From the NCBI GenBank assembly GCA_027532905.1, contig JAPZUA010000002.1, positions 1,116,001 to 1,180,000 on the forward strand: a stretch of DNA of 64,000 nt, given 5' to 3'. The translations under genes and the position numbers were made by a program. The notes beneath the pieces were generated by a model. That model saw only the letters and a list, made by a program, of their open reading frames with translations, searched no databases and had not been told where the DNA came from. This document shows, piece after piece, positions 1 to 64,000 of this stretch. The first letter of the stretch is position 1. Each line of letters begins with the position of its first letter. Origin of the DNA: Magnetospirillum sp. Lineage in GTDB: Bacteria > Pseudomonadota > Alphaproteobacteria > CACIAM-22H2.

Positions 1-1455
1 GATCCGATCATGCTGCGCTATCTCGACAACCACACCAACCGCAAAGGCCGGCCCAACGAGAATCTGGCCCGCGAACTGCTCGAGCTGTTCACGCTCGGCG
101 AAGGCAACTATGCCGAGGCCGACATCAAGGAAACCGCCCGCGCGCTCACCGGCCGCACGATCGAGCGCACGAGCGATTTCGGCTATCGCTTCGTGCAAGG
201 CATGCACGACGAAAGCAGCAAACGCATTTTCGGCGTGCGCGCCGACGACGGCGACGACGTCGCGCGCATTCTGCTGGCCCAGAAACGCACGGCCGAATTC
301 GTCGCCGAAAAGCTGTGGCGCGAATTCGTATCGACCGAAACCCCGCCCGCCGCCGAGATCGCGGCGGTGGCCGACGCGATCCGCACCAGCGGCTACCAGA
401 TCAAGCCGGGCTTGCGGCGGCTGTTCCTGTCCGACGCGTTCTGGGCGCCGGCCAATCGCGGCACGTTGATCAAGTCGCCGGTTGCGATGATCGTCGGCGC
501 CTATCGCGATTTGGGATTGCCGGTCGTCGATCTGCAGGCCCTGCCCGTGCACGGCCGGCGCCTCGGCCAGGACCTGTTCGAGCCGCCAAACGTCAAAGGC
601 TGGCCCGGCGGCTCGCTGTGGATCACGCCCGCAAGCCTTGTGGCGCGCTACGACATTCTGGGCCGCCTGCTCGACACGCGCAGCCTCGTGCCCGCGCGCC
701 CCGCCGAGGGCGTGCAAACGATCAGCCTGCGTGTGGCGGGCGATGCCTATCGCGGGGGCCCGCACATGGTCGTCAAGATCAACGGCGATCATGTCGTTGC
801 GGCACGGGACATCGAGTTCGCGACCGACAGCGCCAAGTTCGGCACTTTGCCCGACCGCAACGACTGGGTCTGGCGCGTGCTGTCGTTTCCGGTCGACCGT
901 CCCGTTGCCGCCGTCAGCATCGCCTTCGACAACGATGCTGCCGCACCGGTCGATGCCAACGGCGTCAAGCGCGGCGACCGCAATCTGTTCGTCGAATGGA
1001 TCGAGGTCGAGGGCCGCGTCTATCCTGCCCGCGAAGGCCAGCAAGAGAGCTCGAACCCCAATTGCCGCAACCAGCGTCCCGGCGACCTCTACTGCAATTC
1101 GACGCTCACGCTGGACATCGCCGCCCTCAAAGCCGCCGGGAAAGGCCGCCCGGCCGGCATGGATGTCGAGGCGATGAACGGCAGCATGATGGCGCCGAAT
1201 ATGATGGCTGCAAATATGATGGCGCCGGGGATGATGGCGCCGAGCCGCCGTCCGGTCGATCCAACCGCCAGCATCGACCGAAAAGTCAATCTGTCGGCCG
1301 AGGCGTGGCTTGCGTCGCTGCCCGCCGATTGGCAAACGCCCGGCCGCACCTGGCATTCGCTGATGCCGCTGCCGCCGGTCGCACGACCGGCCGAGGGCGA
1401 CGCGGAAAGCCGCCTGCGCAGTCTTCTGTTCGATCCCGCCTATCAGCTGATGTGA
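1..1455 (+). CDS. DUF1800 family protein with xylan-binding-like C-terminal module (5' truncated)
   Basis: The reading frame is open from base 1, and the DUF1800 signature (NHTNRKGRPNENLARELLEL) starts almost at once, so the gene begins outside the window; the Met at 10 is internal. About 230 residues of DUF1800 remain. After them, codons from about 721 to 1030 encode a beta-rich segment with GDAYRGGPHMVVKINGDHV, then FDND and DRNLFVEWIEVEG, which resembles the Ca-dependent xylan-binding module (CBM60 type). A short Cys-containing stretch (NPNCRNQRPGDLYCN), a Met-rich tandem repeat and a tail follow. DUF1800 proteins are usually exported and often sit beside a DUF1501 gene, as here with 8 bases between them; their biochemical role is not established. 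A surface or periplasmic carbohydrate-related role is inference. The DUF1800 call is firm; the module call rests on motif recall. Confidence 0.85.
   Translation, partial: DPIMLRYLDNHTNRKGRPNENLARELLELFTLGEGNYAEADIKETARALTGRTIERTSDFGYRFVQGMHDESSKRIFGVRADDGDDVARILLAQKRTAEFVAEKLWREFVSTETPPAAEIAAVADAIRTSGYQIKPGLRRLFLSDAFWAPANRGTLIKSPVAMIVGAYRDLGLPVVDLQALPVHGRRLGQDLFEPPNVKGWPGGSLWITPASLVARYDILGRLLDTRSLVPARPAEGVQTISLRVAGDAYRGGPHMVVKINGDHVVAARDIEFATDSAKFGTLPDRNDWVWRVLSFPVDRPVAAVSIAFDNDAAAPVDANGVKRGDRNLFVEWIEVEGRVYPAREGQQESSNPNCRNQRPGDLYCNSTLTLDIAALKAAGKGRPAGMDVEAMNGSMMAPNMMAANMMAPGMMAPSRRPVDPTASIDRKVNLSAEAWLASLPADWQTPGRTWHSLMPLPPVARPAEGDAESRLRSLLFDPAYQLM
1186..1245 (+). repeat. Four tandem 15-bp repeats encoding a Met-rich stretch
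   Basis: Four consecutive 15-base units, each beginning ATGATGGC, encode MMAPN, MMAAN, MMAPG and MMAPS inside the DUF1800 protein. The copies differ at a few bases, so they are not a recent perfect expansion. Paired methionines with this spacing are typical of soft-metal (copper or silver) binding loops, but they may also simply form a flexible linker. Confidence 0.9.
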
Positions 1456-1463
1456 GAGCGCCC

Positions 1464-2699
1464 ATGGATCGCCGCAAATTCCTCGTTGCCGCTTCAGGCA
1501 GTCTGCTTGCCGCCTGCACAGGCCCACAAAACGCCGCCGTTGCACCGCCGGTTACTGCACGCCCGAGCGTTCCGCGTTCGACCGGCGTTGCAGGGCCGGT
1601 GCGCAATCGCATCCTCGTATTGGTCGAGCTGCAAGGCGGCAATGACGGGCTCAACACGGTCATCCCGATCGCCGACGCCAATTACCGTCGCCTGCGCGGC
1701 GGGCTTGCGATCGACGCCCAGGAAGCGCTCGACGTGACGCAAGAGATCGCCTTCCATCCATCGCTAAAACCGCTGGTCGATCCGCTCGAGCGCGGCGAGC
1801 TTTCCGTCTTTCATTCGGTCGGCTATCCCAAGCCCAACCGTTCGCATTTCCGCTCGATCGAGATTTGGGAACAGGCCACCGGCAGCGACCGCTACGGCGA
1901 CGAAGGGTGGGTCACGCAAGCTTTGCGCGGCCATTCGGAATTTTCGAAGCGCAATGCCGACGCCGACGCGATCGTTTTGGGCGTTGGCAATATCGGTCCG
2001 CTGGCCGGCCCCGACACGCGGCTTGTGACGATGCGCGAACCGCGCCAATTCCTCGCCCAAGCCGAAAGCATGCAGAGCCTCGCGGCCCGTCGCGATGTCA
2101 CGCCCGCCTTGCGCCATCTCGTGCGAACGCAGAACGAGGCAGTGGCGGCGGCCGAGGCTGTGCGGCGCAAACTCTCGGGCCGCGAGCGTTTCAGCCGACG
2201 CTTTGCCGGCGACCCGTTGGCGCGCAGCCTTGCCATCGCTGCCGACCTCATTGCCGACGGTGTGGATATTCCGGTGTGGAAAGTCACGTTGAGCGGCTTC
2301 GACACGCACGCCGACCAGCGCCCGCGCCATGCCCGGCTGTTGACCAACCTTGCCAACGCACTCGCCGCCTTCCGCAGTTCGATGCAGGAATTGGGGCGCT
2401 GGAACGACACGCTGGTCGTGACCTACTCCGAGTTCGGCCGCCGTGTGGGCGAAAACCTGTCGCGCGGCACGGACCACGGCACGGCCGCGCCCTTGTTCGC
2501 GTTCGGCGGATCGGTCGATGGCGGCTTCAAGGGGGCGGTCCCCAACCTCGCCGATCTCGACGAGGGCGACCTCAAAGCCACGCTCGATTTCCGCCAGGTC
2601 TACGCGAGCGTCATCGCCGATTGGTGGGGCCAGCCCGACAATTTCCTAGTCCGCCAAGGGCACCAGCCGTTGCGGATGGTTCGCACGGCAAACGTCTAG
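1464..2699 (+). CDS. DUF1501 family exported protein
   Basis: A 411-residue protein beginning MDRRKFLVAASGSLLAAC. This carries a twin-arginine motif (RRKFL) and ends in a lipobox-like LAAC at Cys18, so Tat export with possible lipidation is likely. The mature part has the DUF1501 hallmarks VELQGGNDGLNT, PNRSHFRS, a GFDTHADQ segment and the late SEFGRR and GTDHGTA motifs. DUF1501 belongs to the alkaline phosphatase/sulfatase superfamily; no substrate is known for most members. It starts 8 bases after the DUF1800 stop, so the two are almost certainly co-transcribed and may act as a pair outside the cytoplasm. The spacing to a weak GAGAG ribosome site and the Tat start support this ATG. Confidence 0.9.
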   Translation: MDRRKFLVAASGSLLAACTGPQNAAVAPPVTARPSVPRSTGVAGPVRNRILVLVELQGGNDGLNTVIPIADANYRRLRGGLAIDAQEALDVTQEIAFHPSLKPLVDPLERGELSVFHSVGYPKPNRSHFRSIEIWEQATGSDRYGDEGWVTQALRGHSEFSKRNADADAIVLGVGNIGPLAGPDTRLVTMREPRQFLAQAESMQSLAARRDVTPALRHLVRTQNEAVAAAEAVRRKLSGRERFSRRFAGDPLARSLAIAADLIADGVDIPVWKVTLSGFDTHADQRPRHARLLTNLANALAAFRSSMQELGRWNDTLVVTYSEFGRRVGENLSRGTDHGTAAPLFAFGGSVDGGFKGAVPNLADLDEGDLKATLDFRQVYASVIADWWGQPDNFLVRQGHQPLRMVRTANV

Positions 2700-2731
2700 C
2701 TCCCTCGCGGCGACCGTGCTTTAAGTCGGAC

Positions 2732-3193
2732 ATGACCGAGACAATCTTTCGTCGCGCCACCGGCGCCGATGTGCCCGCCATCGTAAAGCTGCTTGCAGAC
2801 GACGTGCTGGGCCGGGCGCGCGAAGACGTTCGCGATCCGCCCAACCCCAAATACGTCGCCGCCTTTGCCGCGATCGACGCCGACGGCAATCAGCTCCTCG
2901 CCGTTGCCGAACGCGAGCGCGCGGTTGTCGGCTGTCTGCAGATTTCCTTTATCCCGGGGCTTTCGAAGATCGGCACGTGGCGCGGCCAGATCGAAAGCGT
3001 GCGCATTTCGGCCGACCATCGCGGCGGCGGCCTCGGGCGAAAAATGATCGAATGGGCAATCGCGGAATGCCGGCGTCGCGGGTGCGGCACCGTGCAATTG
3101 ACGACCGACAAAAGCCGCCTCGACGCGCGGCGCTTCTACACGTCACTCGGGTTCGCGGCGAGCCATGAAGGCATGAAGCTCGAACTCAAATGA
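2732..3193 (+). CDS. GNAT family N-acetyltransferase
   Basis: A 153-residue single-domain GNAT protein. The acetyl-CoA pyrophosphate loop is visible as RISADHRGGGLGRKMIEWA (about residues 92-110), followed by CGTVQLTTDKSRLDARRFYTSLGF, the usual motif B with the Tyr near the active site. The likely reaction is transfer of an acetyl group from acetyl-CoA to an amine; the substrate cannot be read from the sequence. It lies 32 bases downstream of the DUF1501 gene on the same strand and ends 89 bases before asd. The long N-terminal segment before the CoA loop is normal for the family. Confidence 0.9.
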   Translation: MTETIFRRATGADVPAIVKLLADDVLGRAREDVRDPPNPKYVAAFAAIDADGNQLLAVAERERAVVGCLQISFIPGLSKIGTWRGQIESVRISADHRGGGLGRKMIEWAIAECRRRGCGTVQLTTDKSRLDARRFYTSLGFAASHEGMKLELK

Positions 3194-3282
3194 CAGCCAG
3201 AGACTAAGGCGCTCGGTCTGGCATTCCGGCGCGAAATGCCCTATAAAAGCCGCCCGTTTTGTTTAAAGAGGAGCACAGGACT

Positions 3283-4311
3283 ATGAGCGACGCACGCGGC
3301 CTTTCGGTCGCCATCGTCGGCGCCACCGGCGCTGTCGGCATCGAGATGGTGAAGGTTCTTCACAACCGGCGTTTCCCGGTTGCGACGTTGAAACTTCTTG
3401 CCTCGGCGCGCTCGGCCTCCAAAAAAGTCGCCACGCCATACGGCGAAAAAACGATCGAAGAATTCTCGCTCGATGCGGTCAAGGGCGTCGACTTCGTGCT
3501 GATGGCCGTCTCGGGCGAATTCGCCAAGGAATTTGCGCCGAAGATCGCGGCCCAAGGCTCGATCGTGATCGATAACTCGTCGGCCTTCCGCTACGACGAA
3601 GCGATCCCGCTCGTTGTGCCCGAGATCAACGCGGCCGCCGCCACGGGCCATCGCCTGATCGCCAATCCAAACTGCACGACCGCCGTGCTCGTGATGGCGC
3701 TCTACCCGTTGCACCAGGCCTTCGGTCTCAAGCGCGTGATCGTGTCGACCTACCAGGCCGCGTCGGGTGCCGGTGCCGAAGGCATGGGCGAACTCGAAGA
3801 CGGTTTGCGCAGCTGGGCCGCCGGCACCAAGGCCGAGAACAAGGTGTTCGCGCACCCGCTGCCCTTCAACGTGATCCCGCATATCGACGTCTTCCAGCCC
3901 AACGGCTACACGAAGGAAGAAATGAAGGTCGTGTGGGAAAGCCGCAAGATCATGGGCCTGCCCGAGCTGCTCGTAAGCTGCACGGCCGTGCGCATCCCCA
4001 CTTTGCGCGCGCACTCCGAAGCCGTGACGATCGAAACGCTGAAGCCAGTGACGCCTGCAACGGCGCGCGAAGTGCTGAAGCACGCCCCCGGCGTGAAGCT
4101 CGTCGACGATCCGGCCGCCAAGCTCTACCCGATGCCGCTGACCGCCACGGGCAGCGACGACGTGGAAGTTGGCCGCATTCGCGAAAGCCTCGTGTTCGGC
4201 GCGAACGGGCTCGACTTCTTCTGCGTCGGCGATCAGCTCCTCAAAGGGGCAGCCCTCAACGCCGTGCAGATCGCCGAAAGCGTTCTGCCGAGCCTGCGCA
4301 AAGCCGCATGA
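3283..4311 (+). CDS. asd: Aspartate-semialdehyde dehydrogenase
   Basis: This 342-residue enzyme reduces L-aspartyl-4-phosphate to aspartate semialdehyde with NADPH, the branch point to lysine/diaminopimelate, threonine and methionine. The N-terminal nucleotide loop GATGAVG is at 13-19. The catalytic cysteine is in [16 protein letters not shown] (Cys131), and [12 protein letters not shown] carries the conserved active-site His. The start is the ATG at 3283, about 9 bases after an AAAGAGGAG ribosome site; an in-frame TTG at 3259 lies upstream of that site and is less likely. Length matches the bacterial Asd family. The next gene overlaps its stop codon by ATGA, so the two are translationally coupled. 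Confidence 0.97.
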
Positions 4312-4799
4312 ACCGCCTTGCCGCCTTGGCCGTTGTTGCATGCGTTGCGCATGCCGCAGCGGCCGGGGCGCAAGTCGCCCCGCTCGTGCAAGGCGATCTC
4401 GCCGACGCACTCGCCCGTCTCAAAAGCGATGTCGCGACGTCGCTTGTCGAAAAACAATTCGGCCCCGCCTATGCCGCGGATTGGTGGCGCGCCACCGACC
4501 AGGTGCTGACGGCGGCCGTGCAGTCGGCCCGCTATGTTTCCGAACAGGGCCCGCGATGCTTGGCCATCCGCACCCGCGAGGGCGACGCCTCGTCGGCTTG
4601 GGTCACCTGCTCGCTGGGCCTCGAAGACGAAACGATGCTATTGGGCCAATCGTTGGGCCAGCTCGCGCAGTCGCTGCCCGATTGGGAGCGCATGGCCCGC
4701 GAGGTCGACAGCGCCAATACGAGTGTGACCCCGCTCACCGACAAAGCGCTCGCCGCGATCAACGAAATCCTCAAACGCCTCGCCGAAGAGCGCTACTGA
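4308..4799 (+). CDS. Exported protein of unknown function
   Basis: A 163-residue protein whose ATG overlaps the asd stop (ATGA). Residues 1-21 form a signal peptide ([21 protein letters not shown]) with a likely cleavage after an AxA. The mature part is mainly helical, with two cysteines (in [10 protein letters not shown] and WVTCSLGL) about 20 residues apart that could form a disulphide in the periplasm. I do not recognise a family. Its coupling to asd is the only contextual clue. Its last 7 bases overlap the 3' end of the convergent carbonic-anhydrase-like gene. Confidence is high that it is a gene and low on function. Confidence 0.75.
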
Positions 4800-5305
4800 G
4801 CGGCTCTGTATTCGGCCGCCATCTCGGCATAGTGGCGCGCCGAAATGCCGAAAAAGGCGACTTCTTCGGGGCTCAAAAGCCGCATCAATTTGGCGGGGCT
4901 GCCCGACCAGAGCTCGCCCTTCTTCACGCGCTTGCCGGGGGTGACCAACGCGCCGGCGGCAACCATCGCTCCGCTTTCGACGACCGCCCCGTCCATCACG
5001 CAGGCCTTCATGCCGACAAACGCGTCGTCTTCGATCGTGCAGCCATGCAGCACGGCCATGTGCCCGACCGTCACGCGCGAACCCACGTAGGTGCCGAACT
5101 TGCCGCGCGTGCAATGGACGACTGTGCCGTCCTGGATATTTGTGTCGGCGCCGATGCGGATGTCGTGCACGTCGCCGCGCAGCACGACATTGTACCAAAT
5201 GCCGCTGCCAGCACCGATCTCGACATTGCCGATCACGACGGCGTTTTCGGCGACGAAAGCCGAACCGTCGATCTTGGGCGTCCAATCGCGATAGCGCTTG
5301 ATCAT
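4793..5305 (-). CDS. Gamma-carbonic anhydrase-like hexapeptide-repeat protein
   Basis: A 170-residue left-handed beta-helix protein. Repeated hexapeptides run from about residue 10 to 130 (for example VVIGNVEIGAGSGIW and MDGAVVESGAMVAAGALV). Three histidines expected to bind zinc in the gamma-carbonic anhydrase trimer are present at His64 (VVHC), His82 and His87 (GHMAVLHGC). Members hydrate CO2 or act as related cytosolic enzymes; many bacterial ones have not been shown to be active. The ATG at 5305 overlaps the argC stop (ATGA), so it is translated as the second gene of an argC operon. A reading frame continuing upstream into argC is only an artefact of open frames in GC-rich DNA. Confidence 0.92.
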   Translation of the reverse strand: MIKRYRDWTPKIDGSAFVAENAVVIGNVEIGAGSGIWYNVVLRGDVHDIRIGADTNIQDGTVVHCTRGKFGTYVGSRVTVGHMAVLHGCTIEDDAFVGMKACVMDGAVVESGAMVAAGALVTPGKRVKKGELWSGSPAKLMRLLSPEEVAFFGISARHYAEMAAEYRAAQ

Positions 5306-6234
5306 TCGAGGCCGAGCATCAGCTTGATGTTCTGCACGGCCGCACCCGACGCACCCTTGCCGAGATTGTCGAGCCGCGCCACGAGGACGGCTTGGCGATG
5401 CGTTTCGTTGGCGAACACCCGCAGCTCGAGCCGGTCGCTGTCGTTGAGCGCTTGCGGCTCGATCTTGCCGCTGGCTTCCGCCGGCTGCACCGACACAAGC
5501 TTGCTGCCGGCATAACGCTGTTCGAGGGCTGCCCGCAGATCGGCCGCCTTGGGCTTGCCCGGCAACACGTCGAGATGCAGCGGTACACTCACCAGCATGC
5601 CCTGGCGGAAATTGCCGACCGACGGCACGAAGATCGGCCGGGTCGCGAGCTTCGAGTATTTCTGCAATTCGGGCACGTGCTTGTGGGCAAGCCCGAGCCC
5701 GTAGAACTCGAAGTCGGGTGCGGTTTTGGCTTCGTAAGCCGCAATCATCGATTTGCCGCCGCCCGAATAGCCGCTGACGGCATTGACGCTGACGGCGAAG
5801 TCCGCGGGCAGCAGGCCGGCATCGACAAGCGGGCGCAAGAGCGCAATGCCGCCGGTCGGATAGCAGCCCGGATTGGACACGCGCGTTGCGTTGCGGATGG
5901 CGGCTTCGTGGCCCAGCGCCATTTCGGCAAAGCCGTAGGTCCAATTGGGATCGACGCGATAGGCCGTGCTCGCATCGACGATCTTCGGCGACTTGGCCCC
6001 CAGCGAGTCAGCCAGAGCGACGGATTCCTTGGCCGCATCGTCGGGCAGGCACAGCACAACGAGATCGACCGACGCCATCATGGCGCGGCGCGCTTCGGCG
6101 TCCTTGCGCTTTTCGGGCGCGATGCTCTTCACGGCGACGCCGCTGAGAGAAGCCAAACGCTGGGCGATGCCGAGGCCGGTGGTGCCGGCTTCGCCGTCGA
6201 TAAAGATGGTCCGCGTCAATGTCGCACTGTCCAT
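5302..6234 (-). CDS. argC: N-acetyl-gamma-glutamyl-phosphate reductase (short type)
   Basis: This 310-residue enzyme carries out the NADPH-dependent reduction of N-acetylglutamyl phosphate to the semialdehyde in arginine synthesis. The N-terminal loop IDGEAGTTGLGI (about 12-23) and the catalytic Cys124 in SNPGCYPTGG are clear. Its length and the Gly-Thr-Thr-Gly loop place it in the short ArgC group common in proteobacteria, rather than the ~345-residue type. I place the start at ATG 6234, because GGGAG lies 8 bases upstream; a GTG at 6243 directly abuts that site and would leave no spacing. It is followed without a gap by the gamma-carbonic anhydrase-like gene. Confidence 0.96.
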   Translation of the reverse strand: MDSATLTRTIFIDGEAGTTGLGIAQRLASLSGVAVKSIAPEKRKDAEARRAMMASVDLVVLCLPDDAAKESVALADSLGAKSPKIVDASTAYRVDPNWTYGFAEMALGHEAAIRNATRVSNPGCYPTGGIALLRPLVDAGLLPADFAVSVNAVSGYSGGGKSMIAAYEAKTAPDFEFYGLGLAHKHVPELQKYSKLATRPIFVPSVGNFRQGMLVSVPLHLDVLPGKPKAADLRAALEQRYAGSKLVSVQPAEASGKIEPQALNDSDRLELRVFANETHRQAVLVARLDNLGKGASGAAVQNIKLMLGLE

Positions 6235-6265
6235 AAAACGCACTCCCTTGCCCGTCCACTCTAGC

Positions 6266-6757
6266 TCAAAGATCGATTCTGAAAAACCGCGTATCTGGCG
6301 TCATGCGCGGAAAGCTCGGCGGCAGTTGCGCCGCATCGACTTCCGCGAAGTCGTTTTTGGCGTAGAAACGATGAGCCGCCTTGAAAAACTCGGTCGTGCC
6401 GAGCCACACACTTGCGAGATTTGTGGCACGCGCATGTGACAGCAGCGTGTCGAGCAAGATCTGGGCAACGCCGTGCGCGCGCCCGCGATAATCGGCGTGC
6501 ACGAACATTTTGCGCAGTGCCGCTTGGCCGGGCGCAAACACGGTAAGGCCGATCGTGCCGACGATATCGCCCCCGTCGGTCTTTGCCGTCCAAAAGCCGC
6601 CGCCGTCGCGGCAGAAGAATGCGATCGGGTCCTGCAGATCCGGCTGCTGTTCGTAGGTGATCGGCACGCCGAATTCGTCGCGTTGGATGGCGACGACAAG
6701 GGTTGCCACGGCATCGCGGTCGGCAGCATCGAACGGAACAATCGCAACCTTCAACAT
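6266..6757 (-). CDS. GNAT family N-acetyltransferase
   Basis: A 163-residue GNAT protein starting MLKVAIVPF. The N-terminal half has the family's beta strands with ITYEQQPDL and GGGFWTAKTDGGDIVGTIGL. The CoA-binding segment reads MFVHADYRGRAHGVAQILLD, a slightly degenerate R/Q-x-x-G-x-A loop, and FFKAAHRFYAKNDF supplies the C-terminal motif. The substrate is unknown. It is only weakly similar to the GNAT at 2.7 kb. It sits between the rpsI terminator and argC on the same strand, 31 bases upstream of argC, so it may be the first gene of an argC transcript. Confidence 0.88.
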   Translation of the reverse strand: MLKVAIVPFDAADRDAVATLVVAIQRDEFGVPITYEQQPDLQDPIAFFCRDGGGFWTAKTDGGDIVGTIGLTVFAPGQAALRKMFVHADYRGRAHGVAQILLDTLLSHARATNLASVWLGTTEFFKAAHRFYAKNDFAEVDAAQLPPSFPRMTPDTRFFRIDL

Positions 6758-6773
6758 GTCGAACCCTCAAACC

Positions 6774-6800
6774 AAAAAGGGCGCCCGATGGGGCGCCCTT
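6774..6800 (-). terminator. Rho-independent terminator of rplM-rpsI
   Basis: A perfect 10-bp stem (AAGGGCGCCC at 6777-6786 pairing with 6791-6800) closes a four-base GATG loop. On the minus strand it is followed by TTTTT (6774-6778). It lies 41 bases after the rpsI stop and before the next GNAT gene, the expected place for the end of the ribosomal protein operon. Confidence 0.9.
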
Positions 6801-6840
6801 CTCGTCCTTCCGCCGCCGAAGCGGCGATGGGAAGTCTCGA

Positions 6841-7365
6841 TTAGCGCTTCGAGAACTGGTGGCTGCGGCGCGCTTTGTGGCGGCCGTACTTCTTGCGCTC
6901 GACCACGCGGCTGTCGCGCGTGAGGAAGCCCGCATGCTTGAGAGCCGGACGCAGTTCCGGTTCGTAGTAGGTCATGGCCTTCGAGATGCCATGGCGCACC
7001 GCACCGGCCTGGCCCGACAGGCCGCCGCCGGCAACCGTGCACCAAATGTCGAACGAACCGACGCGTGCGGCAACCGAGAAGGGCTGGTTGATCATCATGC
7101 GCAGAGCCGGACGCGCGAAATACGCGTTGAGGTCCTTGCCGTTGACGATCATCTTGCCGGTGCCGGCCTTGATCCAGACGCGGGCCACGGCATTCTTGCG
7201 CTTGCCGGTGGCGTAGGAGCGGCCGAACTTGTCGCGCTCGGGGGCGGCGACGGTGGCCGACGTTTGCACGGCAGCCGAAGCAGCCGCCATCGACAGATCG
7301 GCCAGCGTGCGGCCGGCGGGCTTCGCCTTCGGCTTTTCGCTGCGTTCCGTACGGGGTTCAGCCAT
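6841..7365 (-). CDS. rpsI: 30S ribosomal protein S9
   Basis: A 174-residue protein. The S9 core begins near residue 45 with [19 protein letters not shown] and ends in the basic [17 protein letters not shown] tail that reaches the ribosomal P site. The ~45-residue N-terminal extension (Pro/Ala/Lys rich, [19 protein letters not shown]) is longer than in E. coli S9 (about 130 residues) but is common in alphaproteobacteria. It follows rplM with two bases between stop and start, the conserved rplM-rpsI operon, and ends before a strong terminator. Confidence 0.98.
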
Positions 7366-7367
7366 GC

Positions 7368-7841
7368 TTAGGCGCTCCTCTTGTTCTTCGGATTCATCGC
7401 CGCAAAATCGACCTTGGTCGGGTTCTGGGCTTCGTGCGGGTGCGTGGCACCGGCATAGATCTTGAGATGCGTCATCTGACGGCGCGCGAGCGGGCTGTCC
7501 TTCTTCATCATGCGCTCGACCGCACGCTCGAGCAGTCGCTCGGGATGCTTGCCGGCGAGCGTTGCCTTCGGCGTGATTTCCTTGACGCCGCCCGGATGTC
7601 CGGTGTGCCAATAGAAAACTTCGTTTTCCATCTTGCGACCCGTCATGCGGATCTTCTCGGCATTCACGACGACGACGAAATCGCCCGCATCCAGATGCGG
7701 CGAGAAGCTCGTCTTGTGTTTGCCCTTAAGGCGCATCGCGACAAACGACGCCAGACGACCCAGCACGACGCCTTCGGCATCGATCAGGATCCACTTCTTG
7801 CTGTCTTTTGCCTCTGCCACCGTCAAATTGGGGGTCGACAT
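7368..7841 (-). CDS. rplM: 50S ribosomal protein L13
   Basis: A 157-residue L13, an early-assembling large-subunit protein. Visible signatures are [18 protein letters not shown] near the N-terminus, [28 protein letters not shown] and the late [21 protein letters not shown]. Length is normal for alphaproteobacteria, slightly longer than in E. coli. It is the first gene of rplM-rpsI, with a purine-rich GAAAGAAACGAG ribosome site before the ATG at 7841 and a promoter-like sequence about 60 bases upstream. Confidence 0.98.
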
Positions 7842-7902
7842 GGGTTGGCTCGTTTCTTTCGGGTTCGACTTCGTCTTTGGTCCACCGGACCGAAGGCGCG
7901 CG

Positions 7903-7931
7903 AATATCTGTTTTCGCGGCGACCAAGTCAA
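7903..7931 (-). promoter_or_regulatory. Sigma-70-like promoter for rplM-rpsI
   Basis: On the minus strand TTGACT (7926-7931) and GATATT (7903-7908) are separated by exactly 17 bases. The -35 matches the consensus at five of six positions and the -10 at four of six. Transcription would start near 7895, giving a leader of about 55 bases before rplM. The 80 bases upstream (7930-8010) are much richer in AT than the surroundings. Confidence 0.5.
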
Positions 7932-8010
7932 CGTCTAAAACCCTATATAATTCAATAGCATTGACGTATGCGTACTATAATACCGCGTCCTAACCCGATG
8001 TTCTAGAGCA

Positions 8011-8436
8011 TTATTCGTCGGTTCTTGGCGGAATCGAATAGGTCCCCGTTACGTGGGCGACCGGCTCCTCAGATCCCACCGACGTCAGCGTCACTTCAAG
8101 CACGGCCAAACGCTTGCCGAGTTTGAGGACGCGTCCATGTGCGAGCATGTCCTTTTGGGCGGGTTTGCGCAGGAAATTGATGTTGAGATTGGTCGTGACC
8201 GCAAGCTCGACCCGGCCCACAAGACTCATCACCACCACATACATCGTGAAATCGGCGAGCCCCATCATTGCCGGCCCCGAGATGGTGCCGCCCGGCCGGA
8301 TGAAATCGGGCTTAAACGGCATGCGCACAAGGGCCTCGCCCGCTTTAAGTTTCTCGATTTCGGGTCCGAGCATTTCGGCAAAGGGCAACGCTTTGGCGAC
8401 GATGTCGGCGATTTCGGCTTTGGTGATGCGGCTCAT
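8011..8436 (-). CDS. PaaI-type hotdog thioesterase
   Basis: A 141-residue hotdog-fold protein. The central helix region FIRPGGTISGPAMMGLADF is the PaaI/YdiI-type active-site segment, followed by the long beta strands LAVTTNLNINFLRKP and LAVLEVTLTSVG. Such proteins hydrolyse acyl-CoA or aryl-CoA thioesters as homotetramers in the cytosol; the exact substrate is unknown. The ATG at 8436 has AAGGA seven bases upstream. It is divergent from the crotonase gene at 8483, and both concern CoA esters, so a shared role in acyl-CoA turnover is plausible but is inference. Confidence 0.88.
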   Translation of the reverse strand: MSRITKAEIADIVAKALPFAEMLGPEIEKLKAGEALVRMPFKPDFIRPGGTISGPAMMGLADFTMYVVVMSLVGRVELAVTTNLNINFLRKPAQKDMLAHGRVLKLGKRLAVLEVTLTSVGSEEPVAHVTGTYSIPPRTDE

Positions 8437-8482
8437 GGCGCGTCCTTGCTTGCGGCGGCGAACCAAAGCAAAGTGCCCGACG

Positions 8483-9292
8483 ATGGACCCGACACGCAAC
8501 CCTTCCCCGACACCTCCAACGCCGATCCTGCTGCGCGAAGATCGCGAACATGTCGCGACCCTGACGCTCAATCGCCCGGCCGCGCGCAACGCGCTGTCGC
8601 TTGGGCTCATGACCGAGCTTGAAGCCGCTTTGTCCGACATTCGCAGCGACGCGAATATCAAAGCCGTGATCCTCGCGGCGGCGGGGCCGGTCTTCTGTGC
8701 GGGCCACGATCTCAAGGAAATCCGCGCCAATCCGGGGCGGCAGAATTACGAAGCACTGTTCGCGCAATGCTCGCGGCTGATGACGGCGATCGTGCGCCTG
8801 CCCAAGCCCGTAATCGCGCGCGTGCACGGCGTTGCCACAGCCGCCGGCTGCCAGCTCGTGGCAAGCTGCGACCTCGCGGTAGCGGCCGCCGATGCACGCT
8901 TCGCAACACCGGGGGTCAATATCGGGCTCTTCTGCTCCACGCCGATGGTCGCTTTGTCGCGTGCCGTGAGTCGCAAGGCCGCGATGGAAATGCTGCTCAC
9001 GGGCGACCTTGTCGATGCCGCAACGGCGAAGGCGCTGGGCCTCGTCAATCGCGTGGTCGCACCCGAAGATCTCGCAGCCGCGACGCAAGCGCTTGCAGCA
9101 CAGATCGCGTCCAAGTCGCCCTACGTGCTCGCGATCGGCAAAGAGGCGTTCTACGCGCAGGCCGAAATGTCGCTCGATCAAGCCTACGCCTATGCAAGCG
9201 AAACCATGACGCGCAACATGCTTGCGCGCGACGCCGAAGAGGGCATCGACGCCTTCATCGAAAAACGCCAACCCGTGTGGCAGGGAAAGTGA
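8483..9292 (+). CDS. Enoyl-CoA hydratase/isomerase family protein (ECHDC3-like)
   Basis: A 269-residue crotonase-fold protein. The oxyanion-hole segment PVFCAGHDLKEI (about residues 70-80) and the second loop HGVATAAGCQLVASCDLAVA are clear. The segment ARFATPGVNIGLFCSTPMVA is the form seen in the ECHDC3 subgroup, which lacks the usual catalytic glutamate of true hydratases at this loop, so hydratase activity is doubtful. The start ATG at 8483 follows a poor ribosome site. The next gene follows after two bases, so the two are co-transcribed. Confidence 0.88.
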   Translation: MDPTRNPSPTPPTPILLREDREHVATLTLNRPAARNALSLGLMTELEAALSDIRSDANIKAVILAAAGPVFCAGHDLKEIRANPGRQNYEALFAQCSRLMTAIVRLPKPVIARVHGVATAAGCQLVASCDLAVAAADARFATPGVNIGLFCSTPMVALSRAVSRKAAMEMLLTGDLVDAATAKALGLVNRVVAPEDLAAATQALAAQIASKSPYVLAIGKEAFYAQAEMSLDQAYAYASETMTRNMLARDAEEGIDAFIEKRQPVWQGK

Positions 9293-9294
9293 CC

Positions 9295-9786
9295 ATGGAA
9301 CCCCTCGACTACGACAACGGCTTCATTCGCCGCATTCTGCGCGAGACCAAGACGATCGCGATGGTCGGGGCCAGCACCAATTGGACGCGGCCGAGCTATT
9401 TCGCGATGAAATATCTGCAGCTCAAAGGCTATCGCGTGATCCCGGTCAATCCGGCCTCGGCGGGCCAAGAGCTGCTCGGCGAGACTGTGCGCGCGTCGCT
9501 CAAAGACATCGACGTGCCGGTCGATATGGTGGACGTGTTCCGCGCCTCCGAACATGTCGGCCCCATCGCCGACGAGGCGATCGCGATCGGCGCCAAGGTG
9601 CTGTGGCTGCAATTGGGCGTGCGCAACGATGCGGCCGCCGCCAAAGCCGAGGCGGCCGGCCTCAAAGTCGTGATGGATCGTTGCCCCAAAATCGAGTTCG
9701 GCCGCTTGAGCGGCGAACTCTCGTGGGGCGGCATCAATTCGGGCCTGATCTCGTCCAAGCGCGCCAAGATCGTCCGGCGCGCCTGA
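9295..9786 (+). CDS. CoA-binding domain protein (YccU type)
   Basis: A 163-residue single Rossmann-fold CoA-binding protein. The N-terminal loop TIAMVGASTNWTRPSYF (about 20-36) is followed by the conserved GYRVIPVNPA and IDVPVDMVDVFR. KVLWLQLGVRN and MDRCPKIEFGRL form the C-terminal part. It equals the CoA-binding half of succinyl-CoA synthetase without a catalytic His domain. The role is not established, but the family is widespread. It follows the ECHDC3-like gene at two bases. It ends two bases before the alaS stop on the other strand. Confidence 0.9.
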   Translation: MEPLDYDNGFIRRILRETKTIAMVGASTNWTRPSYFAMKYLQLKGYRVIPVNPASAGQELLGETVRASLKDIDVPVDMVDVFRASEHVGPIADEAIAIGAKVLWLQLGVRNDAAAAKAEAAGLKVVMDRCPKIEFGRLSGELSWGGINSGLISSKRAKIVRRA

Positions 9787-9787
9787 T

Positions 9788-12451
9788 TTAGGCTTTCGCC
9801 GCGACCGCTGCCTTGATGGCGGCCAGGGCCGCATCGGCCTTGGCACCGTCGGGCCCGCCGCCTTGCGCCATGTCCGGGCGCCCGCCCCCGCCTTTGCCGC
9901 CGAGCTCGGCAACGCCGATGCGCACGAGATCGACCGCACTCACCTTGGCGACCGCATCTTCCGTGACGGCGACGACGAGCGAGGCTTTGCCGTCTTCGAT
10001 CGACACGAGAGCGACGACGCCCGAGCCGATCTGCTTTTTGAGCTCGTCGGCCGTGGCTTTGAGTTCGCGCGCGGGCGTGTTGTCGAGTTTGCGTGCCGCG
10101 TATTTGAGGCTGCCGACCTGCTCGACCCCGCCGCCCGCCGAAGCGCCGCCACCGCCCACGGCCAATGCGCGGCGCGCATCGGCCAATTCGCGCTCGAGTT
10201 TCCGACGTTCCTCGAGCAAGGCCGCCAGACGTGCCGGCACATCGGCTGGCACGGTCTTGGCAATGCTCGCGGCATCGGCCAACAGGCGCGTCTGCTCGCC
10301 GAGATATGCACGCGCACCCTCGCCTGTGACCGCCTCGATGCGCCGCACGCCGGCGGCGACCGCACCTTCCGACACGATCTTGAACAAGCCGATATCGCCC
10401 GTCCGCCGCACATGCGTGCCGCCGCACAATTCGGTCGAGAAAGGCTTTTCCTCGGCATTGCCGCGCGCATAGCCCATCGAGACGACGCGCACTTCCTCGC
10501 CGTATTTCTCGCCGAACAAAGCAAGTGCACCCGCTTCGACCGCAGCATCCGGAGTCATCAGACGCGTGGCGACATCCTGGTTTTCGAGAATACGACGATT
10601 GACGTCGTCTTCGACCGCCGCAATGTCGTCGGCTGTCAGCGGCGTGGGCTGCGAGATATCGAAGCGCAGGCGGTCGGGCGAAACGAGCGAGCCCTTCTGC
10701 GTCACATGGTCGCCCAAGCGACGACGCAAGGCTTCGTGCAACAGGTGCGTCGCGGAATGGTTGGCGCGCGTGCGGTCGCGGCGCGCGCCGTCGACGCGCA
10801 GTTCGGCGAAGTCGCCGACCTTGACGCTGCCTTTGGCGACGCGACCGATATGCGCGAACACGTCGCCCGCCATTTTTTGCACATCTTCGATCGCGATCTC
10901 GGCCCCGGCGGCCGTGAAGACGGCACCGGCATCGCCCGTCTGGCCGCCGGATTCGCCGTAGAACGGCGTCTGGTTGGCGACCAGCCACACGGCGTCGCCC
11001 TGCTTGGCGGCGTCCGTTTCCTTGCCGTCCACAACGAGGGCCACGATCTTGCCTTCGGCGGCTTCGGTGTCGTAGCCGAGGAACTCGCTCGCACCGACCT
11101 TTTCGCGCAGCTCGAACCAGACGCGCTCGCCCGCGACTTCGCCCGACCCCGCCCAGCTTTTGCGCGCCTCGGCCTTTGCCGCTTCCATGGAGGCGGCAAA
11201 GCCGTCGGTATCCACGCCCACGCCGCGACCGCGCAGCACGTCCTGCGTGAGGTCGAGCGGGAAGCCGTAGGTGTCGTAGAGCTTGAAGGCGACTTCGCCC
11301 GCCAGGCGGTCGCCCTTGCCGAGCGACGAGGCGGACTCATCGAGCAGGCGCAGGCCGCGTTCGAGCATCTGCTTGAAGCGCGTTTCCTCGAGCTTCAGCG
11401 TTTCGCTTGCAAGGGCACTTGCGCGCACGAGCTCGGGGTAGGCCTGGCCCATCGCATCGACGAGGGTCGCCACAAGCCGGTGCATCAACGGCTCCTTGCA
11501 GCCGATGATGTGCGCATGGCGCATGGCGCGGCGCATGATCCGGCGCAGTACGTAGCCGCGACCTTCGTTGGACGGCAGCACGCCGTCCGCAATCAGGAAG
11601 CAGGCCGAGCGTAGATGGTCCGCGATCACGCGATGCGAGACCGCGTGCGGCCCGTCGGCGGCAACGCCCGAAGCGTCGGCCGAGGCGAGGATGATGCGGC
11701 GCATGAGGTCGATGTCGTAGTTGTCGTGCTTGCCCTGCAGCACGGCCGTGATGCGCTCGAGGCCCATGCCGGTGTCGATCGACGGCTTCGGCAAGGAGAC
11801 GCGCTCGTTCGCCGAAATCTGCTCGAACTGCATGAAGACGAGATTCCATATCTCGATGAAGCGGTCGCCGTCGGCGTCGGGCGAGCCCGGCGGGCCGCCC
11901 GCGACCTTGGGACCGTGGTCGAAGAAGATTTCCGAGCACGGGCCGCAGGGCCCCGTATCGCCCATGGCCCAGAAATTGTCCGACGTCGCAATGCGGATGA
12001 TGCGCTCTTCGGGCAGGCCTGCGATCTTCTTCCAGAATCCGGCCGCCGCGTCGTCGTCGTGGTAGACGGTGACGCTGAGCCGATCCTTGGGCAGGCCGTA
12101 TTCCTTGGTGATCAGCGTCCAGGCATGTTCGATCGCCTGTTCCTTGAAATAGTCGCCGAACGAAAAATTGCCGAGCATCTCGAAAAAGGTGTGATGCCGG
12201 GCCGTATAGCCGACATTCTCGAGATCGTTGTGCTTGCCGCCCGCGCGCACGCATTTTTGCGACGTGGCCGCGCGCACATAGCTGCGCTTCTCCTGGCCGG
12301 TGAAGACATTCTTGAACTGCACCATCCCGGCATTGGTGAACATCAAGGTCGGGTCGTTGCGCGGCACCAGCGGCGACGACGCCACTACCTGGTGGCCGTT
12401 CTTGGCGAAATAGTCGAGGAAGGTCTTGCGGACGTCGCTTGCACTCGTCAT
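9788..12451 (-). CDS. alaS: Alanine--tRNA ligase
   Basis: An 887-residue enzyme that charges tRNA-Ala and edits mischarged Ser and Gly. The N-terminal class II catalytic core starts [20 protein letters not shown] and includes [13 protein letters not shown] and the motif 2/3 regions. The editing domain carries [20 protein letters not shown] and the zinc-binding [11 protein letters not shown]. The C-terminal oligomerisation and DHHA1 domain ends in [15 protein letters not shown]. Length is that of full AlaS. It lies downstream of recA on the same strand, a conserved order in alphaproteobacteria, but with 296 bases between, enough for its own promoter. Confidence 0.98.
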
Positions 12452-12536
12452 CGGGACAGGCTCGCTCCAGGCTCTTCGAAAAGGGGCCTAGATGTAGCTT
12501 CGCGGCGGCGGGGTGTCTAGCGACGGGAAACGAAAG

Positions 12537-12584
12537 ACGGGTCGGCGGTCGCGGCACTTCGGGCTTATGCGACAGCCGACCCGT
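12537..12584 (-). terminator. Large hairpin between recA and alaS, possible recA terminator
   Basis: ACGGGTCGGC at 12537-12546 pairs perfectly with 12575-12584, and just inside, after a single mismatch, GTCGC pairs with GCGAC, giving a 15-bp stem. On the minus strand the tail is CTTTCGTTT, a weak U-tract; on the plus strand TTTT follows directly. It is about 160 bases after the recA stop and 85 bases before alaS, so it could end recA transcription or sit in the alaS leader. Confidence 0.5.
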
Positions 12585-12747
12585 TTTGGCCCGGGAAGGA
12601 CCCGCCGACCGCCGATTAAGCGGTACGGGCGATCCGGGGCGGCAATTGCGTCGTCGGAAACGAAGTCTTCGGAAACAGGGTCACACACCAGACGGGTTCG
12701 GGGCCACTCTCCCCTTGCCCGTCCGGGCAGGCTTTAGAGGTTGGAAC

Positions 12748-13830
<1,083 letters not shown>

Positions 13831-13938
13831 CCTCACACCCTCCATATCAGGGGCGGTTGCGTAAGGCCAACGCCCCATCGCAAACGCCGTTTGACCATTC
13901 GCCGAAATAACGCGCCGTAAAATTCGTCGATACCTTGA

Positions 13939-13953
13939 GTACTTTATTTGTTC
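13939..13953 (-). promoter_or_regulatory. Candidate LexA (SOS) site, recA-proximal
   Basis: The plus strand reads GTAC, seven bases, GTTC. This differs by one base from the GTTC-N7-GTTC direct repeat bound by alphaproteobacterial LexA. It is one of two GTAC-N7-GTTC copies in the 235-bp region upstream of recA, 66 bp apart, which makes chance less likely. Regulation by LexA is inference. Confidence 0.5.
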
Positions 13954-14004
13954 CCAGAAGCATCCCGGTGCGAAACCGCCTTGGCCCCGCACCGTGAGCA
14001 CAGA

Positions 14005-14026
14005 GTACCAACTTTGTTCTAGAACA
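14005..14026 (-). promoter_or_regulatory. Candidate LexA (SOS) site with overlapping palindrome, recA-distal
   Basis: GTAC-N7-GTTC occupies 14005-14019, the second copy of the motif upstream of recA. The GTTC half also forms part of a perfect 12-bp palindrome, TGTTCTAGAACA, at 14015-14026. The palindrome contains GTTC and GAAC halves back to back, so two repressor dimers or a different protein might bind here. Confidence 0.5.
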
Positions 14027-14033
14027 CAAGGGG

Positions 14034-14060
14034 AAAATCGTACCGTTTGACGATTTTTTT
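14034..14060 (-). terminator. Hairpin terminator after the TPR gene
   Basis: AAAATCGT (14034-14041) pairs perfectly with ACGATTTT (14050-14057) around an eight-base loop, flanked by TTT on the plus strand. It lies 6 bases beyond the stop of the large minus-strand TPR gene and just before the recA control region, so it most likely insulates recA from that transcript. The U-tract on the minus strand is inside the stem, so efficiency is uncertain. Confidence 0.55.
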
Positions 14061-14065
14061 GAAGA

Positions 14066-17000
14066 TCAGCCGGTCGCGGGCTTGGCGGGGCCGGCTAGAC
14101 GCTGGCGATAGCCCGACATGAAAGATTCGAACGGCGCAAGCGAGGAAACGCGTGCGGCGATGGACGCGATGTCGGGGGTGGCCCCCGCCTTGTCGGCCGT
14201 GAGCACGCGGAATACCTCGGCATAGGGCGAACGGGCCATGGCGGGGCCGAATCGCTCGCGCAGGCGTGCTGTCCCTGCATCGTCGCCCGCGAGGGCCAGC
14301 GACACGGCCAGATGCAGCGTCTGGCGCGCGCGATTGTCTTCGAAGGGTTGGTTGGCGGCAGGCGGCGCGCCGACGAGGCGCTCGAGCGCTTGGGCGGCAG
14401 CGGGCCAAGCACGCGTGCGCAAAGCGATTTCGGCGCGCAGCAGATCGGCATCGCTGCCGGTATCGCCCTCGAGCCGCGCCAACGCGTCGGGTGCACGCCC
14501 CAGATCGGCCAAAGCGCGTGCCGCCAAACGCCCGCGCTCGCGCCGGACAGTGGCGGACTCGCCCACCCCGTCGGATGCGTCGAGCGCTTCGAGGGCGAGC
14601 TGCGGCTTGCGGTCGAGCAATCGGATCGCGGCAAGCCGTGCCCCCGCCTCCGCGCGCGGCTGGCCTTGCAGGCGGTTGCGCATCTGATGATCGAGCAATT
14701 CGCCGGCCCGATCGAGCAGATCAACCGCGACCAAGCGCTCGACGAGTTTGCGCACCATCTCGTCGCCCTCGGGGCCCATCGGCACGAGATCGCGATAGTC
14801 CTCGAACAGACCGATCGCGGCCACGGGCGACATGCCGTCGGCCCCGCCGCTCAAGAACAGCTTGCGGAACTCGGCGCGCACGTCGTTTTCAAGCTCGGGC
14901 CGGTCGCGCGCCTGCGGGAAGCGCTCGGCCGTTTCGCGCAATGTGCGCACCCCCTGGCGGAAATCGCCGGTTGCCAGCTGCGCCTTGCCCAGACGGCGCT
15001 GGATCTCGAATTCAAGCTCGTCGCCGCGCCATGCAAAGCGCAGCCGCTCGAGGGCCGCGACGGTTTCCTGCGGCGTGATCTCGCCCTTGCTGGATTGCAG
15101 CTCGACGCGCGCAAGCTCGGCCTGCACGCGCGCGCGCGTGACCGTGCCCAACGACAGCGTGCGCCACGCGGCAAGCGCCGCACGCTCGTCGCCGCGTTCG
15201 AGCGCGATGCGCCCACGCAGATAGTCGGCGCGCGCCTGGTCGCCGCGGCTCGGGTTCGACGCCAGAACCTGCTCGATGCGGCGCTGGGCCACGTCGAGTT
15301 CCTTGCCCTCGATGCGCGCCTCGGCGATCGCAAGCCCCAGGCGATTGGCGAACAGTCGGGGGAAGCGGCTCGAGACGTCGGTGGCGCGGTCGAACTGCAG
15401 CAACGCCGCTTGCGGATCGTTCTGCGCCATCGCGAGAGCACCACGCCACATGGCAGCTTCGCCCTCCTGGTCGAGGCTCGAATGGTTGAGCCAGCGCGCC
15501 GCCTCGTCGAGATTGCCGCTGTAGAGCTCGGCCACGCCGCGCATGGCGCGGTTCTGCGGCCCGTCGAGCAGTTGCGGGCGCTCCTCGCCGATCAGGCGCA
15601 GCATCGCATTGGTTTCAGCGAACAGCCCGTGCGAGAACATGAAGCGCGCATAATCGAGCCGTGCAAGGTTACGCGCATCGCCCGGACGGCTTGCCGCGAT
15701 GGCGCGCTCAAGTGCGGGCTGGTCTTCGTTGAACTTCGCAGGCCCGCCCCGCTGCCACGCCGCAAGATCGAGCAATGCGCCCTGGCGCAAGGGCGGAGCA
15801 CCCGGCGTGCCGATCGCGGTGGGCGCGGTCACGAACAGGGCGCGCGAGGACGAGATTTCGACGGCCGTGCCGAGCGGGCGCACGGCGATCGTGTCGTCGT
15901 CGGGTCGCACGACGGCGCCTTGCATGCTGCCGAGGATTTGGAATTGCGGATAGCGGCGCGTGTCGGCAAGCCCGATCCCTGCGACCGCCGTCGGCACGAT
16001 CGCAAGCTCGTCGCCGATTTCCGGATCGCGCAGACGCAGCACGTTCTGCGCCCCTTCCATTTCGATCGACACGCGTGCATCGGCCGGCGTGTCGGGATTG
16101 CGGATCACGATCTGCAGCGGCTTCTCGGGCCGGCGCGGCAGGCGGCCAAGCTCGACGACCCAGGCCGCTCCGTCTCGCCGGACGAGCGCATAAGCGCCAT
16201 TGCGCGGGCTCATGCGAACGACGGTGCCCTGGCTTTCGACGAGTTCGACCTCGCCCAGCATGTCGCGCATCTGCGGCCCGTCCTGCAGCACGGTAAGATC
16301 GAGATCGACCGGCTTGTCGAACGCGATCCACAAATATTGGCCGCGCCCGAACACGGCGAGCCCGATGGGCTCGCTGAAGCCGAAGCGAAGTGCGTCGAAA
16401 TTCTCCTCGCGCGTGACCTCGACGGGCACGCGTCCGCCGAGCGCCACAAGATTGGCGGCGGCCGAGCGCGCTGCAGCCGCCGGAGCGGCAGGCTGGCTCA
16501 GCCCCAATGCCTGCGCTTGCTGGGCAAGCGCTTCGAAATCCGGCGTGCCCGGCCGACGGGCCGCTTGGTTTGCCGCCGCCGACGCCTGTGCAGCAGATGC
16601 GGGTTGGCGCGCCTGCGCTTGGTTTGTGGCCGCTTGGTTTTGCGCCGCTTGGGCGGCTTGGGCTTGTGCCGGCGTGGGCAATTGCACGAGTTGCGTCGTC
16701 GGCCGGTCGGTCGGGATCGAGCCGTCGCGCACCAGATCGAGCACGACGCGGGGACCTGCGCGGAAATGCCGCAAGCCGACATTGTCGTTGAGCGTCATTT
16801 CGAGCGTCGTGCGGTCGGCCGTGCGCGCCGCGCGCACTGCCGAGGTCGATGCCTGCAACCCGGCCGCGATCGCCGCTTGATTGAGCGCCACGGGGGCGCC
16901 GAATGTCATCGTTGCGGTGCGCCCGTTCTGCTCGATGCGATAGTCGATATCTTCGGGCCAATCGAACACCGCGCGATCGAATCCGGGATTGTTGCCGAAG

Positions 17001-17398
17001 CGTACGGCAACGCTCGCAACCGGTGGTGCGCCCGCCGGTGCTGCCGAAGGTGCAGCCGACGGCGGCCGCGCAGCGGGGGCGGCAGCCGCCGGTCCCGGCT
17101 CTGGGGGTGCAAACGGCGGCGGCGCACTCGCCGGTGCGGAGGCCCACGGCGGCGGTGCAATTGCTGCCCCCGGAGCGGGCGCCTGGGGGGCTGGCGCTTG
17201 CGGTGCAGGTGCTTGAAAATTCGACGGCGGCGGGAAGCTCGGTGCGGCGGGGCTCCCGGCTTCAGGCGATGCCGGAAAACTGCGCCAGGGTGCGGTCTGC
17301 GCAGCAAGCTCGGCAACGCCCAGGCACGTCAACGCCAGCAGAATTGCCGCAAAGCGGCCTGCCCGTGCGCGTGCGTGCCAATGGTTTCGCGTCGCCAT
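14066..17398 (-). CDS. Large exported protein with AMIN-like and TPR-like regions
   Basis: An 1,110-residue protein. Residues 1-33 form a signal peptide (hydrophobic [19 protein letters not shown]). Residues 35-127 are a Pro/Ala-rich, probably disordered stretch. Residues 128-225 look like an AMIN-type beta domain ([18 protein letters not shown] to [13 protein letters not shown]), and after an Ala/Gln-rich linker (240-300) a second beta-rich segment starts near 323. From about 560 to the end are helical TPR-like repeats (for example [20 protein letters not shown]). AMIN domains often target periplasmic proteins to peptidoglycan. It follows cheY-cheZ on the same strand by 117 bases, so a role in the cell envelope around the flagellum is possible but is inference. 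No enzymatic motif is visible. Confidence 0.8.
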
Positions 17399-17515
17399 CG
17401 CGTTGCGCGTACCTGTTTGCTGTCCTGCCTCGGCCGAAATGACCTGCCAGTCTACACCAGCCGCCGCCCGGCTCGAGCTAAGTGCCCGAATCGACAGACG
17501 ATTCTAAGCGTTTGC

Positions 17516-18229
17516 TCAGGCCTTGTCGAACAGCGCGTCGATATCCGCTTGATTTGGCGCCCCGCCGGGCGCTTGCGGGCCATTCAGCAACGCTTCGTCG
17601 CCGGTTCGCTTTGGCTTCGACGCGGCCGCCGATACTTGCGACAGATCCACTTTGGGCAGGTTGAGCGTGGCCAACAATTCCGCCACGGTCGTATCGACTT
17701 CCTTGAGAACCGAGACGACCTTGGAAATGCGCTGGCCGGTAATGTCCTGGAAATTGCAGGCTTCGTAGATCGCCGTCACGTCCTGCGTGATGGCAGCCGT
17801 CGCATCGCCCGGCATGGCGCGCGCCGTCTTCTCGATGCGCTCGACCGCGTCCAGGATGGCGTTGGTCGCAGACTCGGTGGCCCCGACGATGGCGCTGAGT
17901 TCGTCGCCGGCCGTCGGCAGATGCGTGCGCCCGATCTCTTGGGCTTGCAGGGCTGCCAAATCACGTTTGGCGTGCGCGATAATGAGGCCGAGGCGCGCAA
18001 TGCCACTATTGACTGCCGAGCCAGCGGCGGCCTTCGGCTTCTTTGCCGCGGGCTTCTTCGCCGCGGACTTCTTCGAGAGCGGCTTTTTGCGGGCAGGCAT
18101 TTTGGAAGGTGCCAGCTTGCGCGCCGGTGCTTTTGCAGCCTTTTTTGCGCGCTGCATCCGCCCCGGTTTTTTCGTCACAACGGCCTTTTTGGTCGCTGCG
18201 GCTTTCTTCTTTTTATTGGTTTTTGCCAC
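17516..18229 (-). CDS. cheZ: CheY-P phosphatase CheZ with a lysine-rich N-terminal tail
   Basis: A 237-residue protein from a GTG start. The CheZ four-helix core includes the catalytic segment ACNFQDITGQRISKVV with Asp162 and Gln166, equivalent to the residues that position water for CheY-P hydrolysis, and the C-terminal helix NQADIDALFDKA resembles the CheY-tethering tail. Unusually, residues 1-66 contain 23 Lys and 4 Arg and no acidic residue, in AAKKP-like repeats reminiscent of histone H1 or AlgP tails. An internal Met25 or Met44 could give a shorter protein. It lies 52 bases after cheY. The core call is firm; the tail's role is unknown. Confidence 0.9.
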   Translation of the reverse strand: MAKTNKKKKAAATKKAVVTKKPGRMQRAKKAAKAPARKLAPSKMPARKKPLSKKSAAKKPAAKKPKAAAGSAVNSGIARLGLIIAHAKRDLAALQAQEIGRTHLPTAGDELSAIVGATESATNAILDAVERIEKTARAMPGDATAAITQDVTAIYEACNFQDITGQRISKVVSVLKEVDTTVAELLATLNLPKVDLSQVSAAASKPKRTGDEALLNGPQAPGGAPNQADIDALFDKA

Positions 18230-18281
18230 CGCTTCGCCCCTTCCCGCGCTCGGGTCCGTGGTCGATCCGTGCCAGTTGGGC

Positions 18282-18668
18282 TTAGAAGTCGCCCAACACG
18301 GTCGCGATCTTGCCTTTCAGCGTTCCGGCATTGAAGGGCTTGACGATGTAGTTGTTGACGCCCGCCTGCTTGGCCGCGACCACGTTCTCGGTCTTGCTTT
18401 CGGCCGTGACCATGATGAACGGGATGTGCTTGAGCTTGGGGTCTGCGCGCACTTCCTGCAGCAGCTGCAGCCCGGTCATCGGCTGCATGTTCCAGTCCGA
18501 TATGATCAGGCCGTATTCTTTCTGGCGGATCTTCGCGAGCGCAGACGAACCATCTTCCGCTTCGTCCACGCTCGTGAAACCGATCTGGTTGAGAAGGTTT
18601 TTCACGATACGCAGCATCGTCTTGTAATCGTCGACGATGAGAACGTTCATACGAAGATCGACGGCCAT
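18282..18668 (-). CDS. cheY: Chemotaxis response regulator CheY
   Basis: A 128-residue single receiver domain. The acidic pocket is Asp13/Asp14 (LIVDDYKTM), the phosphorylation site is Asp58 (ISDWNM), with Thr88 (MVTAE) and Lys110 (YIVKPFN). Phospho-CheY binds FliM to change flagellar rotation. ATG 18668 follows AGGAG. It is followed by cheZ, whose product removes the phosphate, and preceded by a 192-base gap after motE with an AT-rich patch (about 18760-18800) that may hold its promoter. The sequence MTGLQLLQEVR is typical of CheY rather than of DNA-binding regulators. Confidence 0.95.
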   Translation of the reverse strand: MAVDLRMNVLIVDDYKTMLRIVKNLLNQIGFTSVDEAEDGSSALAKIRQKEYGLIISDWNMQPMTGLQLLQEVRADPKLKHIPFIMVTAESKTENVVAAKQAGVNNYIVKPFNAGTLKGKIATVLGDF

Positions 18669-18860
18669 CTAGTTTCTCCTACCCCTGACGCGATAGCGGA
18701 TGCTGCCGAATTCAGCCGGGCCAACCCGACCGGGCAGACCGCCGCAGTGCCCATCCTTAGACGATGAATGTTAAAAGCTTACTAATAGAGCCTTCGGTCG
18801 AGGTAAAGCCCCTCTTTGCACGACCGGAATGTTTGCGGCCGTTGCCCTGCCCGGCAAGTT

Positions 18861-19586
18861 TCACCCCGCCCGTGCGGGGATCTGCGAAGCGGGCTGGTTG
18901 CCGGGCTGGCGGCGGCGGGCAAGCTCGGCCGTGATCTGCTGGGCCCGGATCGGGTTCATCTGCGCCAGGATCGGGGCCGCACGGCGCTCGTTCATAGCCT
19001 CGACCAGTTCGAGCAGGATCGGCAGTTCCATCTGTTCGAAAATGCGCGCCGCTTCCGTCGGCTTCATGTTCTGGAACATGCGCACGAGGCTTTGGCGACG
19101 GGCTTGTTCCTGGTCGTCGTATTTGGCGATGGCACTTTGGACGGCCGTTTGCAGGCCTTTGAGTTCGTCGACCTGCTGTTGGATGCGCCGTTCGGCGGCC
19201 TGCAGGATCGCTTCGCGCTGCTCAAGCTCGGCCTCGCGACGGTCAATCTCCTCGCGGCGCTTGGCGAGATCCTCGAGCGCGTCGAGTTCGCCGGGGCTAA
19301 ACGTGCGCTCGCCGTCGGGTTGCACGCTGCCTGCGCGCGTGCGCGCGGGCGGCTCGGCGGCCGGCGCTCCTTGCGTAGATTGGGCTTGGGCGAACTGCAC
19401 GGGCGGCATCGTCGCCTGCGGGGCGGCGCGCGGACCCGGTGCGGGTGCGGCGGGTATGGACGCACGCTGCGGGCTCGGCGATTGCTGGGCCACCGCACTG
19501 CCGAGATTGCCGAGCCGCAAGCCCAGCATCAGCACGCCGACGAGAATGAGAACCGGCAGCAGCCGGATACGTTCGAAAATCTTCAT
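18861..19586 (-). CDS. motE: Flagellar motor protein MotE-like
   Basis: A 241-residue protein. An N-terminal membrane segment or signal (about 8-27, LLPVLILVGVLMLGLRLG) is followed by a Pro/Ala/Gln-rich linker, a charged coiled coil (about 95-160, DLAKRREEIDRREAELEQRE) and a C-terminal MgtE-N-like helical domain (MKPTEAARIFEQMELPILL). This layout is that of MotE, a periplasmic chaperone of the flagellar motor protein MotC in rhizobia. Its start overlaps the stop of the DUF6468 gene (ATGA), and fliM and fliL stand just upstream, so it belongs to a flagellar operon. Confidence 0.88.
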   Translation of the reverse strand: MKIFERIRLLPVLILVGVLMLGLRLGNLGSAVAQQSPSPQRASIPAAPAPGPRAAPQATMPPVQFAQAQSTQGAPAAEPPARTRAGSVQPDGERTFSPGELDALEDLAKRREEIDRREAELEQREAILQAAERRIQQQVDELKGLQTAVQSAIAKYDDQEQARRQSLVRMFQNMKPTEAARIFEQMELPILLELVEAMNERRAAPILAQMNPIRAQQITAELARRRQPGNQPASQIPARAG

Positions 19587-20155
19587 GCGCCGCGCGCTCC
19601 AGCTTGTGCCGCCGGGGTCGCGCCCTTGCGACGGTCGGCAATCGCGCGCAGCAATTCCTGCTCGGCCATCGAGCGCACCGGCGAACGTTCTTGCGCGCGC
19701 TCGATCGCCGCGGGCGCAACGGAGGTCGCAGCCGCGCGCAGCGGCACGCGTGCGGCAGCCGCCCCAAGCGACGTCGGTTGGGGCGCCATTTGCGCGCGCG
19801 GCTCGGGCATGGCAACCGCGACCGGTGCGGTCGCGGGCCGGGCCTGCAGGCGGTCGAGCAATTCGTCGGCGGCGGGGGCTGCGCGGGCGACGAGCATTTC
19901 AAGATCGTCTTTGAGTGCGAGCGCCGTGCGCGTCTGGTCTTCGAGCAGCCGCCCGGAGGCTTCGCTCGCCATTTTGAGTTCGGCCACCGCCGCTTCCGCG
20001 CGCTCGGCGGCCTTGGCGAATTGGGTTGCGGCACGATCGAGTTCGGCCTTGCCGTCGCGCCAAGCGCCCAAGCGCTTGTGCAGGCGCATCGCATAGACGA
20101 TGACGGCGACCAACAAAACCGCCAGGACCAGATTGAGCGCCAGTTCCAAGCTCAT
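19583..20155 (-). CDS. DUF6468 membrane-anchored coiled-coil protein
   Basis: A 190-residue protein with one N-terminal membrane helix (about residues 5-23, ALNLVLAVLLVAVIVYAMR) followed by a coiled coil (KAELDRAATQFAKAAERAEAAVAELK) and a Pro/Ala-rich region ending in a short helical tail. DUF6468 proteins occur between fliM and motE in alphaproteobacteria and are thought to assist the flagellum, with no demonstrated activity. Its start overlaps the fliM stop by one base and its stop overlaps the motE start, so fliM-DUF6468-motE are translationally coupled. Confidence 0.82.
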   Translation of the reverse strand: MSLELALNLVLAVLLVAVIVYAMRLHKRLGAWRDGKAELDRAATQFAKAAERAEAAVAELKMASEASGRLLEDQTRTALALKDDLEMLVARAAPAADELLDRLQARPATAPVAVAMPEPRAQMAPQPTSLGAAAARVPLRAAATSVAPAAIERAQERSPVRSMAEQELLRAIADRRKGATPAAQAGARGA

Positions 20156-21222
20156 CAGCCTTCCTCGTATTTGTTGATTTTTCGCTCGATCATCACGGCG
20201 ACGTTCTGGCCTCGGCGGCCCATGCGGCCGCGGAACAACCGCTCGGGCCCGCACAGCACCATGATTTCGCTTTCAGGTGTCGCGTTCAGCATGAAGCGCG
20301 TACCGACGCGAAAATCGAGCACGTCCTGCAGCGTCATCACCTGCTCGTCCACGACCGCATGGATATCGACGTCGGTCGCCCACAATTCGGTGGCCAAGTG
20401 GCCTTCCCAAATCGAGTCGCGGCCGAATTTTTCGCCCATGAACTGCTGCAGCAGCATTTCGCGCACGGGCTCGAGTGTGGCGTAGGGCAGCAGCAACTCG
20501 AGGCGCCCGCCGCGGTCTTCCATGTCGATGCGCAGCTTGGCGATGATGGCGGCGTTCGCCGGGCGCGCGATCGTGGCAAATCGCGGGTTGGTTTCAAGAC
20601 GTTCGAAGCGGAAATTGACCTTGCTGATCGGATCGAAGGAGGCCGAAAGGTCGCCGAGCACGACCGCAACAAGGCGTTCGACGAGGTTTCGCTCGATCGT
20701 GGTGTAGGGGCGGCCTTCGATGCGCATTGCGGCCGTACCACGCCGGCCGCCGAGCAGCACGTCGACGATCGAATAGATGAGGGCGGAGTCGACCGTCAGC
20801 AGGCCGAAATTGTCCCATTGCTCGGCCTTGAACACGGCCAGCATGGCGGGCAGCGGAATGGAGTTCACATAGTCGCCGAAACGCGTCGAGGTGATAACGT
20901 CGAGCGACACTTCGACGTTGTCGGACGTGAAATTGCGCAGGCTCGTGGTCAGCATTCGCACCAGACGGTCGAACACGATTTCGAGCATCGGCAGGCGCTC
21001 GTAGGAAACGAGCGCGCTGTTGATGATCGCCTGCATGCCCGAAGTGCCGTCGCCCCCGCCCGAAGCGCCGTCGAACCCGAGCAACGAGTCGATTTCGTCC
21101 TGGTTCAGCACGCGCGCCGTTGCGTCGCCCGCACCTGCCCCGCCTGCGTCGCCGCCGGATTCCATGGACGCCCATTCGGCGGCCATTTTCTCTTCGTCGG
21201 ACATGTTCTTCGGATCGGCCAT
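20155..21222 (-). CDS. fliM: Flagellar motor switch protein FliM
   Basis: A 355-residue protein of the cytoplasmic C-ring, which binds CheY-P and sets the direction of rotation. An N-terminal acidic region (MADPKNMSDEEKMAAEW) and the LNQDEIDSLLGFD helix (about 40-52), the CheY-P binding segment, precede the middle CheC-like domain and a C-terminal SpoA domain with LDFRVGTRFML and MVLCGPERLFRGRMGRRG. No fliN or fliG is in the window. It follows the first fliL paralogue by 50 bases. Confidence 0.96.
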   Translation of the reverse strand: MADPKNMSDEEKMAAEWASMESGGDAGGAGAGDATARVLNQDEIDSLLGFDGASGGGDGTSGMQAIINSALVSYERLPMLEIVFDRLVRMLTTSLRNFTSDNVEVSLDVITSTRFGDYVNSIPLPAMLAVFKAEQWDNFGLLTVDSALIYSIVDVLLGGRRGTAAMRIEGRPYTTIERNLVERLVAVVLGDLSASFDPISKVNFRFERLETNPRFATIARPANAAIIAKLRIDMEDRGGRLELLLPYATLEPVREMLLQQFMGEKFGRDSIWEGHLATELWATDVDIHAVVDEQVMTLQDVLDFRVGTRFMLNATPESEIMVLCGPERLFRGRMGRRGQNVAVMIERKINKYEEG

Positions 21223-21272
21223 CGTTCCCTCAAGGGTCTTGCGGATGCGGCGGGCAGGCTACTGGCGGGCGA

Positions 21273-21812
21273 TTACTGGACGAGCATTTCGCGAAACAGC
21301 AGGTCGTTGACGCGCGCAGGTGCGGCGGCGAGCTGGACGCGCGTTAGCAGTTCCTCGCGCAGCCGCAGGAAGCCTGACGAGCCGCGCAGATCTTCCGGCC
21401 GCAATTCGCGCAGATAGATTTGGAAGTTGTCGACGATGCGCGGCAGGTTGGCTTCGAACACGCCCGCATCGTCGATGCTGCGCAGTTCGACCGCCATCGT
21501 AAGTTTCAGGAACGATGTGCGTCGACCGGCGCCTGCATTCAAGTTCACGAGCAGATCGGGCATGTTGTAGTAGACGATTTTCTGCGGGCCGGTGGGTTCG
21601 GCCGGGGCCGCATCTGGGCCCGCTTCGGCATGCTGCTCCTCGGGCTTAGGGCCGGAGAACAGGAAGAAGAACGCACCCGCACCGCCGCCCAGCAGCAACA
21701 AGACGGTGGCGCCGATAATGATCAGCATCTTGCCGGACAGAAACTTCTTCTTGGGCGCTTCGCCTTCCGGCGCTGCCCCGTCCTCGCCAGCCATCTTTGC
21801 GTCGTCGGCCAT
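21273..21812 (-). CDS. fliL: Flagellar basal body-associated protein FliL (copy proximal to fliM)
   Basis: A 179-residue single-pass inner-membrane protein: a charged cytoplasmic head (EGEAPKKKFLSGK), a membrane helix at about 29-52, an acidic Pro-rich linker, and a periplasmic stomatin-like FliL domain (YYNMPDLLVNLNAG to the C-terminal NDLLFREMLVQ). FliL surrounds the MotA/MotB stator and stabilises it under load. Immediately upstream, after 178 AT-rich bases, is a second fliL gene whose periplasmic domain shares IYLRELRPEDLRGS and APARVND with this one, so they are paralogues. Confidence 0.93.
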   Translation of the reverse strand: MADDAKMAGEDGAAPEGEAPKKKFLSGKMLIIIGATVLLLLGGGAGAFFFLFSGPKPEEQHAEAGPDAAPAEPTGPQKIVYYNMPDLLVNLNAGAGRRTSFLKLTMAVELRSIDDAGVFEANLPRIVDNFQIYLRELRPEDLRGSSGFLRLREELLTRVQLAAAPARVNDLLFREMLVQ

Positions 21813-21940
21813 GGTCCGCCTTTTTCGATCCGGAAAAATCGATCCAGTCGATTCAATCTTACCCGGATTTAGCTAAACTGCCGCACAATATTGCCGCAAG
21901 AAGGTTAACAAGTCGTTATCGACATCGAGAAATCACATTA

Positions 21941-21968
21941 AGTATAATCTACAGAGTATTGATTACAA
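21941..21968 (-). promoter_or_regulatory. Possible promoter for the fliL-fliM operon
   Basis: On the minus strand TTGTAA (21963-21968) and TATACT (21941-21946) are 16 bases apart within the very AT-rich gap between the two fliL genes. The -10 is good, the -35 moderate. A start near 21935 would leave a ~120-base leader. No convincing sigma-54 or sigma-28 site was seen in this gap. Confidence 0.35.
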
Positions 21969-21990
21969 AAAACAAATACACGAAAACTTT

Positions 21991-22485
21991 CTATTGAACC
22001 AAGATTTCGCGAAACAGTACATCGTTGACGCGCGCAGGTGCTGCGCTGATTTTGATACGCGCGAGCAGCTCCTCGCGCAAGCGCATTAGGCCCGCCGAGC
22101 CGCGCAGATCCTCGGGCCGCAACTCGCGCAGATATGTGATCAGCGTATCGATCACGCGCGGCAAGGCCTCCTCGAAAGGCGTCAGGTCTTCTTCGACGAT
22201 CTCGACGGTCGAGGTGAGCTTTACGAAGGCGCCGCGCGCCGTGGGTGCGGTATTCAGATTCACCAATATGTCGGGCATCGCATAGATCATGGTCGGCGGC
22301 GGTGGCGGTGGCGGCGGTTCACCCGCTTCTTCCGCCACCTCTTCTTTGCCGCCGATAAAGCCCAGGAAATACGCCGCCCCGCCGCCGGCAAACAGCAGCA
22401 AAACCGGGATCAGAATTATGATCAGCTTTTTGCCCGAGAGCTTTTTCTTGGGTGCGTCGGCGCCGTCGGCGGCTGGCTCGGTCAT
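21991..22485 (-). CDS. Second FliL paralogue
   Basis: A 164-residue FliL family protein: basic head (DAPKKKLSGKK), membrane helix at about 20-42, an eight-proline run, then the periplasmic FliL domain starting MIYAMPDILVNLN and ending NDVLFREILVQ. ATG 22485 has AGGA upstream; an in-frame start at 22533 has none. It precedes the other fliL gene by 178 bases on the same strand. Some bacteria carry two FliL proteins for distinct flagellar systems or motor states; here both are in one flagellar cluster. The C-terminal halves are more alike than the N-terminal ones. Confidence 0.9.
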   Translation of the reverse strand: MTEPAADGADAPKKKLSGKKLIIILIPVLLLFAGGGAAYFLGFIGGKEEVAEEAGEPPPPPPPPTMIYAMPDILVNLNTAPTARGAFVKLTSTVEIVEEDLTPFEEALPRVIDTLITYLRELRPEDLRGSAGLMRLREELLARIKISAAPARVNDVLFREILVQ

Positions 22486-22574
22486 TTGGGCGGTCCTGGG
22501 CGGGCGTCCGGGGTGGACGAATCGCTGCGGCAATCCCGCAGCGCCGCTACTCTAGCCGCATTGGCCGAATACCG

Positions 22575-23090
22575 CTATTTGCGGCGGGCGCGCAGCAATC
22601 TCTTGAGCGCTTCGAGCTCTTCGATCGTTGCCAGGATGGCCGGGCGATCCGGCATACGTGCGAACAGCGGCAGATCGTTGATCGGGGCGGCCGCACGGGT
22701 CAGCGCTGCCGGGGCGGGTGTGGGCGCTGCAACGACGGGGACAGGTGCCGGTGCGGGCGCAAGCGGCGCGGCAACGACCGGGGCAGGCGTCGGCACTTCG
22801 ATGAGGCCATTGTCTTTGAGCAGCCGCTGCACGCCCTTGATCGTGTAGCCGTGCTTGTAGAGCAACTCGCGAATGCGGCGCAGGAGCTCGATGTCTTCGG
22901 GGCGGTAGTAGCGTCGTCCCCCCGCCCGCTTCAGCGGCTTGATTTGCGCAAAGCGCGTTTCCCAGAACCGCAGAACATGCTGCGGCACTTCAAGATCGCC
23001 CGCTACCTCGCTGATAGTACGGAAAGCATCGGCCGATTTTGCCGACCGCCGCGCGACCATGGAGAGTGTCCCGGCAGAGGGCTCGGCCAT
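22575..23090 (-). CDS. MerR family regulator downstream of ihfA
   Basis: A 171-residue protein. The winged helix-turn-helix (about 23-90) reads [42 protein letters not shown] and [20 protein letters not shown], the form found beside ihfA in proteobacteria. A Pro/Ala/Val-rich linker (about 98-135) joins a short helical tail ([18 protein letters not shown]). No metal-binding cysteines are present, so it is not a typical metal sensor. It begins 6 bases after the ihfA stop and its ligand is unknown. Confidence 0.9.
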
Positions 23091-23096
23091 CGCCGA

Positions 23097-23489
23097 TTAG
23101 CCCTTGGCCAATGGGGCCTTGGGGGGAAGTGTCGGCGCCGCAGATACGGATGCGGCAGCACCAGCCGGAGCGCCGAGGGCCGCTTGCGCCTTGGTCATCG
23201 AGCGATTGATGCGGTTTTTCAGCACGTGCGAGGCGCGGAACACGAGCACGCGGCGCGGCAAAATCGGCACTTCTTCGCCAGTCTTGGGATTGCGCCCGAC
23301 GCGCTGGCCCTTCTGACGCACCGAGAAACTGCCGAAGGACGAGATTTTGACGGTCTGGCCTTGCGTCAACGCATCGACGATCTCGCCGAGCACGGTTTCG
23401 ACCAAGGTGGCCGAATCGTTTCGCGACAGACCGACCTCCTGGTAAACCGCCTCCGCCAGATCCGCGCGCGTAACCGTGGTTTCCGACAT
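23097..23489 (-). CDS. ihfA: Integration host factor subunit alpha
   Basis: A 130-residue HU/IHF family protein that bends DNA as a heterodimer with IhfB. The dimerisation helices ([20 protein letters not shown]) and the DNA-intercalating arm with [12 protein letters not shown] (Pro67 at the tip) are clear. It is about 30 residues longer than E. coli IhfA because of an Ala/Pro-rich C-terminal tail (from about residue 100). It lies between fabH and the merR gene, the standard alphaproteobacterial order, 121 bases after fabH. Confidence 0.95.
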
Positions 23490-23610
23490 GCCGCTCTCCG
23501 GGCCGAGATTGAAAATCGCAAAATCGCCAAAATGCTAGCCCAGCGACCTAAAGCGGTCAATTACAAAGGTTTGGCGCCCGGACTTGAATCAAGCCCCGCA
23601 GTTTCGCCAA

Positions 23611-24579
23611 TTACCATCTGATGACGCTGGCGCCCCAGGCCAAACCGCCGCCGATCGCCTCGAGCAGCACGATTTGGCCCTGCTTGATGCGCCCGTCGGC
23701 AGCCGCTTCGGCAAGCGCCAATGGGATCGAGGCGGCCGACGTATTGGCATGGCGTGCCACTGTCGAGACCACGCGTTCGGGGCCGAGCCCGAGCTTTTTG
23801 GCCATGCCGTCGATGATGCGTTGGTTGGCCTGGTGCGGCACAAGCCAGTCAATATCCGCACCTACCAAACCATTGGCCTTCAACGCTTCTTCGACCACAT
23901 CGGCCAGCTTGACGACGGCATGTTTGAACACTTCCTGGCCGTTCATACGCACAACGCCGGACTCGCGCGTGGCGCTGGGTCCGCCGGTCGTATACAGCGC
24001 TTTGTTGAAGCGCCCGTCCGAATGCAGATGGCTCGAAAGAATGCCGCGTGCACCCGGCCCGTCGTCGGCCTGCAAGACCACTGCCCCTGCCCCGTCGCCG
24101 AACAGCACGCAGGTCGTGCGGTCCTCCCAGTCGAGAATGCGGGTGAAGGTTTCCGCCCCGATCACGAGTGCGGTTTTGACCTGGCCTGCGCGGATGAAAT
24201 TGTCGGCGACATTGAGCGCGTAGACGAAACCCGCGCACACCGCCTGCACGTCGAAGGCAAAGCCGCGCCCGTCCATGCCCAGTTTGGCCTGCACGGTCGT
24301 GGCCGTGGCCGGGAACGTGGCGTCCGGCGTGGTCGTGGCGACGACGACCATGTCGACCGCATCGACCGCAATGCCGGCATTGGCAAGCGCCTGGCGGGCG
24401 GCATGCGTCGCAAGATCGGACGTGAGCTCGCCGTCGGCGGCAATATGGCGCTGCTTGATGCCGGTGCGCGCGACGATCCAGTCGTCGGATGTTTCGACGC
24501 GCTTGGCGAGTTCGAGATTGGAGACGGCGTTTGCAGGCAAATAGGCGCCTGTACCGCGCACGACGGAACGAATGGACAT
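23611..24579 (-). CDS. fabH: 3-oxoacyl-ACP synthase III
   Basis: A 322-residue KASIII that starts fatty acid elongation by condensing an acyl-CoA primer with malonyl-ACP. The catalytic triad is visible: Cys115 ([13 protein letters not shown]), His249 ([11 protein letters not shown]) and Asn279 ([11 protein letters not shown]). The C-terminal GGGLAWGAS loop is typical. It starts 6 bases after the plsX stop, forming the conserved plsX-fabH pair of lipid synthesis. Length is normal. Confidence 0.98.
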
Positions 24580-24585
24580 AACGAC

Positions 24586-25626
24586 CTACCCGATTGCCGC
24601 TTCGGGCGGCGGCGGCGCCAGATGGGCCAGTTCTTTGCGGATTTTGTCGTTGAGCCCGTGCGTGACCATGTCGACCGCGACGCCGATCGCATTAGCAAAG
24701 CCGAGCGCATCGGTACCGCCGTGGCTTTTGACGACGATACCATTGAGCCCCACGAACATGGCTCCGTTGTAGCGGCGCGGATCGGTGCGCAAGCGCACTT
24801 TCTTGAGGGCGGACTTCGCGAACAAATAGCCGAGCTTGGCCAAGAACGACGATTGGAAAGCGCCTTTGAGGAAACTCGAATAGAGCTTCGAGGTGCCCTC
24901 GGCGATCTTCAAAGCCACATTGCCGGTAAACCCGTCGGTCACGACCACATCGACCGTTCCGCCCGGAACGTCGTCGCCTTCGACGAAACCGTGGAACAGG
25001 ATCGGCAGGTTGGTGTCGCGCAGCCACGCTGCGGCAAGGCGCAGCTCTTCGTGGCCCTTCATTTCTTCCGAACCGACATTGAGCAGGCCCACGCTGGGCT
25101 GCTCGAGTCCCAACACTGCGCGCGCAAAAACCTCGCCCATAATCGCGAACTGCACGAGATTGTCGGCGTTGCACTGCACGTTGGCGCCGAGATCGAGCAT
25201 GACGCTCTCGCCGCGCATCGTCGGGAAAAGCGACGCGATCGCCGGACGGTCGATGCCGGGCAGCGTTTTCAAAACGAACTTGGCCATCGCCATCAGCGCA
25301 CCGGTATTGCCGGCCGACACGACGCCCGAACTTGCTCCGTCGCGCACCGCATCGATGGCCAGGCGCATGCTCGATTTGCGGCCCGAGCGCAAGGCGATCG
25401 CAGGCTTGGCATCGCCCGCGACGAACTCGTCGGTATGCACGATTTTGTGGCGCGCGCGATCAAGGCGCGTCGCCGCGACCAGCGGCTCGAGCTTCGCTTC
25501 GTCGCCGAACAATAAAAAGTCGACGAACGGAAACCGCTCTTGCGCCAGCTCGCAGCCCTGGATCGCCATATCGGGAGCGTTGTCGCCGCCCATCGCGTCG
25601 ATGGAAAGCACGAGCCGTTGGCTCAA
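24586..25626 (-). CDS. plsX: Phosphate acyltransferase PlsX
   Basis: A 346-residue enzyme converting acyl-ACP and phosphate to acyl phosphate for phospholipid synthesis. The N-terminal DAMGGDNAPD (about 10-19) and the later NVGSEEMKGHEELR and DGFTGNVALKIAEG segments identify it. I use a TTG start at 25626 because GGAGGG stands about 9 bases upstream and no ATG is nearby. It lies between rpmF and fabH in the conserved yceD-rpmF-plsX-fabH run, which links ribosome and membrane synthesis. Confidence 0.96.
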   Translation of the reverse strand: MSQRLVLSIDAMGGDNAPDMAIQGCELAQERFPFVDFLLFGDEAKLEPLVAATRLDRARHKIVHTDEFVAGDAKPAIALRSGRKSSMRLAIDAVRDGASSGVVSAGNTGALMAMAKFVLKTLPGIDRPAIASLFPTMRGESVMLDLGANVQCNADNLVQFAIMGEVFARAVLGLEQPSVGLLNVGSEEMKGHEELRLAAAWLRDTNLPILFHGFVEGDDVPGGTVDVVVTDGFTGNVALKIAEGTSKLYSSFLKGAFQSSFLAKLGYLFAKSALKKVRLRTDPRRYNGAMFVGLNGIVVKSHGGTDALGFANAIGVAVDMVTHGLNDKIRKELAHLAPPPPEAAIG

Positions 25627-25711
25627 GATGTCCAGCCCTCCGGTCGGCAGCTTCGCGGAACGCGGCGGCAGATGTCGCCGCCCCGCCGCGATGCCGGTTC
25701 GGCGTGCGCGC

Positions 25712-25897
25712 TCAGGCCTGCGCCGTCTTGGCCACGACTTCGCGGCCGTCGTAATAGCCGCAAGCGCCGCAGATATGGTGCGGACGCTTCAGTTCGCCGC
25801 AGTTCGGGCATTCCGAATAGGACGCAGCCGCGATCGCATCGTGCGAACGGCGCATGTTGCGACGCGAAGGGGAAACTTTTTTCTTGGGAACCGCCAT
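25712..25897 (-). CDS. rpmF: 50S ribosomal protein L32
   Basis: A 61-residue L32. The N-terminal [19 protein letters not shown] and a zinc-ribbon with Cys30, Cys33, Cys43 and Cys46 (ECPNCGELK and ICGACGYY) are intact, so this is the zinc-binding form. GAGG precedes the ATG at 25897. It is followed 85 bases later by plsX and preceded by a 139-base gap after the yceD-like gene. Confidence 0.98.
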
Positions 25898-26036
25898 AAC
25901 ACAACCTCGTCCGTGAGCCGCCCCATCACAGCAATGCGGGGGCAAACCCGGTCAAACCAAAACGTCGTTCGGAATTCAGGCGCCTAGATAGACAATTCCG
26001 CCGTCCGGCTCAAGTCTTCTTTCTGTCACGTTCCGG

Positions 26037-26594
26037 CTATTTTTCCTTGGCCAGTTTAGCCTTGAGGTCCGCAAAGGGCTTTATCTTGCCTTCGGCAGCA
26101 TCGACGGGGCCCACCTCGCCCCATTGCGGCTGGAACTGGGCGCCGTCGGCGCGCGGATACGGATCGATCGTGACTGCAAATTCCTGGGCAACCAGCTCGC
26201 CAAGATCGAGCGGGCCGTTGGGCAGCGCTTCTTCGAGCTCGTCTTCGGCCGCGATCGCCGCCACGTCGATCTCGCCGTCGGCATCGACCGGGATCGGTTT
26301 CAGGTCTTCGGGCGGGACGAACAGCACCGAAAATTTCTCGGCGACCTTCTGCGCCACCGGCTGCAGCGACACCACGCAAGCCTGCTGCAACGAAGCCGCA
26401 ATGCGCCCCTCGACGCGCACCGCGCGTCCAGCGCGCACGCGCTGCAATGTCAGTTTCGCCTCGAGCCTGTCGATGGCGAGCACCTCGAAGCGCTTGGCCA
26501 GGGCGGCGCATTCTTCCGCCGTGGCCGTCACCGTGTGGCGCACGGGGCGCTCGCGCAACGCATCGAGCGCAAAGGGGCGTGAAAACTCGCTCAC
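26037..26594 (-). CDS. YceD family protein (DUF177)
   Basis: A 185-residue protein from a GTG start that overlaps the stop of the preceding gene (GTGA). The DUF177 signature includes CVVSLQPVAQKVAEKFSVLF, the acidic DADGEIDVAAIAAEDELEE, and the C-terminal DAAEGKIKPFADLKAKLAK. Bacterial members near rpmF are linked to 23S rRNA or large-subunit accumulation, and plants have a homologue needed for chloroplast 23S processing. A single Cys is present where other members have a C-x2-C pair. It is the gene just before rpmF. Confidence 0.9.
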   Translation of the reverse strand: MSEFSRPFALDALRERPVRHTVTATAEECAALAKRFEVLAIDRLEAKLTLQRVRAGRAVRVEGRIAASLQQACVVSLQPVAQKVAEKFSVLFVPPEDLKPIPVDADGEIDVAAIAAEDELEEALPNGPLDLGELVAQEFAVTIDPYPRADGAQFQPQWGEVGPVDAAEGKIKPFADLKAKLAKEK

Positions 26595-27217
26595 GCGGCA
26601 GCACCCGCCGGCGGCGGGAACACGATCTGCCCGAGCACCAGCGCGTCCACCGACTGCCCGGCAAGCGCTGCTGCCGCTGCACGCACATAGAGCGCGACAA
26701 GGGCGATTTCGCCGGCCGGCACATTCTCGCGCGTGCCGTATAGATTGCGCGCAAGCGCATTCGGCAGCAGGGCTTTGTCGTCGCTTGCCAGTGCTTGTTC
26801 GTAGACTGCAGCGCGGCCATAGAGCGCTTGCGCCATCTGCTTGACGCGGCGCGACACGCCCATGTCGCCCACGCCGAGTTCGCGCACCGAGCGGTCCATG
26901 TCGGCCACGAATAGATCGACGAGATTCTGAGCCAAAGCAGCCGCACGCGGATCCGGGTCGCGCTTCAGGCGATTGAGCACGAGAAACGCGTGCAATGCGA
27001 CCGCATCGAATCGGCCGTCGAGCGAATCCGGCACGCCGGCAACCGCGTAGAAATACGGGTCGCGCGCCTGCGTCGCCAGGGCCAGATACAGAAGCTGGGC
27101 CCCCGCTTTGGTCGCGTCGCGCTTGAAAATCCTCGCAAAAACCATGCCCGTCTGCATCCTTCCGGAGCGTCGCCCGGCCTGTGGCCCAGCCTGTTCTCCA
27201 GCCTGTTCCATTGACAC
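26591..27217 (-). CDS. Ubiquinol-cytochrome c chaperone (CBP3) family protein
   Basis: A protein of up to 208 residues. The CBP3 domain spans LLYLALATQARDPYFY to about RENVPAGEIALVALYVRAAAA, with DGRFDAVALHAFLVLNRLKR typical of the family. CBP3 helps assemble cytochrome b of complex III. The start is uncertain: GTG 27217 and ATG 27211 lie before three EQAG-type repeats and lack a ribosome site, while ATG 27145 has GGAAGG 12 bases upstream and would give MVFARIFKRD, close to where the domain begins. It is divergent from bamE. Confidence 0.85.
   Translation of the reverse strand: MSMEQAGEQAGPQAGRRSGRMQTGMVFARIFKRDATKAGAQLLYLALATQARDPYFYAVAGVPDSLDGRFDAVALHAFLVLNRLKRDPDPRAAALAQNLVDLFVADMDRSVRELGVGDMGVSRRVKQMAQALYGRAAVYEQALASDDKALLPNALARNLYGTRENVPAGEIALVALYVRAAAAALAGQSVDALVLGQIVFPPPAGAAA
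27173..27208 (-). repeat. Three 12-bp repeats near the start of the CBP3-like gene
   Basis: Three tandem 12-base units on the minus strand encode EQAG, EQAG and PQAG just after ATG 27211. They lie upstream of the conserved domain and may be untranslated if the true start is ATG 27145. Confidence 0.7.
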
Positions 27218-27283
27218 CGCGCGCGCGACAGCCCACTTATCGTGGCTATGATGTGGCGCAAACAGACGAGGGAATCAACGGAG

Positions 27284-27757
27284 ATGCTTGGCCTCCCCCG
27301 CTCGACCCCCCGATCGACGATCGCTTGGCTTGCCTTGGCGGCTTCGCTGGGGCTTGGCGGCTGCTCGCTCGGCTTTACCGAAACGCGCGGCTTTGTGCCC
27401 AACGACGACGATCTGGCCCGCCTCGAGCCGGGGCGCCAGACCCGCGACGACGTGCAGCAATTGCTCGGCACGCCCGCTTCGCAAGGCGTGTTCGACGCCG
27501 ACCAGAGCTGGTACTACGTCGTGCGCAAGACCCACAGATTCGCGTTTTTCGAGCCCGAAGTGCTCGAGCAGCGCGTGGTCGTCGTGCAGTTCGACGGGGC
27601 CGGACAATTGGCCGAAGTACGGCGCTATTCCTACGAGGACGGCATCGTAATCGATCCCGTCACGCGCACCACGCCGTCGCCGGGCAAGGAACTCACCTTC
27701 ATCGAACAGCTGATCGGCAGCGTAGGCAAATTCAACAAAGCCGCACCCAGACGCTGA
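27284..27757 (+). CDS. bamE: Outer membrane assembly lipoprotein BamE
   Basis: A 157-residue lipoprotein of the outer-membrane beta-barrel assembly complex. The signal peptide ends in a lipobox (LGLGGC), so the mature protein begins at that Cys. The SmpA/OmlA fold is marked by LEPGRQTRDDVQQLLGTPAS, DQSWYYVVRKT and the later VVVQFDGAGQLAEVRRY. ATG 27284 is preceded by GAGGGA; an ATG at 27242 would add residues before the signal peptide. It is transcribed away from the CBP3-like gene and ends before a bidirectional terminator. Confidence 0.93.
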   Translation: MLGLPRSTPRSTIAWLALAASLGLGGCSLGFTETRGFVPNDDDLARLEPGRQTRDDVQQLLGTPASQGVFDADQSWYYVVRKTHRFAFFEPEVLEQRVVVVQFDGAGQLAEVRRYSYEDGIVIDPVTRTTPSPGKELTFIEQLIGSVGKFNKAAPRR

Positions 27758-27779
27758 GAACCCGAACAAGCCGAAAAAG

Positions 27780-27812
27780 AACGGCCCCGGATTTGTCGTC
27801 CGGGGCCGTTTT
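27780..27812. terminator. Bidirectional terminator between bamE and hppA
   Basis: A perfect 12-bp stem (27780-27791 with 27799-27810) around a seven-base loop is followed by TTTT on the plus strand and preceded by AAAAAG, which reads as CTTTTT on the minus strand. It serves the convergent ends of bamE and hppA. Confidence 0.93.
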
Positions 27813-27838
27813 CGTTTCCGCAGCGACAAAGCCAGACG

Positions 27839-29923
27839 TTAGCTGGCGCCGCCCGCCAGGATCGCCAGCAGCAGGATCGCGACGATGTTGATGATCTTGA
27901 TCATCGGATTGACCGCAGGCCCCGCCGTGTCCTTGTAGGGGTCGCCGACCGTATCGCCGGTGACGGCCGCCTTGTGGGCTTCCGAACCTTTGCCGCCGTA
28001 ATGGCCCTCTTCGATGTACTTCTTGGCATTGTCCCATGCGCCGCCGCCCGAGGTCATCGAGATGGCGACGAACAGACCCGTGACGATCGTGCCGAGCAGC
28101 ATCGCCCCCATGGCGGCAAAGGCTTGCGCCTGGCCCGCCACGAGATTGATCACCACGTAGAGCACGACCGGTGCGAGGACCGGCAGCAGCGAGGGTACGA
28201 TCATCTCTTTGATCGCCGCCGCCGTCAGCATGTCGACCGCGCGGCCATAGTCGGGCTTTGCAGTCCCTTCCATGATGCCTTTGATCTCGCGGAACTGGCG
28301 GCGCACTTCTTCGACGACCGATGCCGCTGCCTTGCCGACCGCCGTCATGCCCATTGCCCCGAACAGGAAGGGCAGCGAGCCGCCGATGAACAGACCCACG
28401 ACCACATACGGGTTCGTGAGGCTGAAATTCACCGTGTCGGCGATGTCGGGGAAGTAGTGCTTGAGGTCGTAGATGTAGGCCGCAAACAGCACGACTGCCG
28501 CAAGGCCGGCCGAACCGATGGCGTAGCCCTTGGTCACGGCCTTCGTCGTGTTGCCGACCGCGTCGAGCGCGTCGGTGAACTTGCGCACTTCCTTGGGCAG
28601 ACCCGACATTTCGGCAATGCCGCCGGCATTGTCCGTCACGGGGCCGTAGGCATCGAGGGCGACGACGATCCCGGCCAAAGCCAGCATCGTGGTTGCCGCA
28701 ATGCCGATCCCGTAGAGACCGCCCGTGATGTGCGCGACGAGGATGCCCACGCAGATCACGACGACGGGCAGGAAGGTCGATTCGAGCGACACGGCCAGAC
28801 CCTGGATCACGTTGGTGCCGTGGCCAGTCTGCGAGGCGTGGGCGACCGAGCGCACCGGGCGATACTCCGTGCCCGTGTAGTACTCGGTGATCCACACCAG
28901 CAGGGCCGTAACGCCCATGCCGACCAGCGCGCACACGAACATGCCGAAGCCGGTGGAGTCGCCGATCTTCGTGTCGAGGCCCACATACTGCTGGGTCACG
29001 ACGAAGATGAGACCGGTCGAAATCACGCCCGTCACGATCAGCGCCTTGTAGAGCGCCATCATGATGTTGTTGTCAGGCCCGAGCTTGACGAAGTAGGTGC
29101 CCACGACCGAAGCCGCGATGCACACGCCCGCGATCAGCAGCGGATACATCATCATGGTCAGCGTCTGCTCGCCCGTGAAGAAGATCGCGGCCAGCAGCAT
29201 CGTGGCGACGATCGTCACCGCGTAGGTCTCGAACAAGTCGGCCGCCATGCCGGCACAGTCGCCGACATTGTCGCCCACGTTGTCGGCGATCACGGCCGGG
29301 TTGCGCGGATCGTCTTCGGGAATGCCCGCCTCGACCTTGCCCACGAGGTCGGCACCCACGTCCGCACCCTTCGTGAAGATGCCGCCGCCCAGGCGCGCGA
29401 AGATCGAAATCAGCGAAGCACCGAACGACAAGGCGACGAGCGCTTCAATGGTGGCGCGCGACGTCGCACCCTTCCAGTTGCTGAGCACGCCGAAATAGCC
29501 GGCAACACCGAGCAGGCCCAAGCCGACGACCAACAGGCCGGTGATCGCACCCGCCTTGAACGCGATGTCGAGAGCCGGCTGCAAGCCGCCGCGCGCGGCT
29601 TCCGCCGTACGCACGTTGGCACGCACCGACACGTTCATGCCGACATAACCCGCTGCCCCAGAGAGCACGGCTCCGACGACAAAGCCGAGGGCCACATGGA
29701 TGCCCAAGGTGAAAACCAAGATCAGCGTAACGACAGCCCCTACGATCGCGATCGTACGGTACTGGCGGTTGAGATAGGCGGCCGCCCCTTCCGCGATCGC
29801 CGCTGCAATGTTGCGCATCGTTTCGTTGCCTTGAGGTGCGGCAACGACCTGGCGATACGCGACGATCCCGTAAAGGATCGCCAGGATACCGCAGGCAATA
29901 ATCAGCCAAAACGCACCGGACAT
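27839..29923 (-). CDS. hppA: K+-independent H+-translocating membrane pyrophosphatase
   Basis: A 694-residue protein with about 16 membrane helices that couples pyrophosphate hydrolysis to proton export. The substrate site is marked by [20 protein letters not shown] and [20 protein letters not shown] (about 185-226), and a second acidic cluster lies near [15 protein letters not shown]. Lys461 in GNTTKA, where K+-dependent enzymes have Ala, indicates the K+-independent type. GGGGG lies upstream of ATG 29923. The gene is divergent from nnrU with 178 bases between and no operon partner on its strand. Confidence 0.97.
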
Positions 29924-30101
29924 GATGGTAAGCCCCCTATTTCTTATTGTGGTTCAATTGATTGCACGAAGACTCGCGGATACCGCAAAACTTCGGGTTC
30001 GCGAACATGCCAGATGGTATGTGCGCACGCAAGAACTTGCGAAATAGCGACGTTTCGCGCCTAATCCCGCTCCCCCAACCCGCAAATGCGAGTATCCGTC
30101 G

Positions 30102-30686
30102 ATGTTGTTGCTGATCTTTGGCCTGCTGCTGTTCTTGGGAACCCACTTGGTCACGACGCAGCGCGAAGTCCGCGCCAGCTTGCGCGAGCGTTTTGGCGAA
30201 AACGGCTACAAGATCGGCTACACGGTGCTGTCGCTCGCGGGGTTTGCGCTGCTCGTCAAAGGCTACGGCGACTATCGCGCAGCCGGCTACGTCGATGTGT
30301 GGACGCCGCCGCGCGCACTTGCGCATATGTCGCTGCTGCTGATGCTGCCGGTGTTCGTGCTGCTGGCGGCCGCATATGCGCCGGGACTCATCAAACGCGC
30401 GGTTCGCCACCCGATGCTGGCAGCCGTCAAATTCTGGGCGCTCGCGCATTTGCTCGCCAACGGCGATTTAGGCTCGATGCTGCTGTTCGGCGGCTTTCTT
30501 GCGTGGGCCGTGTTTGCGCGGATCTCGCTCAAACGGCGCGAGGCTGTCGAGGGTGCGCCCGATTTTTCGGCGATGAAATTCGGACGCGGCGATCTCGTCG
30601 CCATCGTCGGCGGGCTTGCCGCCTACGGGGTCTTTGCCTTCGTCCTCCACCCGCTCCTGATCGGCATTCCCGTCGTCGGCGGTTAA
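30102..30686 (+). CDS. NnrU family membrane protein
   Basis: A 194-residue integral membrane protein with about 5-6 helices, beginning MLLLIFGLLLFLGTHLVTTQ. The family signature REVRASLRERFGENGYKIGY and the HPMLAAVKFWALAHLLANGDL segment with its conserved His residues are clear. NnrU proteins are associated with denitrification in some bacteria, but most, as here, have no nitrogen-oxide genes nearby; the family resembles isoprenoid-side-chain enzymes. Function here is unassigned. It converges on the MFS gene with a 4-base overlap of stop codons. Confidence 0.9.
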   Translation: MLLLIFGLLLFLGTHLVTTQREVRASLRERFGENGYKIGYTVLSLAGFALLVKGYGDYRAAGYVDVWTPPRALAHMSLLLMLPVFVLLAAAYAPGLIKRAVRHPMLAAVKFWALAHLLANGDLGSMLLFGGFLAWAVFARISLKRREAVEGAPDFSAMKFGRGDLVAIVGGLAAYGVFAFVLHPLLIGIPVVGG

Positions 30687-31885
30687 ATCGCAGCCGAGCG
30701 CCGGTTGCGCAAGGCGAGCCATAGCAACGCCGCCAGCGCTAACCCAATCAGCGGTACGGCGCCGATATTGATGGCGTCCCACCCGACCGTGTTGTGCATC
30801 CAGCCCGAAAGGCCGGCGGCCAAAGCGACCGAGCCGAAAACGAGCGTATCGTTGGCGGCCTGCATTTTCGCTTTTTCGGCCGGCTTGTAGGTTTCGGTCA
30901 GCAGCGACGTCGCACCGATATAGAGAAAGTTCCAGCCGAGCCCGAGCAGGATCAGGCCCGCATAGAAATTCCAGAATTCGATGCCCGCCAGCACGATCGC
31001 GGCCGAGCCGAGCAGCAGCACCGCCCCGGCCGCCATCACGCGCACGACGCCGAAGCGCCCGATGATCGAGCCCGTGAAAAACGACGGCACGAACATCGCC
31101 AGCACATGCGCCTGGATCGTGCGCGCGGCATCGCCGAAGACCATGCCGCAGGCGATCATCGCCAGCGGTGTCGCGTTCATCACCAACGACATGACCGCAT
31201 AGCCGACCGCACCCGCAAAAACTGCAACGGCGGCTTTGGGCTGGGCCAGCAGTTCGAGCAACGGGCGCGCCGTGCCTGAGCGCTCCTCGCCGGTGGGGAC
31301 AGGAATGTCGATCAGCTGCACGACCAGCAACGCCACGCACGCCAGCAGCGCAAGGGCCGCAAACGAACCGCCGAACGCGACCGGCTCGAACATGTCGTGC
31401 GTGAGGCGCGCGATTTCAGGCCCGATCACAGCTGCAGCCACTCCGCCCGCCAGCACGTAGCTGATCGCTTTGGGCCGCAAGGCGGGCCCGACCCCGTCGG
31501 CGGCGGCAAAGCGGTAGAACTGCCCGGCCGAATTGTAGACGCCGTTGATCGCCGATCCGATGCAGAACAGCAGGAACGAGCCGCTGAAAATCGCATAAAC
31601 GCAGAGCGCTTGACCCGCGATGCCGCAGGCAGCACCCAACGTGAAGCCTGCCCGCCTGCCGTAGCGCTTCATCAGAAACGACATCGGAAACGTGGCCAGC
31701 ATCACGACGAGCTGCATGAGTGCCACGGGCACGGTCGCAAGCGACTTGTTTTCGGCGAGCATGTGGCCGACGAGGGCCGCCTCGGCGATCATCGTCGAGG
31801 TGCCGATCATCAGCAGCGCTTGCGAGACGGAAAGGATGAGGGTGCGACGCCGGGACGTGGCGTCGAATTCGATAGCTTGGGTCAT
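30683..31885 (-). CDS. MFS transporter
   Basis: A 400-residue protein with 12 predicted membrane helices in two halves. The loop MKRYGRRAGFTLGAACG between helices 2 and 3 is the major-facilitator motif A (basic G-x-x-x-D/R-K/R-x-G-R-R region), and the second half has FTGSIIGRFGVVRVMAAG. The substrate is unknown; related alphaproteobacterial proteins are annotated only as MFS. I chose ATG 31885, since an upstream in-frame extension covers the intergenic region and the end of the exported-protein gene. It is the last gene of the long minus-strand run ending here. Confidence 0.88.
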   Translation of the reverse strand: MTQAIEFDATSRRRTLILSVSQALLMIGTSTMIAEAALVGHMLAENKSLATVPVALMQLVVMLATFPMSFLMKRYGRRAGFTLGAACGIAGQALCVYAIFSGSFLLFCIGSAINGVYNSAGQFYRFAAADGVGPALRPKAISYVLAGGVAAAVIGPEIARLTHDMFEPVAFGGSFAALALLACVALLVVQLIDIPVPTGEERSGTARPLLELLAQPKAAVAVFAGAVGYAVMSLVMNATPLAMIACGMVFGDAARTIQAHVLAMFVPSFFTGSIIGRFGVVRVMAAGAVLLLGSAAIVLAGIEFWNFYAGLILLGLGWNFLYIGATSLLTETYKPAEKAKMQAANDTLVFGSVALAAGLSGWMHNTVGWDAINIGAVPLIGLALAALLWLALRNRRSAAI

Positions 31886-31901
31886 TGGCGAGAGGCGTCT
31901 T

Positions 31902-32312
31902 TCAGTTTCCGATCCGCCGTTCGAGCACGCGCTCGAAGACGATCTCTTCGAGGATGTCATCGCTGCCGAGAATGCGCACGGCCGAAGCCGTCAGACGCCG
32001 CTTGGCGCGCTCGCGGTCGAAATTGTCGCCTTGCGCGGCAATGTCGTTGAGGTCGTAGACAAAGGCGTTCTGCAGCCGGTCCATCGAGGCGCGCACCTTG
32101 TCAACGTCGGCGCGTTTGAAAAGCCGCAGCTTGATCAGCAGCGCGTAGTGGCGCTTGACCTGGTTGTTCTGGATCGCGGGCACCAGCATGCGCGGCAGAA
32201 AAATCTCCGCCCCTGGATCGTCGCCAGCACCGGGTGCTGGGGTCTGAGCAAGCGCCGGCCGCGCCAAAAAAGCTGCAGCGGCTAAAAAAAGGAAGGAGCG
32301 TCTTTTTTTCAC
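31902..32312 (-). CDS. Small exported protein, possibly FliL-like
   Basis: A 136-residue protein from a GTG start. A signal peptide covers about residues 1-22 (KKRRSFLFLAAAAFLARPALA). The mature protein has LPRMLVPAIQNNQVKRHYALL, then a helix-rich region and a C-terminal ILEEIVFERVLERRIGN. The pattern of a beta strand pair with a terminal VLxER helix faintly recalls the periplasmic FliL domain, but identity is too weak to call it. It lies between thiL and the MFS gene, with 23 bases to thiL. I do not recognise a named family. Confidence 0.75.
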   Translation of the reverse strand: MKKRRSFLFLAAAAFLARPALAQTPAPGAGDDPGAEIFLPRMLVPAIQNNQVKRHYALLIKLRLFKRADVDKVRASMDRLQNAFVYDLNDIAAQGDNFDRERAKRRLTASAVRILGSDDILEEIVFERVLERRIGN

Positions 32313-32335
32313 GATTTTTGGACTATGGCGCAGGA

Positions 32336-33316
32336 CTAGAAATGGGTAAAGCCCGCGCGCGCGAAGCGCTGCCTCCGGGCGGCCGCATCGACGAAGCGAA
32401 CTTGCGGTGCGCCCTTGGCGAAATGGCCGATGCGCGTCGCTGGGGTCTTGGCGGCAATGGCCGCGCGTGCGATCGCCGCACGTGCCGACGGCGGTGCTGC
32501 GAACAGCAATTCGTAGTCGTCCCCGCCCGCCACGACCGCCTCGAGCAGGCTTGGATCGGCGGCGAGCGCCTTGGCAGCGCTACGCGACAGCGGCAGCTGC
32601 GCAAGCGCCACAGTCGCCCCGAGGCCGGAGCGCGCGCACATATGCCCAAGATCCGCACCAAGCCCGTCCGACACGTCCATCGCGGCATGCGCAAGGCCGA
32701 CGAGCTTTCGTCCCAGCGCCAGGCGCGGCTGTGGCAATCGATAGCGTGCGAGCAGCGCCTTGCCGGGTGCCAGAGCGCCCTTGGCAACCAGAAGCCCCAA
32801 TGCGCCGTCGCCAAGCGTGCCCGAAAGCCAAAGATCGTCGCCGGAACGTGCGCCATCGCGGCGCAGCATCCTGCCCTGCCCGATCTCGCCCAAAGCCGTA
32901 ATCGCAATCGTGAGCGGCCCCGGCGTGGAGGTGGTGTCGCCGCCCAGCAGCGGGATGTCGAAATATTCGCCGTCGCGCGCAAGACCGCTCGCAAAGGCGG
33001 CAAGGGCGCGATCGTCAATATCCTTCGGCCGCGCGAGTGCCAAGAAATAGCCGATGGGCTTGGCGCCCTTGGCGGCCAGGTCGGAGAGATTGACGCGCAG
33101 CGCCTTGCGCGCGATGTCGACAAGCGGATCGTCCGCAAAAAAATGAACGCCCGCCACGAGCGCATCGGCCGTCACGACCAGATCGTGGCCGGGCCTCGGG
33201 CGGATGCAGGCCGCATCGTCGCCGAGCGCAAGGGCGGCTTTGTCGCCGCGTGCTAGCGGCCGGAACAGTTTGGCGATAGTCGCAAACTCGCCGGATTTGG
33301 CGGTGCGGCGCGCCAT
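32336..33316 (-). CDS. thiL: Thiamine-monophosphate kinase
   Basis: A 326-residue enzyme that phosphorylates thiamine monophosphate to the active diphosphate with ATP. The AIRS-kinase-type motifs are ALGDDAACIRP, VVTADALVAGVHF, LRVNLSDLAAKGAKP, and LLGGDTTSTPG (magnesium and nucleotide site), with MDVSDGLGADLGHMC and GGDDYELLFA later. It starts two bases after the nusB stop, in the conserved ribH-nusB-thiL order. Confidence 0.96.
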   Translation of the reverse strand: MARRTAKSGEFATIAKLFRPLARGDKAALALGDDAACIRPRPGHDLVVTADALVAGVHFFADDPLVDIARKALRVNLSDLAAKGAKPIGYFLALARPKDIDDRALAAFASGLARDGEYFDIPLLGGDTTSTPGPLTIAITALGEIGQGRMLRRDGARSGDDLWLSGTLGDGALGLLVAKGALAPGKALLARYRLPQPRLALGRKLVGLAHAAMDVSDGLGADLGHMCARSGLGATVALAQLPLSRSAAKALAADPSLLEAVVAGGDDYELLFAAPPSARAAIARAAIAAKTPATRIGHFAKGAPQVRFVDAAARRQRFARAGFTHF

Positions 33317-33318
33317 GG

Positions 33319-33807
33319 TTAGCGGCGCTCCGCCATCTCCGGTGCCCGGCACCCTTTGGCGATGCGGTCGAGCACGCTGTTGATGAAGCCAACTTCTCGC
33401 CCGGCGTCGAATTCGAGCGACAGATCGACATAGGCGTCGATCGCGGCACGCGCAGGCACGTCGCCGCGCGCAAGCAGCTCGTAAGTCCCGGCGCGCAGGA
33501 TCGCGCGCAAGACGGGATCGATGCGCGCGAGCGTCCATCCTTGCGCCAGGGCCGGCGAGATCAGCCCGTCGATCTCGGGCTTGCGCGACCACGTGCCCTC
33601 GACGAGATCGACGAAAAATTGCGGCTCAGCATCGGGCCAATCGGGGCCGCCGAAACCGGGCTTCAGGCGATAGCGGCGGAACTGCTCGACCACGCCGTGC
33701 GGATCTTCGCCCGCGAATTCGATCTGATAGAGCGCTTGCACGGCCGCCAGACGCGACGTGGTGCGGCCGTTCTTGCTGCGTGCATGCTCGCGACCGGCGG
33801 CGCTCAT
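33319..33807 (-). CDS. nusB: Transcription antitermination factor NusB
   Basis: A 162-residue protein that binds boxA RNA with S10 during rRNA transcription. It starts with a basic N-terminus (RSKNGRTTSRLAAVQALYQIE), and the C-terminal half carries LRAGTYELLARGDVPARAAI and INSVLDRIAKG. ATG 33807 overlaps the ribH stop (ATGA). The central segment LKPGFGGPDWPDAEPQFFVDLVEG is as in alphaproteobacterial NusB. Confidence 0.96.
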   Translation of the reverse strand: MSAAGREHARSKNGRTTSRLAAVQALYQIEFAGEDPHGVVEQFRRYRLKPGFGGPDWPDAEPQFFVDLVEGTWSRKPEIDGLISPALAQGWTLARIDPVLRAILRAGTYELLARGDVPARAAIDAYVDLSLEFDAGREVGFINSVLDRIAKGCRAPEMAERR

Positions 33808-34292
33808 GGCGTCGACGCCAGACGGCGCTTGAAGGCAATCATGGCAAGGGCGGCAACGGCCGCCCCATGGCCCTTGTCGCCTTCGGTGCGTCGTGCGCGT
33901 GCCCAAGCTTGTTCCATGTTTTCGACCGTGAGAATGCCGTAGCCGATCGCAAGGCCGCGCCGCACGGCGAGGTCCTGCAGCCCACGCGCACTCTCGCCGC
34001 ACACATAGTCGTAATGCGTGGTCTCGCCGCGGATCACGGCCCCCAACGCCACATAGCCGTCGTAACCCGCACCGGCCATGTCGGCCATCGCGATCGCTCC
34101 CGGCAGTTCGAAAGCGCCGGGTACCGCGACGCGTTCGGCAATGCCGCCCACGGACGCGATCGCGGCTTCGGCTCCCTTGGCAAGCTCGTCGGCCAGATCG
34201 GCGTAGAAACGCGCTTCGACGATCAGCACGCGCGGGCGCTGCCCCGCAAAATCGGCCGCCGTCGGCGAGGTGAAATCAGCGGACGCGAACAT
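33804..34292 (-). CDS. ribH: 6,7-dimethyl-8-ribityllumazine synthase
   Basis: A 162-residue enzyme joining the ribityl-pyrimidine with dihydroxybutanone phosphate, the step before riboflavin synthase. The VPGAFELPGAIAMADMA and GAVIRGETTHYDYVC segments hold the phosphate site and the catalytic His. Its start lies 17 bases inside the ribB-like gene, and its stop overlaps the start of nusB, so translation is tightly coupled along the operon. Confidence 0.97.
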   Translation of the reverse strand: MFASADFTSPTAADFAGQRPRVLIVEARFYADLADELAKGAEAAIASVGGIAERVAVPGAFELPGAIAMADMAGAGYDGYVALGAVIRGETTHYDYVCGESARGLQDLAVRRGLAIGYGILTVENMEQAWARARRTEGDKGHGAAVAALAMIAFKRRLASTP

Positions 34293-35568
34293 CGATGCTC
34301 TTGTGCCCCACAATGTTGAGACCGTAGCCCTCGAGACCGACCACGGCGCGGCGCGCGTTGGACAGCAGGACCATGTCTTTGACGCCGAGATCGAGCAGGA
34401 TCTGCGCACCCACGCCGTAGTCGCGCAGCTCAGGCCCACCTTCCGGCGACTTGGCGTCGCCCGATTTGCTCTCGCTGGCCTTCTCCGCACCAAAGCGCGC
34501 GCGCACGCGATCGGAGAGGCTCGTGGCGCGCGGCTCGCGCAGCAGCACAAGCGCACCGCGGCCGGCGGCCGCAATCGTGCGCATCGAGGCCTGCAGCGTG
34601 CCCGCACGCTGCAGCGTCTGGTCGCCGAGCACGTCGTCGAGCACGCTCAGCGCATGCATGCGCACAAGGACGGGATCGGACGTCGAAATGTCGCCCTTCA
34701 CGAGGGCAATGTGTTCGGCATAGGCCGCGCGGTTCACGTAGACGAGCATGCGCCACGTGCCGCCATGCTCGCTTTCGAACGTGCTTTCGTGCACGCGGTC
34801 GACGATGCGGTCGTTCTTGCGGCGGAACGCGATGAGGTCGGCGATCGTGGCGACCTTGAGCCCGTGATACTGCGCGAATTTCACGAGATCGGGCAGCCGC
34901 GCCATCGTGCCGTCGTCGTTCATGATCTCGCAGATCACGCCCGCCGGGATGAGGCCCGCCATGCGCGCGATGTCGACGGCGGCTTCCGTGTGGCCCGCGC
35001 GCACGAGCGTGCCGCCGTCGCGCGCCACGAGCGGAAAGATGTGGCCGGGGCTCACGATGTCGCGCTGGTCCTTGGCGGGGTCGATCGCGACCTGCACCGT
35101 GCGTGCGCGGTCGTGCGCCGAAATGCCGGTCGAAATGCCGTCGCGCGCTTCGATCGAAACGGTGAACGCGGTCTGGTGGCGCGAGGCGTTGTCCGCACTC
35201 ATGAGCCGCAAACCCAGCGTTTCGCAGCGCGCGCGCGTCATCGAGAGACAAATGAGGCCGCGCCCGTGCTTGGCCATGAAATTGATGGCCTCAGGCGTGG
35301 CGAACTGGGCCGGGATCACGAGATCGCCCTCGTTCTCGCGGTTCTCGTCGTCGACGAGGATGAACATGCGGCCATTGCGCGCATCCTCGACGATTTCCTC
35401 GATCGACGACAGGAACGCGACTTCCGTCTGTCCGGTCGACAGAATCTCGGCTTGGCGCTGGGATGGCTTGAAGGGCACGGGGGCTTGTCCGCTTTCGTTG
35501 TCTAAGGCCGCGTCTGGCGCCGGGTCAGGCTTTGGCGAGAATACGCGCAACATAGCGCGCCAGCGCAT
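34276..35568 (-). CDS. ribB: 3,4-dihydroxy-2-butanone-4-phosphate synthase with a degenerate GTP cyclohydrolase II domain
   Basis: A 430-residue RibBA-like protein. The N-terminal DHBP synthase domain (about 45-250) has the metal site DDENRENEGDLVIPA and RAGHTEAAVDIARMAGL. The C-terminal half resembles GTP cyclohydrolase II (GGTWRMLVYVN, EHIALVKGDIS, DYGVGAQILLDLG) but contains no cysteine at all. The usual SECLTGD and CDCG zinc ligands are replaced by RMHALSVLDDVLGDQTLQRA (about 300-320), so cyclohydrolase activity is unlikely. A separate RibA would be needed elsewhere. Similar fusions are common in alphaproteobacteria. Start ATG 35568 lies inside ribE; Met6 at 35553 is an alternative. Confidence 0.95.
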   Translation of the reverse strand: MRWRAMLRVFSPKPDPAPDAALDNESGQAPVPFKPSQRQAEILSTGQTEVAFLSSIEEIVEDARNGRMFILVDDENRENEGDLVIPAQFATPEAINFMAKHGRGLICLSMTRARCETLGLRLMSADNASRHQTAFTVSIEARDGISTGISAHDRARTVQVAIDPAKDQRDIVSPGHIFPLVARDGGTLVRAGHTEAAVDIARMAGLIPAGVICEIMNDDGTMARLPDLVKFAQYHGLKVATIADLIAFRRKNDRIVDRVHESTFESEHGGTWRMLVYVNRAAYAEHIALVKGDISTSDPVLVRMHALSVLDDVLGDQTLQRAGTLQASMRTIAAAGRGALVLLREPRATSLSDRVRARFGAEKASESKSGDAKSPEGGPELRDYGVGAQILLDLGVKDMVLLSNARRAVVGLEGYGLNIVGHKSIDVRVR

Positions 35569-36136
35569 CGACTTCCATGTTCACCCGCATGCCGGGCTGG
35601 AGCGTGCCCAGGGTCGTCGCATGCCAGGTATGCGGGATGATGTTGACGCCGAATTCGGCAGCACCGTCGGCCAAATCGCGCACTTCGTTGACCGTGAGCG
35701 AAACGCCATCGATCGCAACGGAGCCTTTGGGCGCCATATAGCGCGCAAAGGCGGCTGGGACCGCAAAAACCAGCCGCCACGAGCCCTGCTCGGGTGCAAC
35801 CGAGCTGAGCACGGCCGTGCAGTCGACATGGCCCGACACGATGTGCCCGCCGAGTTCGTCGCCGACGCGCAAGCTGCCCTCGAGATTGATTTCCGTGCCT
35901 ACTCGCCAGCCGCCGAGCGTGGTTTTGGACAAGGTCTCGCCTGAGGCTTCGACCGCAAACCAGCCGGGTCCTTTGGCGATTGCGGTGAGGCAGCAGCCCG
36001 AACACGCGATCGAGGCCCCGATCGCGAAGCGCTCGGTATCGAGTGCCGTCGCGATTTCAAGCCGCGTGTCGCTGGACGCTTTTGCAGGTTCAAGGGCGCG
36101 CACGCGCCCGCGATCGACGATGATGCCGGTAAACAT
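35525..36136 (-). CDS. ribE: Riboflavin synthase
   Basis: A 203-residue enzyme that dismutates two ribityllumazines into riboflavin. Two lumazine-binding beta-barrel repeats are present: the first starts MFTGIIVDRGRV with ACSGCCLTAIA, the second has GGHIVSGHVDC and AIDGVSLTVNEV. Its length is normal. It starts 10 bases after the ribD stop and overlaps the next gene by 44 bases. Confidence 0.96.
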   Translation of the reverse strand: MFTGIIVDRGRVRALEPAKASSDTRLEIATALDTERFAIGASIACSGCCLTAIAKGPGWFAVEASGETLSKTTLGGWRVGTEINLEGSLRVGDELGGHIVSGHVDCTAVLSSVAPEQGSWRLVFAVPAAFARYMAPKGSVAIDGVSLTVNEVRDLADGAAEFGVNIIPHTWHATTLGTLQPGMRVNMEVDALARYVARILAKA

Positions 36137-36146
36137 GGCGGGGAAC

Positions 36147-37226
36147 TTAAGGCGCCCGGCCCCAAGTTTCCAGCACATCCTCGTCGCAGGGCTCGAGCGC
36201 CGTACGCACGAAACGCGGCGCCTCGCCGAGTTTTTCGAGCCCAAAAGCCGCTACGGCCGCAATTCCGTCGCCGCCGATCACGCTGCCGGCCCCGAACCGC
36301 ACCACGCGATCGACGAGATTCGCGCGCAAAAACGCTGCCGCAAGCCGCCCGCCCCCCTCGAGCAGCACACGCGTGATGCCGCGGGCGGCCAAACCTTTCA
36401 GCACGTCGGCGGGAACCAGATGCCCGTCGGCCGCCGCCGCGAGGCGAAAGACTTCCACGCCGGCGGCATCGAGGGCGGCTGCACGCGCGCGGTCGGCATC
36501 GGATCGCGCGAAAACCCAGGTCGGGCGCGCGCGCGCCGTCGCCACCAGCTTGGCCGTCAGCGGCAAGCGCAAATGCCCATCCACGACCGCGCGCACGCGA
36601 ATGGCGTTTTGCGTGCCCGGCAGGCGCACGTCGAGCATCGGATCGTCGGCCGCGACCGTGCCCGAGCCCACCAGGATCACATCGTGCGACAGGCGAAGTG
36701 CATGTGCACGCGCACGCGCGGCCGGCCCCGTAATCCAACGGCTTTCGCCGGTGCGCGTGGCGATACGCCCGTCGAGTGAGGTCGCAAGCTTCAGCGTGAC
36801 CAACGGCCGGCCCGCCGCGATGCGCAGCAGAAAACCCGCCGCGACCGCCTCGGCCTCGCCACGCCGCACATTTTCGACGACGGCAATGCCGGCTTGGCGC
36901 AGACGCTCGAACCCGCGCCCCGATACGCGCGGATCGGGATCGCCCATTGCCGCCACGACGCGCACAATGCCTGCTCCGATCAGCGCATCGGCGCAAGGCG
37001 GCGTCTGGCCGTGATGGCTGCACGGCTCGAGGGTCACGTAGGCGGTTGCACCCTCAGCAGCAGCACCGGCGCGCGCCAGCGCTTGCGTTTCGGCATGCGG
37101 GCGGCCGCCCGCTTGCGTCCAGCCGCGCCCGACGACATGGCCGCCTTTGACGATTACGCAGCCGACGGCGGGATTGGGCCAAGTCTGCCCCAGGCCGCGG
37201 CGCGCCAAAGACAGCGCCGCGTCCAT
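36147..37226 (-). CDS. ribD: Riboflavin biosynthesis deaminase/reductase
   Basis: A 359-residue bifunctional protein. The N-terminal deaminase has the zinc site His44/Glu46 (RPHAETQAL) with Cys69 and Cys78 (LEPCSHHGQTPPCADAL). The C-terminal reductase starts around LVTLKLATSLDGRIAT and ends LLEGGGRLAAAFL and an RFGAGSVIGGDG loop. I place the start at ATG 37226 (MDAALSLARRGLG), after the nrdR stop; the open frame running upstream through nrdR is spurious. No FMN riboswitch fits the 16-base gap before it. Confidence 0.95.
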   Translation of the reverse strand: MDAALSLARRGLGQTWPNPAVGCVIVKGGHVVGRGWTQAGGRPHAETQALARAGAAAEGATAYVTLEPCSHHGQTPPCADALIGAGIVRVVAAMGDPDPRVSGRGFERLRQAGIAVVENVRRGEAEAVAAGFLLRIAAGRPLVTLKLATSLDGRIATRTGESRWITGPAARARAHALRLSHDVILVGSGTVAADDPMLDVRLPGTQNAIRVRAVVDGHLRLPLTAKLVATARARPTWVFARSDADRARAAALDAAGVEVFRLAAAADGHLVPADVLKGLAARGITRVLLEGGGRLAAAFLRANLVDRVVRFGAGSVIGGDGIAAVAAFGLEKLGEAPRFVRTALEPCDEDVLETWGRAP

Positions 37227-37242
37227 GAAGCCCAAATCGGCT

Positions 37243-37701
37243 TCACTCGTCGTTGTCGCCGAGCTTGCCGACAAAATCTTCGAAATCCTTCGCTTCGCGG
37301 AAGTTTTTGTAGACCGACGCAAAGCGGATATAGGCGACATGGTCGAGCGTGCGCAGCGCGTCCATCACCATCTCGCCGACTACGGTCGACGGAATTTCGC
37401 TTTCGCCCAAACTCTCGAGACGGCGCTGGATGCCCGAGACGATGCGCTCGACGCGATCGGGCTCGACCGGGCGCTTGCGCACCGCATGCGTCAGCGAGCG
37501 CAGGATCTTCTCGCGCTCGAAGGTTTCCTTCGCGCCGTTTTTCTTGACGATGGTGAGCTCGCGCAGCTGCACGCGCTCGAACGTGGTGAAACGCGAACCG
37601 CAAGACGGGCAGAAGCGCCGCCGCCGGATCGCCGAACCGTCTTCGGTCGGACGCGAATCTTTGACCTGGGTGTCTTCGTGGCCGCAAAACGGACAGCGCA
37701 T
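37243..37701 (-). CDS. nrdR: Transcriptional repressor NrdR
   Basis: A 152-residue repressor of ribonucleotide reductase genes. An N-terminal zinc ribbon has Cys3, Cys6, Cys31 and Cys34 ([10 protein letters not shown] and [11 protein letters not shown]). An ATP-cone follows from about residue 47 ([19 protein letters not shown]) that senses ATP and dATP. It sits between glyA and ribD, the usual place in alphaproteobacteria; no nrd gene is in the window. Confidence 0.97.
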
Positions 37702-37731
37702 GGGCGGGATTTTCCCTTCTTCTTGTCAGGC

Positions 37732-39051
<1,320 letters not shown>

Positions 39052-39080
39052 CGGCAGAGTTTCCTTCGTTGAATAAGCAA

Positions 39081-39512
39081 TCAGCTGAGTTTGACGACGC
39101 GCGCCACGTGGCGCCCACCGTCGAATGGCGTGGTCAGAAAAACATCGAGGCACGCGCGCGCGGTTTCCGGCCCGATGAGGCGGGCACCCAGCACCAGCAC
39201 GTTGGCATCGTTGTGCTGGCGGCACAGGCGTGCCGACGTCTCGTCGTGGCAGAGCGCTGCGCGCAGATGGCGATGGCGGTTGGCGGCGATTGAAATGCCG
39301 ATGCCCGAGCCGCAGATGAGCACGCCGCGCGCGGCTTCGCCGGCCGCAACGCACGCCGCCAGACGGTCGGCATAGTCGGGATAGTCGACGCTGTCGGCCG
39401 TGTGCGTGCCCAAATCGACGACGCGATAGCCAAGCTCGGCCAAGCGTTTGGCCAGCATTGTCTTGAGCTCGACGCCGCCGTGATCGGCGGCAAGGGCGAT
39501 GGGTTCGGACAT
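39081..39512 (-). CDS. rpiB: Ribose-5-phosphate isomerase B
   Basis: A 143-residue enzyme interconverting ribose 5-phosphate and ribulose 5-phosphate. The N-terminal [12 protein letters not shown] and the catalytic Cys67 in [18 protein letters not shown] are clear, with [15 protein letters not shown] after. Ribulose 5-phosphate is the substrate of the downstream DHBP synthase, a metabolic fit, though rpiB-glyA adjacency is common in general. It follows a DUF6898 gene by 72 bases. Confidence 0.96.
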
Positions 39513-39584
39513 GACGGGCCGGACCCTACCATATCTCGTTGCGGCTCGACAATTGGCCCCAAGCGATTGCGATTTCTGCGCTTT

Positions 39585-39782
39585 TCAGCGATTTGCCGCG
39601 ACGTCGATGCCGTGCCGCTTCAAGGCGGCGGCAAGCTTGCGCAAGGCATTGTTGCGCAGCACCAATTCGCTCGAATTGGAGGGGCCAACGATCGACACTT
39701 CGAGGCCGGTTTCGGCATCGATCGCCGTTGCCTTGGTAAAGGCGCCGATCTGGTGAAATTCGAACAGCGTTTCGCGCGGCAT
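39585..39782 (-). CDS. DUF6898 small protein
   Basis: A 65-residue protein beginning MPRETLFEFHQIGAFTKATA, with IDAETGLEVSIVGPSNSSEL and a C-terminal LRNNALRKLAAALKR. The pattern matches DUF6898, short proteins of unknown function widespread in Rhodospirillales and related alphaproteobacteria. No signal or membrane segment is visible. It is the first gene of the minus-strand run toward rpiB and divergent from the thioesterase at 39854. Confidence 0.82.
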   Translation of the reverse strand: MPRETLFEFHQIGAFTKATAIDAETGLEVSIVGPSNSSELVLRNNALRKLAAALKRHGIDVAANR

Positions 39783-39853
39783 GGCCCATTCGTTCGGTTG
39801 GTTGCGGCGTGCGGTTGGTTGCGAGGAAGATATTTTAGGTCTAAACTAATTTC

Positions 39854-40315
39854 ATGTCAGCCGACGTTTTCAGCATCGCGCAGCAGATCCGCTTCAGCCA
39901 TACCGATCCGGCGGGCATCGTCTATTTCCCGAACTATTTCGACTTCGCCAACGGCGTCGTCGAAGATTTCTACACCAAACGCCTCGGCGTGGACTACGCA
40001 AAGCTGATCTTCGCCGAGCGCCGGGCCACCCCTATCGTGCACGCGGCGTGCGATTTCTTCGCGCCGTCGCGCATGGGCGAAACGCTGGCGATGACGCTGC
40101 TGCTGGACCGCGTCGGGCAAAGCTCGATCGCGTTTTCGATCTTCGGGCACGACGCCGAGCGCTTGCGGCTGCAGTTGCGCATCGTGACGGTGTATATGGA
40201 CCTCGACAGCGGCAAGTCGACGCCGATTCCCGACGATCTGCGCCGTCGCTTTGCCGCCTACCAGCTCGCCGCCGCAGGCTGGACGCCGCCGCCCAAACCC
40301 GGAGCCGCCCCATGA
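39854..40315 (+). CDS. 4-hydroxybenzoyl-CoA thioesterase-type acyl-CoA thioesterase
   Basis: A 153-residue hotdog-fold protein. The catalytic segment IRFSHTDPAGIVYFPNYFDFAN (with the Asp in HTDPAG) is that of the 4-HBT/YbgC subgroup. The long strand of the hotdog follows (QSSIAFSIFGHD). The likely reaction is acyl-CoA or aryl-CoA hydrolysis. Its stop overlaps the start of the RidA-family gene, and a glutaryl-CoA dehydrogenase gene follows, so an acyl-CoA catabolic operon is likely. Confidence 0.9.
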   Translation: MSADVFSIAQQIRFSHTDPAGIVYFPNYFDFANGVVEDFYTKRLGVDYAKLIFAERRATPIVHAACDFFAPSRMGETLAMTLLLDRVGQSSIAFSIFGHDAERLRLQLRIVTVYMDLDSGKSTPIPDDLRRRFAAYQLAAAGWTPPPKPGAAP

Positions 40316-40722
40316 CCCAAGCCCCGCACCACGCGATCCTACCGCCCGGCTGGGACAAGCCCAAAGGCTATGCCAACGCGATCGTCGCGAGCGGGCGCCA
40401 GATTTTCATCGCAGGCCAAATCGGCTGGAACCCCGCCAACTCGACCTTCGAAAGCGACGCCTTCGTCGACCAGGCGCGCCAGGCACTCGCCAACATCGCG
40501 GCCCTTTTGACCGCCGCCGGGGCATCGCCCGCCCATCTTGTGCGCCTCACCTGGTACGTCGTCGACAAACACGAATATCTCGCAAATCTTGCCGCCGTCG
40601 GCGGTGCCTATCGCGACGTTCTGGGTCGCAATTTTCCGGCGATGACGCTGGTCGAAGTCAAATCGCTGCTCGAGCCGCGCGCGCGCGTCGAGATCGAAGC
40701 GACCGCCGTTCTGCCGGATTAG
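40312..40722 (+). CDS. RidA family protein
   Basis: A 136-residue protein of the YjgF/YER057c/UK114 fold. ANAIVASGRQIFIAGQIGWN is the family start, LVRLTWYVVDKHEY the middle, and the C-terminal ARVEIEATAVLPD contains the invariant Glu-Ile-Glu segment with an Arg just before it (RARVEIE). RidA proteins deaminate reactive enamine/imine intermediates; this subgroup is not necessarily that enzyme. Coupled by ATGA to the upstream thioesterase, with the next gene 63 bases on. Confidence 0.9.
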   Translation: MTQAPHHAILPPGWDKPKGYANAIVASGRQIFIAGQIGWNPANSTFESDAFVDQARQALANIAALLTAAGASPAHLVRLTWYVVDKHEYLANLAAVGGAYRDVLGRNFPAMTLVEVKSLLEPRARVEIEATAVLPD

Positions 40723-40785
40723 GTGGCCAGCCGCCGCGCGCGCTCTATAATCCCTTCCGAAGAAGCTGCCCTCGAGGATTTCGCC

Positions 40786-41988
40786 ATGCCCGACACCGCC
40801 CCCGCTCCGACGAAAAAAGCCGCCTTCCAGTGGGAAGATCCGTTCCTGATGGACGCCGATCTCACCGAAGAAGAGCGCATGATCCGCGACGCCGCGCGCG
40901 ATTATTGCCAGGAGAAGCTTGCGCCGCGCGTGCAGCACGCGTTTCGCGAAGAAACGACCGACCGGTCGATCTTCAACGAAATGGGCGCCCTCGGCTTTCT
41001 GGGTTCCACAATCGAGGGCTATGGCTGTGCGGGCACCTCGTACGTGGCCTACGGCATCATCGCGCGCGAAGTCGAGCGCGTTGACAGCGGCTATCGTTCG
41101 ATGATGAGCGTGCAGTCCTCGCTCGTGATGTATCCGATCCACGCTTACGGCACCGAGGCCCAGCGCCAGAAATACCTGCCCAAGCTTGCGACCGGCGAAT
41201 GGGTCGGCTGCTTCGGCTTGACCGAGCCCGACCACGGCTCGGATCCCGGCGGCATGCTCACGCGCGCGCGCAAAGTGGCCGACGGCTACGTGCTGTCGGG
41301 CAGCAAAATGTGGATCTCGAATTCGCCGATCGCCGACGTGTTCGTCGTGTGGGCCAAGGACGATGCCGGTGAGATCCGCGGCTTCGTGCTCGAAAAAGGC
41401 ATGAAGGGCCTGTCCGCCCCGAAGATCGAAGGCAAGTTCAGCTTGCGCGCCTCGATCACGGGCGAAATCGTTATGGACGACGTGCATGTGCCCGAAGACG
41501 CGCTGCTGCCGAATGTCAAAGGTCTCAAAGGCCCGTTCGGCTGCCTCAACCGCGCGCGCTACGGCATTGCATGGGGCGCTCTCGGTGCGGCCGAATTCTG
41601 CTGGCATGCCGCGTTGCGCTATACGCTCGAGCGCAAGATGTTCGGCCGCCCCATCGCGGCCAACCAGCTCATCCAAAAGAAACTCGCCGACATGCAGACC
41701 GAAATTTCGATCGGCCTGCTCGCCTGCCTGCGCGCCGGGCGCCTGATGGACGAAGGGCGCTTGGCGCCCGAGACCATCAGCATCATCAAGCGCAACAGCT
41801 GCGGCAAAGCGCTCGACATTGCGCGTATGGCGCGCGACATGCACGGCGGCAACGGCATCATGGACGAGTACGGCGTGATCCGGCACATGCTCAATCTCGA
41901 AACCGTGAACACGTATGAAGGTACGCACGACATCCATGCGCTGATCTTGGGTCGCGCGCAGACGGGAATTCAGGCGTTCGGACCCTAA
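40786..41988 (+). CDS. gcdH: Glutaryl-CoA dehydrogenase
   Basis: A 400-residue acyl-CoA dehydrogenase that oxidises and decarboxylates glutaryl-CoA to crotonyl-CoA, using FAD and passing electrons to ETF, in lysine and tryptophan breakdown. The start [20 protein letters not shown], the [15 protein letters not shown] and [18 protein letters not shown] segments, and the catalytic Glu378 in [12 protein letters not shown] match the GCDH subgroup. ATG 40786 has GAGGA upstream; the open frame starting at 40723 runs through the gap. The upstream thioesterase and RidA are likely in the same operon. Confidence 0.95.
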
Positions 41989-42009
41989 CGCTGTCATCCA
42001 AACTTCACG

Positions 42010-43272
<1,263 letters not shown>

Positions 43273-43294
43273 GCGATCCGCCATAGTGGACGCG

Positions 43295-43648
43295 ATGTTG
43301 CGCGTTCTGACGCTTCTGCTGCTCTGCCAGTTGGCCGGCGAAATCGCGGCACGCGCCGCGAGTTTGCCATTGCCGGGGCCTGTGATCGGTATGGTCTTGA
43401 TGCTCGGCTGGCTCGCCTACAAAGGCGGCGTGGATGCCGACACGGGCAAAGTCGCGGGCGGCCTGCTCGAACATCTGTCGTTGCTGTTCGTGCCTGCCGG
43501 TGTCGGCGTCGTGCTGCATCTCGACATCATTGCGGCCGAGTGGCCCGCCATTCTGGCGGCCCTGTTCGTCTCGACGTTGGCCGCAATCCTCGCTGCCGCC
43601 GCAACGATGCGTTGGCTTGCGCCAACCGATGGCGGCTCGTCGAAATGA
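43295..43648 (+). CDS. CidA/LrgA family holin-like membrane protein
   Basis: A 117-residue protein with about four membrane helices (LRVLTLLLLCQLAGEIAARA, then LPLPGPVIGMVLMLGWLAY). The PGPVIGM motif is diagnostic of the CidA/LrgA family. The family affects murein hydrolase export or small-carboxylate transport (pyruvate) in other bacteria. ATG 43295 is preferred over GTG 43286. Its stop overlaps the lrgB start (ATGA), and it follows the histidine kinase by 22 bases. Confidence 0.92.
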   Translation: MLRVLTLLLLCQLAGEIAARAASLPLPGPVIGMVLMLGWLAYKGGVDADTGKVAGGLLEHLSLLFVPAGVGVVLHLDIIAAEWPAILAALFVSTLAAILAAAATMRWLAPTDGGSSK

Positions 43649-44364
43649 GCGATCAGCTGTTCCAAGCCTGGGTTTATCTTGCGGCGACCCCGCTCGTGGG
43701 GCTGACGGCCACCCTGCTCGCCTACCAGATCGGATATGCCGTATTCTTGCGCGCCAACCGCAATCCGCTTGCCAATCCGGTGCTGATTGCGATCGCGCTG
43801 CTGGCCGTCCTTCTCTGGATTTCAGACACGTCGTACCAGCGCTATTTCGAGGGCGCCCAGTTCGTGCATTTCCTGCTTGGGCCCGCGACGGTCGCACTTG
43901 CCGTGCCGCTTTACCGAAACTTCCAGACGATCCGCCGCACGGCCTTTGCGATCGGTGCGGCGATCGTCGTGGGCTCGCTTGTCGCGATCGTGACGGGGAT
44001 CGGCACAGCGTGGCTGCTGGGTGCTTCGCGCCAGACGCTGTTGAGCCTTGCGCCGAAATCGGCGACGACGCCGGTTGCGATGGGCATTTCCGAGCAGATC
44101 GGCGGCCTGCCCTCTCTCACGGCGGCCCTCGTGATCTTGACCGGTATCATCGGCGCGACCTTCGCAACCTTACTGCTCAACGCCGCCGGCATCAAAGATT
44201 GGCGCGCGCGGGGACTTAGCGTGGGCATCGCTGCACACGGCATTGGGACGGCGCGCGCGTTTCAGGTCAATGAAGTCGCGGGTGCGTTTGCGGGCGTGGG
44301 CATGGGCTTGAGTGCCCTCGCCACGTCCCTGCTGGTGCCGGCGATCGTGAAACTGCTGCTCTAG
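43645..44364 (+). CDS. LrgB family protein
   Basis: A 239-residue protein with about 6-8 membrane helices. LGPATVALAVPLYRN, SLAPKSATTPVAMGISEQIGG and GIAAHGIGTARAFQ are the LrgB signatures. With the overlapping LrgA gene it forms the usual two-component membrane pair. In several bacteria LrgAB is under control of a sensor kinase, and here one stands directly upstream on the same strand, although the regulator partner is missing. Confidence 0.94.
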   Translation: MSDQLFQAWVYLAATPLVGLTATLLAYQIGYAVFLRANRNPLANPVLIAIALLAVLLWISDTSYQRYFEGAQFVHFLLGPATVALAVPLYRNFQTIRRTAFAIGAAIVVGSLVAIVTGIGTAWLLGASRQTLLSLAPKSATTPVAMGISEQIGGLPSLTAALVILTGIIGATFATLLLNAAGIKDWRARGLSVGIAAHGIGTARAFQVNEVAGAFAGVGMGLSALATSLLVPAIVKLLL

Positions 44365-44369
44365 CGGCT

Positions 44370-44864
44370 TTACTCGGCCGCAGACGTGACCTGCGGGGCG
44401 AACCCGCCCTGCCCGATCGCCGCAATCCAGAACTGTTCCATGCGGCGCAGCGTGTTCTCGAGCTGCGTCAGATCCTGGGGATTGAGCGTCGAGCGCGTGA
44501 GCTCGTCGGCATGGCGCTCGAACACCTTGTCGAGCAGCCCGTGCAGCTTGATGCCGGTCTCGGTCAGCTTCACGCGCACCGAGCGGCGGTCGTGCGGGCT
44601 GCGCGCCTGCGAGATGTACTCGTTGTCGATGAGTTTCTTGAGATTGTAAGAAACGTTCGAACCCAGATAGTAGCCGCGCTGCGTGAGTTCGCCCACGGTG
44701 AGCTCGTCGGGGCCGATATTGTAGAGGATCAGCGCCTGGACGTTGTTGATGTCGCGAATGCCCATGCGGTCAAGCTCGAGTTTCACGACCTCGAGAAACT
44801 GGCGATGCAAACGCTCAACCAGCGAAACCGAATCCAGATAGTCCTTTTTCAGCGACATGCTCAT
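44370..44864 (-). CDS. ldtR: MarR family transcriptional regulator (LdtR type)
   Basis: A 164-residue winged-helix regulator starting MSMSLKKDYLDSVSLVERL. The segments VKLELDRMGIRDINNVQALI, ELTQRGYYLGSNVSYNLKKL and RSPHDRRSVRVKLTETG match LdtR, known in alphaproteobacteria as a regulator of an L,D-transpeptidase gene and of stress tolerance. No transpeptidase gene is in this window. A perfect inverted repeat 19 bases upstream of its start (44883-44900) is a good autoregulatory operator. It converges on lrgB with 5 bases between stops. Confidence 0.92.
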   Translation of the reverse strand: MSMSLKKDYLDSVSLVERLHRQFLEVVKLELDRMGIRDINNVQALILYNIGPDELTVGELTQRGYYLGSNVSYNLKKLIDNEYISQARSPHDRRSVRVKLTETGIKLHGLLDKVFERHADELTRSTLNPQDLTQLENTLRRMEQFWIAAIGQGGFAPQVTSAAE

Positions 44865-44882
44865 GACCCCAAAAACTCACAT

Positions 44883-44900
44883 GTATTTTAACCAAAATAC
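44883..44900 (-). promoter_or_regulatory. Candidate MarR/LdtR operator
   Basis: GTATTTT and AAAATAC form a perfect 7-bp inverted repeat with a four-base spacer, in an AT-rich patch 19 bases before the ldtR start codon. The size and AT-rich palindrome are typical for MarR dimers. Its position would block ldtR transcription or translation initiation. Confidence 0.65.
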
Positions 44901-44914
44901 GGGGAAGCGCCCGA

Positions 44915-44928
44915 TAAGTCATGACTTA
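44915..44928 (-). promoter_or_regulatory. Perfect 14-bp palindrome across the mmsB stop codon
   Basis: TAAGTCATGACTTA reads the same on both strands and includes the last codons and TGA stop of the 3-hydroxyisobutyrate dehydrogenase gene. It is only 15 bases from the GTATTTT inverted repeat, so it could be part of the ldtR control region or chance. Confidence 0.35.
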
Positions 44929-45791
44929 CCTTGCAACATATTGATAATGCCCGAAAAATCTTTTGCGCCAAGGCCCGCCGAAGCCATCAAAGCATACAAA
45001 GACTGGGCTGCAGCCCCCATCGGCGTCGCTTGGCCGACAGTTTGCGCTGCATTTTGCGCAAGCTTCAGATCCTTCAACATCATGTCGGCCGTGAAGCCGG
45101 GCTTGTAGTCGCGATTGGCAGGCGAGGTCGGCACCGGGCCCGGCACCGGGCAATAGGTCGTCATCGACCAGCATTGGCCCGAGGATTTCGAACTGATGTC
45201 GAACAGCTTCTGCGCATCGAGCCCGAGCTTGGCGGCAAGGCTGAAACCTTCGGCGACCGCGATCATCGAAATGCCGAGAATCATATTGTTGCAGATTTTG
45301 GCGGCTTGGCCGTTGCCAGGCCCGCCGGCATGCACGATCGTTTTGCCCATCTGGGCAAGATAGGGCTGGGCACGCGCGAAACCGCCTTCGCTGCCGCCGA
45401 CCATGAAGGTCAATGTCCCCGCCTCCGCCCCGGTCGTTCCGCCGGAGACGGGCGCGTCGAGCATCTCGAGCCCGCGCGCGGCCGCATCGGCCGCCACGCG
45501 GCGCGCCGTATCGACGTCGATGGTCGAACAATCGATCAAAAGCGTGCCGGCTTTGGCGGCAGGCAGCACCTCGCCATAGACCTTCTGCACATGCGGGCCT
45601 GCGGGCAGCATCGTCACGACAATGTCCGCACCCGCGGCTGCATCGGCGGCCGACGCGCACGCAATGGCACCGGCCGCCGCGATGTTCGCCGCCGCCACGT
45701 CGAAGCCACGCACAACGTGCCCTGCTTTGACGAGGTTGCGCGCCATCGGCCCGCCCATATTGCCCAAACCGATAAATGCGACTGTCGCCAT
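44919..45791 (-). CDS. mmsB: 3-hydroxyisobutyrate dehydrogenase
   Basis: A 290-residue NAD-dependent enzyme oxidising 3-hydroxyisobutyrate to methylmalonate semialdehyde in valine breakdown. The nucleotide loop FIGLGNMGGPMARNL (7-21), the substrate loop DAPVSGGTTGAEAG and the catalytic Lys165 in GNGQAAKICNNM are clear, and SGQCWSMTTYCPVPG is typical of this dehydrogenase. AAGGAG precedes ATG 45791. It follows the hydrolase gene by 19 bases. No methylmalonate semialdehyde dehydrogenase is adjacent. Confidence 0.95.
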   Translation of the reverse strand: MATVAFIGLGNMGGPMARNLVKAGHVVRGFDVAAANIAAAGAIACASAADAAAGADIVVTMLPAGPHVQKVYGEVLPAAKAGTLLIDCSTIDVDTARRVAADAAARGLEMLDAPVSGGTTGAEAGTLTFMVGGSEGGFARAQPYLAQMGKTIVHAGGPGNGQAAKICNNMILGISMIAVAEGFSLAAKLGLDAQKLFDISSKSSGQCWSMTTYCPVPGPVPTSPANRDYKPGFTADMMLKDLKLAQNAAQTVGQATPMGAAAQSLYALMASAGLGAKDFSGIINMLQGKS

Positions 45792-45810
45792 CTTGTGAGG
45801 CTCCTTTTTG

Positions 45811-46869
45811 TCAGTCGATGAAGGTGAGTTCGTCGCCGAGTGCGAGCGGTGCGAAATAGCGCGCGACGGCGGCCGCATCGACCGCGTCGAGCGAGGCAGG
45901 CGTCCATCGGGGCGCCTGGTCCTTGTCGACCAGAACGGCGCGAATGCCTTCGTAGAAATCGTCGGCCGCCATGCAGCGCTGGACCATGCGGAATTCCATG
46001 CGCAGCGCATCTTCGATCGACAGCGCCGTGCCGAGATCGAGCTGCCGCAGCGAGATTTTGAGACTGGTCGGGCTCATCTTGCGCAAGCGCAAGGCGAGCT
46101 TCGCGGTCCATTCCTGCCCCTCGGCATCCAGGGCCGCCAAAATCCCTTCGATGCTGTCGGGTGCGAAGCAGCGCGCGATCGCGGCTTCGCGCGCGGGCAA
46201 TTCAGCCGGCCCCGGATCGGCATGAAACGCGGCCAACACGCGCTCGGCCGCATCGTCGCCCAAGGCCGCTTCGAGCTCGGCCAAGCGTGCACTCGGCACA
46301 TAATGTGTGGCGAGCCCGAGGTGGAGAAGATCGGCCGCCTTCAGCCGCTCGCCGGTCAGCCCCAGGAAACGGCCCATGCGACCGGGCAAGCGCGGCAGAA
46401 AATACGAGCCGCCGACATCCGGGAACAGACCGATGGCGGTTTCGGGCATCGCAAACAGCGTACGCTCGGTTGCCACGCGATAACGCCCATGCACCGACAA
46501 GCCCACGCCGCCGCCCATGCAAATACCGTCGATCAGCGACACGATGGGCTTCGGGAACCGCGCGAGCTGTCGGTTCAGGCGGTATTCTTCGAAAAAGAAA
46601 TCACGCGTAAGCGCGCTTTGTTTGCCGCCGCGCTTGGCGGCAAGCCCCGCCTCGTAGGCCGCGCGCACATCGCCGCCCGCACAAAAGGCGCGCTCGCCCG
46701 CGGCTTTGAGCACGATCTGGCGCACGGACGCGGCCGCCGCCCATTCGCGCAGCTTCGGCGCGAGTGCTTCGATCATGCCAAGCGTGAGCGCATTGAGCGC
46801 TTTGGGGCGATTCAAGATTGCCGTCGCCGTCTGGCCGTTCGTGCCGAACAGGATTTCCGCTTCGTCCAC
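45811..46869 (-). CDS. 3-hydroxyisobutyryl-CoA hydrolase
   Basis: A 352-residue crotonase-fold hydrolase of valine breakdown, releasing free 3-hydroxyisobutyrate. The segments FCAGGDVRAAYEAG, GICMGGGVGLSVHGRYRVAT and FAMPETAIGLFPDVGGSYFL hold the catalytic Glu143 and Asp151. I chose GTG 46869 because GGAG lies about 9 bases upstream; a TTG at 46899 would extend into the histidine kinase gene. Length fits the HIBCH family (about 350). It follows the kinase stop so closely that it must be co-transcribed with it. Confidence 0.93.
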   Translation of the reverse strand: MDEAEILFGTNGQTATAILNRPKALNALTLGMIEALAPKLREWAAAASVRQIVLKAAGERAFCAGGDVRAAYEAGLAAKRGGKQSALTRDFFFEEYRLNRQLARFPKPIVSLIDGICMGGGVGLSVHGRYRVATERTLFAMPETAIGLFPDVGGSYFLPRLPGRMGRFLGLTGERLKAADLLHLGLATHYVPSARLAELEAALGDDAAERVLAAFHADPGPAELPAREAAIARCFAPDSIEGILAALDAEGQEWTAKLALRLRKMSPTSLKISLRQLDLGTALSIEDALRMEFRMVQRCMAADDFYEGIRAVLVDKDQAPRWTPASLDAVDAAAVARYFAPLALGDELTFID

Positions 46870-46885
46870 TTTGTGTCGCTCCGCT

Positions 46886-48532
46886 CTAGCTGGCCGCAAC
46901 CCGCGTCGGCGGCAAGATCAGCACCGCTGTCGTGCCGGCACCCAACACGCTCTCGAGATGCAGCGTGCCGCCATGCAGCTCGGCAAGCCCGCGCGAAATC
47001 GCAAGCCCAAGCCCCGTGCCCGGCACGTCGGAAGCTGCGATGCCGCGCAGCCGCTCGAAAGGTACGAACACGGTTTCGAGGGCTTCGCCCGGGATGCCGG
47101 GCCCGTTGTCGCGCACGCGCAGCTCGACGCTGCCGTCCCGCAAGTGATTGACCGCAAGATCGACGCGCCCGTCCGCCGGCGTGAATTTGACCGCGTTCGA
47201 CAGAAGATTCAGCAGAATCTGCATCAAGGCACGCCGATCGCCGTGCAGGACGATCGCGCTAAGTGCGGGCGCCTGGACGTCGATATTCTTCACGCGCGCA
47301 AGGCCGAATGTCGCGTCGATCGCAGCGCCGATCAGCGCTGCAAGATCGACCTTCTCGTTGCGCAAATCGAAACGGCCCGCTTCGATCTTCGTGAGATCGA
47401 GCAGCTCGTTGATGAGCTGCAGCAGATGCTGCCCGCTCTGCTCGATGGCACGCGCGAATTCGCGGATCTTTTCGGGCGCGATGCGCTCGCTCTCGGCCAG
47501 CATCGAGGAATAGCCGATGATGCCGTTGAGCGGCGTGCGCAGTTCGTGGCTGGCGGTCGCAAGAAACATCGATTTGATCTGGCTCGCGGCCTCGGCCTTG
47601 CGCCGCTCGGCGGCAAGGGCAGAGATCGTCAAAGCCGTCATCGCCAAAGACACGACGAGCACGCAGGCGAGCTGCAAGCCATTGCCTGCCCCGGTCTGGA
47701 AGGGCCCGAGCCCCGCGACCGTGCTGGCGCACGCGACGATCGCCACAAGCGAAATCAAAGTCTGTGCGGCGCGCAGCGACATGCGCAGCGTGATCCATGC
47801 CGCCGGCACGACGAGCAGAAACGGATAGGCCCACGACACGACCGAATTGGGCGTGAGCTGTATCTGGAAGATTGCCACCGCCGACAGAGCAACCGCCGCC
47901 CACACGACGCGATCCGAATTCTTGGCCGTCTCGCTTCGGCTCGTATCCGGTTCGCGCTCGAGCCGCAGCCACAGGATGACGGTCACCGCCAGAAAGAGCG
48001 TGCCGCCGCTGTCAGTCAGCAGCCAGCCGAGCCAAATCGAGCCGACGGTCGCAAGATCGAAGCCGCTGCCTGCCGACACCGTCAAAGCGCCGCCCAAGCC
48101 GCTGATCGCCGGGCTCAGCAAAGTCGCATAGAGCAGAAAGGCCGATACGCCCTTGATGCTCGCGAACATCCCGCCCGATGGCCGGTGCCGGCGCAGCAAT
48201 ATCGCCGCGACGAGAGGACCCGCTGTATTGGTTGTTGCGATCGCCAAGGCCGGCAGAATCGGCGTGTCGAACAAAACAAAATTCGCAAGAAACGCGCCGA
48301 CGAAGATCCCGCCCGCAAGACCAAAGCCGCCGGCGATCGCGGCCACCATCGCAACGCTGGTCGGCAGCCAGATCGGGGCCGGAAACAGCCCGTATTCGGC
48401 AAAGAAACGGGACACGATCGTCGCCAGCACGAAATACGCCGTCGCAACGGCACCGTTCGCGGCGAGCCACGGCACGGCGCGTCGCGTCTGCAGAAAGTCG
48501 GGAAGCCACGGATTGGCGGCAGCGATCATCAT
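46886..48532 (-). CDS. MASE1-domain sensor histidine kinase
   Basis: A 548-residue membrane kinase. A MASE1-type region of about 8 helices (residues ~20-300, e.g. [20 protein letters not shown]) is followed by HisKA with His329 ([19 protein letters not shown]) and an ATPase domain ([43 protein letters not shown]). No receiver domain or response regulator gene is nearby. It stands 64 bases after the isobutyryl-CoA dehydrogenase gene and 16 bases before the start chosen for the 3-hydroxyisobutyryl-CoA hydrolase. This places it inside the valine operon. Confidence 0.92.
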
Positions 48533-48596
48533 GGGGCGAGCCTAGCGTCAAACCGCCGCCGATTGCCACAGGCAAGCGGCGGATGCGGGCGCGGGC

Positions 48597-50844
<2,248 letters not shown>

Positions 50845-50853
50845 CCCCCGTTG

Positions 50854-51456
50854 ATGGAAGAATCAGCGCTGTTTTTTGTCGAAGGCTTGCTGCTGGGCGC
50901 CCTGCTCGCCGCACCGTTCAACGACCGCGGGATTGCCCTTGTTGGCCGCAGCCGCCGCGACGGCTTTGCGTCCGGCATTGCGGCGGGCTGCGGCAGCGCC
51001 TTCGCGGATCTCGTCTATGCTGGCCTTGCCGGCTATCTGGTTGCGGGCCTGCTCGCCGGCTGGATCGCCGACAACGACTGGGTACGGCAGTTCGGCGCGA
51101 TGATGCTGCTGTGGCTGGGGTGGCAGGCCTACAACGCGCCGTTGATCGCCCCTGCCCCACCCGAAGGCGGCAGATCGCTGCTGCAGGCGGCAACTTCTTC
51201 GTTTTCGCCCGCGATCGGCAATCCGACTTGCCTGGTGGTATTCGTCACCGTGTTCATTGCCCTAGGCGCCGATCGCGGCGGGGCGGATGCGGCGGCGAAT
51301 CTTGCGCTCGGCGTGTTCCTGGGGGCTGTCGGCTGGGGAATCGCGCTTGCGGCATCGCAAGCGGCGATCGACGCGGCAAGCCAGCGAACGATCAACCGCA
51401 CGTCGGCCGTGCTGCTTGCAATCGCTGCTTTTGCGGTCGCCGGCGGCTTCGTGTGA
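50854..51456 (+). CDS. LysE-type transporter
   Basis: A 200-residue membrane protein with about six helices, starting EESALFFVEGLLLGALLAAP, typical of LysE/RhtB exporters, with SAIGNP-like FSPAIGNPTCLVVFVTVF in the middle. Such proteins export amino acids or related small molecules; the substrate is unknown. It begins 9 bases after the hemB stop, so it may be co-transcribed with hemB. Confidence 0.82.
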   Translation: MEESALFFVEGLLLGALLAAPFNDRGIALVGRSRRDGFASGIAAGCGSAFADLVYAGLAGYLVAGLLAGWIADNDWVRQFGAMMLLWLGWQAYNAPLIAPAPPEGGRSLLQAATSSFSPAIGNPTCLVVFVTVFIALGADRGGADAAANLALGVFLGAVGWGIALAASQAAIDAASQRTINRTSAVLLAIAAFAVAGGFV

Positions 51457-51470
51457 AACGAGGGCTGCGG

Positions 51471-52325
51471 CTACTGCAGCAGAAATTCCGAAACGATGCG
51501 GATCTGGTCGGGCGCCATCAAGGCGGGCGCATGGCCGCAGCCCGCGATCTCGACGGCCGCACAGTTTTTGCGCTTGGCCATGCGCACCAGCGTTTCGCGC
51601 AGCAGCAGGTCGGACTCGGCCCCGCGAATGGCGAGTACGGGAATGCGGATCTGGTCCCAAAACGCCCACAAAGCGAGATCGTCGGCGGGCTTGTCCTGGA
51701 ACGGCTTGCCGATCGCAGGGTCGTAGCGCAGGCGCAGATCGCCGTCGTCGGACTCTTCGGCGCTGTGGAATGCCAGATGCATCCATTCGGCATCGCTGAG
51801 CTGGCCGAACGGGGCGTGCACCTTGCGCAAATAGGTTTCGACCGCACCGAAATCCTGGAAACGCGGATCGCGCCCGACATAGGCCCCCAAACGCTGCAAG
51901 GCCGCAGACGGGATGAACGGGCCCACATCGTTGAGCACCAAGCGGCCGATAAAATGCCCGCGATGGGCCGCGAGCAGCATGCCGATGAGCCCGCCCATCG
52001 ACGTGCCGATCCAGTCCACCTTCTCGACGTCGAGCCGCGCGAACAGCACGGCGATCGTCTGCATGTAGGTGGGGTACGCGTAGTCGTCGGCCTTGGGCAG
52101 CCAGTCGGACTCGCCGCGGCCCGGCATGTCCGGGCACACAACACGGCAATCCTGTTCGGCAAGGGCGCGCGCCAGCACGTCGAAATCGCGGCCATTGCGC
52201 GTGAGGCCATGCACGCACAGCACGGTGCGTTTGGCGCGCAAAGGCCCCCACTCGGTCCAGGCGAGCTTGAAAAATCCGGAAGGCCCGAGCACGGGCATGC
52301 TGCATTCGCGCGGCGTCATAGCCAT
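51471..52325 (-). CDS. Alpha/beta hydrolase
   Basis: A 284-residue alpha/beta-fold hydrolase. The oxyanion HGLTRNGRDFDVLA loop (about 39-52), the nucleophile Ser109 in DWIGTSMGGLIG and His265 in GCGHAPALMAPDQ are visible, with an acidic residue near AESDLLLRE. It belongs to the lipase/esterase-like group that hydrolyses esters or C-C bonds; the substrate is unknown. AAGG stands before ATG 52325. A longer open frame runs antisense to the DMT gene and is not believed. Confidence 0.88.
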   Translation of the reverse strand: MAMTPRECSMPVLGPSGFFKLAWTEWGPLRAKRTVLCVHGLTRNGRDFDVLARALAEQDCRVVCPDMPGRGESDWLPKADDYAYPTYMQTIAVLFARLDVEKVDWIGTSMGGLIGMLLAAHRGHFIGRLVLNDVGPFIPSAALQRLGAYVGRDPRFQDFGAVETYLRKVHAPFGQLSDAEWMHLAFHSAEESDDGDLRLRYDPAIGKPFQDKPADDLALWAFWDQIRIPVLAIRGAESDLLLRETLVRMAKRKNCAAVEIAGCGHAPALMAPDQIRIVSEFLLQ

Positions 52326-52418
52326 GTTTCTACCTTGATCGAGCCGCACTGGACAACCGCGTCGGCAAGTCCCTAAAAGAACAGCGCTGCCGCCCCCGTT
52401 TTGGAATCGATCTCGCCG

Positions 52419-53285
52419 ATGAAACTCACGTCCCGCGCCGAGGGCTATCTTTTCGCCCTTGCCGCCCCTTTGTGCTGGAGTTTCGGCGGCGTGATCATCC
52501 GGACGGTCGAGGCGGGCCCGTGGGACATCGTGTTCTGGCGCGCGGCCGCGCATGTGGCGTTCTTCCCGTTCGTGCTGATCTTCATGTTGCGCGTGCCGAT
52601 CCTGGGATCGCTGCGCGACGGCGGACGCATCACGCTCGTCTCGGCGCTGATGATTGCCGGCACATTTTCGCTGCACGTGCTGGCGATGACGTCGACGAGC
52701 GTCGCCAACGTGCTGCTGCTGCAATCCACCTCGCCCATTCTGGTCGCTTTGCTCGGCTGGTCCGTGCTCGGCGAACGCGTGGCGCTCGCGAGCTGGATCG
52801 CGATCGGCGTGGCATTTTCGGGACTCGCACTGGTGATGGGTGGCGCCATCGGCGAGGGTGCATGGATCGGCAATGCGATGGCCTTGGGCGTCGCATTGTG
52901 CTCGACCGTCAACGTTCTGCTCGTACGCCGCTTGCCGCGCCTCGATCTGCGCCCTGCGACATTGGTCGGGGCCGCCCTCGCTTTGGCGATGGGCTATGCG
53001 TTCGGCGACGTTTGGGCTGTCGATTGGGGCAGCGTTTTGGCTTTGCTGTTTTTGGGCGTGCTGCAGCTGTCGGTCGGGCTCGCCTTTTTCTTTTCGGCCC
53101 TCAAGCGCCTGCCGCCGGTCGAGGTGACATTGATCGCGATGCTCGAGCCGGTGCTGGGGCCGATTTGGACCTGGCTTGCCGTCGGCGAAGTGCCGGCCTC
53201 CAGCACGATATATGGCGGCGCCATTTTGCTCGCGGCCCTCGTCTTCAACACGCTTGCCGCCGCGCGCGCCAAGACCGTGCCATGA
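52419..53285 (+). CDS. DMT family transporter (EamA), first of a pair
   Basis: A 288-residue protein with 10 predicted helices in two EamA repeats (LAAPLCWSFGGVIIRTVEAG and VALGVALCSTVNVLLVRR). DMT transporters usually export amino acids, nucleosides or drugs by proton antiport. ATG 52419 is used; an upstream TTG lies in frame without a ribosome site. It overlaps the next DMT gene by four bases (ATGA), so two related transporters are translated together. Confidence 0.9.
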   Translation: MKLTSRAEGYLFALAAPLCWSFGGVIIRTVEAGPWDIVFWRAAAHVAFFPFVLIFMLRVPILGSLRDGGRITLVSALMIAGTFSLHVLAMTSTSVANVLLLQSTSPILVALLGWSVLGERVALASWIAIGVAFSGLALVMGGAIGEGAWIGNAMALGVALCSTVNVLLVRRLPRLDLRPATLVGAALALAMGYAFGDVWAVDWGSVLALLFLGVLQLSVGLAFFFSALKRLPPVEVTLIAMLEPVLGPIWTWLAVGEVPASSTIYGGAILLAALVFNTLAAARAKTVP

Positions 53286-54145
53286 GTGCGAACGCCAAAG
53301 GTGTGGCGCTGATGGTGGCGGCCGCACTGTTTTGGAGTACCAGCGGCCTTTTCGTGCGCGCACTCGAGACCGACCATGCGTGGCAGATGGTGTTTTGGCG
53401 CTCGGTCGGCATGGTGCCGATGCTCGCGGCCTATCTTGTGTGGCGTTACGGACGTGCCGCCCCCGCCGCCGTTTTCGCCCTTGGGCGTGCGGGATGGATC
53501 GCGGGCGCGCTCCTCGCCTCGACCTTCTTTTTCTTTCTCTACGCCGTCAGTGCGACGACCGTTGCGACAGCGCTGTTCCTCATGAGCACCTCGCCCTTAT
53601 GGGCGGCATTGCTCGGCCGCTTCGTTCTGGGCGAAGCGCTTGCGTTGCGCACGCTGATCGCGATCGCGGCCTGCGCCGCCGGCGTTGCGATCATGGTCGG
53701 CGACGCGCTTTCCTTCGGCTCGATCCTCGGTCCGCTTTCCGCCTTGTGCGTTTCGCTCGCTTTTGCAGCCCAAATCACCGTCGTGCGCAAGGCGGGTGCT
53801 AACATCGACATGGTGCCGAGCGTGCTGGTGGCGGGCGTGCTTTCGGCTTTGCTCGCCTTCCCGTTTGCGGATATCTGGGCGATCTCGACACACGACATCG
53901 TCGTGCTGATGGCCATGGGCGTGATCCAGCTCGGCCTCGGCTGCATGCTGATGACCATGGCCACCCGCCATTTGCGCGCGGCCCAAGTGGGGCTGATCGC
54001 ACTCCTCGAAACCACGCTCGGGCCGTTTTGGGTGTGGCTCGTCTATGCCGAGGAACCCAGTTCCGCCACCCTGCTGGGTGGGGGCATCATTCTCGCCGCC
54101 CTGCTCGCCAACGAACTTTGGGCCGCCAAACGCGCGCGTGTTTAA
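53282..54145 (+). CDS. DMT family transporter (EamA), second of a pair
   Basis: A 287-residue protein with 10 predicted helices (MVAAALFWSTSGLFVRALE, then SLAFAAQITVVRKAGAN). It is similar in layout to the gene it overlaps. Two overlapping DMT genes may be duplicates with separate substrates; the typical paired-subunit DMT families (SMR, for example) are much shorter. No regulator is adjacent. Confidence 0.9.
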   Translation: MSANAKGVALMVAAALFWSTSGLFVRALETDHAWQMVFWRSVGMVPMLAAYLVWRYGRAAPAAVFALGRAGWIAGALLASTFFFFLYAVSATTVATALFLMSTSPLWAALLGRFVLGEALALRTLIAIAACAAGVAIMVGDALSFGSILGPLSALCVSLAFAAQITVVRKAGANIDMVPSVLVAGVLSALLAFPFADIWAISTHDIVVLMAMGVIQLGLGCMLMTMATRHLRAAQVGLIALLETTLGPFWVWLVYAEEPSSATLLGGGIILAALLANELWAAKRARV

Positions 54146-54220
54146 GCCGCTTGGCCCTGCGCTTGCGGATCGGCTAAGACTGTGCACCGATCCGTCTTGA
54201 TGCCAGGAACAAAACCGCCG

Positions 54221-55393
54221 ATGACTGCCGCCAAAACCGGCCCGCTTGCGGGCATCACAATCATCGATATGTCCCGCATTCTGGCAGGGCCCTACTGCAC
54301 CTTGCTGATGGCCGAACTCGGCGCGCGCGTGATCAAGATCGAAGATCCGCGCGGCGGCGACGACAGCCGCCAATACGGGCCCTTCATCGACGGCGAGTCC
54401 GTGTATTTCGCGGCCGTGAATCGTGGCAAGGAAAGCATCGGGCTCGACCTCAAGAATTCCGAGCACCGCACGATCTTCGAAAACCTGCTGGCGAAGGCCG
54501 ACGTGCTCGTCGAGAATTTCCGCCCCGGCACCATGGATCGGCTCGGCTATGGCTGGTCGGCATTGCACGAGCGCTTTCCGCAGCTCATCTATTGCGCGGC
54601 TTCGGGCTTCGGCCATTCGGGTCCGCACAAGGACAAACCCGCCTACGACATGGTCGTGCAAGGCTTGGGCGGCATCATCAGCGTGACGGGCCACGAGGGG
54701 GCACCGCCTGCGCGCATCGGCGTTTCGATCGGCGATCTTGGTGCGGGGCTCTATGCTGCCATCGGCGTGCAAGCGGCGCTCTTCCATCGCTTGCGCACGG
54801 GCGAAGCCACGTTCGTCGATATCGGCATGCTCGATTGCCAGTTGGCGCTGATGGAAAACCCGGCGGCTCGCTATCTCAACACGGGCAAAGTGCCGGGGCC
54901 GATGGGCGGGCGCCATGCCTCGATCACGCCGTTCGGCATTTTCCAGACCGCCGACCAGCCGATCATCATCGCCGCCGGCAACGACGGCCTGTTCCGCAAG
55001 ATGGCGGCCGTGCTCGAAGCACCCAAAATGGCCGAAGATGCGCGCTACGCCACGAACGGTCTGCGCACCGAAAACGTGGCCGCACTCGAGGCCGAGATTT
55101 CCGCCATTCTCGCCAAACAACCTTCGGCCCATTGGCTCGAGCGGCTCGACCAGGCGGGTATCCCGGCTGGCCCCATCAACGACATCAAAAAAGCGATCGA
55201 CCATCCGCAGACGGCGGCGCGCAATATGGTCGTAGAGACCGCGACCCCGCGCGGACACAAAGTCAGCGTGATCGGCAATCCGATCAAGATCTCGGGCTTT
55301 GCCGATCCCAAGACGCGTGCCCCTGCCCCTGCCCTCGACCAAAACCGTGCGGCCATTCTGGCCGATCTTGCCGCGCTCAAGGAAAAACCATGA
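54221..55393 (+). CDS. CaiB/BaiF family CoA transferase
   Basis: A 390-residue family III CoA transferase. ITIIDMSRILAGPYCTLLMA (about 12-31), GARVIKIEDPRGGDD and LKNSEHRTIFENLLAKADV are family features, and the catalytic Asp172 lies in IGVSIGDLGAGLYAAIG. It moves CoA between a donor acyl-CoA and a carboxylic acid; the acids are unknown. ATG 54221 is taken because AGGAA is upstream, and ATG 54200 lacks one. Its stop overlaps the next gene (ATGA), an aldehyde dehydrogenase. Confidence 0.92.
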   Translation: MTAAKTGPLAGITIIDMSRILAGPYCTLLMAELGARVIKIEDPRGGDDSRQYGPFIDGESVYFAAVNRGKESIGLDLKNSEHRTIFENLLAKADVLVENFRPGTMDRLGYGWSALHERFPQLIYCAASGFGHSGPHKDKPAYDMVVQGLGGIISVTGHEGAPPARIGVSIGDLGAGLYAAIGVQAALFHRLRTGEATFVDIGMLDCQLALMENPAARYLNTGKVPGPMGGRHASITPFGIFQTADQPIIIAAGNDGLFRKMAAVLEAPKMAEDARYATNGLRTENVAALEAEISAILAKQPSAHWLERLDQAGIPAGPINDIKKAIDHPQTAARNMVVETATPRGHKVSVIGNPIKISGFADPKTRAPAPALDQNRAAILADLAALKEKP

Positions 55394-56874
55394 CCGACAT
55401 CGTTCTCGATCCCGCCGCCCTCGCCGCACATCTTGCCGGCAAACATTTCATCGACGGCAAGCTCGTACCGGCCGCTGCCGGTGCGACGTTCGATGTGCGC
55501 AGCCCCGCAACGGGTGCGCTCGTGGCCAAAGCCGCTGCAGGCGACGCGGCCGACGTCGACCGCGCGGTCGTGTCGGCGGCGGCGGCACAAATCGCGTGGG
55601 CCAAGGTGCCCGCACGCCAGCGCGGCAAGCTTGTCGGCGATTGCGCGCGCCTGCTCGATGCGCACAAGGAAGAGCTTTCGCGCCTGATCGCACTCGAGAC
55701 CGGCAAAGCGCTGCGCACCGAAAGCCGCGTCGAAGCGGGCGTGCTCGCCGATGCGCTGCATTTCTACGCGGGCCTCGGCAGCGAATTGAAGGGCGAGACC
55801 GTGCCCTTCAATCCGGACATGCTGACCATGACGATCCGCGAGCCGATCGGCGTGGTCGGCGCCATCATCCCGTGGAACGTGCCGATGATGCTGATGGCGC
55901 TCAAGATCGCGCCCGCCCTGGTTGCGGGCAACACGGTCGTGGTCAAAAGTGCCGAAGAAGCGCCGTTTGCCGTGCTGCGCATCTGCGAACTCATGGGCAC
56001 CGTCCTGCCGCCGGGTGCTTTCAACATGCTCTCGGGCATGGGCCCCGAATGCGGCGCCCCCCTCGTATCGCATCCCAAAGTCGGCAAAATCACCTTCACG
56101 GGCTCGGTCGAGACCGGCAAGATCGTGTCCAAACTCGCCGCCGACAAGCTCATCCCGGTGACGCTCGAACTCGGCGGCAAAAGCCCGATGATCGTGATGG
56201 ACGATTGCGATCTCGACCGCACGGTGGCGGGTGCCATCGCGGGCATGCGCTTCACGCGCATGGGCCAGAGCTGCACTGCATCGAGCCGCATGTATGTGCA
56301 GGCCGGCGTGCACGACCGCTTTGTGGCCGCCCTCAAGGCCAAGGTCGATGCGATGAAGATGGGCGACCCGCTCGACGAGATGACCGACATCGGCACGATC
56401 GTGAGCCAAGGCCAGTTCGAGAAGGTCAAAAACTACATCGCCATCGGCATCGCCGACGGCGGGACCGCGAACGAATGTTCGGCCATGCCCACCGATGCGA
56501 AGCTGAAGCCGGGCTACTATGTGCGTCCCGTGATCTTCACCGGCCTGCCTGCGAGTTCGCGCGTGATCCGCGAGGAGATCTTCGGCCCCGTGACGGCCGT
56601 GATCCGCTTCCAAACGTTCGACGAAGCGATCGCGGCTGCCAACGACAGCGAATACGGCCTTGCCGCGACGATCTGGACCAAAGATCTCAAGACGGCCCTC
56701 GATGGGGCGCGGCGCCTGCAGGCAGGCTTCGTGCAGGTGAACCAGAACCTCGTTGTGCAGCCGGGCTTGAGCTATGGCGGCGTCAAATCCTCGGGCCTCG
56801 GAAAGGAAGCAACGCTCGAAGCGATGCTTGAGCATTTCACGACGAAGAAGACCGTCATCGTGAATCTCGCCTGA
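55390..56874 (+). CDS. NAD(P)-dependent aldehyde dehydrogenase
   Basis: A 494-residue ALDH superfamily enzyme. The catalytic Cys295 (RMGQSCTASSRM) and general base Glu260 (VTLELGGKSP) are present, with PWNVPMMLMALKIAPALVAG for cofactor binding and FTGSVETGKIV. The substrate is unknown. It is coupled by ATGA to a CoA transferase and followed after five bases by a penicillin acylase-family gene, so the three probably act on one compound, an inference from operon structure. Confidence 0.94.
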   Translation: MTDIVLDPAALAAHLAGKHFIDGKLVPAAAGATFDVRSPATGALVAKAAAGDAADVDRAVVSAAAAQIAWAKVPARQRGKLVGDCARLLDAHKEELSRLIALETGKALRTESRVEAGVLADALHFYAGLGSELKGETVPFNPDMLTMTIREPIGVVGAIIPWNVPMMLMALKIAPALVAGNTVVVKSAEEAPFAVLRICELMGTVLPPGAFNMLSGMGPECGAPLVSHPKVGKITFTGSVETGKIVSKLAADKLIPVTLELGGKSPMIVMDDCDLDRTVAGAIAGMRFTRMGQSCTASSRMYVQAGVHDRFVAALKAKVDAMKMGDPLDEMTDIGTIVSQGQFEKVKNYIAIGIADGGTANECSAMPTDAKLKPGYYVRPVIFTGLPASSRVIREEIFGPVTAVIRFQTFDEAIAAANDSEYGLAATIWTKDLKTALDGARRLQAGFVQVNQNLVVQPGLSYGGVKSSGLGKEATLEAMLEHFTTKKTVIVNLA

Positions 56875-56879
56875 ACGCC

Positions 56880-59231
56880 ATGGGCATCGTGCGCTGGATC
56901 CTGCGGTTGGCAACGGCGCTGCTGCTGCTCGGCAGTGCGGCGGCCGGGATCGGCGTGCTTTATCTGCGCACCGGCCTGCCGCCCAAATCGGGCACGCTCG
57001 CCGTTCAAGGGCTCGAAGCACGCCTCGAGATCCTGCGCGACGAGTACGGCGTCCCGTATGTCTACGCGCAAAACGAGCGCGATCTGTGGTTCGCCCTTGG
57101 GCTTCTGCATGCGCAAGACCGGCTCGTCCAGCTTGAGACCACGCGCCTGATCGGCCAGGGGCGGCTTGCCGAATTCGCAGGTGCGCGCGCGCTGCCGCTC
57201 GACCGGCTCAACCGCGTACTCGGCTTGGCGCAGGAAGCGCGCCGCATCTATGCGGCGATGGACCCGGATGCGCGCCGCCAGACCGATGCCTACACCGCCG
57301 GCATCAATGCGGCCCTGGCGACGCGCGACGGGGCTTGGCCGGTCGAGTTTCTCTATACCGGCTACCGGCCCGAGCGCTGGGAAGGCTGGCATGCGCTGCT
57401 GTGGGGCCAGCTCATGGGGCTTTCGCTGAATGCGAGCTGGCGCGACACGCTGCTGCGCGCCCGTCTCGGCGACCGGCTCACGCCCGATGTGATCGCTGCA
57501 TTGTGGCCGCAAGCCGATCCCGCGCGGGCGGCCGCACCCGCCGATGCGAGCCTTGCCGCCCTTGCCGAAGCGACGGCCGCCGATTTGCCCGTAGCCGAAG
57601 GTACCGGCGCGGCTTCCAACGAATGGGTCGTGGCCGGATCGCGCACCGCGAGCGGCAAGCCGATCCTCGCCAACGATCCGCATCTGAGCTTGGGTGCGCC
57701 CGGCATTTGGTACCTTGTGCGGCTCGAAGCCCCCGGCGTGCGCTATGTCGGTGCAACCGCACCGGGTGCACCCGCTCTCATCTTGGGCCACAACGGCAAT
57801 GTTGCCTGGGGCTTCACGACGACGAACGCGGATGCCGCCGACCTGTTCGTCGAACGGCTCGATCCGAGCGATCCCACGCGCTATCTCACGCCCGAGGGCC
57901 CGCGCAGCTTCGAAACGCGCGAGGAACTGCTGCAGGTCAAAGACGGCAAGCCCGAAACCCTGATCGTGCGCCGCACGCGCAACGGCGCCGTGATCTCAGA
58001 CATCGATGCCGCTGCCCAGGCGACGGCGGGTGCGGGCCAAGTGCTGTCGCTGGCCCTACCCTTCCTGTTCGAACTTGACCGCACGGCCGAAGCGCTGATG
58101 CGCCTCAACCGCGCGCGCAATGCGGCCGAAGCGGTCGAAGCCACGCGCCTGTGGCAATCGCCGGTGCAGAACATGGTCTATGCCGACACGGCCGGGGCCA
58201 TCGGCCTGCGCACGGTGGGGGCCATCCCCATGCGCGCGAGCCCGCCCTCGCTGCTGCCCTATGCGGGTTCAAGCCCCAATGTCGGCTGGACCGGCTTCGT
58301 GCCGTTCGCCCAGATGCCCGCCATCGTCGACCCGCCCTCGGGCTTCGCGTCCAACGCCAACGACCGCGTGGTGGGCCCCGATTATCCCCACCATGTAAGC
58401 TTCGCTTTCGACCCGGCCTACCGGCAGCGCCGCATCGTGGAGTTGCTCGAGTCGCGCCAGCAACAGGACGTTGCCTATCACGAAGCGGTGCTGGCCGACG
58501 CGCACTCGATCTTCGCGCGCGAGGCTGTGGCGGCGGCCCGGAACCTCACGCCGGTCGACGCCCAATCGCGCGCCGCCCTCGAGATGCTGCGCGGTTGGGA
58601 CGGCCGCATGGACCGCTTGCGGCCCGAGCCGCTGATCTTCACGGCATGGATGCGCGAGCTCACGCGCCGCGGCCTCGATGCAGCCTTAGGGCCGATGGCC
58701 GATGCCGCTTTGCGCGAACGCCCCGCGCTGGCCCTCGCCCTGCTCGGCGGCGCTTCGCCCTTCTGCGCGCCCAACTGCGCCGCGATGGCCGAAGCAGCTC
58801 TTGGTGTGGCGCTGGACGAGCTCGGCCAGAAATACGGCCGCGATCTCAAACGCTGGCAATGGGGTGCTGCCCATCGCGCCCCGTTCGAGAACCCGATCTT
58901 CGCGCGCCTGCCGATCGTAGGGCCCTTGCTCGCGGTGGATCTGCCCACGCATGGCGACTATTACACGATCAACCGCGGCGGCATGCGGCTCTCGAATGCG
59001 GCTGCCCCGTACGCGCATGTGCACGGGGCGGGCTTGCGCGCCATTTACGATCTTGCCGATCTCGATTCGGCACTGTTCGTGATCGCCCCCGGCCAGTCGG
59101 GCCATCCGCTCTCGCCGCATTGGCGCGATCTGGCGCCTGTCTGGGCCGCCGGCCAGCATGTGCGCCTTGCCCGCAATCGCGCCGAGTTGCCGCCCGGAAC
59201 GCCGTCGCTTGCCCTAATACCGAGGCCGTAA
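56880..59231 (+). CDS. Penicillin acylase family Ntn-hydrolase
   Basis: A 783-residue precursor with an N-terminal hydrophobic segment (about 8-29) for export. EILRDEYGVPYVYAQNERDL opens the alpha part; the self-cleavage point and N-terminal nucleophile is Ser246 in TGAASNEWVVAGSRTASGKP, then ILANDPHLSLGAPGIWY. The product would be an alpha/beta heterodimer in the periplasm that hydrolyses amides such as N-acyl amino acids, acyl-homoserine lactones, or beta-lactams. It starts five bases after the aldehyde dehydrogenase stop. An AT-rich patch (59232-59310) follows. Confidence 0.93.
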   Translation: MGIVRWILRLATALLLLGSAAAGIGVLYLRTGLPPKSGTLAVQGLEARLEILRDEYGVPYVYAQNERDLWFALGLLHAQDRLVQLETTRLIGQGRLAEFAGARALPLDRLNRVLGLAQEARRIYAAMDPDARRQTDAYTAGINAALATRDGAWPVEFLYTGYRPERWEGWHALLWGQLMGLSLNASWRDTLLRARLGDRLTPDVIAALWPQADPARAAAPADASLAALAEATAADLPVAEGTGAASNEWVVAGSRTASGKPILANDPHLSLGAPGIWYLVRLEAPGVRYVGATAPGAPALILGHNGNVAWGFTTTNADAADLFVERLDPSDPTRYLTPEGPRSFETREELLQVKDGKPETLIVRRTRNGAVISDIDAAAQATAGAGQVLSLALPFLFELDRTAEALMRLNRARNAAEAVEATRLWQSPVQNMVYADTAGAIGLRTVGAIPMRASPPSLLPYAGSSPNVGWTGFVPFAQMPAIVDPPSGFASNANDRVVGPDYPHHVSFAFDPAYRQRRIVELLESRQQQDVAYHEAVLADAHSIFAREAVAAARNLTPVDAQSRAALEMLRGWDGRMDRLRPEPLIFTAWMRELTRRGLDAALGPMADAALRERPALALALLGGASPFCAPNCAAMAEAALGVALDELGQKYGRDLKRWQWGAAHRAPFENPIFARLPIVGPLLAVDLPTHGDYYTINRGGMRLSNAAAPYAHVHGAGLRAIYDLADLDSALFVIAPGQSGHPLSPHWRDLAPVWAAGQHVRLARNRAELPPGTPSLALIPRP

Positions 59232-59316
59232 AACATTGTTTCGACTTCGTTATTTCATAAATTAACGAGCCATAAACAAATTTCCTTTAATTTTAGGCGA
59301 ATAGCGTGAAACTTAG

Positions 59317-59338
59317 GGGCCGCCTTGTCGGGCGGCCC
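59317..59338 (+). other. GC-rich hairpin in the motB leader
   Basis: GGGCCGCC (59317-59324) pairs with GGCGGCCC (59331-59338) around TTGTCG. No T-tract follows, so termination is unlikely; it sits 43 bases before motB in the leader after an AT-rich promoter-like patch. Confidence 0.5.
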
Positions 59339-59381
59339 GCATCGGCGCATATTCGTGTGCGCTGCCGCAAACGGGACAAGA

Positions 59382-60458
59382 ATGGCCGACGAGAGCAATC
59401 ATCCAGTCATCATCATCAAGCGCGTCAAGAAGGGCCACGACGCGGCCCATGGCGGCGGCTGGAAAGTTGCGTATGCCGACTTCGTGACGGCGATGATGGC
59501 CTTCTTCCTGCTGCTGTGGCTGCTCAACGCCACCGACCAGGAAAAGCGCCAGGGCATTGCGCAGTATTTCACGGCCTTCGACGCGGTTTCGCGCTCGACT
59601 TCGGGCGCCGGCGGCGTGCTCGGCGGCGTGACGCTCGGCCCCGGCGATTTGCCGAACATGACGGGCGGCATTGTCGTGGGCGTGCCGTTGGCGCCCACCG
59701 GCGAAGAGGCCGAAACCGAAGGCCCGGACTTCGCCGACCCCAAAGGTGCGGCCAACGAAGATACCGAAAACCCGCAGCCCAATGCGCGCGGCGCCTCGGG
59801 CGTTGCGGCAGGTCCCTCGGGGCGCGAGACGCTCGGCGAACGCCGCCCCGGCGACCGTGCGGCGGGCAACCAGTTCAGCGGCAACCGGCCCGACGGCGAC
59901 CAGAACGGCTCGGGTGCGGGCCAGAACCAAAACAGCTTCCAGCAGCAGATGCAGGCCGAAATGGGTCGGCGCGAGGAACAGAGCTTCGCGCGCGCCGAAG
60001 CCGATCTGCGCCAGGCTTTGCAGGATATCCCCGAGCTCAAACCGCTCGCCCAGAACCTGCTCGTTGACCGCACGCCCGAAGGCCTGCGCATCCAGCTCGT
60101 CGACCAGGAGCGCTACGCGATGTTCGCCTCGGGCTCGGCCGCCCCGGCCGAACAGACGCGCCGCCTTCTCGCGACCGTTTCGCGCATCGTGCAAGCGCTG
60201 CCCAATGCGATCGCGATCACGGGCCATACGGATGCCTCGCCCTTCCCGCGCGGGGCCCAGTACACGAACTGGGAATTGTCGAGCGACCGGGCGAACGCCG
60301 CACGCCGCACCATGATCGAATCGGGCCTGCCGGCCGCGCGCATTGCCCGCGTGATCGGCCGCGCCGACACCGAGCCGCTGATCGCCGACAACCCGGCCGA
60401 TGCGCGCAATCGGCGGATTTCGATCGTGCTGCTCCGCGACATACCGCAATCGAGCTGA
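59382..60458 (+). CDS. motB: Flagellar motor protein MotB
   Basis: A 358-residue stator subunit. The membrane helix contains the proton-carrying Asp32 (YADFVTAMMAFFLLLWLLN), and the C-terminal OmpA-like peptidoglycan domain (about 235-355) has ITGHTDASPFPRG, NWELSSDRANAARR and RNRRISIVLLRD. Residues about 80-205 are a long low-complexity stretch rich in Gly, Asn, Gln and Glu. motA is not nearby. ATG 59382 is preferred over upstream in-frame starts in the leader. No other flagellar gene is in this half of the window. Confidence 0.96.
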   Translation: MADESNHPVIIIKRVKKGHDAAHGGGWKVAYADFVTAMMAFFLLLWLLNATDQEKRQGIAQYFTAFDAVSRSTSGAGGVLGGVTLGPGDLPNMTGGIVVGVPLAPTGEEAETEGPDFADPKGAANEDTENPQPNARGASGVAAGPSGRETLGERRPGDRAAGNQFSGNRPDGDQNGSGAGQNQNSFQQQMQAEMGRREEQSFARAEADLRQALQDIPELKPLAQNLLVDRTPEGLRIQLVDQERYAMFASGSAAPAEQTRRLLATVSRIVQALPNAIAITGHTDASPFPRGAQYTNWELSSDRANAARRTMIESGLPAARIARVIGRADTEPLIADNPADARNRRISIVLLRDIPQSS

Positions 60459-60554
60459 CCCGCCTCAAAGCGAAACTTGCCAGCGAGCCTGCCGCAGTCC
60501 TAGGCTAAGCCACTCGCGTTAAGGGGCTTCGCGTTTGGGGGGATCGCTTTGGCC

Positions 60555-61049
60555 ATGGATGCGCACACAGCACCGCCCGTGATCGACGCCGTCGTGAACG
60601 GCGCTTCCGCCACGCTGCCCGATTTTTCGGGCCTGCGGCGCCGGCGCATGTTCGCCTGGGCCATCGACGCCGCGATCTGCTGCGTGCTTGCTGCCGTCGC
60701 CGCGATCCCGGCTTTTTTCCTCGGCGTTTTCAGCTTCGGCATTCTGTGGGCGCCCGCCTGGTTCGCGGTTGCCTTGGTGCCGATGCTCTACCACGCGATC
60801 CTGCTCGCGGGTCCGCGCGGGGCGACATGGGGCATGCGCTTTGCCGGCGTGGAATTCACCGCCCTTGTCGGCGGGGGGCGGCCGAGCTTCCTGCAAGCAC
60901 TCGTGCATTGGGTGCTGTTCTACATGGGCGTGGGCTTCAGCGGCGGCCTCATCCTGCTGTGGTCGCTGTTCGACCCGAACAAGGCGCTGCTGCACGACCG
61001 CATCTGCGGCGTGGCGGCACATCGCGCCGCTGCGGGAGGCAAGGCATGA
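60555..61049 (+). CDS. RDD family membrane protein
   Basis: A 164-residue protein with the RDD fold: RRRRMFAWAIDAAICCVLAA holds the conserved basic-Asp start, with helices through about 115, and the end PNKALLHDRICGVAAHR. RDD proteins may transport small molecules or ions; function is unknown. Its stop overlaps the start of bpt (ATGA). ATG 60555 follows GGGGGGAT. It starts 96 bases after motB. Confidence 0.88.
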   Translation: MDAHTAPPVIDAVVNGASATLPDFSGLRRRRMFAWAIDAAICCVLAAVAAIPAFFLGVFSFGILWAPAWFAVALVPMLYHAILLAGPRGATWGMRFAGVEFTALVGGGRPSFLQALVHWVLFYMGVGFSGGLILLWSLFDPNKALLHDRICGVAAHRAAAGGKA

Positions 61050-61780
61050 CCGCGCAAGGCAACAGCACCGCGCGCTTCTACTACTCGATGCCCTCGCCCT
61101 GCCCCTACCTCGACGGGCGCATGGAACGGCGCATCTTCGTAGATCTGACCGGCCCGCAGGCGGTGCTGTCCTACGATCTGCTGTCGGAAGCAGGCTTCCG
61201 CCGCTCGCTCGGCTTTGCGTATCGGCCCGCCTGCCCCGGCTGCAATGCGTGCGTGGCCGTGCGCATTCCGGTGAAGCACTTCGAATACACGCGCCAATGG
61301 CGGCGCGTGCTCGCCAAAAACCGCGATTTGCATGCCGAAATCTGCGCGCCCATCGCCACAGCCGAACAATACGCACTGTTCGCGCGCTACCAGGTCGGCC
61401 GCCACCGCGACGGCGAAATGGCGCGCATGGATTTCGAGGATTACCGCACCATGATCGAGGTCGGGGCCAACGCCTCGAACGTGGTCGAGGTGCGCGACCG
61501 CCACGGCACGCTGATGGGGGCAAGCCTTGTCGACCGCATGCAGAGTGGGCTGTCGGCCGTCTACTCGTTTTACGAGCCCGAGATGCCCGAACGCTCGCTC
61601 GGCAGCCATCTCATCTTGACCCTCGTCGAAGCCGCCCAGCGTGCGCAACTCGCGCACGTGTATCTCGGCTACTGGATCGGCGAGAGCGCCAAGATGGCCT
61701 ACAAGGTCCGCTTCCAACCGCTCGAAGCCTTGACCCGCGACGGCTGGCTGCCGATCGACCAATCAGGTGCCGTGCTTTAG
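61046..61780 (+). CDS. bpt: Aspartate/glutamate leucyltransferase (Bpt type)
   Basis: A 244-residue enzyme of the N-degron pathway that adds Leu to proteins starting with Asp or Glu, marking them for ClpAP. The N-terminal YYSMPSPCPYLDGRMERRIF and the ACPGCNACVAVRIPV segment match the ATE/Bpt family, as does ERSLGSHLILTLVEAAQRA and VYLGYWI near the end. It is the last gene of the + strand block, coupled to the RDD gene. Confidence 0.94.
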   Translation: MTAQGNSTARFYYSMPSPCPYLDGRMERRIFVDLTGPQAVLSYDLLSEAGFRRSLGFAYRPACPGCNACVAVRIPVKHFEYTRQWRRVLAKNRDLHAEICAPIATAEQYALFARYQVGRHRDGEMARMDFEDYRTMIEVGANASNVVEVRDRHGTLMGASLVDRMQSGLSAVYSFYEPEMPERSLGSHLILTLVEAAQRAQLAHVYLGYWIGESAKMAYKVRFQPLEALTRDGWLPIDQSGAVL

Positions 61781-61928
61781 GCGACACGCGATCGAACGCC
61801 GCAGTCACTAAATTTTCCTAACGACAGTCACACTCGAGACTTAGGCCCCGCTCTTGCGGCGGCGAAATAGGCGACATTGCGTTGCCACCGGTTGCCGTAA
61901 CCTATTTATCCATTTGATTCTAAAAGAT

Positions 61929-62003
61929 CGTAACCACAATCTCGAAATTCAGGTTACGTCTTGAGAGTCGGCTTTCTGGGGGCCGAAAGCGACCGTCTTT
62001 TTT
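61929..62003 (+). ncRNA. Possible small structured RNA or long bpt 3' end
   Basis: CGTAACC (61929-61935) pairs with GGTTACG (61952-61958) over a 16-base loop, then a second hairpin (61967-61993, GTCG plus CTTTC pairing with GAAAG and CGAC, eight-base loop) ends in TTTTTT (61998-62003). Two stems and a U-run are typical of a small RNA or of a terminator after an untranslated region. A weak TTGCCA-N17-TTTATC pair stands at about 61892-61920. Alternatively the terminator simply ends bpt transcription 190 bases after its stop. Confidence 0.35.
61967..62003 (+). terminator. Intrinsic terminator on the plus strand
   Basis: A nine-bp stem with one bulged G, an eight-base loop and six consecutive T residues. 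It lies 187 bases after the bpt stop and ends either bpt transcription or a small RNA. Confidence 0.7.
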
Positions 62004-62082
62004 CACTTTTCAAACAGCGCAGGCCCGTTCGAGCGATGCCGTTATAGAAGCATATTCCTGCAAATTCTTCAAGGATTTTGCT

Positions 62083-62748
62083 TTAGGACGCGCCAACGAC
62101 CGCGGCGGCGGCGGCGATAAGGCCCGCAACGGGGCTGTTCAACGGCCGCTCTCCGGCCGCGACCAAGTCGCTCGCACCTGCCATCGACGCTTGCGCCAGT
62201 GCCACCCGTGCGGCACCCCCGCGCTTGGCCTCGATTGCAGCGCGCGCGACCATGGCGAGATAGCGATCTTGCTGTCCGGCCTTGAAGGCGGCCCAAGCGC
62301 CCGGAACCAACTGCACGCGCACCTCGGCCCCTGTTGCCTGCGCGGCTGCCTCGAACAAGCGCTTCGTCGGCTCGACAGTGGTCTCGACGGCGCAGAGAAC
62401 GACGATCTTGCCCCCGCCCTTTACGGCTTCGGCTGCGAGTGCCGCATCGACCCGCAGGATGGGGATGGCGGCATTCGCTGCAGCCGCCTCGGCTACGGGT
62501 CCCAAGGTCGAGCAAGTCAAGAGCACGGCATCGGCACCCGCACAAAGGTCCGTTAGAGCTGCGACGGCTTGCGCCGCAATCTCCGTCGTGAGCCGTCCTT
62601 CTTGCTCTGCTGCGGCAAGAAGGTCCGCACGCAGCGCATGGCGCAGATTCACGCCCGACAATCCTGCCGTTCGCAAGGCAGCATCGAACACCGCCACGTT
62701 GCTCTCGGCCGTATGGAGGCACGCGATTTGGACCATCTCGCGGGACAT
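62083..62748 (-). CDS. Aspartate/glutamate racemase family protein
   Basis: A 221-residue protein with two Rossmann-like halves. VLLTCSTLGPVAEAAAA holds the first catalytic Cys (about residue 79). In the second half VALAQASMAGASDL has no Cys where two-Cys racemases have it, so a conventional racemase reaction is unlikely; one-Cys members of the superfamily such as decarboxylases and isomerases are known. Function is unassigned. ATG 62748 has AGGAG upstream. It is on the same strand as the substrate-binding protein gene 142 bases upstream. Confidence 0.85.
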   Translation of the reverse strand: MSREMVQIACLHTAESNVAVFDAALRTAGLSGVNLRHALRADLLAAAEQEGRLTTEIAAQAVAALTDLCAGADAVLLTCSTLGPVAEAAAANAAIPILRVDAALAAEAVKGGGKIVVLCAVETTVEPTKRLFEAAAQATGAEVRVQLVPGAWAAFKAGQQDRYLAMVARAAIEAKRGGAARVALAQASMAGASDLVAAGERPLNSPVAGLIAAAAAVVGAS

Positions 62749-62890
62749 GGCTTGCTCCTGCAGATCACAAGTCGTTCTACAACGGGCAAAGCCAGCGTCA
62801 ATGCCGGATTTTCAACCAGCCCAGAACCCGAAAGTTTCAAACAATTCGGCAGGCCAATCCCGGCGGCAAGCTGCACCTGGACCGCCACTG

Positions 62891-63973
62891 CTAGCTCCCG
62901 TTGCGAGCATGCATCTCGGGCATCCACATGTCGCGCCACGACGCAGGGGCTTGTTTGACGAGGCCCGTTTGCCGCATGAACTGGGCGGCGAACAGCACGC
63001 GGTTCGGCGCCGTGTCGAACGTCGTGTTCGGGTCGCGCAGATTTTCGGCGAGCACGCCCGCATCCAATTGCAGGCGCTGGGCGCGCACGAATATCCCGAC
63101 CGAATTGCGCAGATCCCGGCGGATCGTCTGCATCGCTTCATCGAGCGCGTCGAGCACGGCCGCCGTCGCGTCCGGATGGCGCTCGCGAAACGCCAAGCGT
63201 GCGGCGACCACGCTCTGCGTGGCCGGTCCGTCGGTTATTGCCGTGCTTTCGGCCACGCGCGTGAGGTGCGGGTCGCGCATTTGCGTCCATTGCTGCGGCG
63301 GCCCGGACATGTGCGCCGTGATCGCGCGCGGCTCGGCCCCCGCCAGGGCCGCACCCGACAAGGCTGCAAAAGCCTCGGCCTGCGGCATCTCGACCATGAT
63401 GTTTTCGTAGCGGTTCCAAGCTTGCTGCCCGAAAGCCTGCGCAGCCGCCATCTGCACGAGGAGGGCGTGCAAGCCCGCGCGCAAGACCGGAACCGCAATA
63501 CGGTCGTCCGGCGCGAAGTCGCGGATCGTGTTCGTGCGCGACCCGCGCGCGAACAGCATGTGCGGGATCGAAGGGAGCGATGCAAGCGCGCGCACTTCGC
63601 GTGGGCTCCCCTTGGTCTTCTCCCACAACAGCACAAGGGCAGGCAGCGCGATCGCAGCGAAGTCGACCGCTTCGGCAAGCAGGGCGTTTTCCGTTCCGGC
63701 ACCGGTCTGCGTCCATGCGACGGCAACATCGCGCAAGCCCTGGGCCGCAAGATGTTTTTCAACGAGCCGTGCTTCTTGCGCGATCGCCAGCGGCAACGCG
63801 GCAAGGCCCGGCAGTACGGCAATGCGCAGCCGCGTAAGCGCGTGTGCACGCAGGATCGAAGGGGCGAATAGGCCAAAAGCGGCCGCAGCGGCGAGGAAAG
63901 CGCGGCGATGCCGACACGGTGCCGTGCCGCCGAATTTCGGCGTGGCCAGCGGCACGGATGCGGGAAAGATCAA
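62891..63973 (-). CDS. Periplasmic substrate-binding protein (NMT1/SsuA type)
   Basis: A 360-residue protein from TTG 63973, or shorter from a GTG about 18 bases on. A long basic N-terminal region has RHRRAFLAAAAAFGLFAPS, a twin-arginine-like signal with a likely cleavage near AHA. The mature part starts TRLRIAVLPGLAALPLAIAQ, with LLAEAVDFAAIALPALVLLW, as in NMT1-like binding proteins for nitrate, sulfonate, taurine or thiamine precursor. The ABC permease and ATPase are not in the window. It ends 142 bases before the racemase-family gene, which may be its operon partner. Confidence 0.88.
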   Translation of the reverse strand: MIFPASVPLATPKFGGTAPCRHRRAFLAAAAAFGLFAPSILRAHALTRLRIAVLPGLAALPLAIAQEARLVEKHLAAQGLRDVAVAWTQTGAGTENALLAEAVDFAAIALPALVLLWEKTKGSPREVRALASLPSIPHMLFARGSRTNTIRDFAPDDRIAVPVLRAGLHALLVQMAAAQAFGQQAWNRYENIMVEMPQAEAFAALSGAALAGAEPRAITAHMSGPPQQWTQMRDPHLTRVAESTAITDGPATQSVVAARLAFRERHPDATAAVLDALDEAMQTIRRDLRNSVGIFVRAQRLQLDAGVLAENLRDPNTTFDTAPNRVLFAAQFMRQTGLVKQAPASWRDMWMPEMHARNGS

Positions 63974-64000
63974 GTGCGCAGCTTACCGCGTTTGCGCCCC

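Follow-up and report, generated by a model that had tools for sequence, protein, structure and literature searches.

The chemotaxis phosphatase CheZ encoded in the window (the whole stretch of DNA analysed here, 64 kb in length) starts with a lysine-rich tail, and the N-terminal helical segment kept by its untailed relatives is, on alignment, exchanged for this tail. Our reading of the whole, on which our judgement is evenly balanced, is that the segment was swapped once for a disordered polycation that would place CheZ on the nucleoid and not at the pole. The tailed protein is a new CheZ variant, and the localisation principle is already known from other proteins. In our searches of the open-access literature, mostly of titles and abstracts, neither a lysine-rich tail nor a nucleoid location was reported for any CheZ.

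The cheZ gene (17516..18229, minus strand) is an open reading frame with a PF04344 match and encodes 237 amino acids from a GTG start at position 18229. This GTG is preceded by a ribosome-binding region, GGAAGGGGCGAAGCG (18230..18244, minus strand), recognized from the sequence and from the purine-rich sites before the starts of orthologues, with GGAAGGGG lying 7 nt upstream of the start codon. The eight tailed orthologues start with GTG or ATG in front of the basic stretch and behind a purine-rich sequence, and several of these starts are located about 21-24 nt past the cheY stop. As judged from this context, GTG 18229 is a sound start for the tailed CheZ. A later start, at Met25 or at an internal GTG, was considered and rejected because Met25, like most internal starts, is devoid of a Shine-Dalgarno-like site and because most of the charge would stay: 14 Lys and 4 Arg would be left in the tail if translation began at Met25. 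Weak 4-base Shine-Dalgarno-like matches were found before two internal starts, a GTG in the window CheZ and an ATG in the protein from genome G003.

The tail covers residues 1-71 (18017..18229, minus strand) and harbors 23 Lys and 4 Arg, no Asp or Glu and no aromatic residue. An earlier note on this DNA had given the same 23 Lys and 4 Arg and the absence of Asp and Glu for residues 1-66; our recount was identical, and both limits yield equal numbers because residues 67-71 read AAAGS. The AAKKP repeats described in that note correspond to two tandem AAKKP units, over which a 15-bp tandem repeat of 2.7 copies was detected by Tandem Repeats Finder (18036..18075, minus strand), but elsewhere in the tail the repetition is loose. 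The densest 50-aa stretch contains 17 Lys, and a six-frame scan of the 64-kb window, restricted to open stretches of at least 60 aa, returned no frame other than CheZ in which 50 aa hold at least 11 Lys. We also considered a genome-wide habit of Lys-rich tails and discarded it, as the tail, searched against the own genome, gave no second case and no other match better than E = 0.6. AlphaFold2 places no secondary structure at residues 1-68, with block mean pLDDT values of 44-49 over residues 1-70, and the tail is disordered according to this model. Calling it histone-like, as was done earlier, is fair by composition and not by family. A histone-family domain was rejected on the score of NF038053, the NCBIfam model of histone H1-like DNA-binding proteins (19.1 bits, cut-off 80), and the tail had no match among the sequences of solved structures.

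Behind the tail, the motifs of the window protein are those of an ordinary CheZ. It matches PF04344 (CheZ) with E=1e-13 and 52.1 bits, above the curated cut-off of 30.7, and D162 and Q166 are present in NFQDITGQ, which bears out the previous description of a CheZ with an intact core. The phosphatase motif DITGQ, from D162 to Q166 (17732..17746, minus strand), is invariant in 39 of 39 aligned sequences and corresponds to the FQDLTGQ of the E. coli CheZ structure 1kmi. A profile of the aligned CheZ family retrieved this E. coli protein with E = 4e-13 and extended over residues 14-88 and 127-211 of the latter, with FQDLTGQ and the C-terminus inside the aligned part; the E. coli CheZ differs in having merely 13 residues ahead of the shared part. 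This common part, from E. coli residue 14 onward, is retained in the tailed CheZ, and of its N-terminal helix the start is kept as residues 72-93 (17951..18016, minus strand), an assignment made from the model helix at 69-93 and from the profile alignment to 1kmi. At the opposite end, the stretch LLNGPQ...QADIDALFDK aligns with the 1kmi C-terminus, the putative CheY-binding end, and includes a modelled C-terminal helix at residues 227-235 (17525..17551, minus strand) as the expected CheY-binding end. The AlphaFold2 monomer model further comprises two long helices at 96-137 and 142-188, for a pTM of 0.37. By its scores, the window CheZ is outside the narrower NCBIfam groups, since neither equivalog was reached (NF008368, 40.9 bits for a cut-off of 257; NF041271, 12.8 for 350). 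By analogy with the E. coli CheZ, the tailed protein would be a dimer and an active phosphatase. A PHROGs search with the window CheZ returned solely phage families without useful function. The match of phrog_27430, a phage family of unknown function, to the CheZ core (17519-18229, minus strand; E = 3.7e-7) is hinting at phage-borne CheZ-like proteins.

The tail had been taken for an addition to a standard CheZ, and the comparison of sequences corrects this claim: a conserved N-terminal helical segment was replaced. In an alignment of 39 CheZ sequences (9 tailed, 30 untailed), the untailed relatives typically exhibit about 40-65 residues ahead of the position of residue 80, including a block where columns 54, 64, 65, 74 and 76 are occupied by V (28/30), G (30/30), D (26/30), Y (28/30) and E (30/30), respectively. 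The tailed proteins are devoid of these residues, except for the V at column 54 left in one of the nine, keeping in mind that an alignment of tail to block is loose by nature. Moreover, at residues 90, 91, 96, 178 and 179, all nine tailed proteins differ from the residue present in 28-30 of the 30 untailed ones. Alongside the tail, the core also changed, at residues 76-112 and 178-179, through E76G, E90D, I91L, P96A and E179D. In an untailed relative (L050), AlphaFold2 folds residues 4-20 and 26-39 into helices with modest confidence (block means of 54-65 over residues 1-40), and in the model of the window CheZ the helix begins at residue 69.

The CheZ of Azorhizobium caulinodans (CheZAC) and the untailed CheZ of Rhodospirillales share with the window protein the family, the ACNFQ and DxxxQ motifs and the C-terminal end, and cheY is directly upstream in 47 of 72 loci of the untailed relatives. 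They differ by their helical segment, which comes first where the window CheZ has its basic disordered tail. According to the available part of PMC7750401, a construct made of residues 1-70 of the A. caulinodans CheZ goes to the pole, a construct of residues 1-50 does not, and the protein without residues 2-70 is still polar. Because residues 1-70 suffice and the deletion of 2-70 is tolerated, the exchanged part is in this species a demonstrated, not the sole, localisation element, and loss of the segment therefore need not take CheZ off the pole.

Of the 11 genomes of the genus, 9 contained the orthologue, always with a tail; the tails are 43-71 aa long with 31-41% Lys and Arg, lack aromatic residues and hold no more than one acidic residue. 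Neither the cheZ orthologue nor the neighbouring gene was found in G007, of the same genus, and in G009 the contig breaks off at the neighbouring gene (match to base 22212 of 22220). Four genomes from other genera of the family encode the orthologue (G011, G012, G015, G022), none with a basic tail; the window protein could be aligned to that of G015 from residue 23, yet the G015 N-terminus is not basic. The order-level search covered the same 23 genomes as the family-level search and added nothing. Comparing the N-termini of orthologues had been put forward in the earlier note, untailed ones to count against the tail: the idea stands within the genus, with nine tails in nine, and does not extend outside it, where the orthologues are untailed.

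The own genome encodes three CheZ, with the tail on one and ordinary N-termini on the other two; a tail on every CheZ was discarded given the ordinary start of these two copies. They belong to a part of the tree apart from the tailed one. The three loci (L001, C1:151876-152157; L003, C2:861698-861982; L002, C2:1133525-1133806) are all distant from the CheW-type domains at C1:382574-384362 and C1:1402156-1403063. Net charge before the core amounted to +15 or more in the 9 tailed CheZ and ranged from -9 to +3 in the other 102, start choice for these counts being automatic, so that the window protein then begins at Met25; the starts of tailed proteins used for tail statistics were set by hand. 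The 111 distinct CheZ sequences, paralogues included, correspond to 140 reading frames minus 29 merged copies with the same core, arising from a genome shared by two collections or from a locus retrieved a second time; none was dropped for a missing start.

Of 385 genomes sampled across the class, 150 gave a match at E <= 1e-10; alignments from residue 1 or 2 were confined, among the matches listed, to the two members of the genus. Independent tails elsewhere were rejected as well: 14 of the 15 other listed matches beginning before residue 60 were examined, none being Lys-rich in front, and 6 further top loci of the class sample also presented no Lys-rich front. No tailed CheZ was thus found outside the genus among the matches listed in the class sample, the E. 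coli 1kmi being the only protein considered beyond the class; a rare tailed case may have escaped this list. In a tree of 65 cores taken from the 111 sequences, the tailed CheZ form one clade (support 100/100) that implies one change and whose stem is long, with 1.3 changes per column. On this tree, the tail arose once among the sequences gathered, probably in the ancestor of the genus.

Over 7 pairs, dN/dS was 0.30-0.62 in the tail and 0.08-0.24 in the core. Such a higher ratio in the tail, together with its variable length of 43-71 aa and the 15-bp tandem repeat inside it, would fit a low-complexity linker grown by slippage, with no targeting role and affecting solubility or expression only. 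We nevertheless hold this explanation for very unlikely in view of a tail dN/dS below 1, of the conservation of the tail in 9 of 9 orthologues found and of a charge retained beyond neutral simulation. Asp or Glu was involved in 1 of 65 aligned tail differences (three separate pairs), compared to 9-13% expected from random amino-acid changes. In the simulation, which took the window tail as ancestor, placed the observed number of changes at random and ignored indels, 3.4-4.1 acidic residues were expected vs. 0 and 0 in G003 and G002 (P 0.012-0.025), and a Lys and Arg fraction of 0.25-0.28 was expected vs. 0.39 and 0.33 (P 0.0003-0.024). These signs of selection on charge support a tail whose sequence and length drift and whose charge is held; with so few pairs, and these closely related, the result is support and not proof.

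The earlier idea of a tail that targets CheZ holds up: the tail probably attaches the enzyme to the chromosome or to some other negatively charged surface. Composition alone does not discriminate DNA from RNA, polyphosphate, membrane or acidic protein. DNA binding and a nucleoid location of the tailed CheZ are suggested by analogy with FrzCD, PhaF and AlgP. In Myxococcus xanthus, the positively charged N-terminal tail of FrzCD binds DNA with no sequence specificity, and related FrzCD keep the charge and not the sequence, as reported in the available part of PMC5716589. FrzCD resembles the tailed CheZ as a chemosensory protein with a basic N-terminal tail, and the same pattern of charge without sequence was observed in 9 of 9 CheZ orthologues. 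However, FrzCD is a chemoreceptor and not a phosphatase, its basic peptide has about 30 aa, and DNA binding has been shown for FrzCD alone. In Pseudomonas, granules are described as being tied to the nucleoid via the Lys/Ala/Pro tails of AlgP and PhaF (PMC9239181, PMC3574117, in the parts consulted). Both proteins present a disordered Lys/Ala/Pro-rich tail fused to another domain, as does the tailed CheZ, but their tail is C-terminal with regular repeats (KPAA in AlgP) and they are granule-associated proteins. Since AlgP, with its KPAA repeats, is found on polyphosphate granules (PMC9239181), the CheZ tail might instead bind polyphosphate, polyhydroxyalkanoate granule proteins or RNA/ribosomes, which would link the removal of the signal to nutrient status. 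Around cheZ, the genes checked were cheY and flagellar ones, and we regard such a target as unlikely.

The high positive charge of the tail, and the role of the N-terminal region as a localisation element in the A. caulinodans CheZ (PMC7750401, in part), would also fit a tail bound to the acidic inner membrane, perhaps to a cardiolipin-rich pole, which would keep CheZ near array and motor. Membrane binding is less likely, and in our opinion improbable, because the tails exhibit no aromatic residue (0 of 9) and no strong amphipathic stretch, the best 18-residue helical hydrophobic moments being 0.16-0.40 with a mean hydrophobicity of -0.30 to 0.14. In addition, there are merely 3-8 Ile, Leu, Val or Met per 43-71 residues and 4-7 Pro per tail.

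As for the genomic context, cheY (18282..18668, minus strand; Response_reg E=1.8e-29) is located directly upstream of cheZ, with a gap of 52 nt, and it occupies the same place in 8 of 8 other tailed genomes; the window cheY reaches 151.6 bits with the NCBIfam CheY model, under the cut-off of 189. The genes upstream of cheZ in the same direction are cheY, a gene for a MotE/FlbB-like protein, one for a DUF6468 protein, fliM and two fliL. The protein encoded upstream of cheY (18861-19586, minus strand) contains MgtE_N, and its FlbB-like match has 33.5 bits for a cut-off of 110. The fliL genes form a tandem pair (21273-21812 and 21991-22533, minus strand), both with a PF03748 match. With cheZ adjoining cheY and close to fliM, the tail might dock on an acidic protein surface, i.e., CheY, FliM/C-ring, or a ParA/MinD-type ATPase positioning chemotaxis complexes, and partners of ParA/MinD often use short basic peptides. 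Sequence and length of the tail vary freely, unlike those of a specific docking motif, and this explanation seems to us quite improbable.

If the tail is a nucleoid tether, a CheZ dimer would carry two tails, with about +54 together, that would bind DNA without sequence preference, so that the proposed site of CheZ is the nucleoid and no longer the cell pole. The core would dephosphorylate CheY-P while the tail holds the nucleoid, and CheY-P coming from the polar array would be erased mainly over the nucleoid. The site of signal erasure may thereby have shifted. A one-dimensional toy model was run at six settings, with diffusion and rates chosen by assumption; at D = 10 and k = 2, the far/near ratio of CheY-P was 0.59 for nucleoid-bound, 0.59 for soluble and 0.97 for pole-bound CheZ. 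With CheZ on the nucleoid, CheY-P close to the source increased by 8 to 70% across the six settings. The shape of the gradient was nearly unchanged from uniform to nucleoid-bound CheZ, the big contrast being with pole-bound CheZ; this near identity with soluble CheZ counts against the tether, as it makes a benefit harder to see. Given that in this model the gradient with CheZ on the nucleoid resembles that with soluble CheZ, unlike that with CheZ at the pole, the main predicted effect is therefore the loss of pole restriction.

The position of CheZ sets the spatial profile of CheY-P. Its placement is achieved via CheA-short in E. coli and via ChePep in epsilon-proteobacteria, and the A. caulinodans CheZ is at the pole independently of CheA, as stated in the available part of PMC7750401. 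The natural swap of the N-terminus across the genus offers a clean way to ask whether it matters where the phosphatase is placed. We propose tentatively, and with more doubt than conviction, that the phosphatase came to reside on the chromosome when a histone-like tail took the place of a pole-targeting helix. The nucleoid would then be a sink for the chemotaxis signal, and swimming could be tuned by nucleoid size or position or by Lys acetylation. If true, nucleoid scaffolding would be extended from a chemoreceptor, FrzCD, to the enzyme that terminates the signal.
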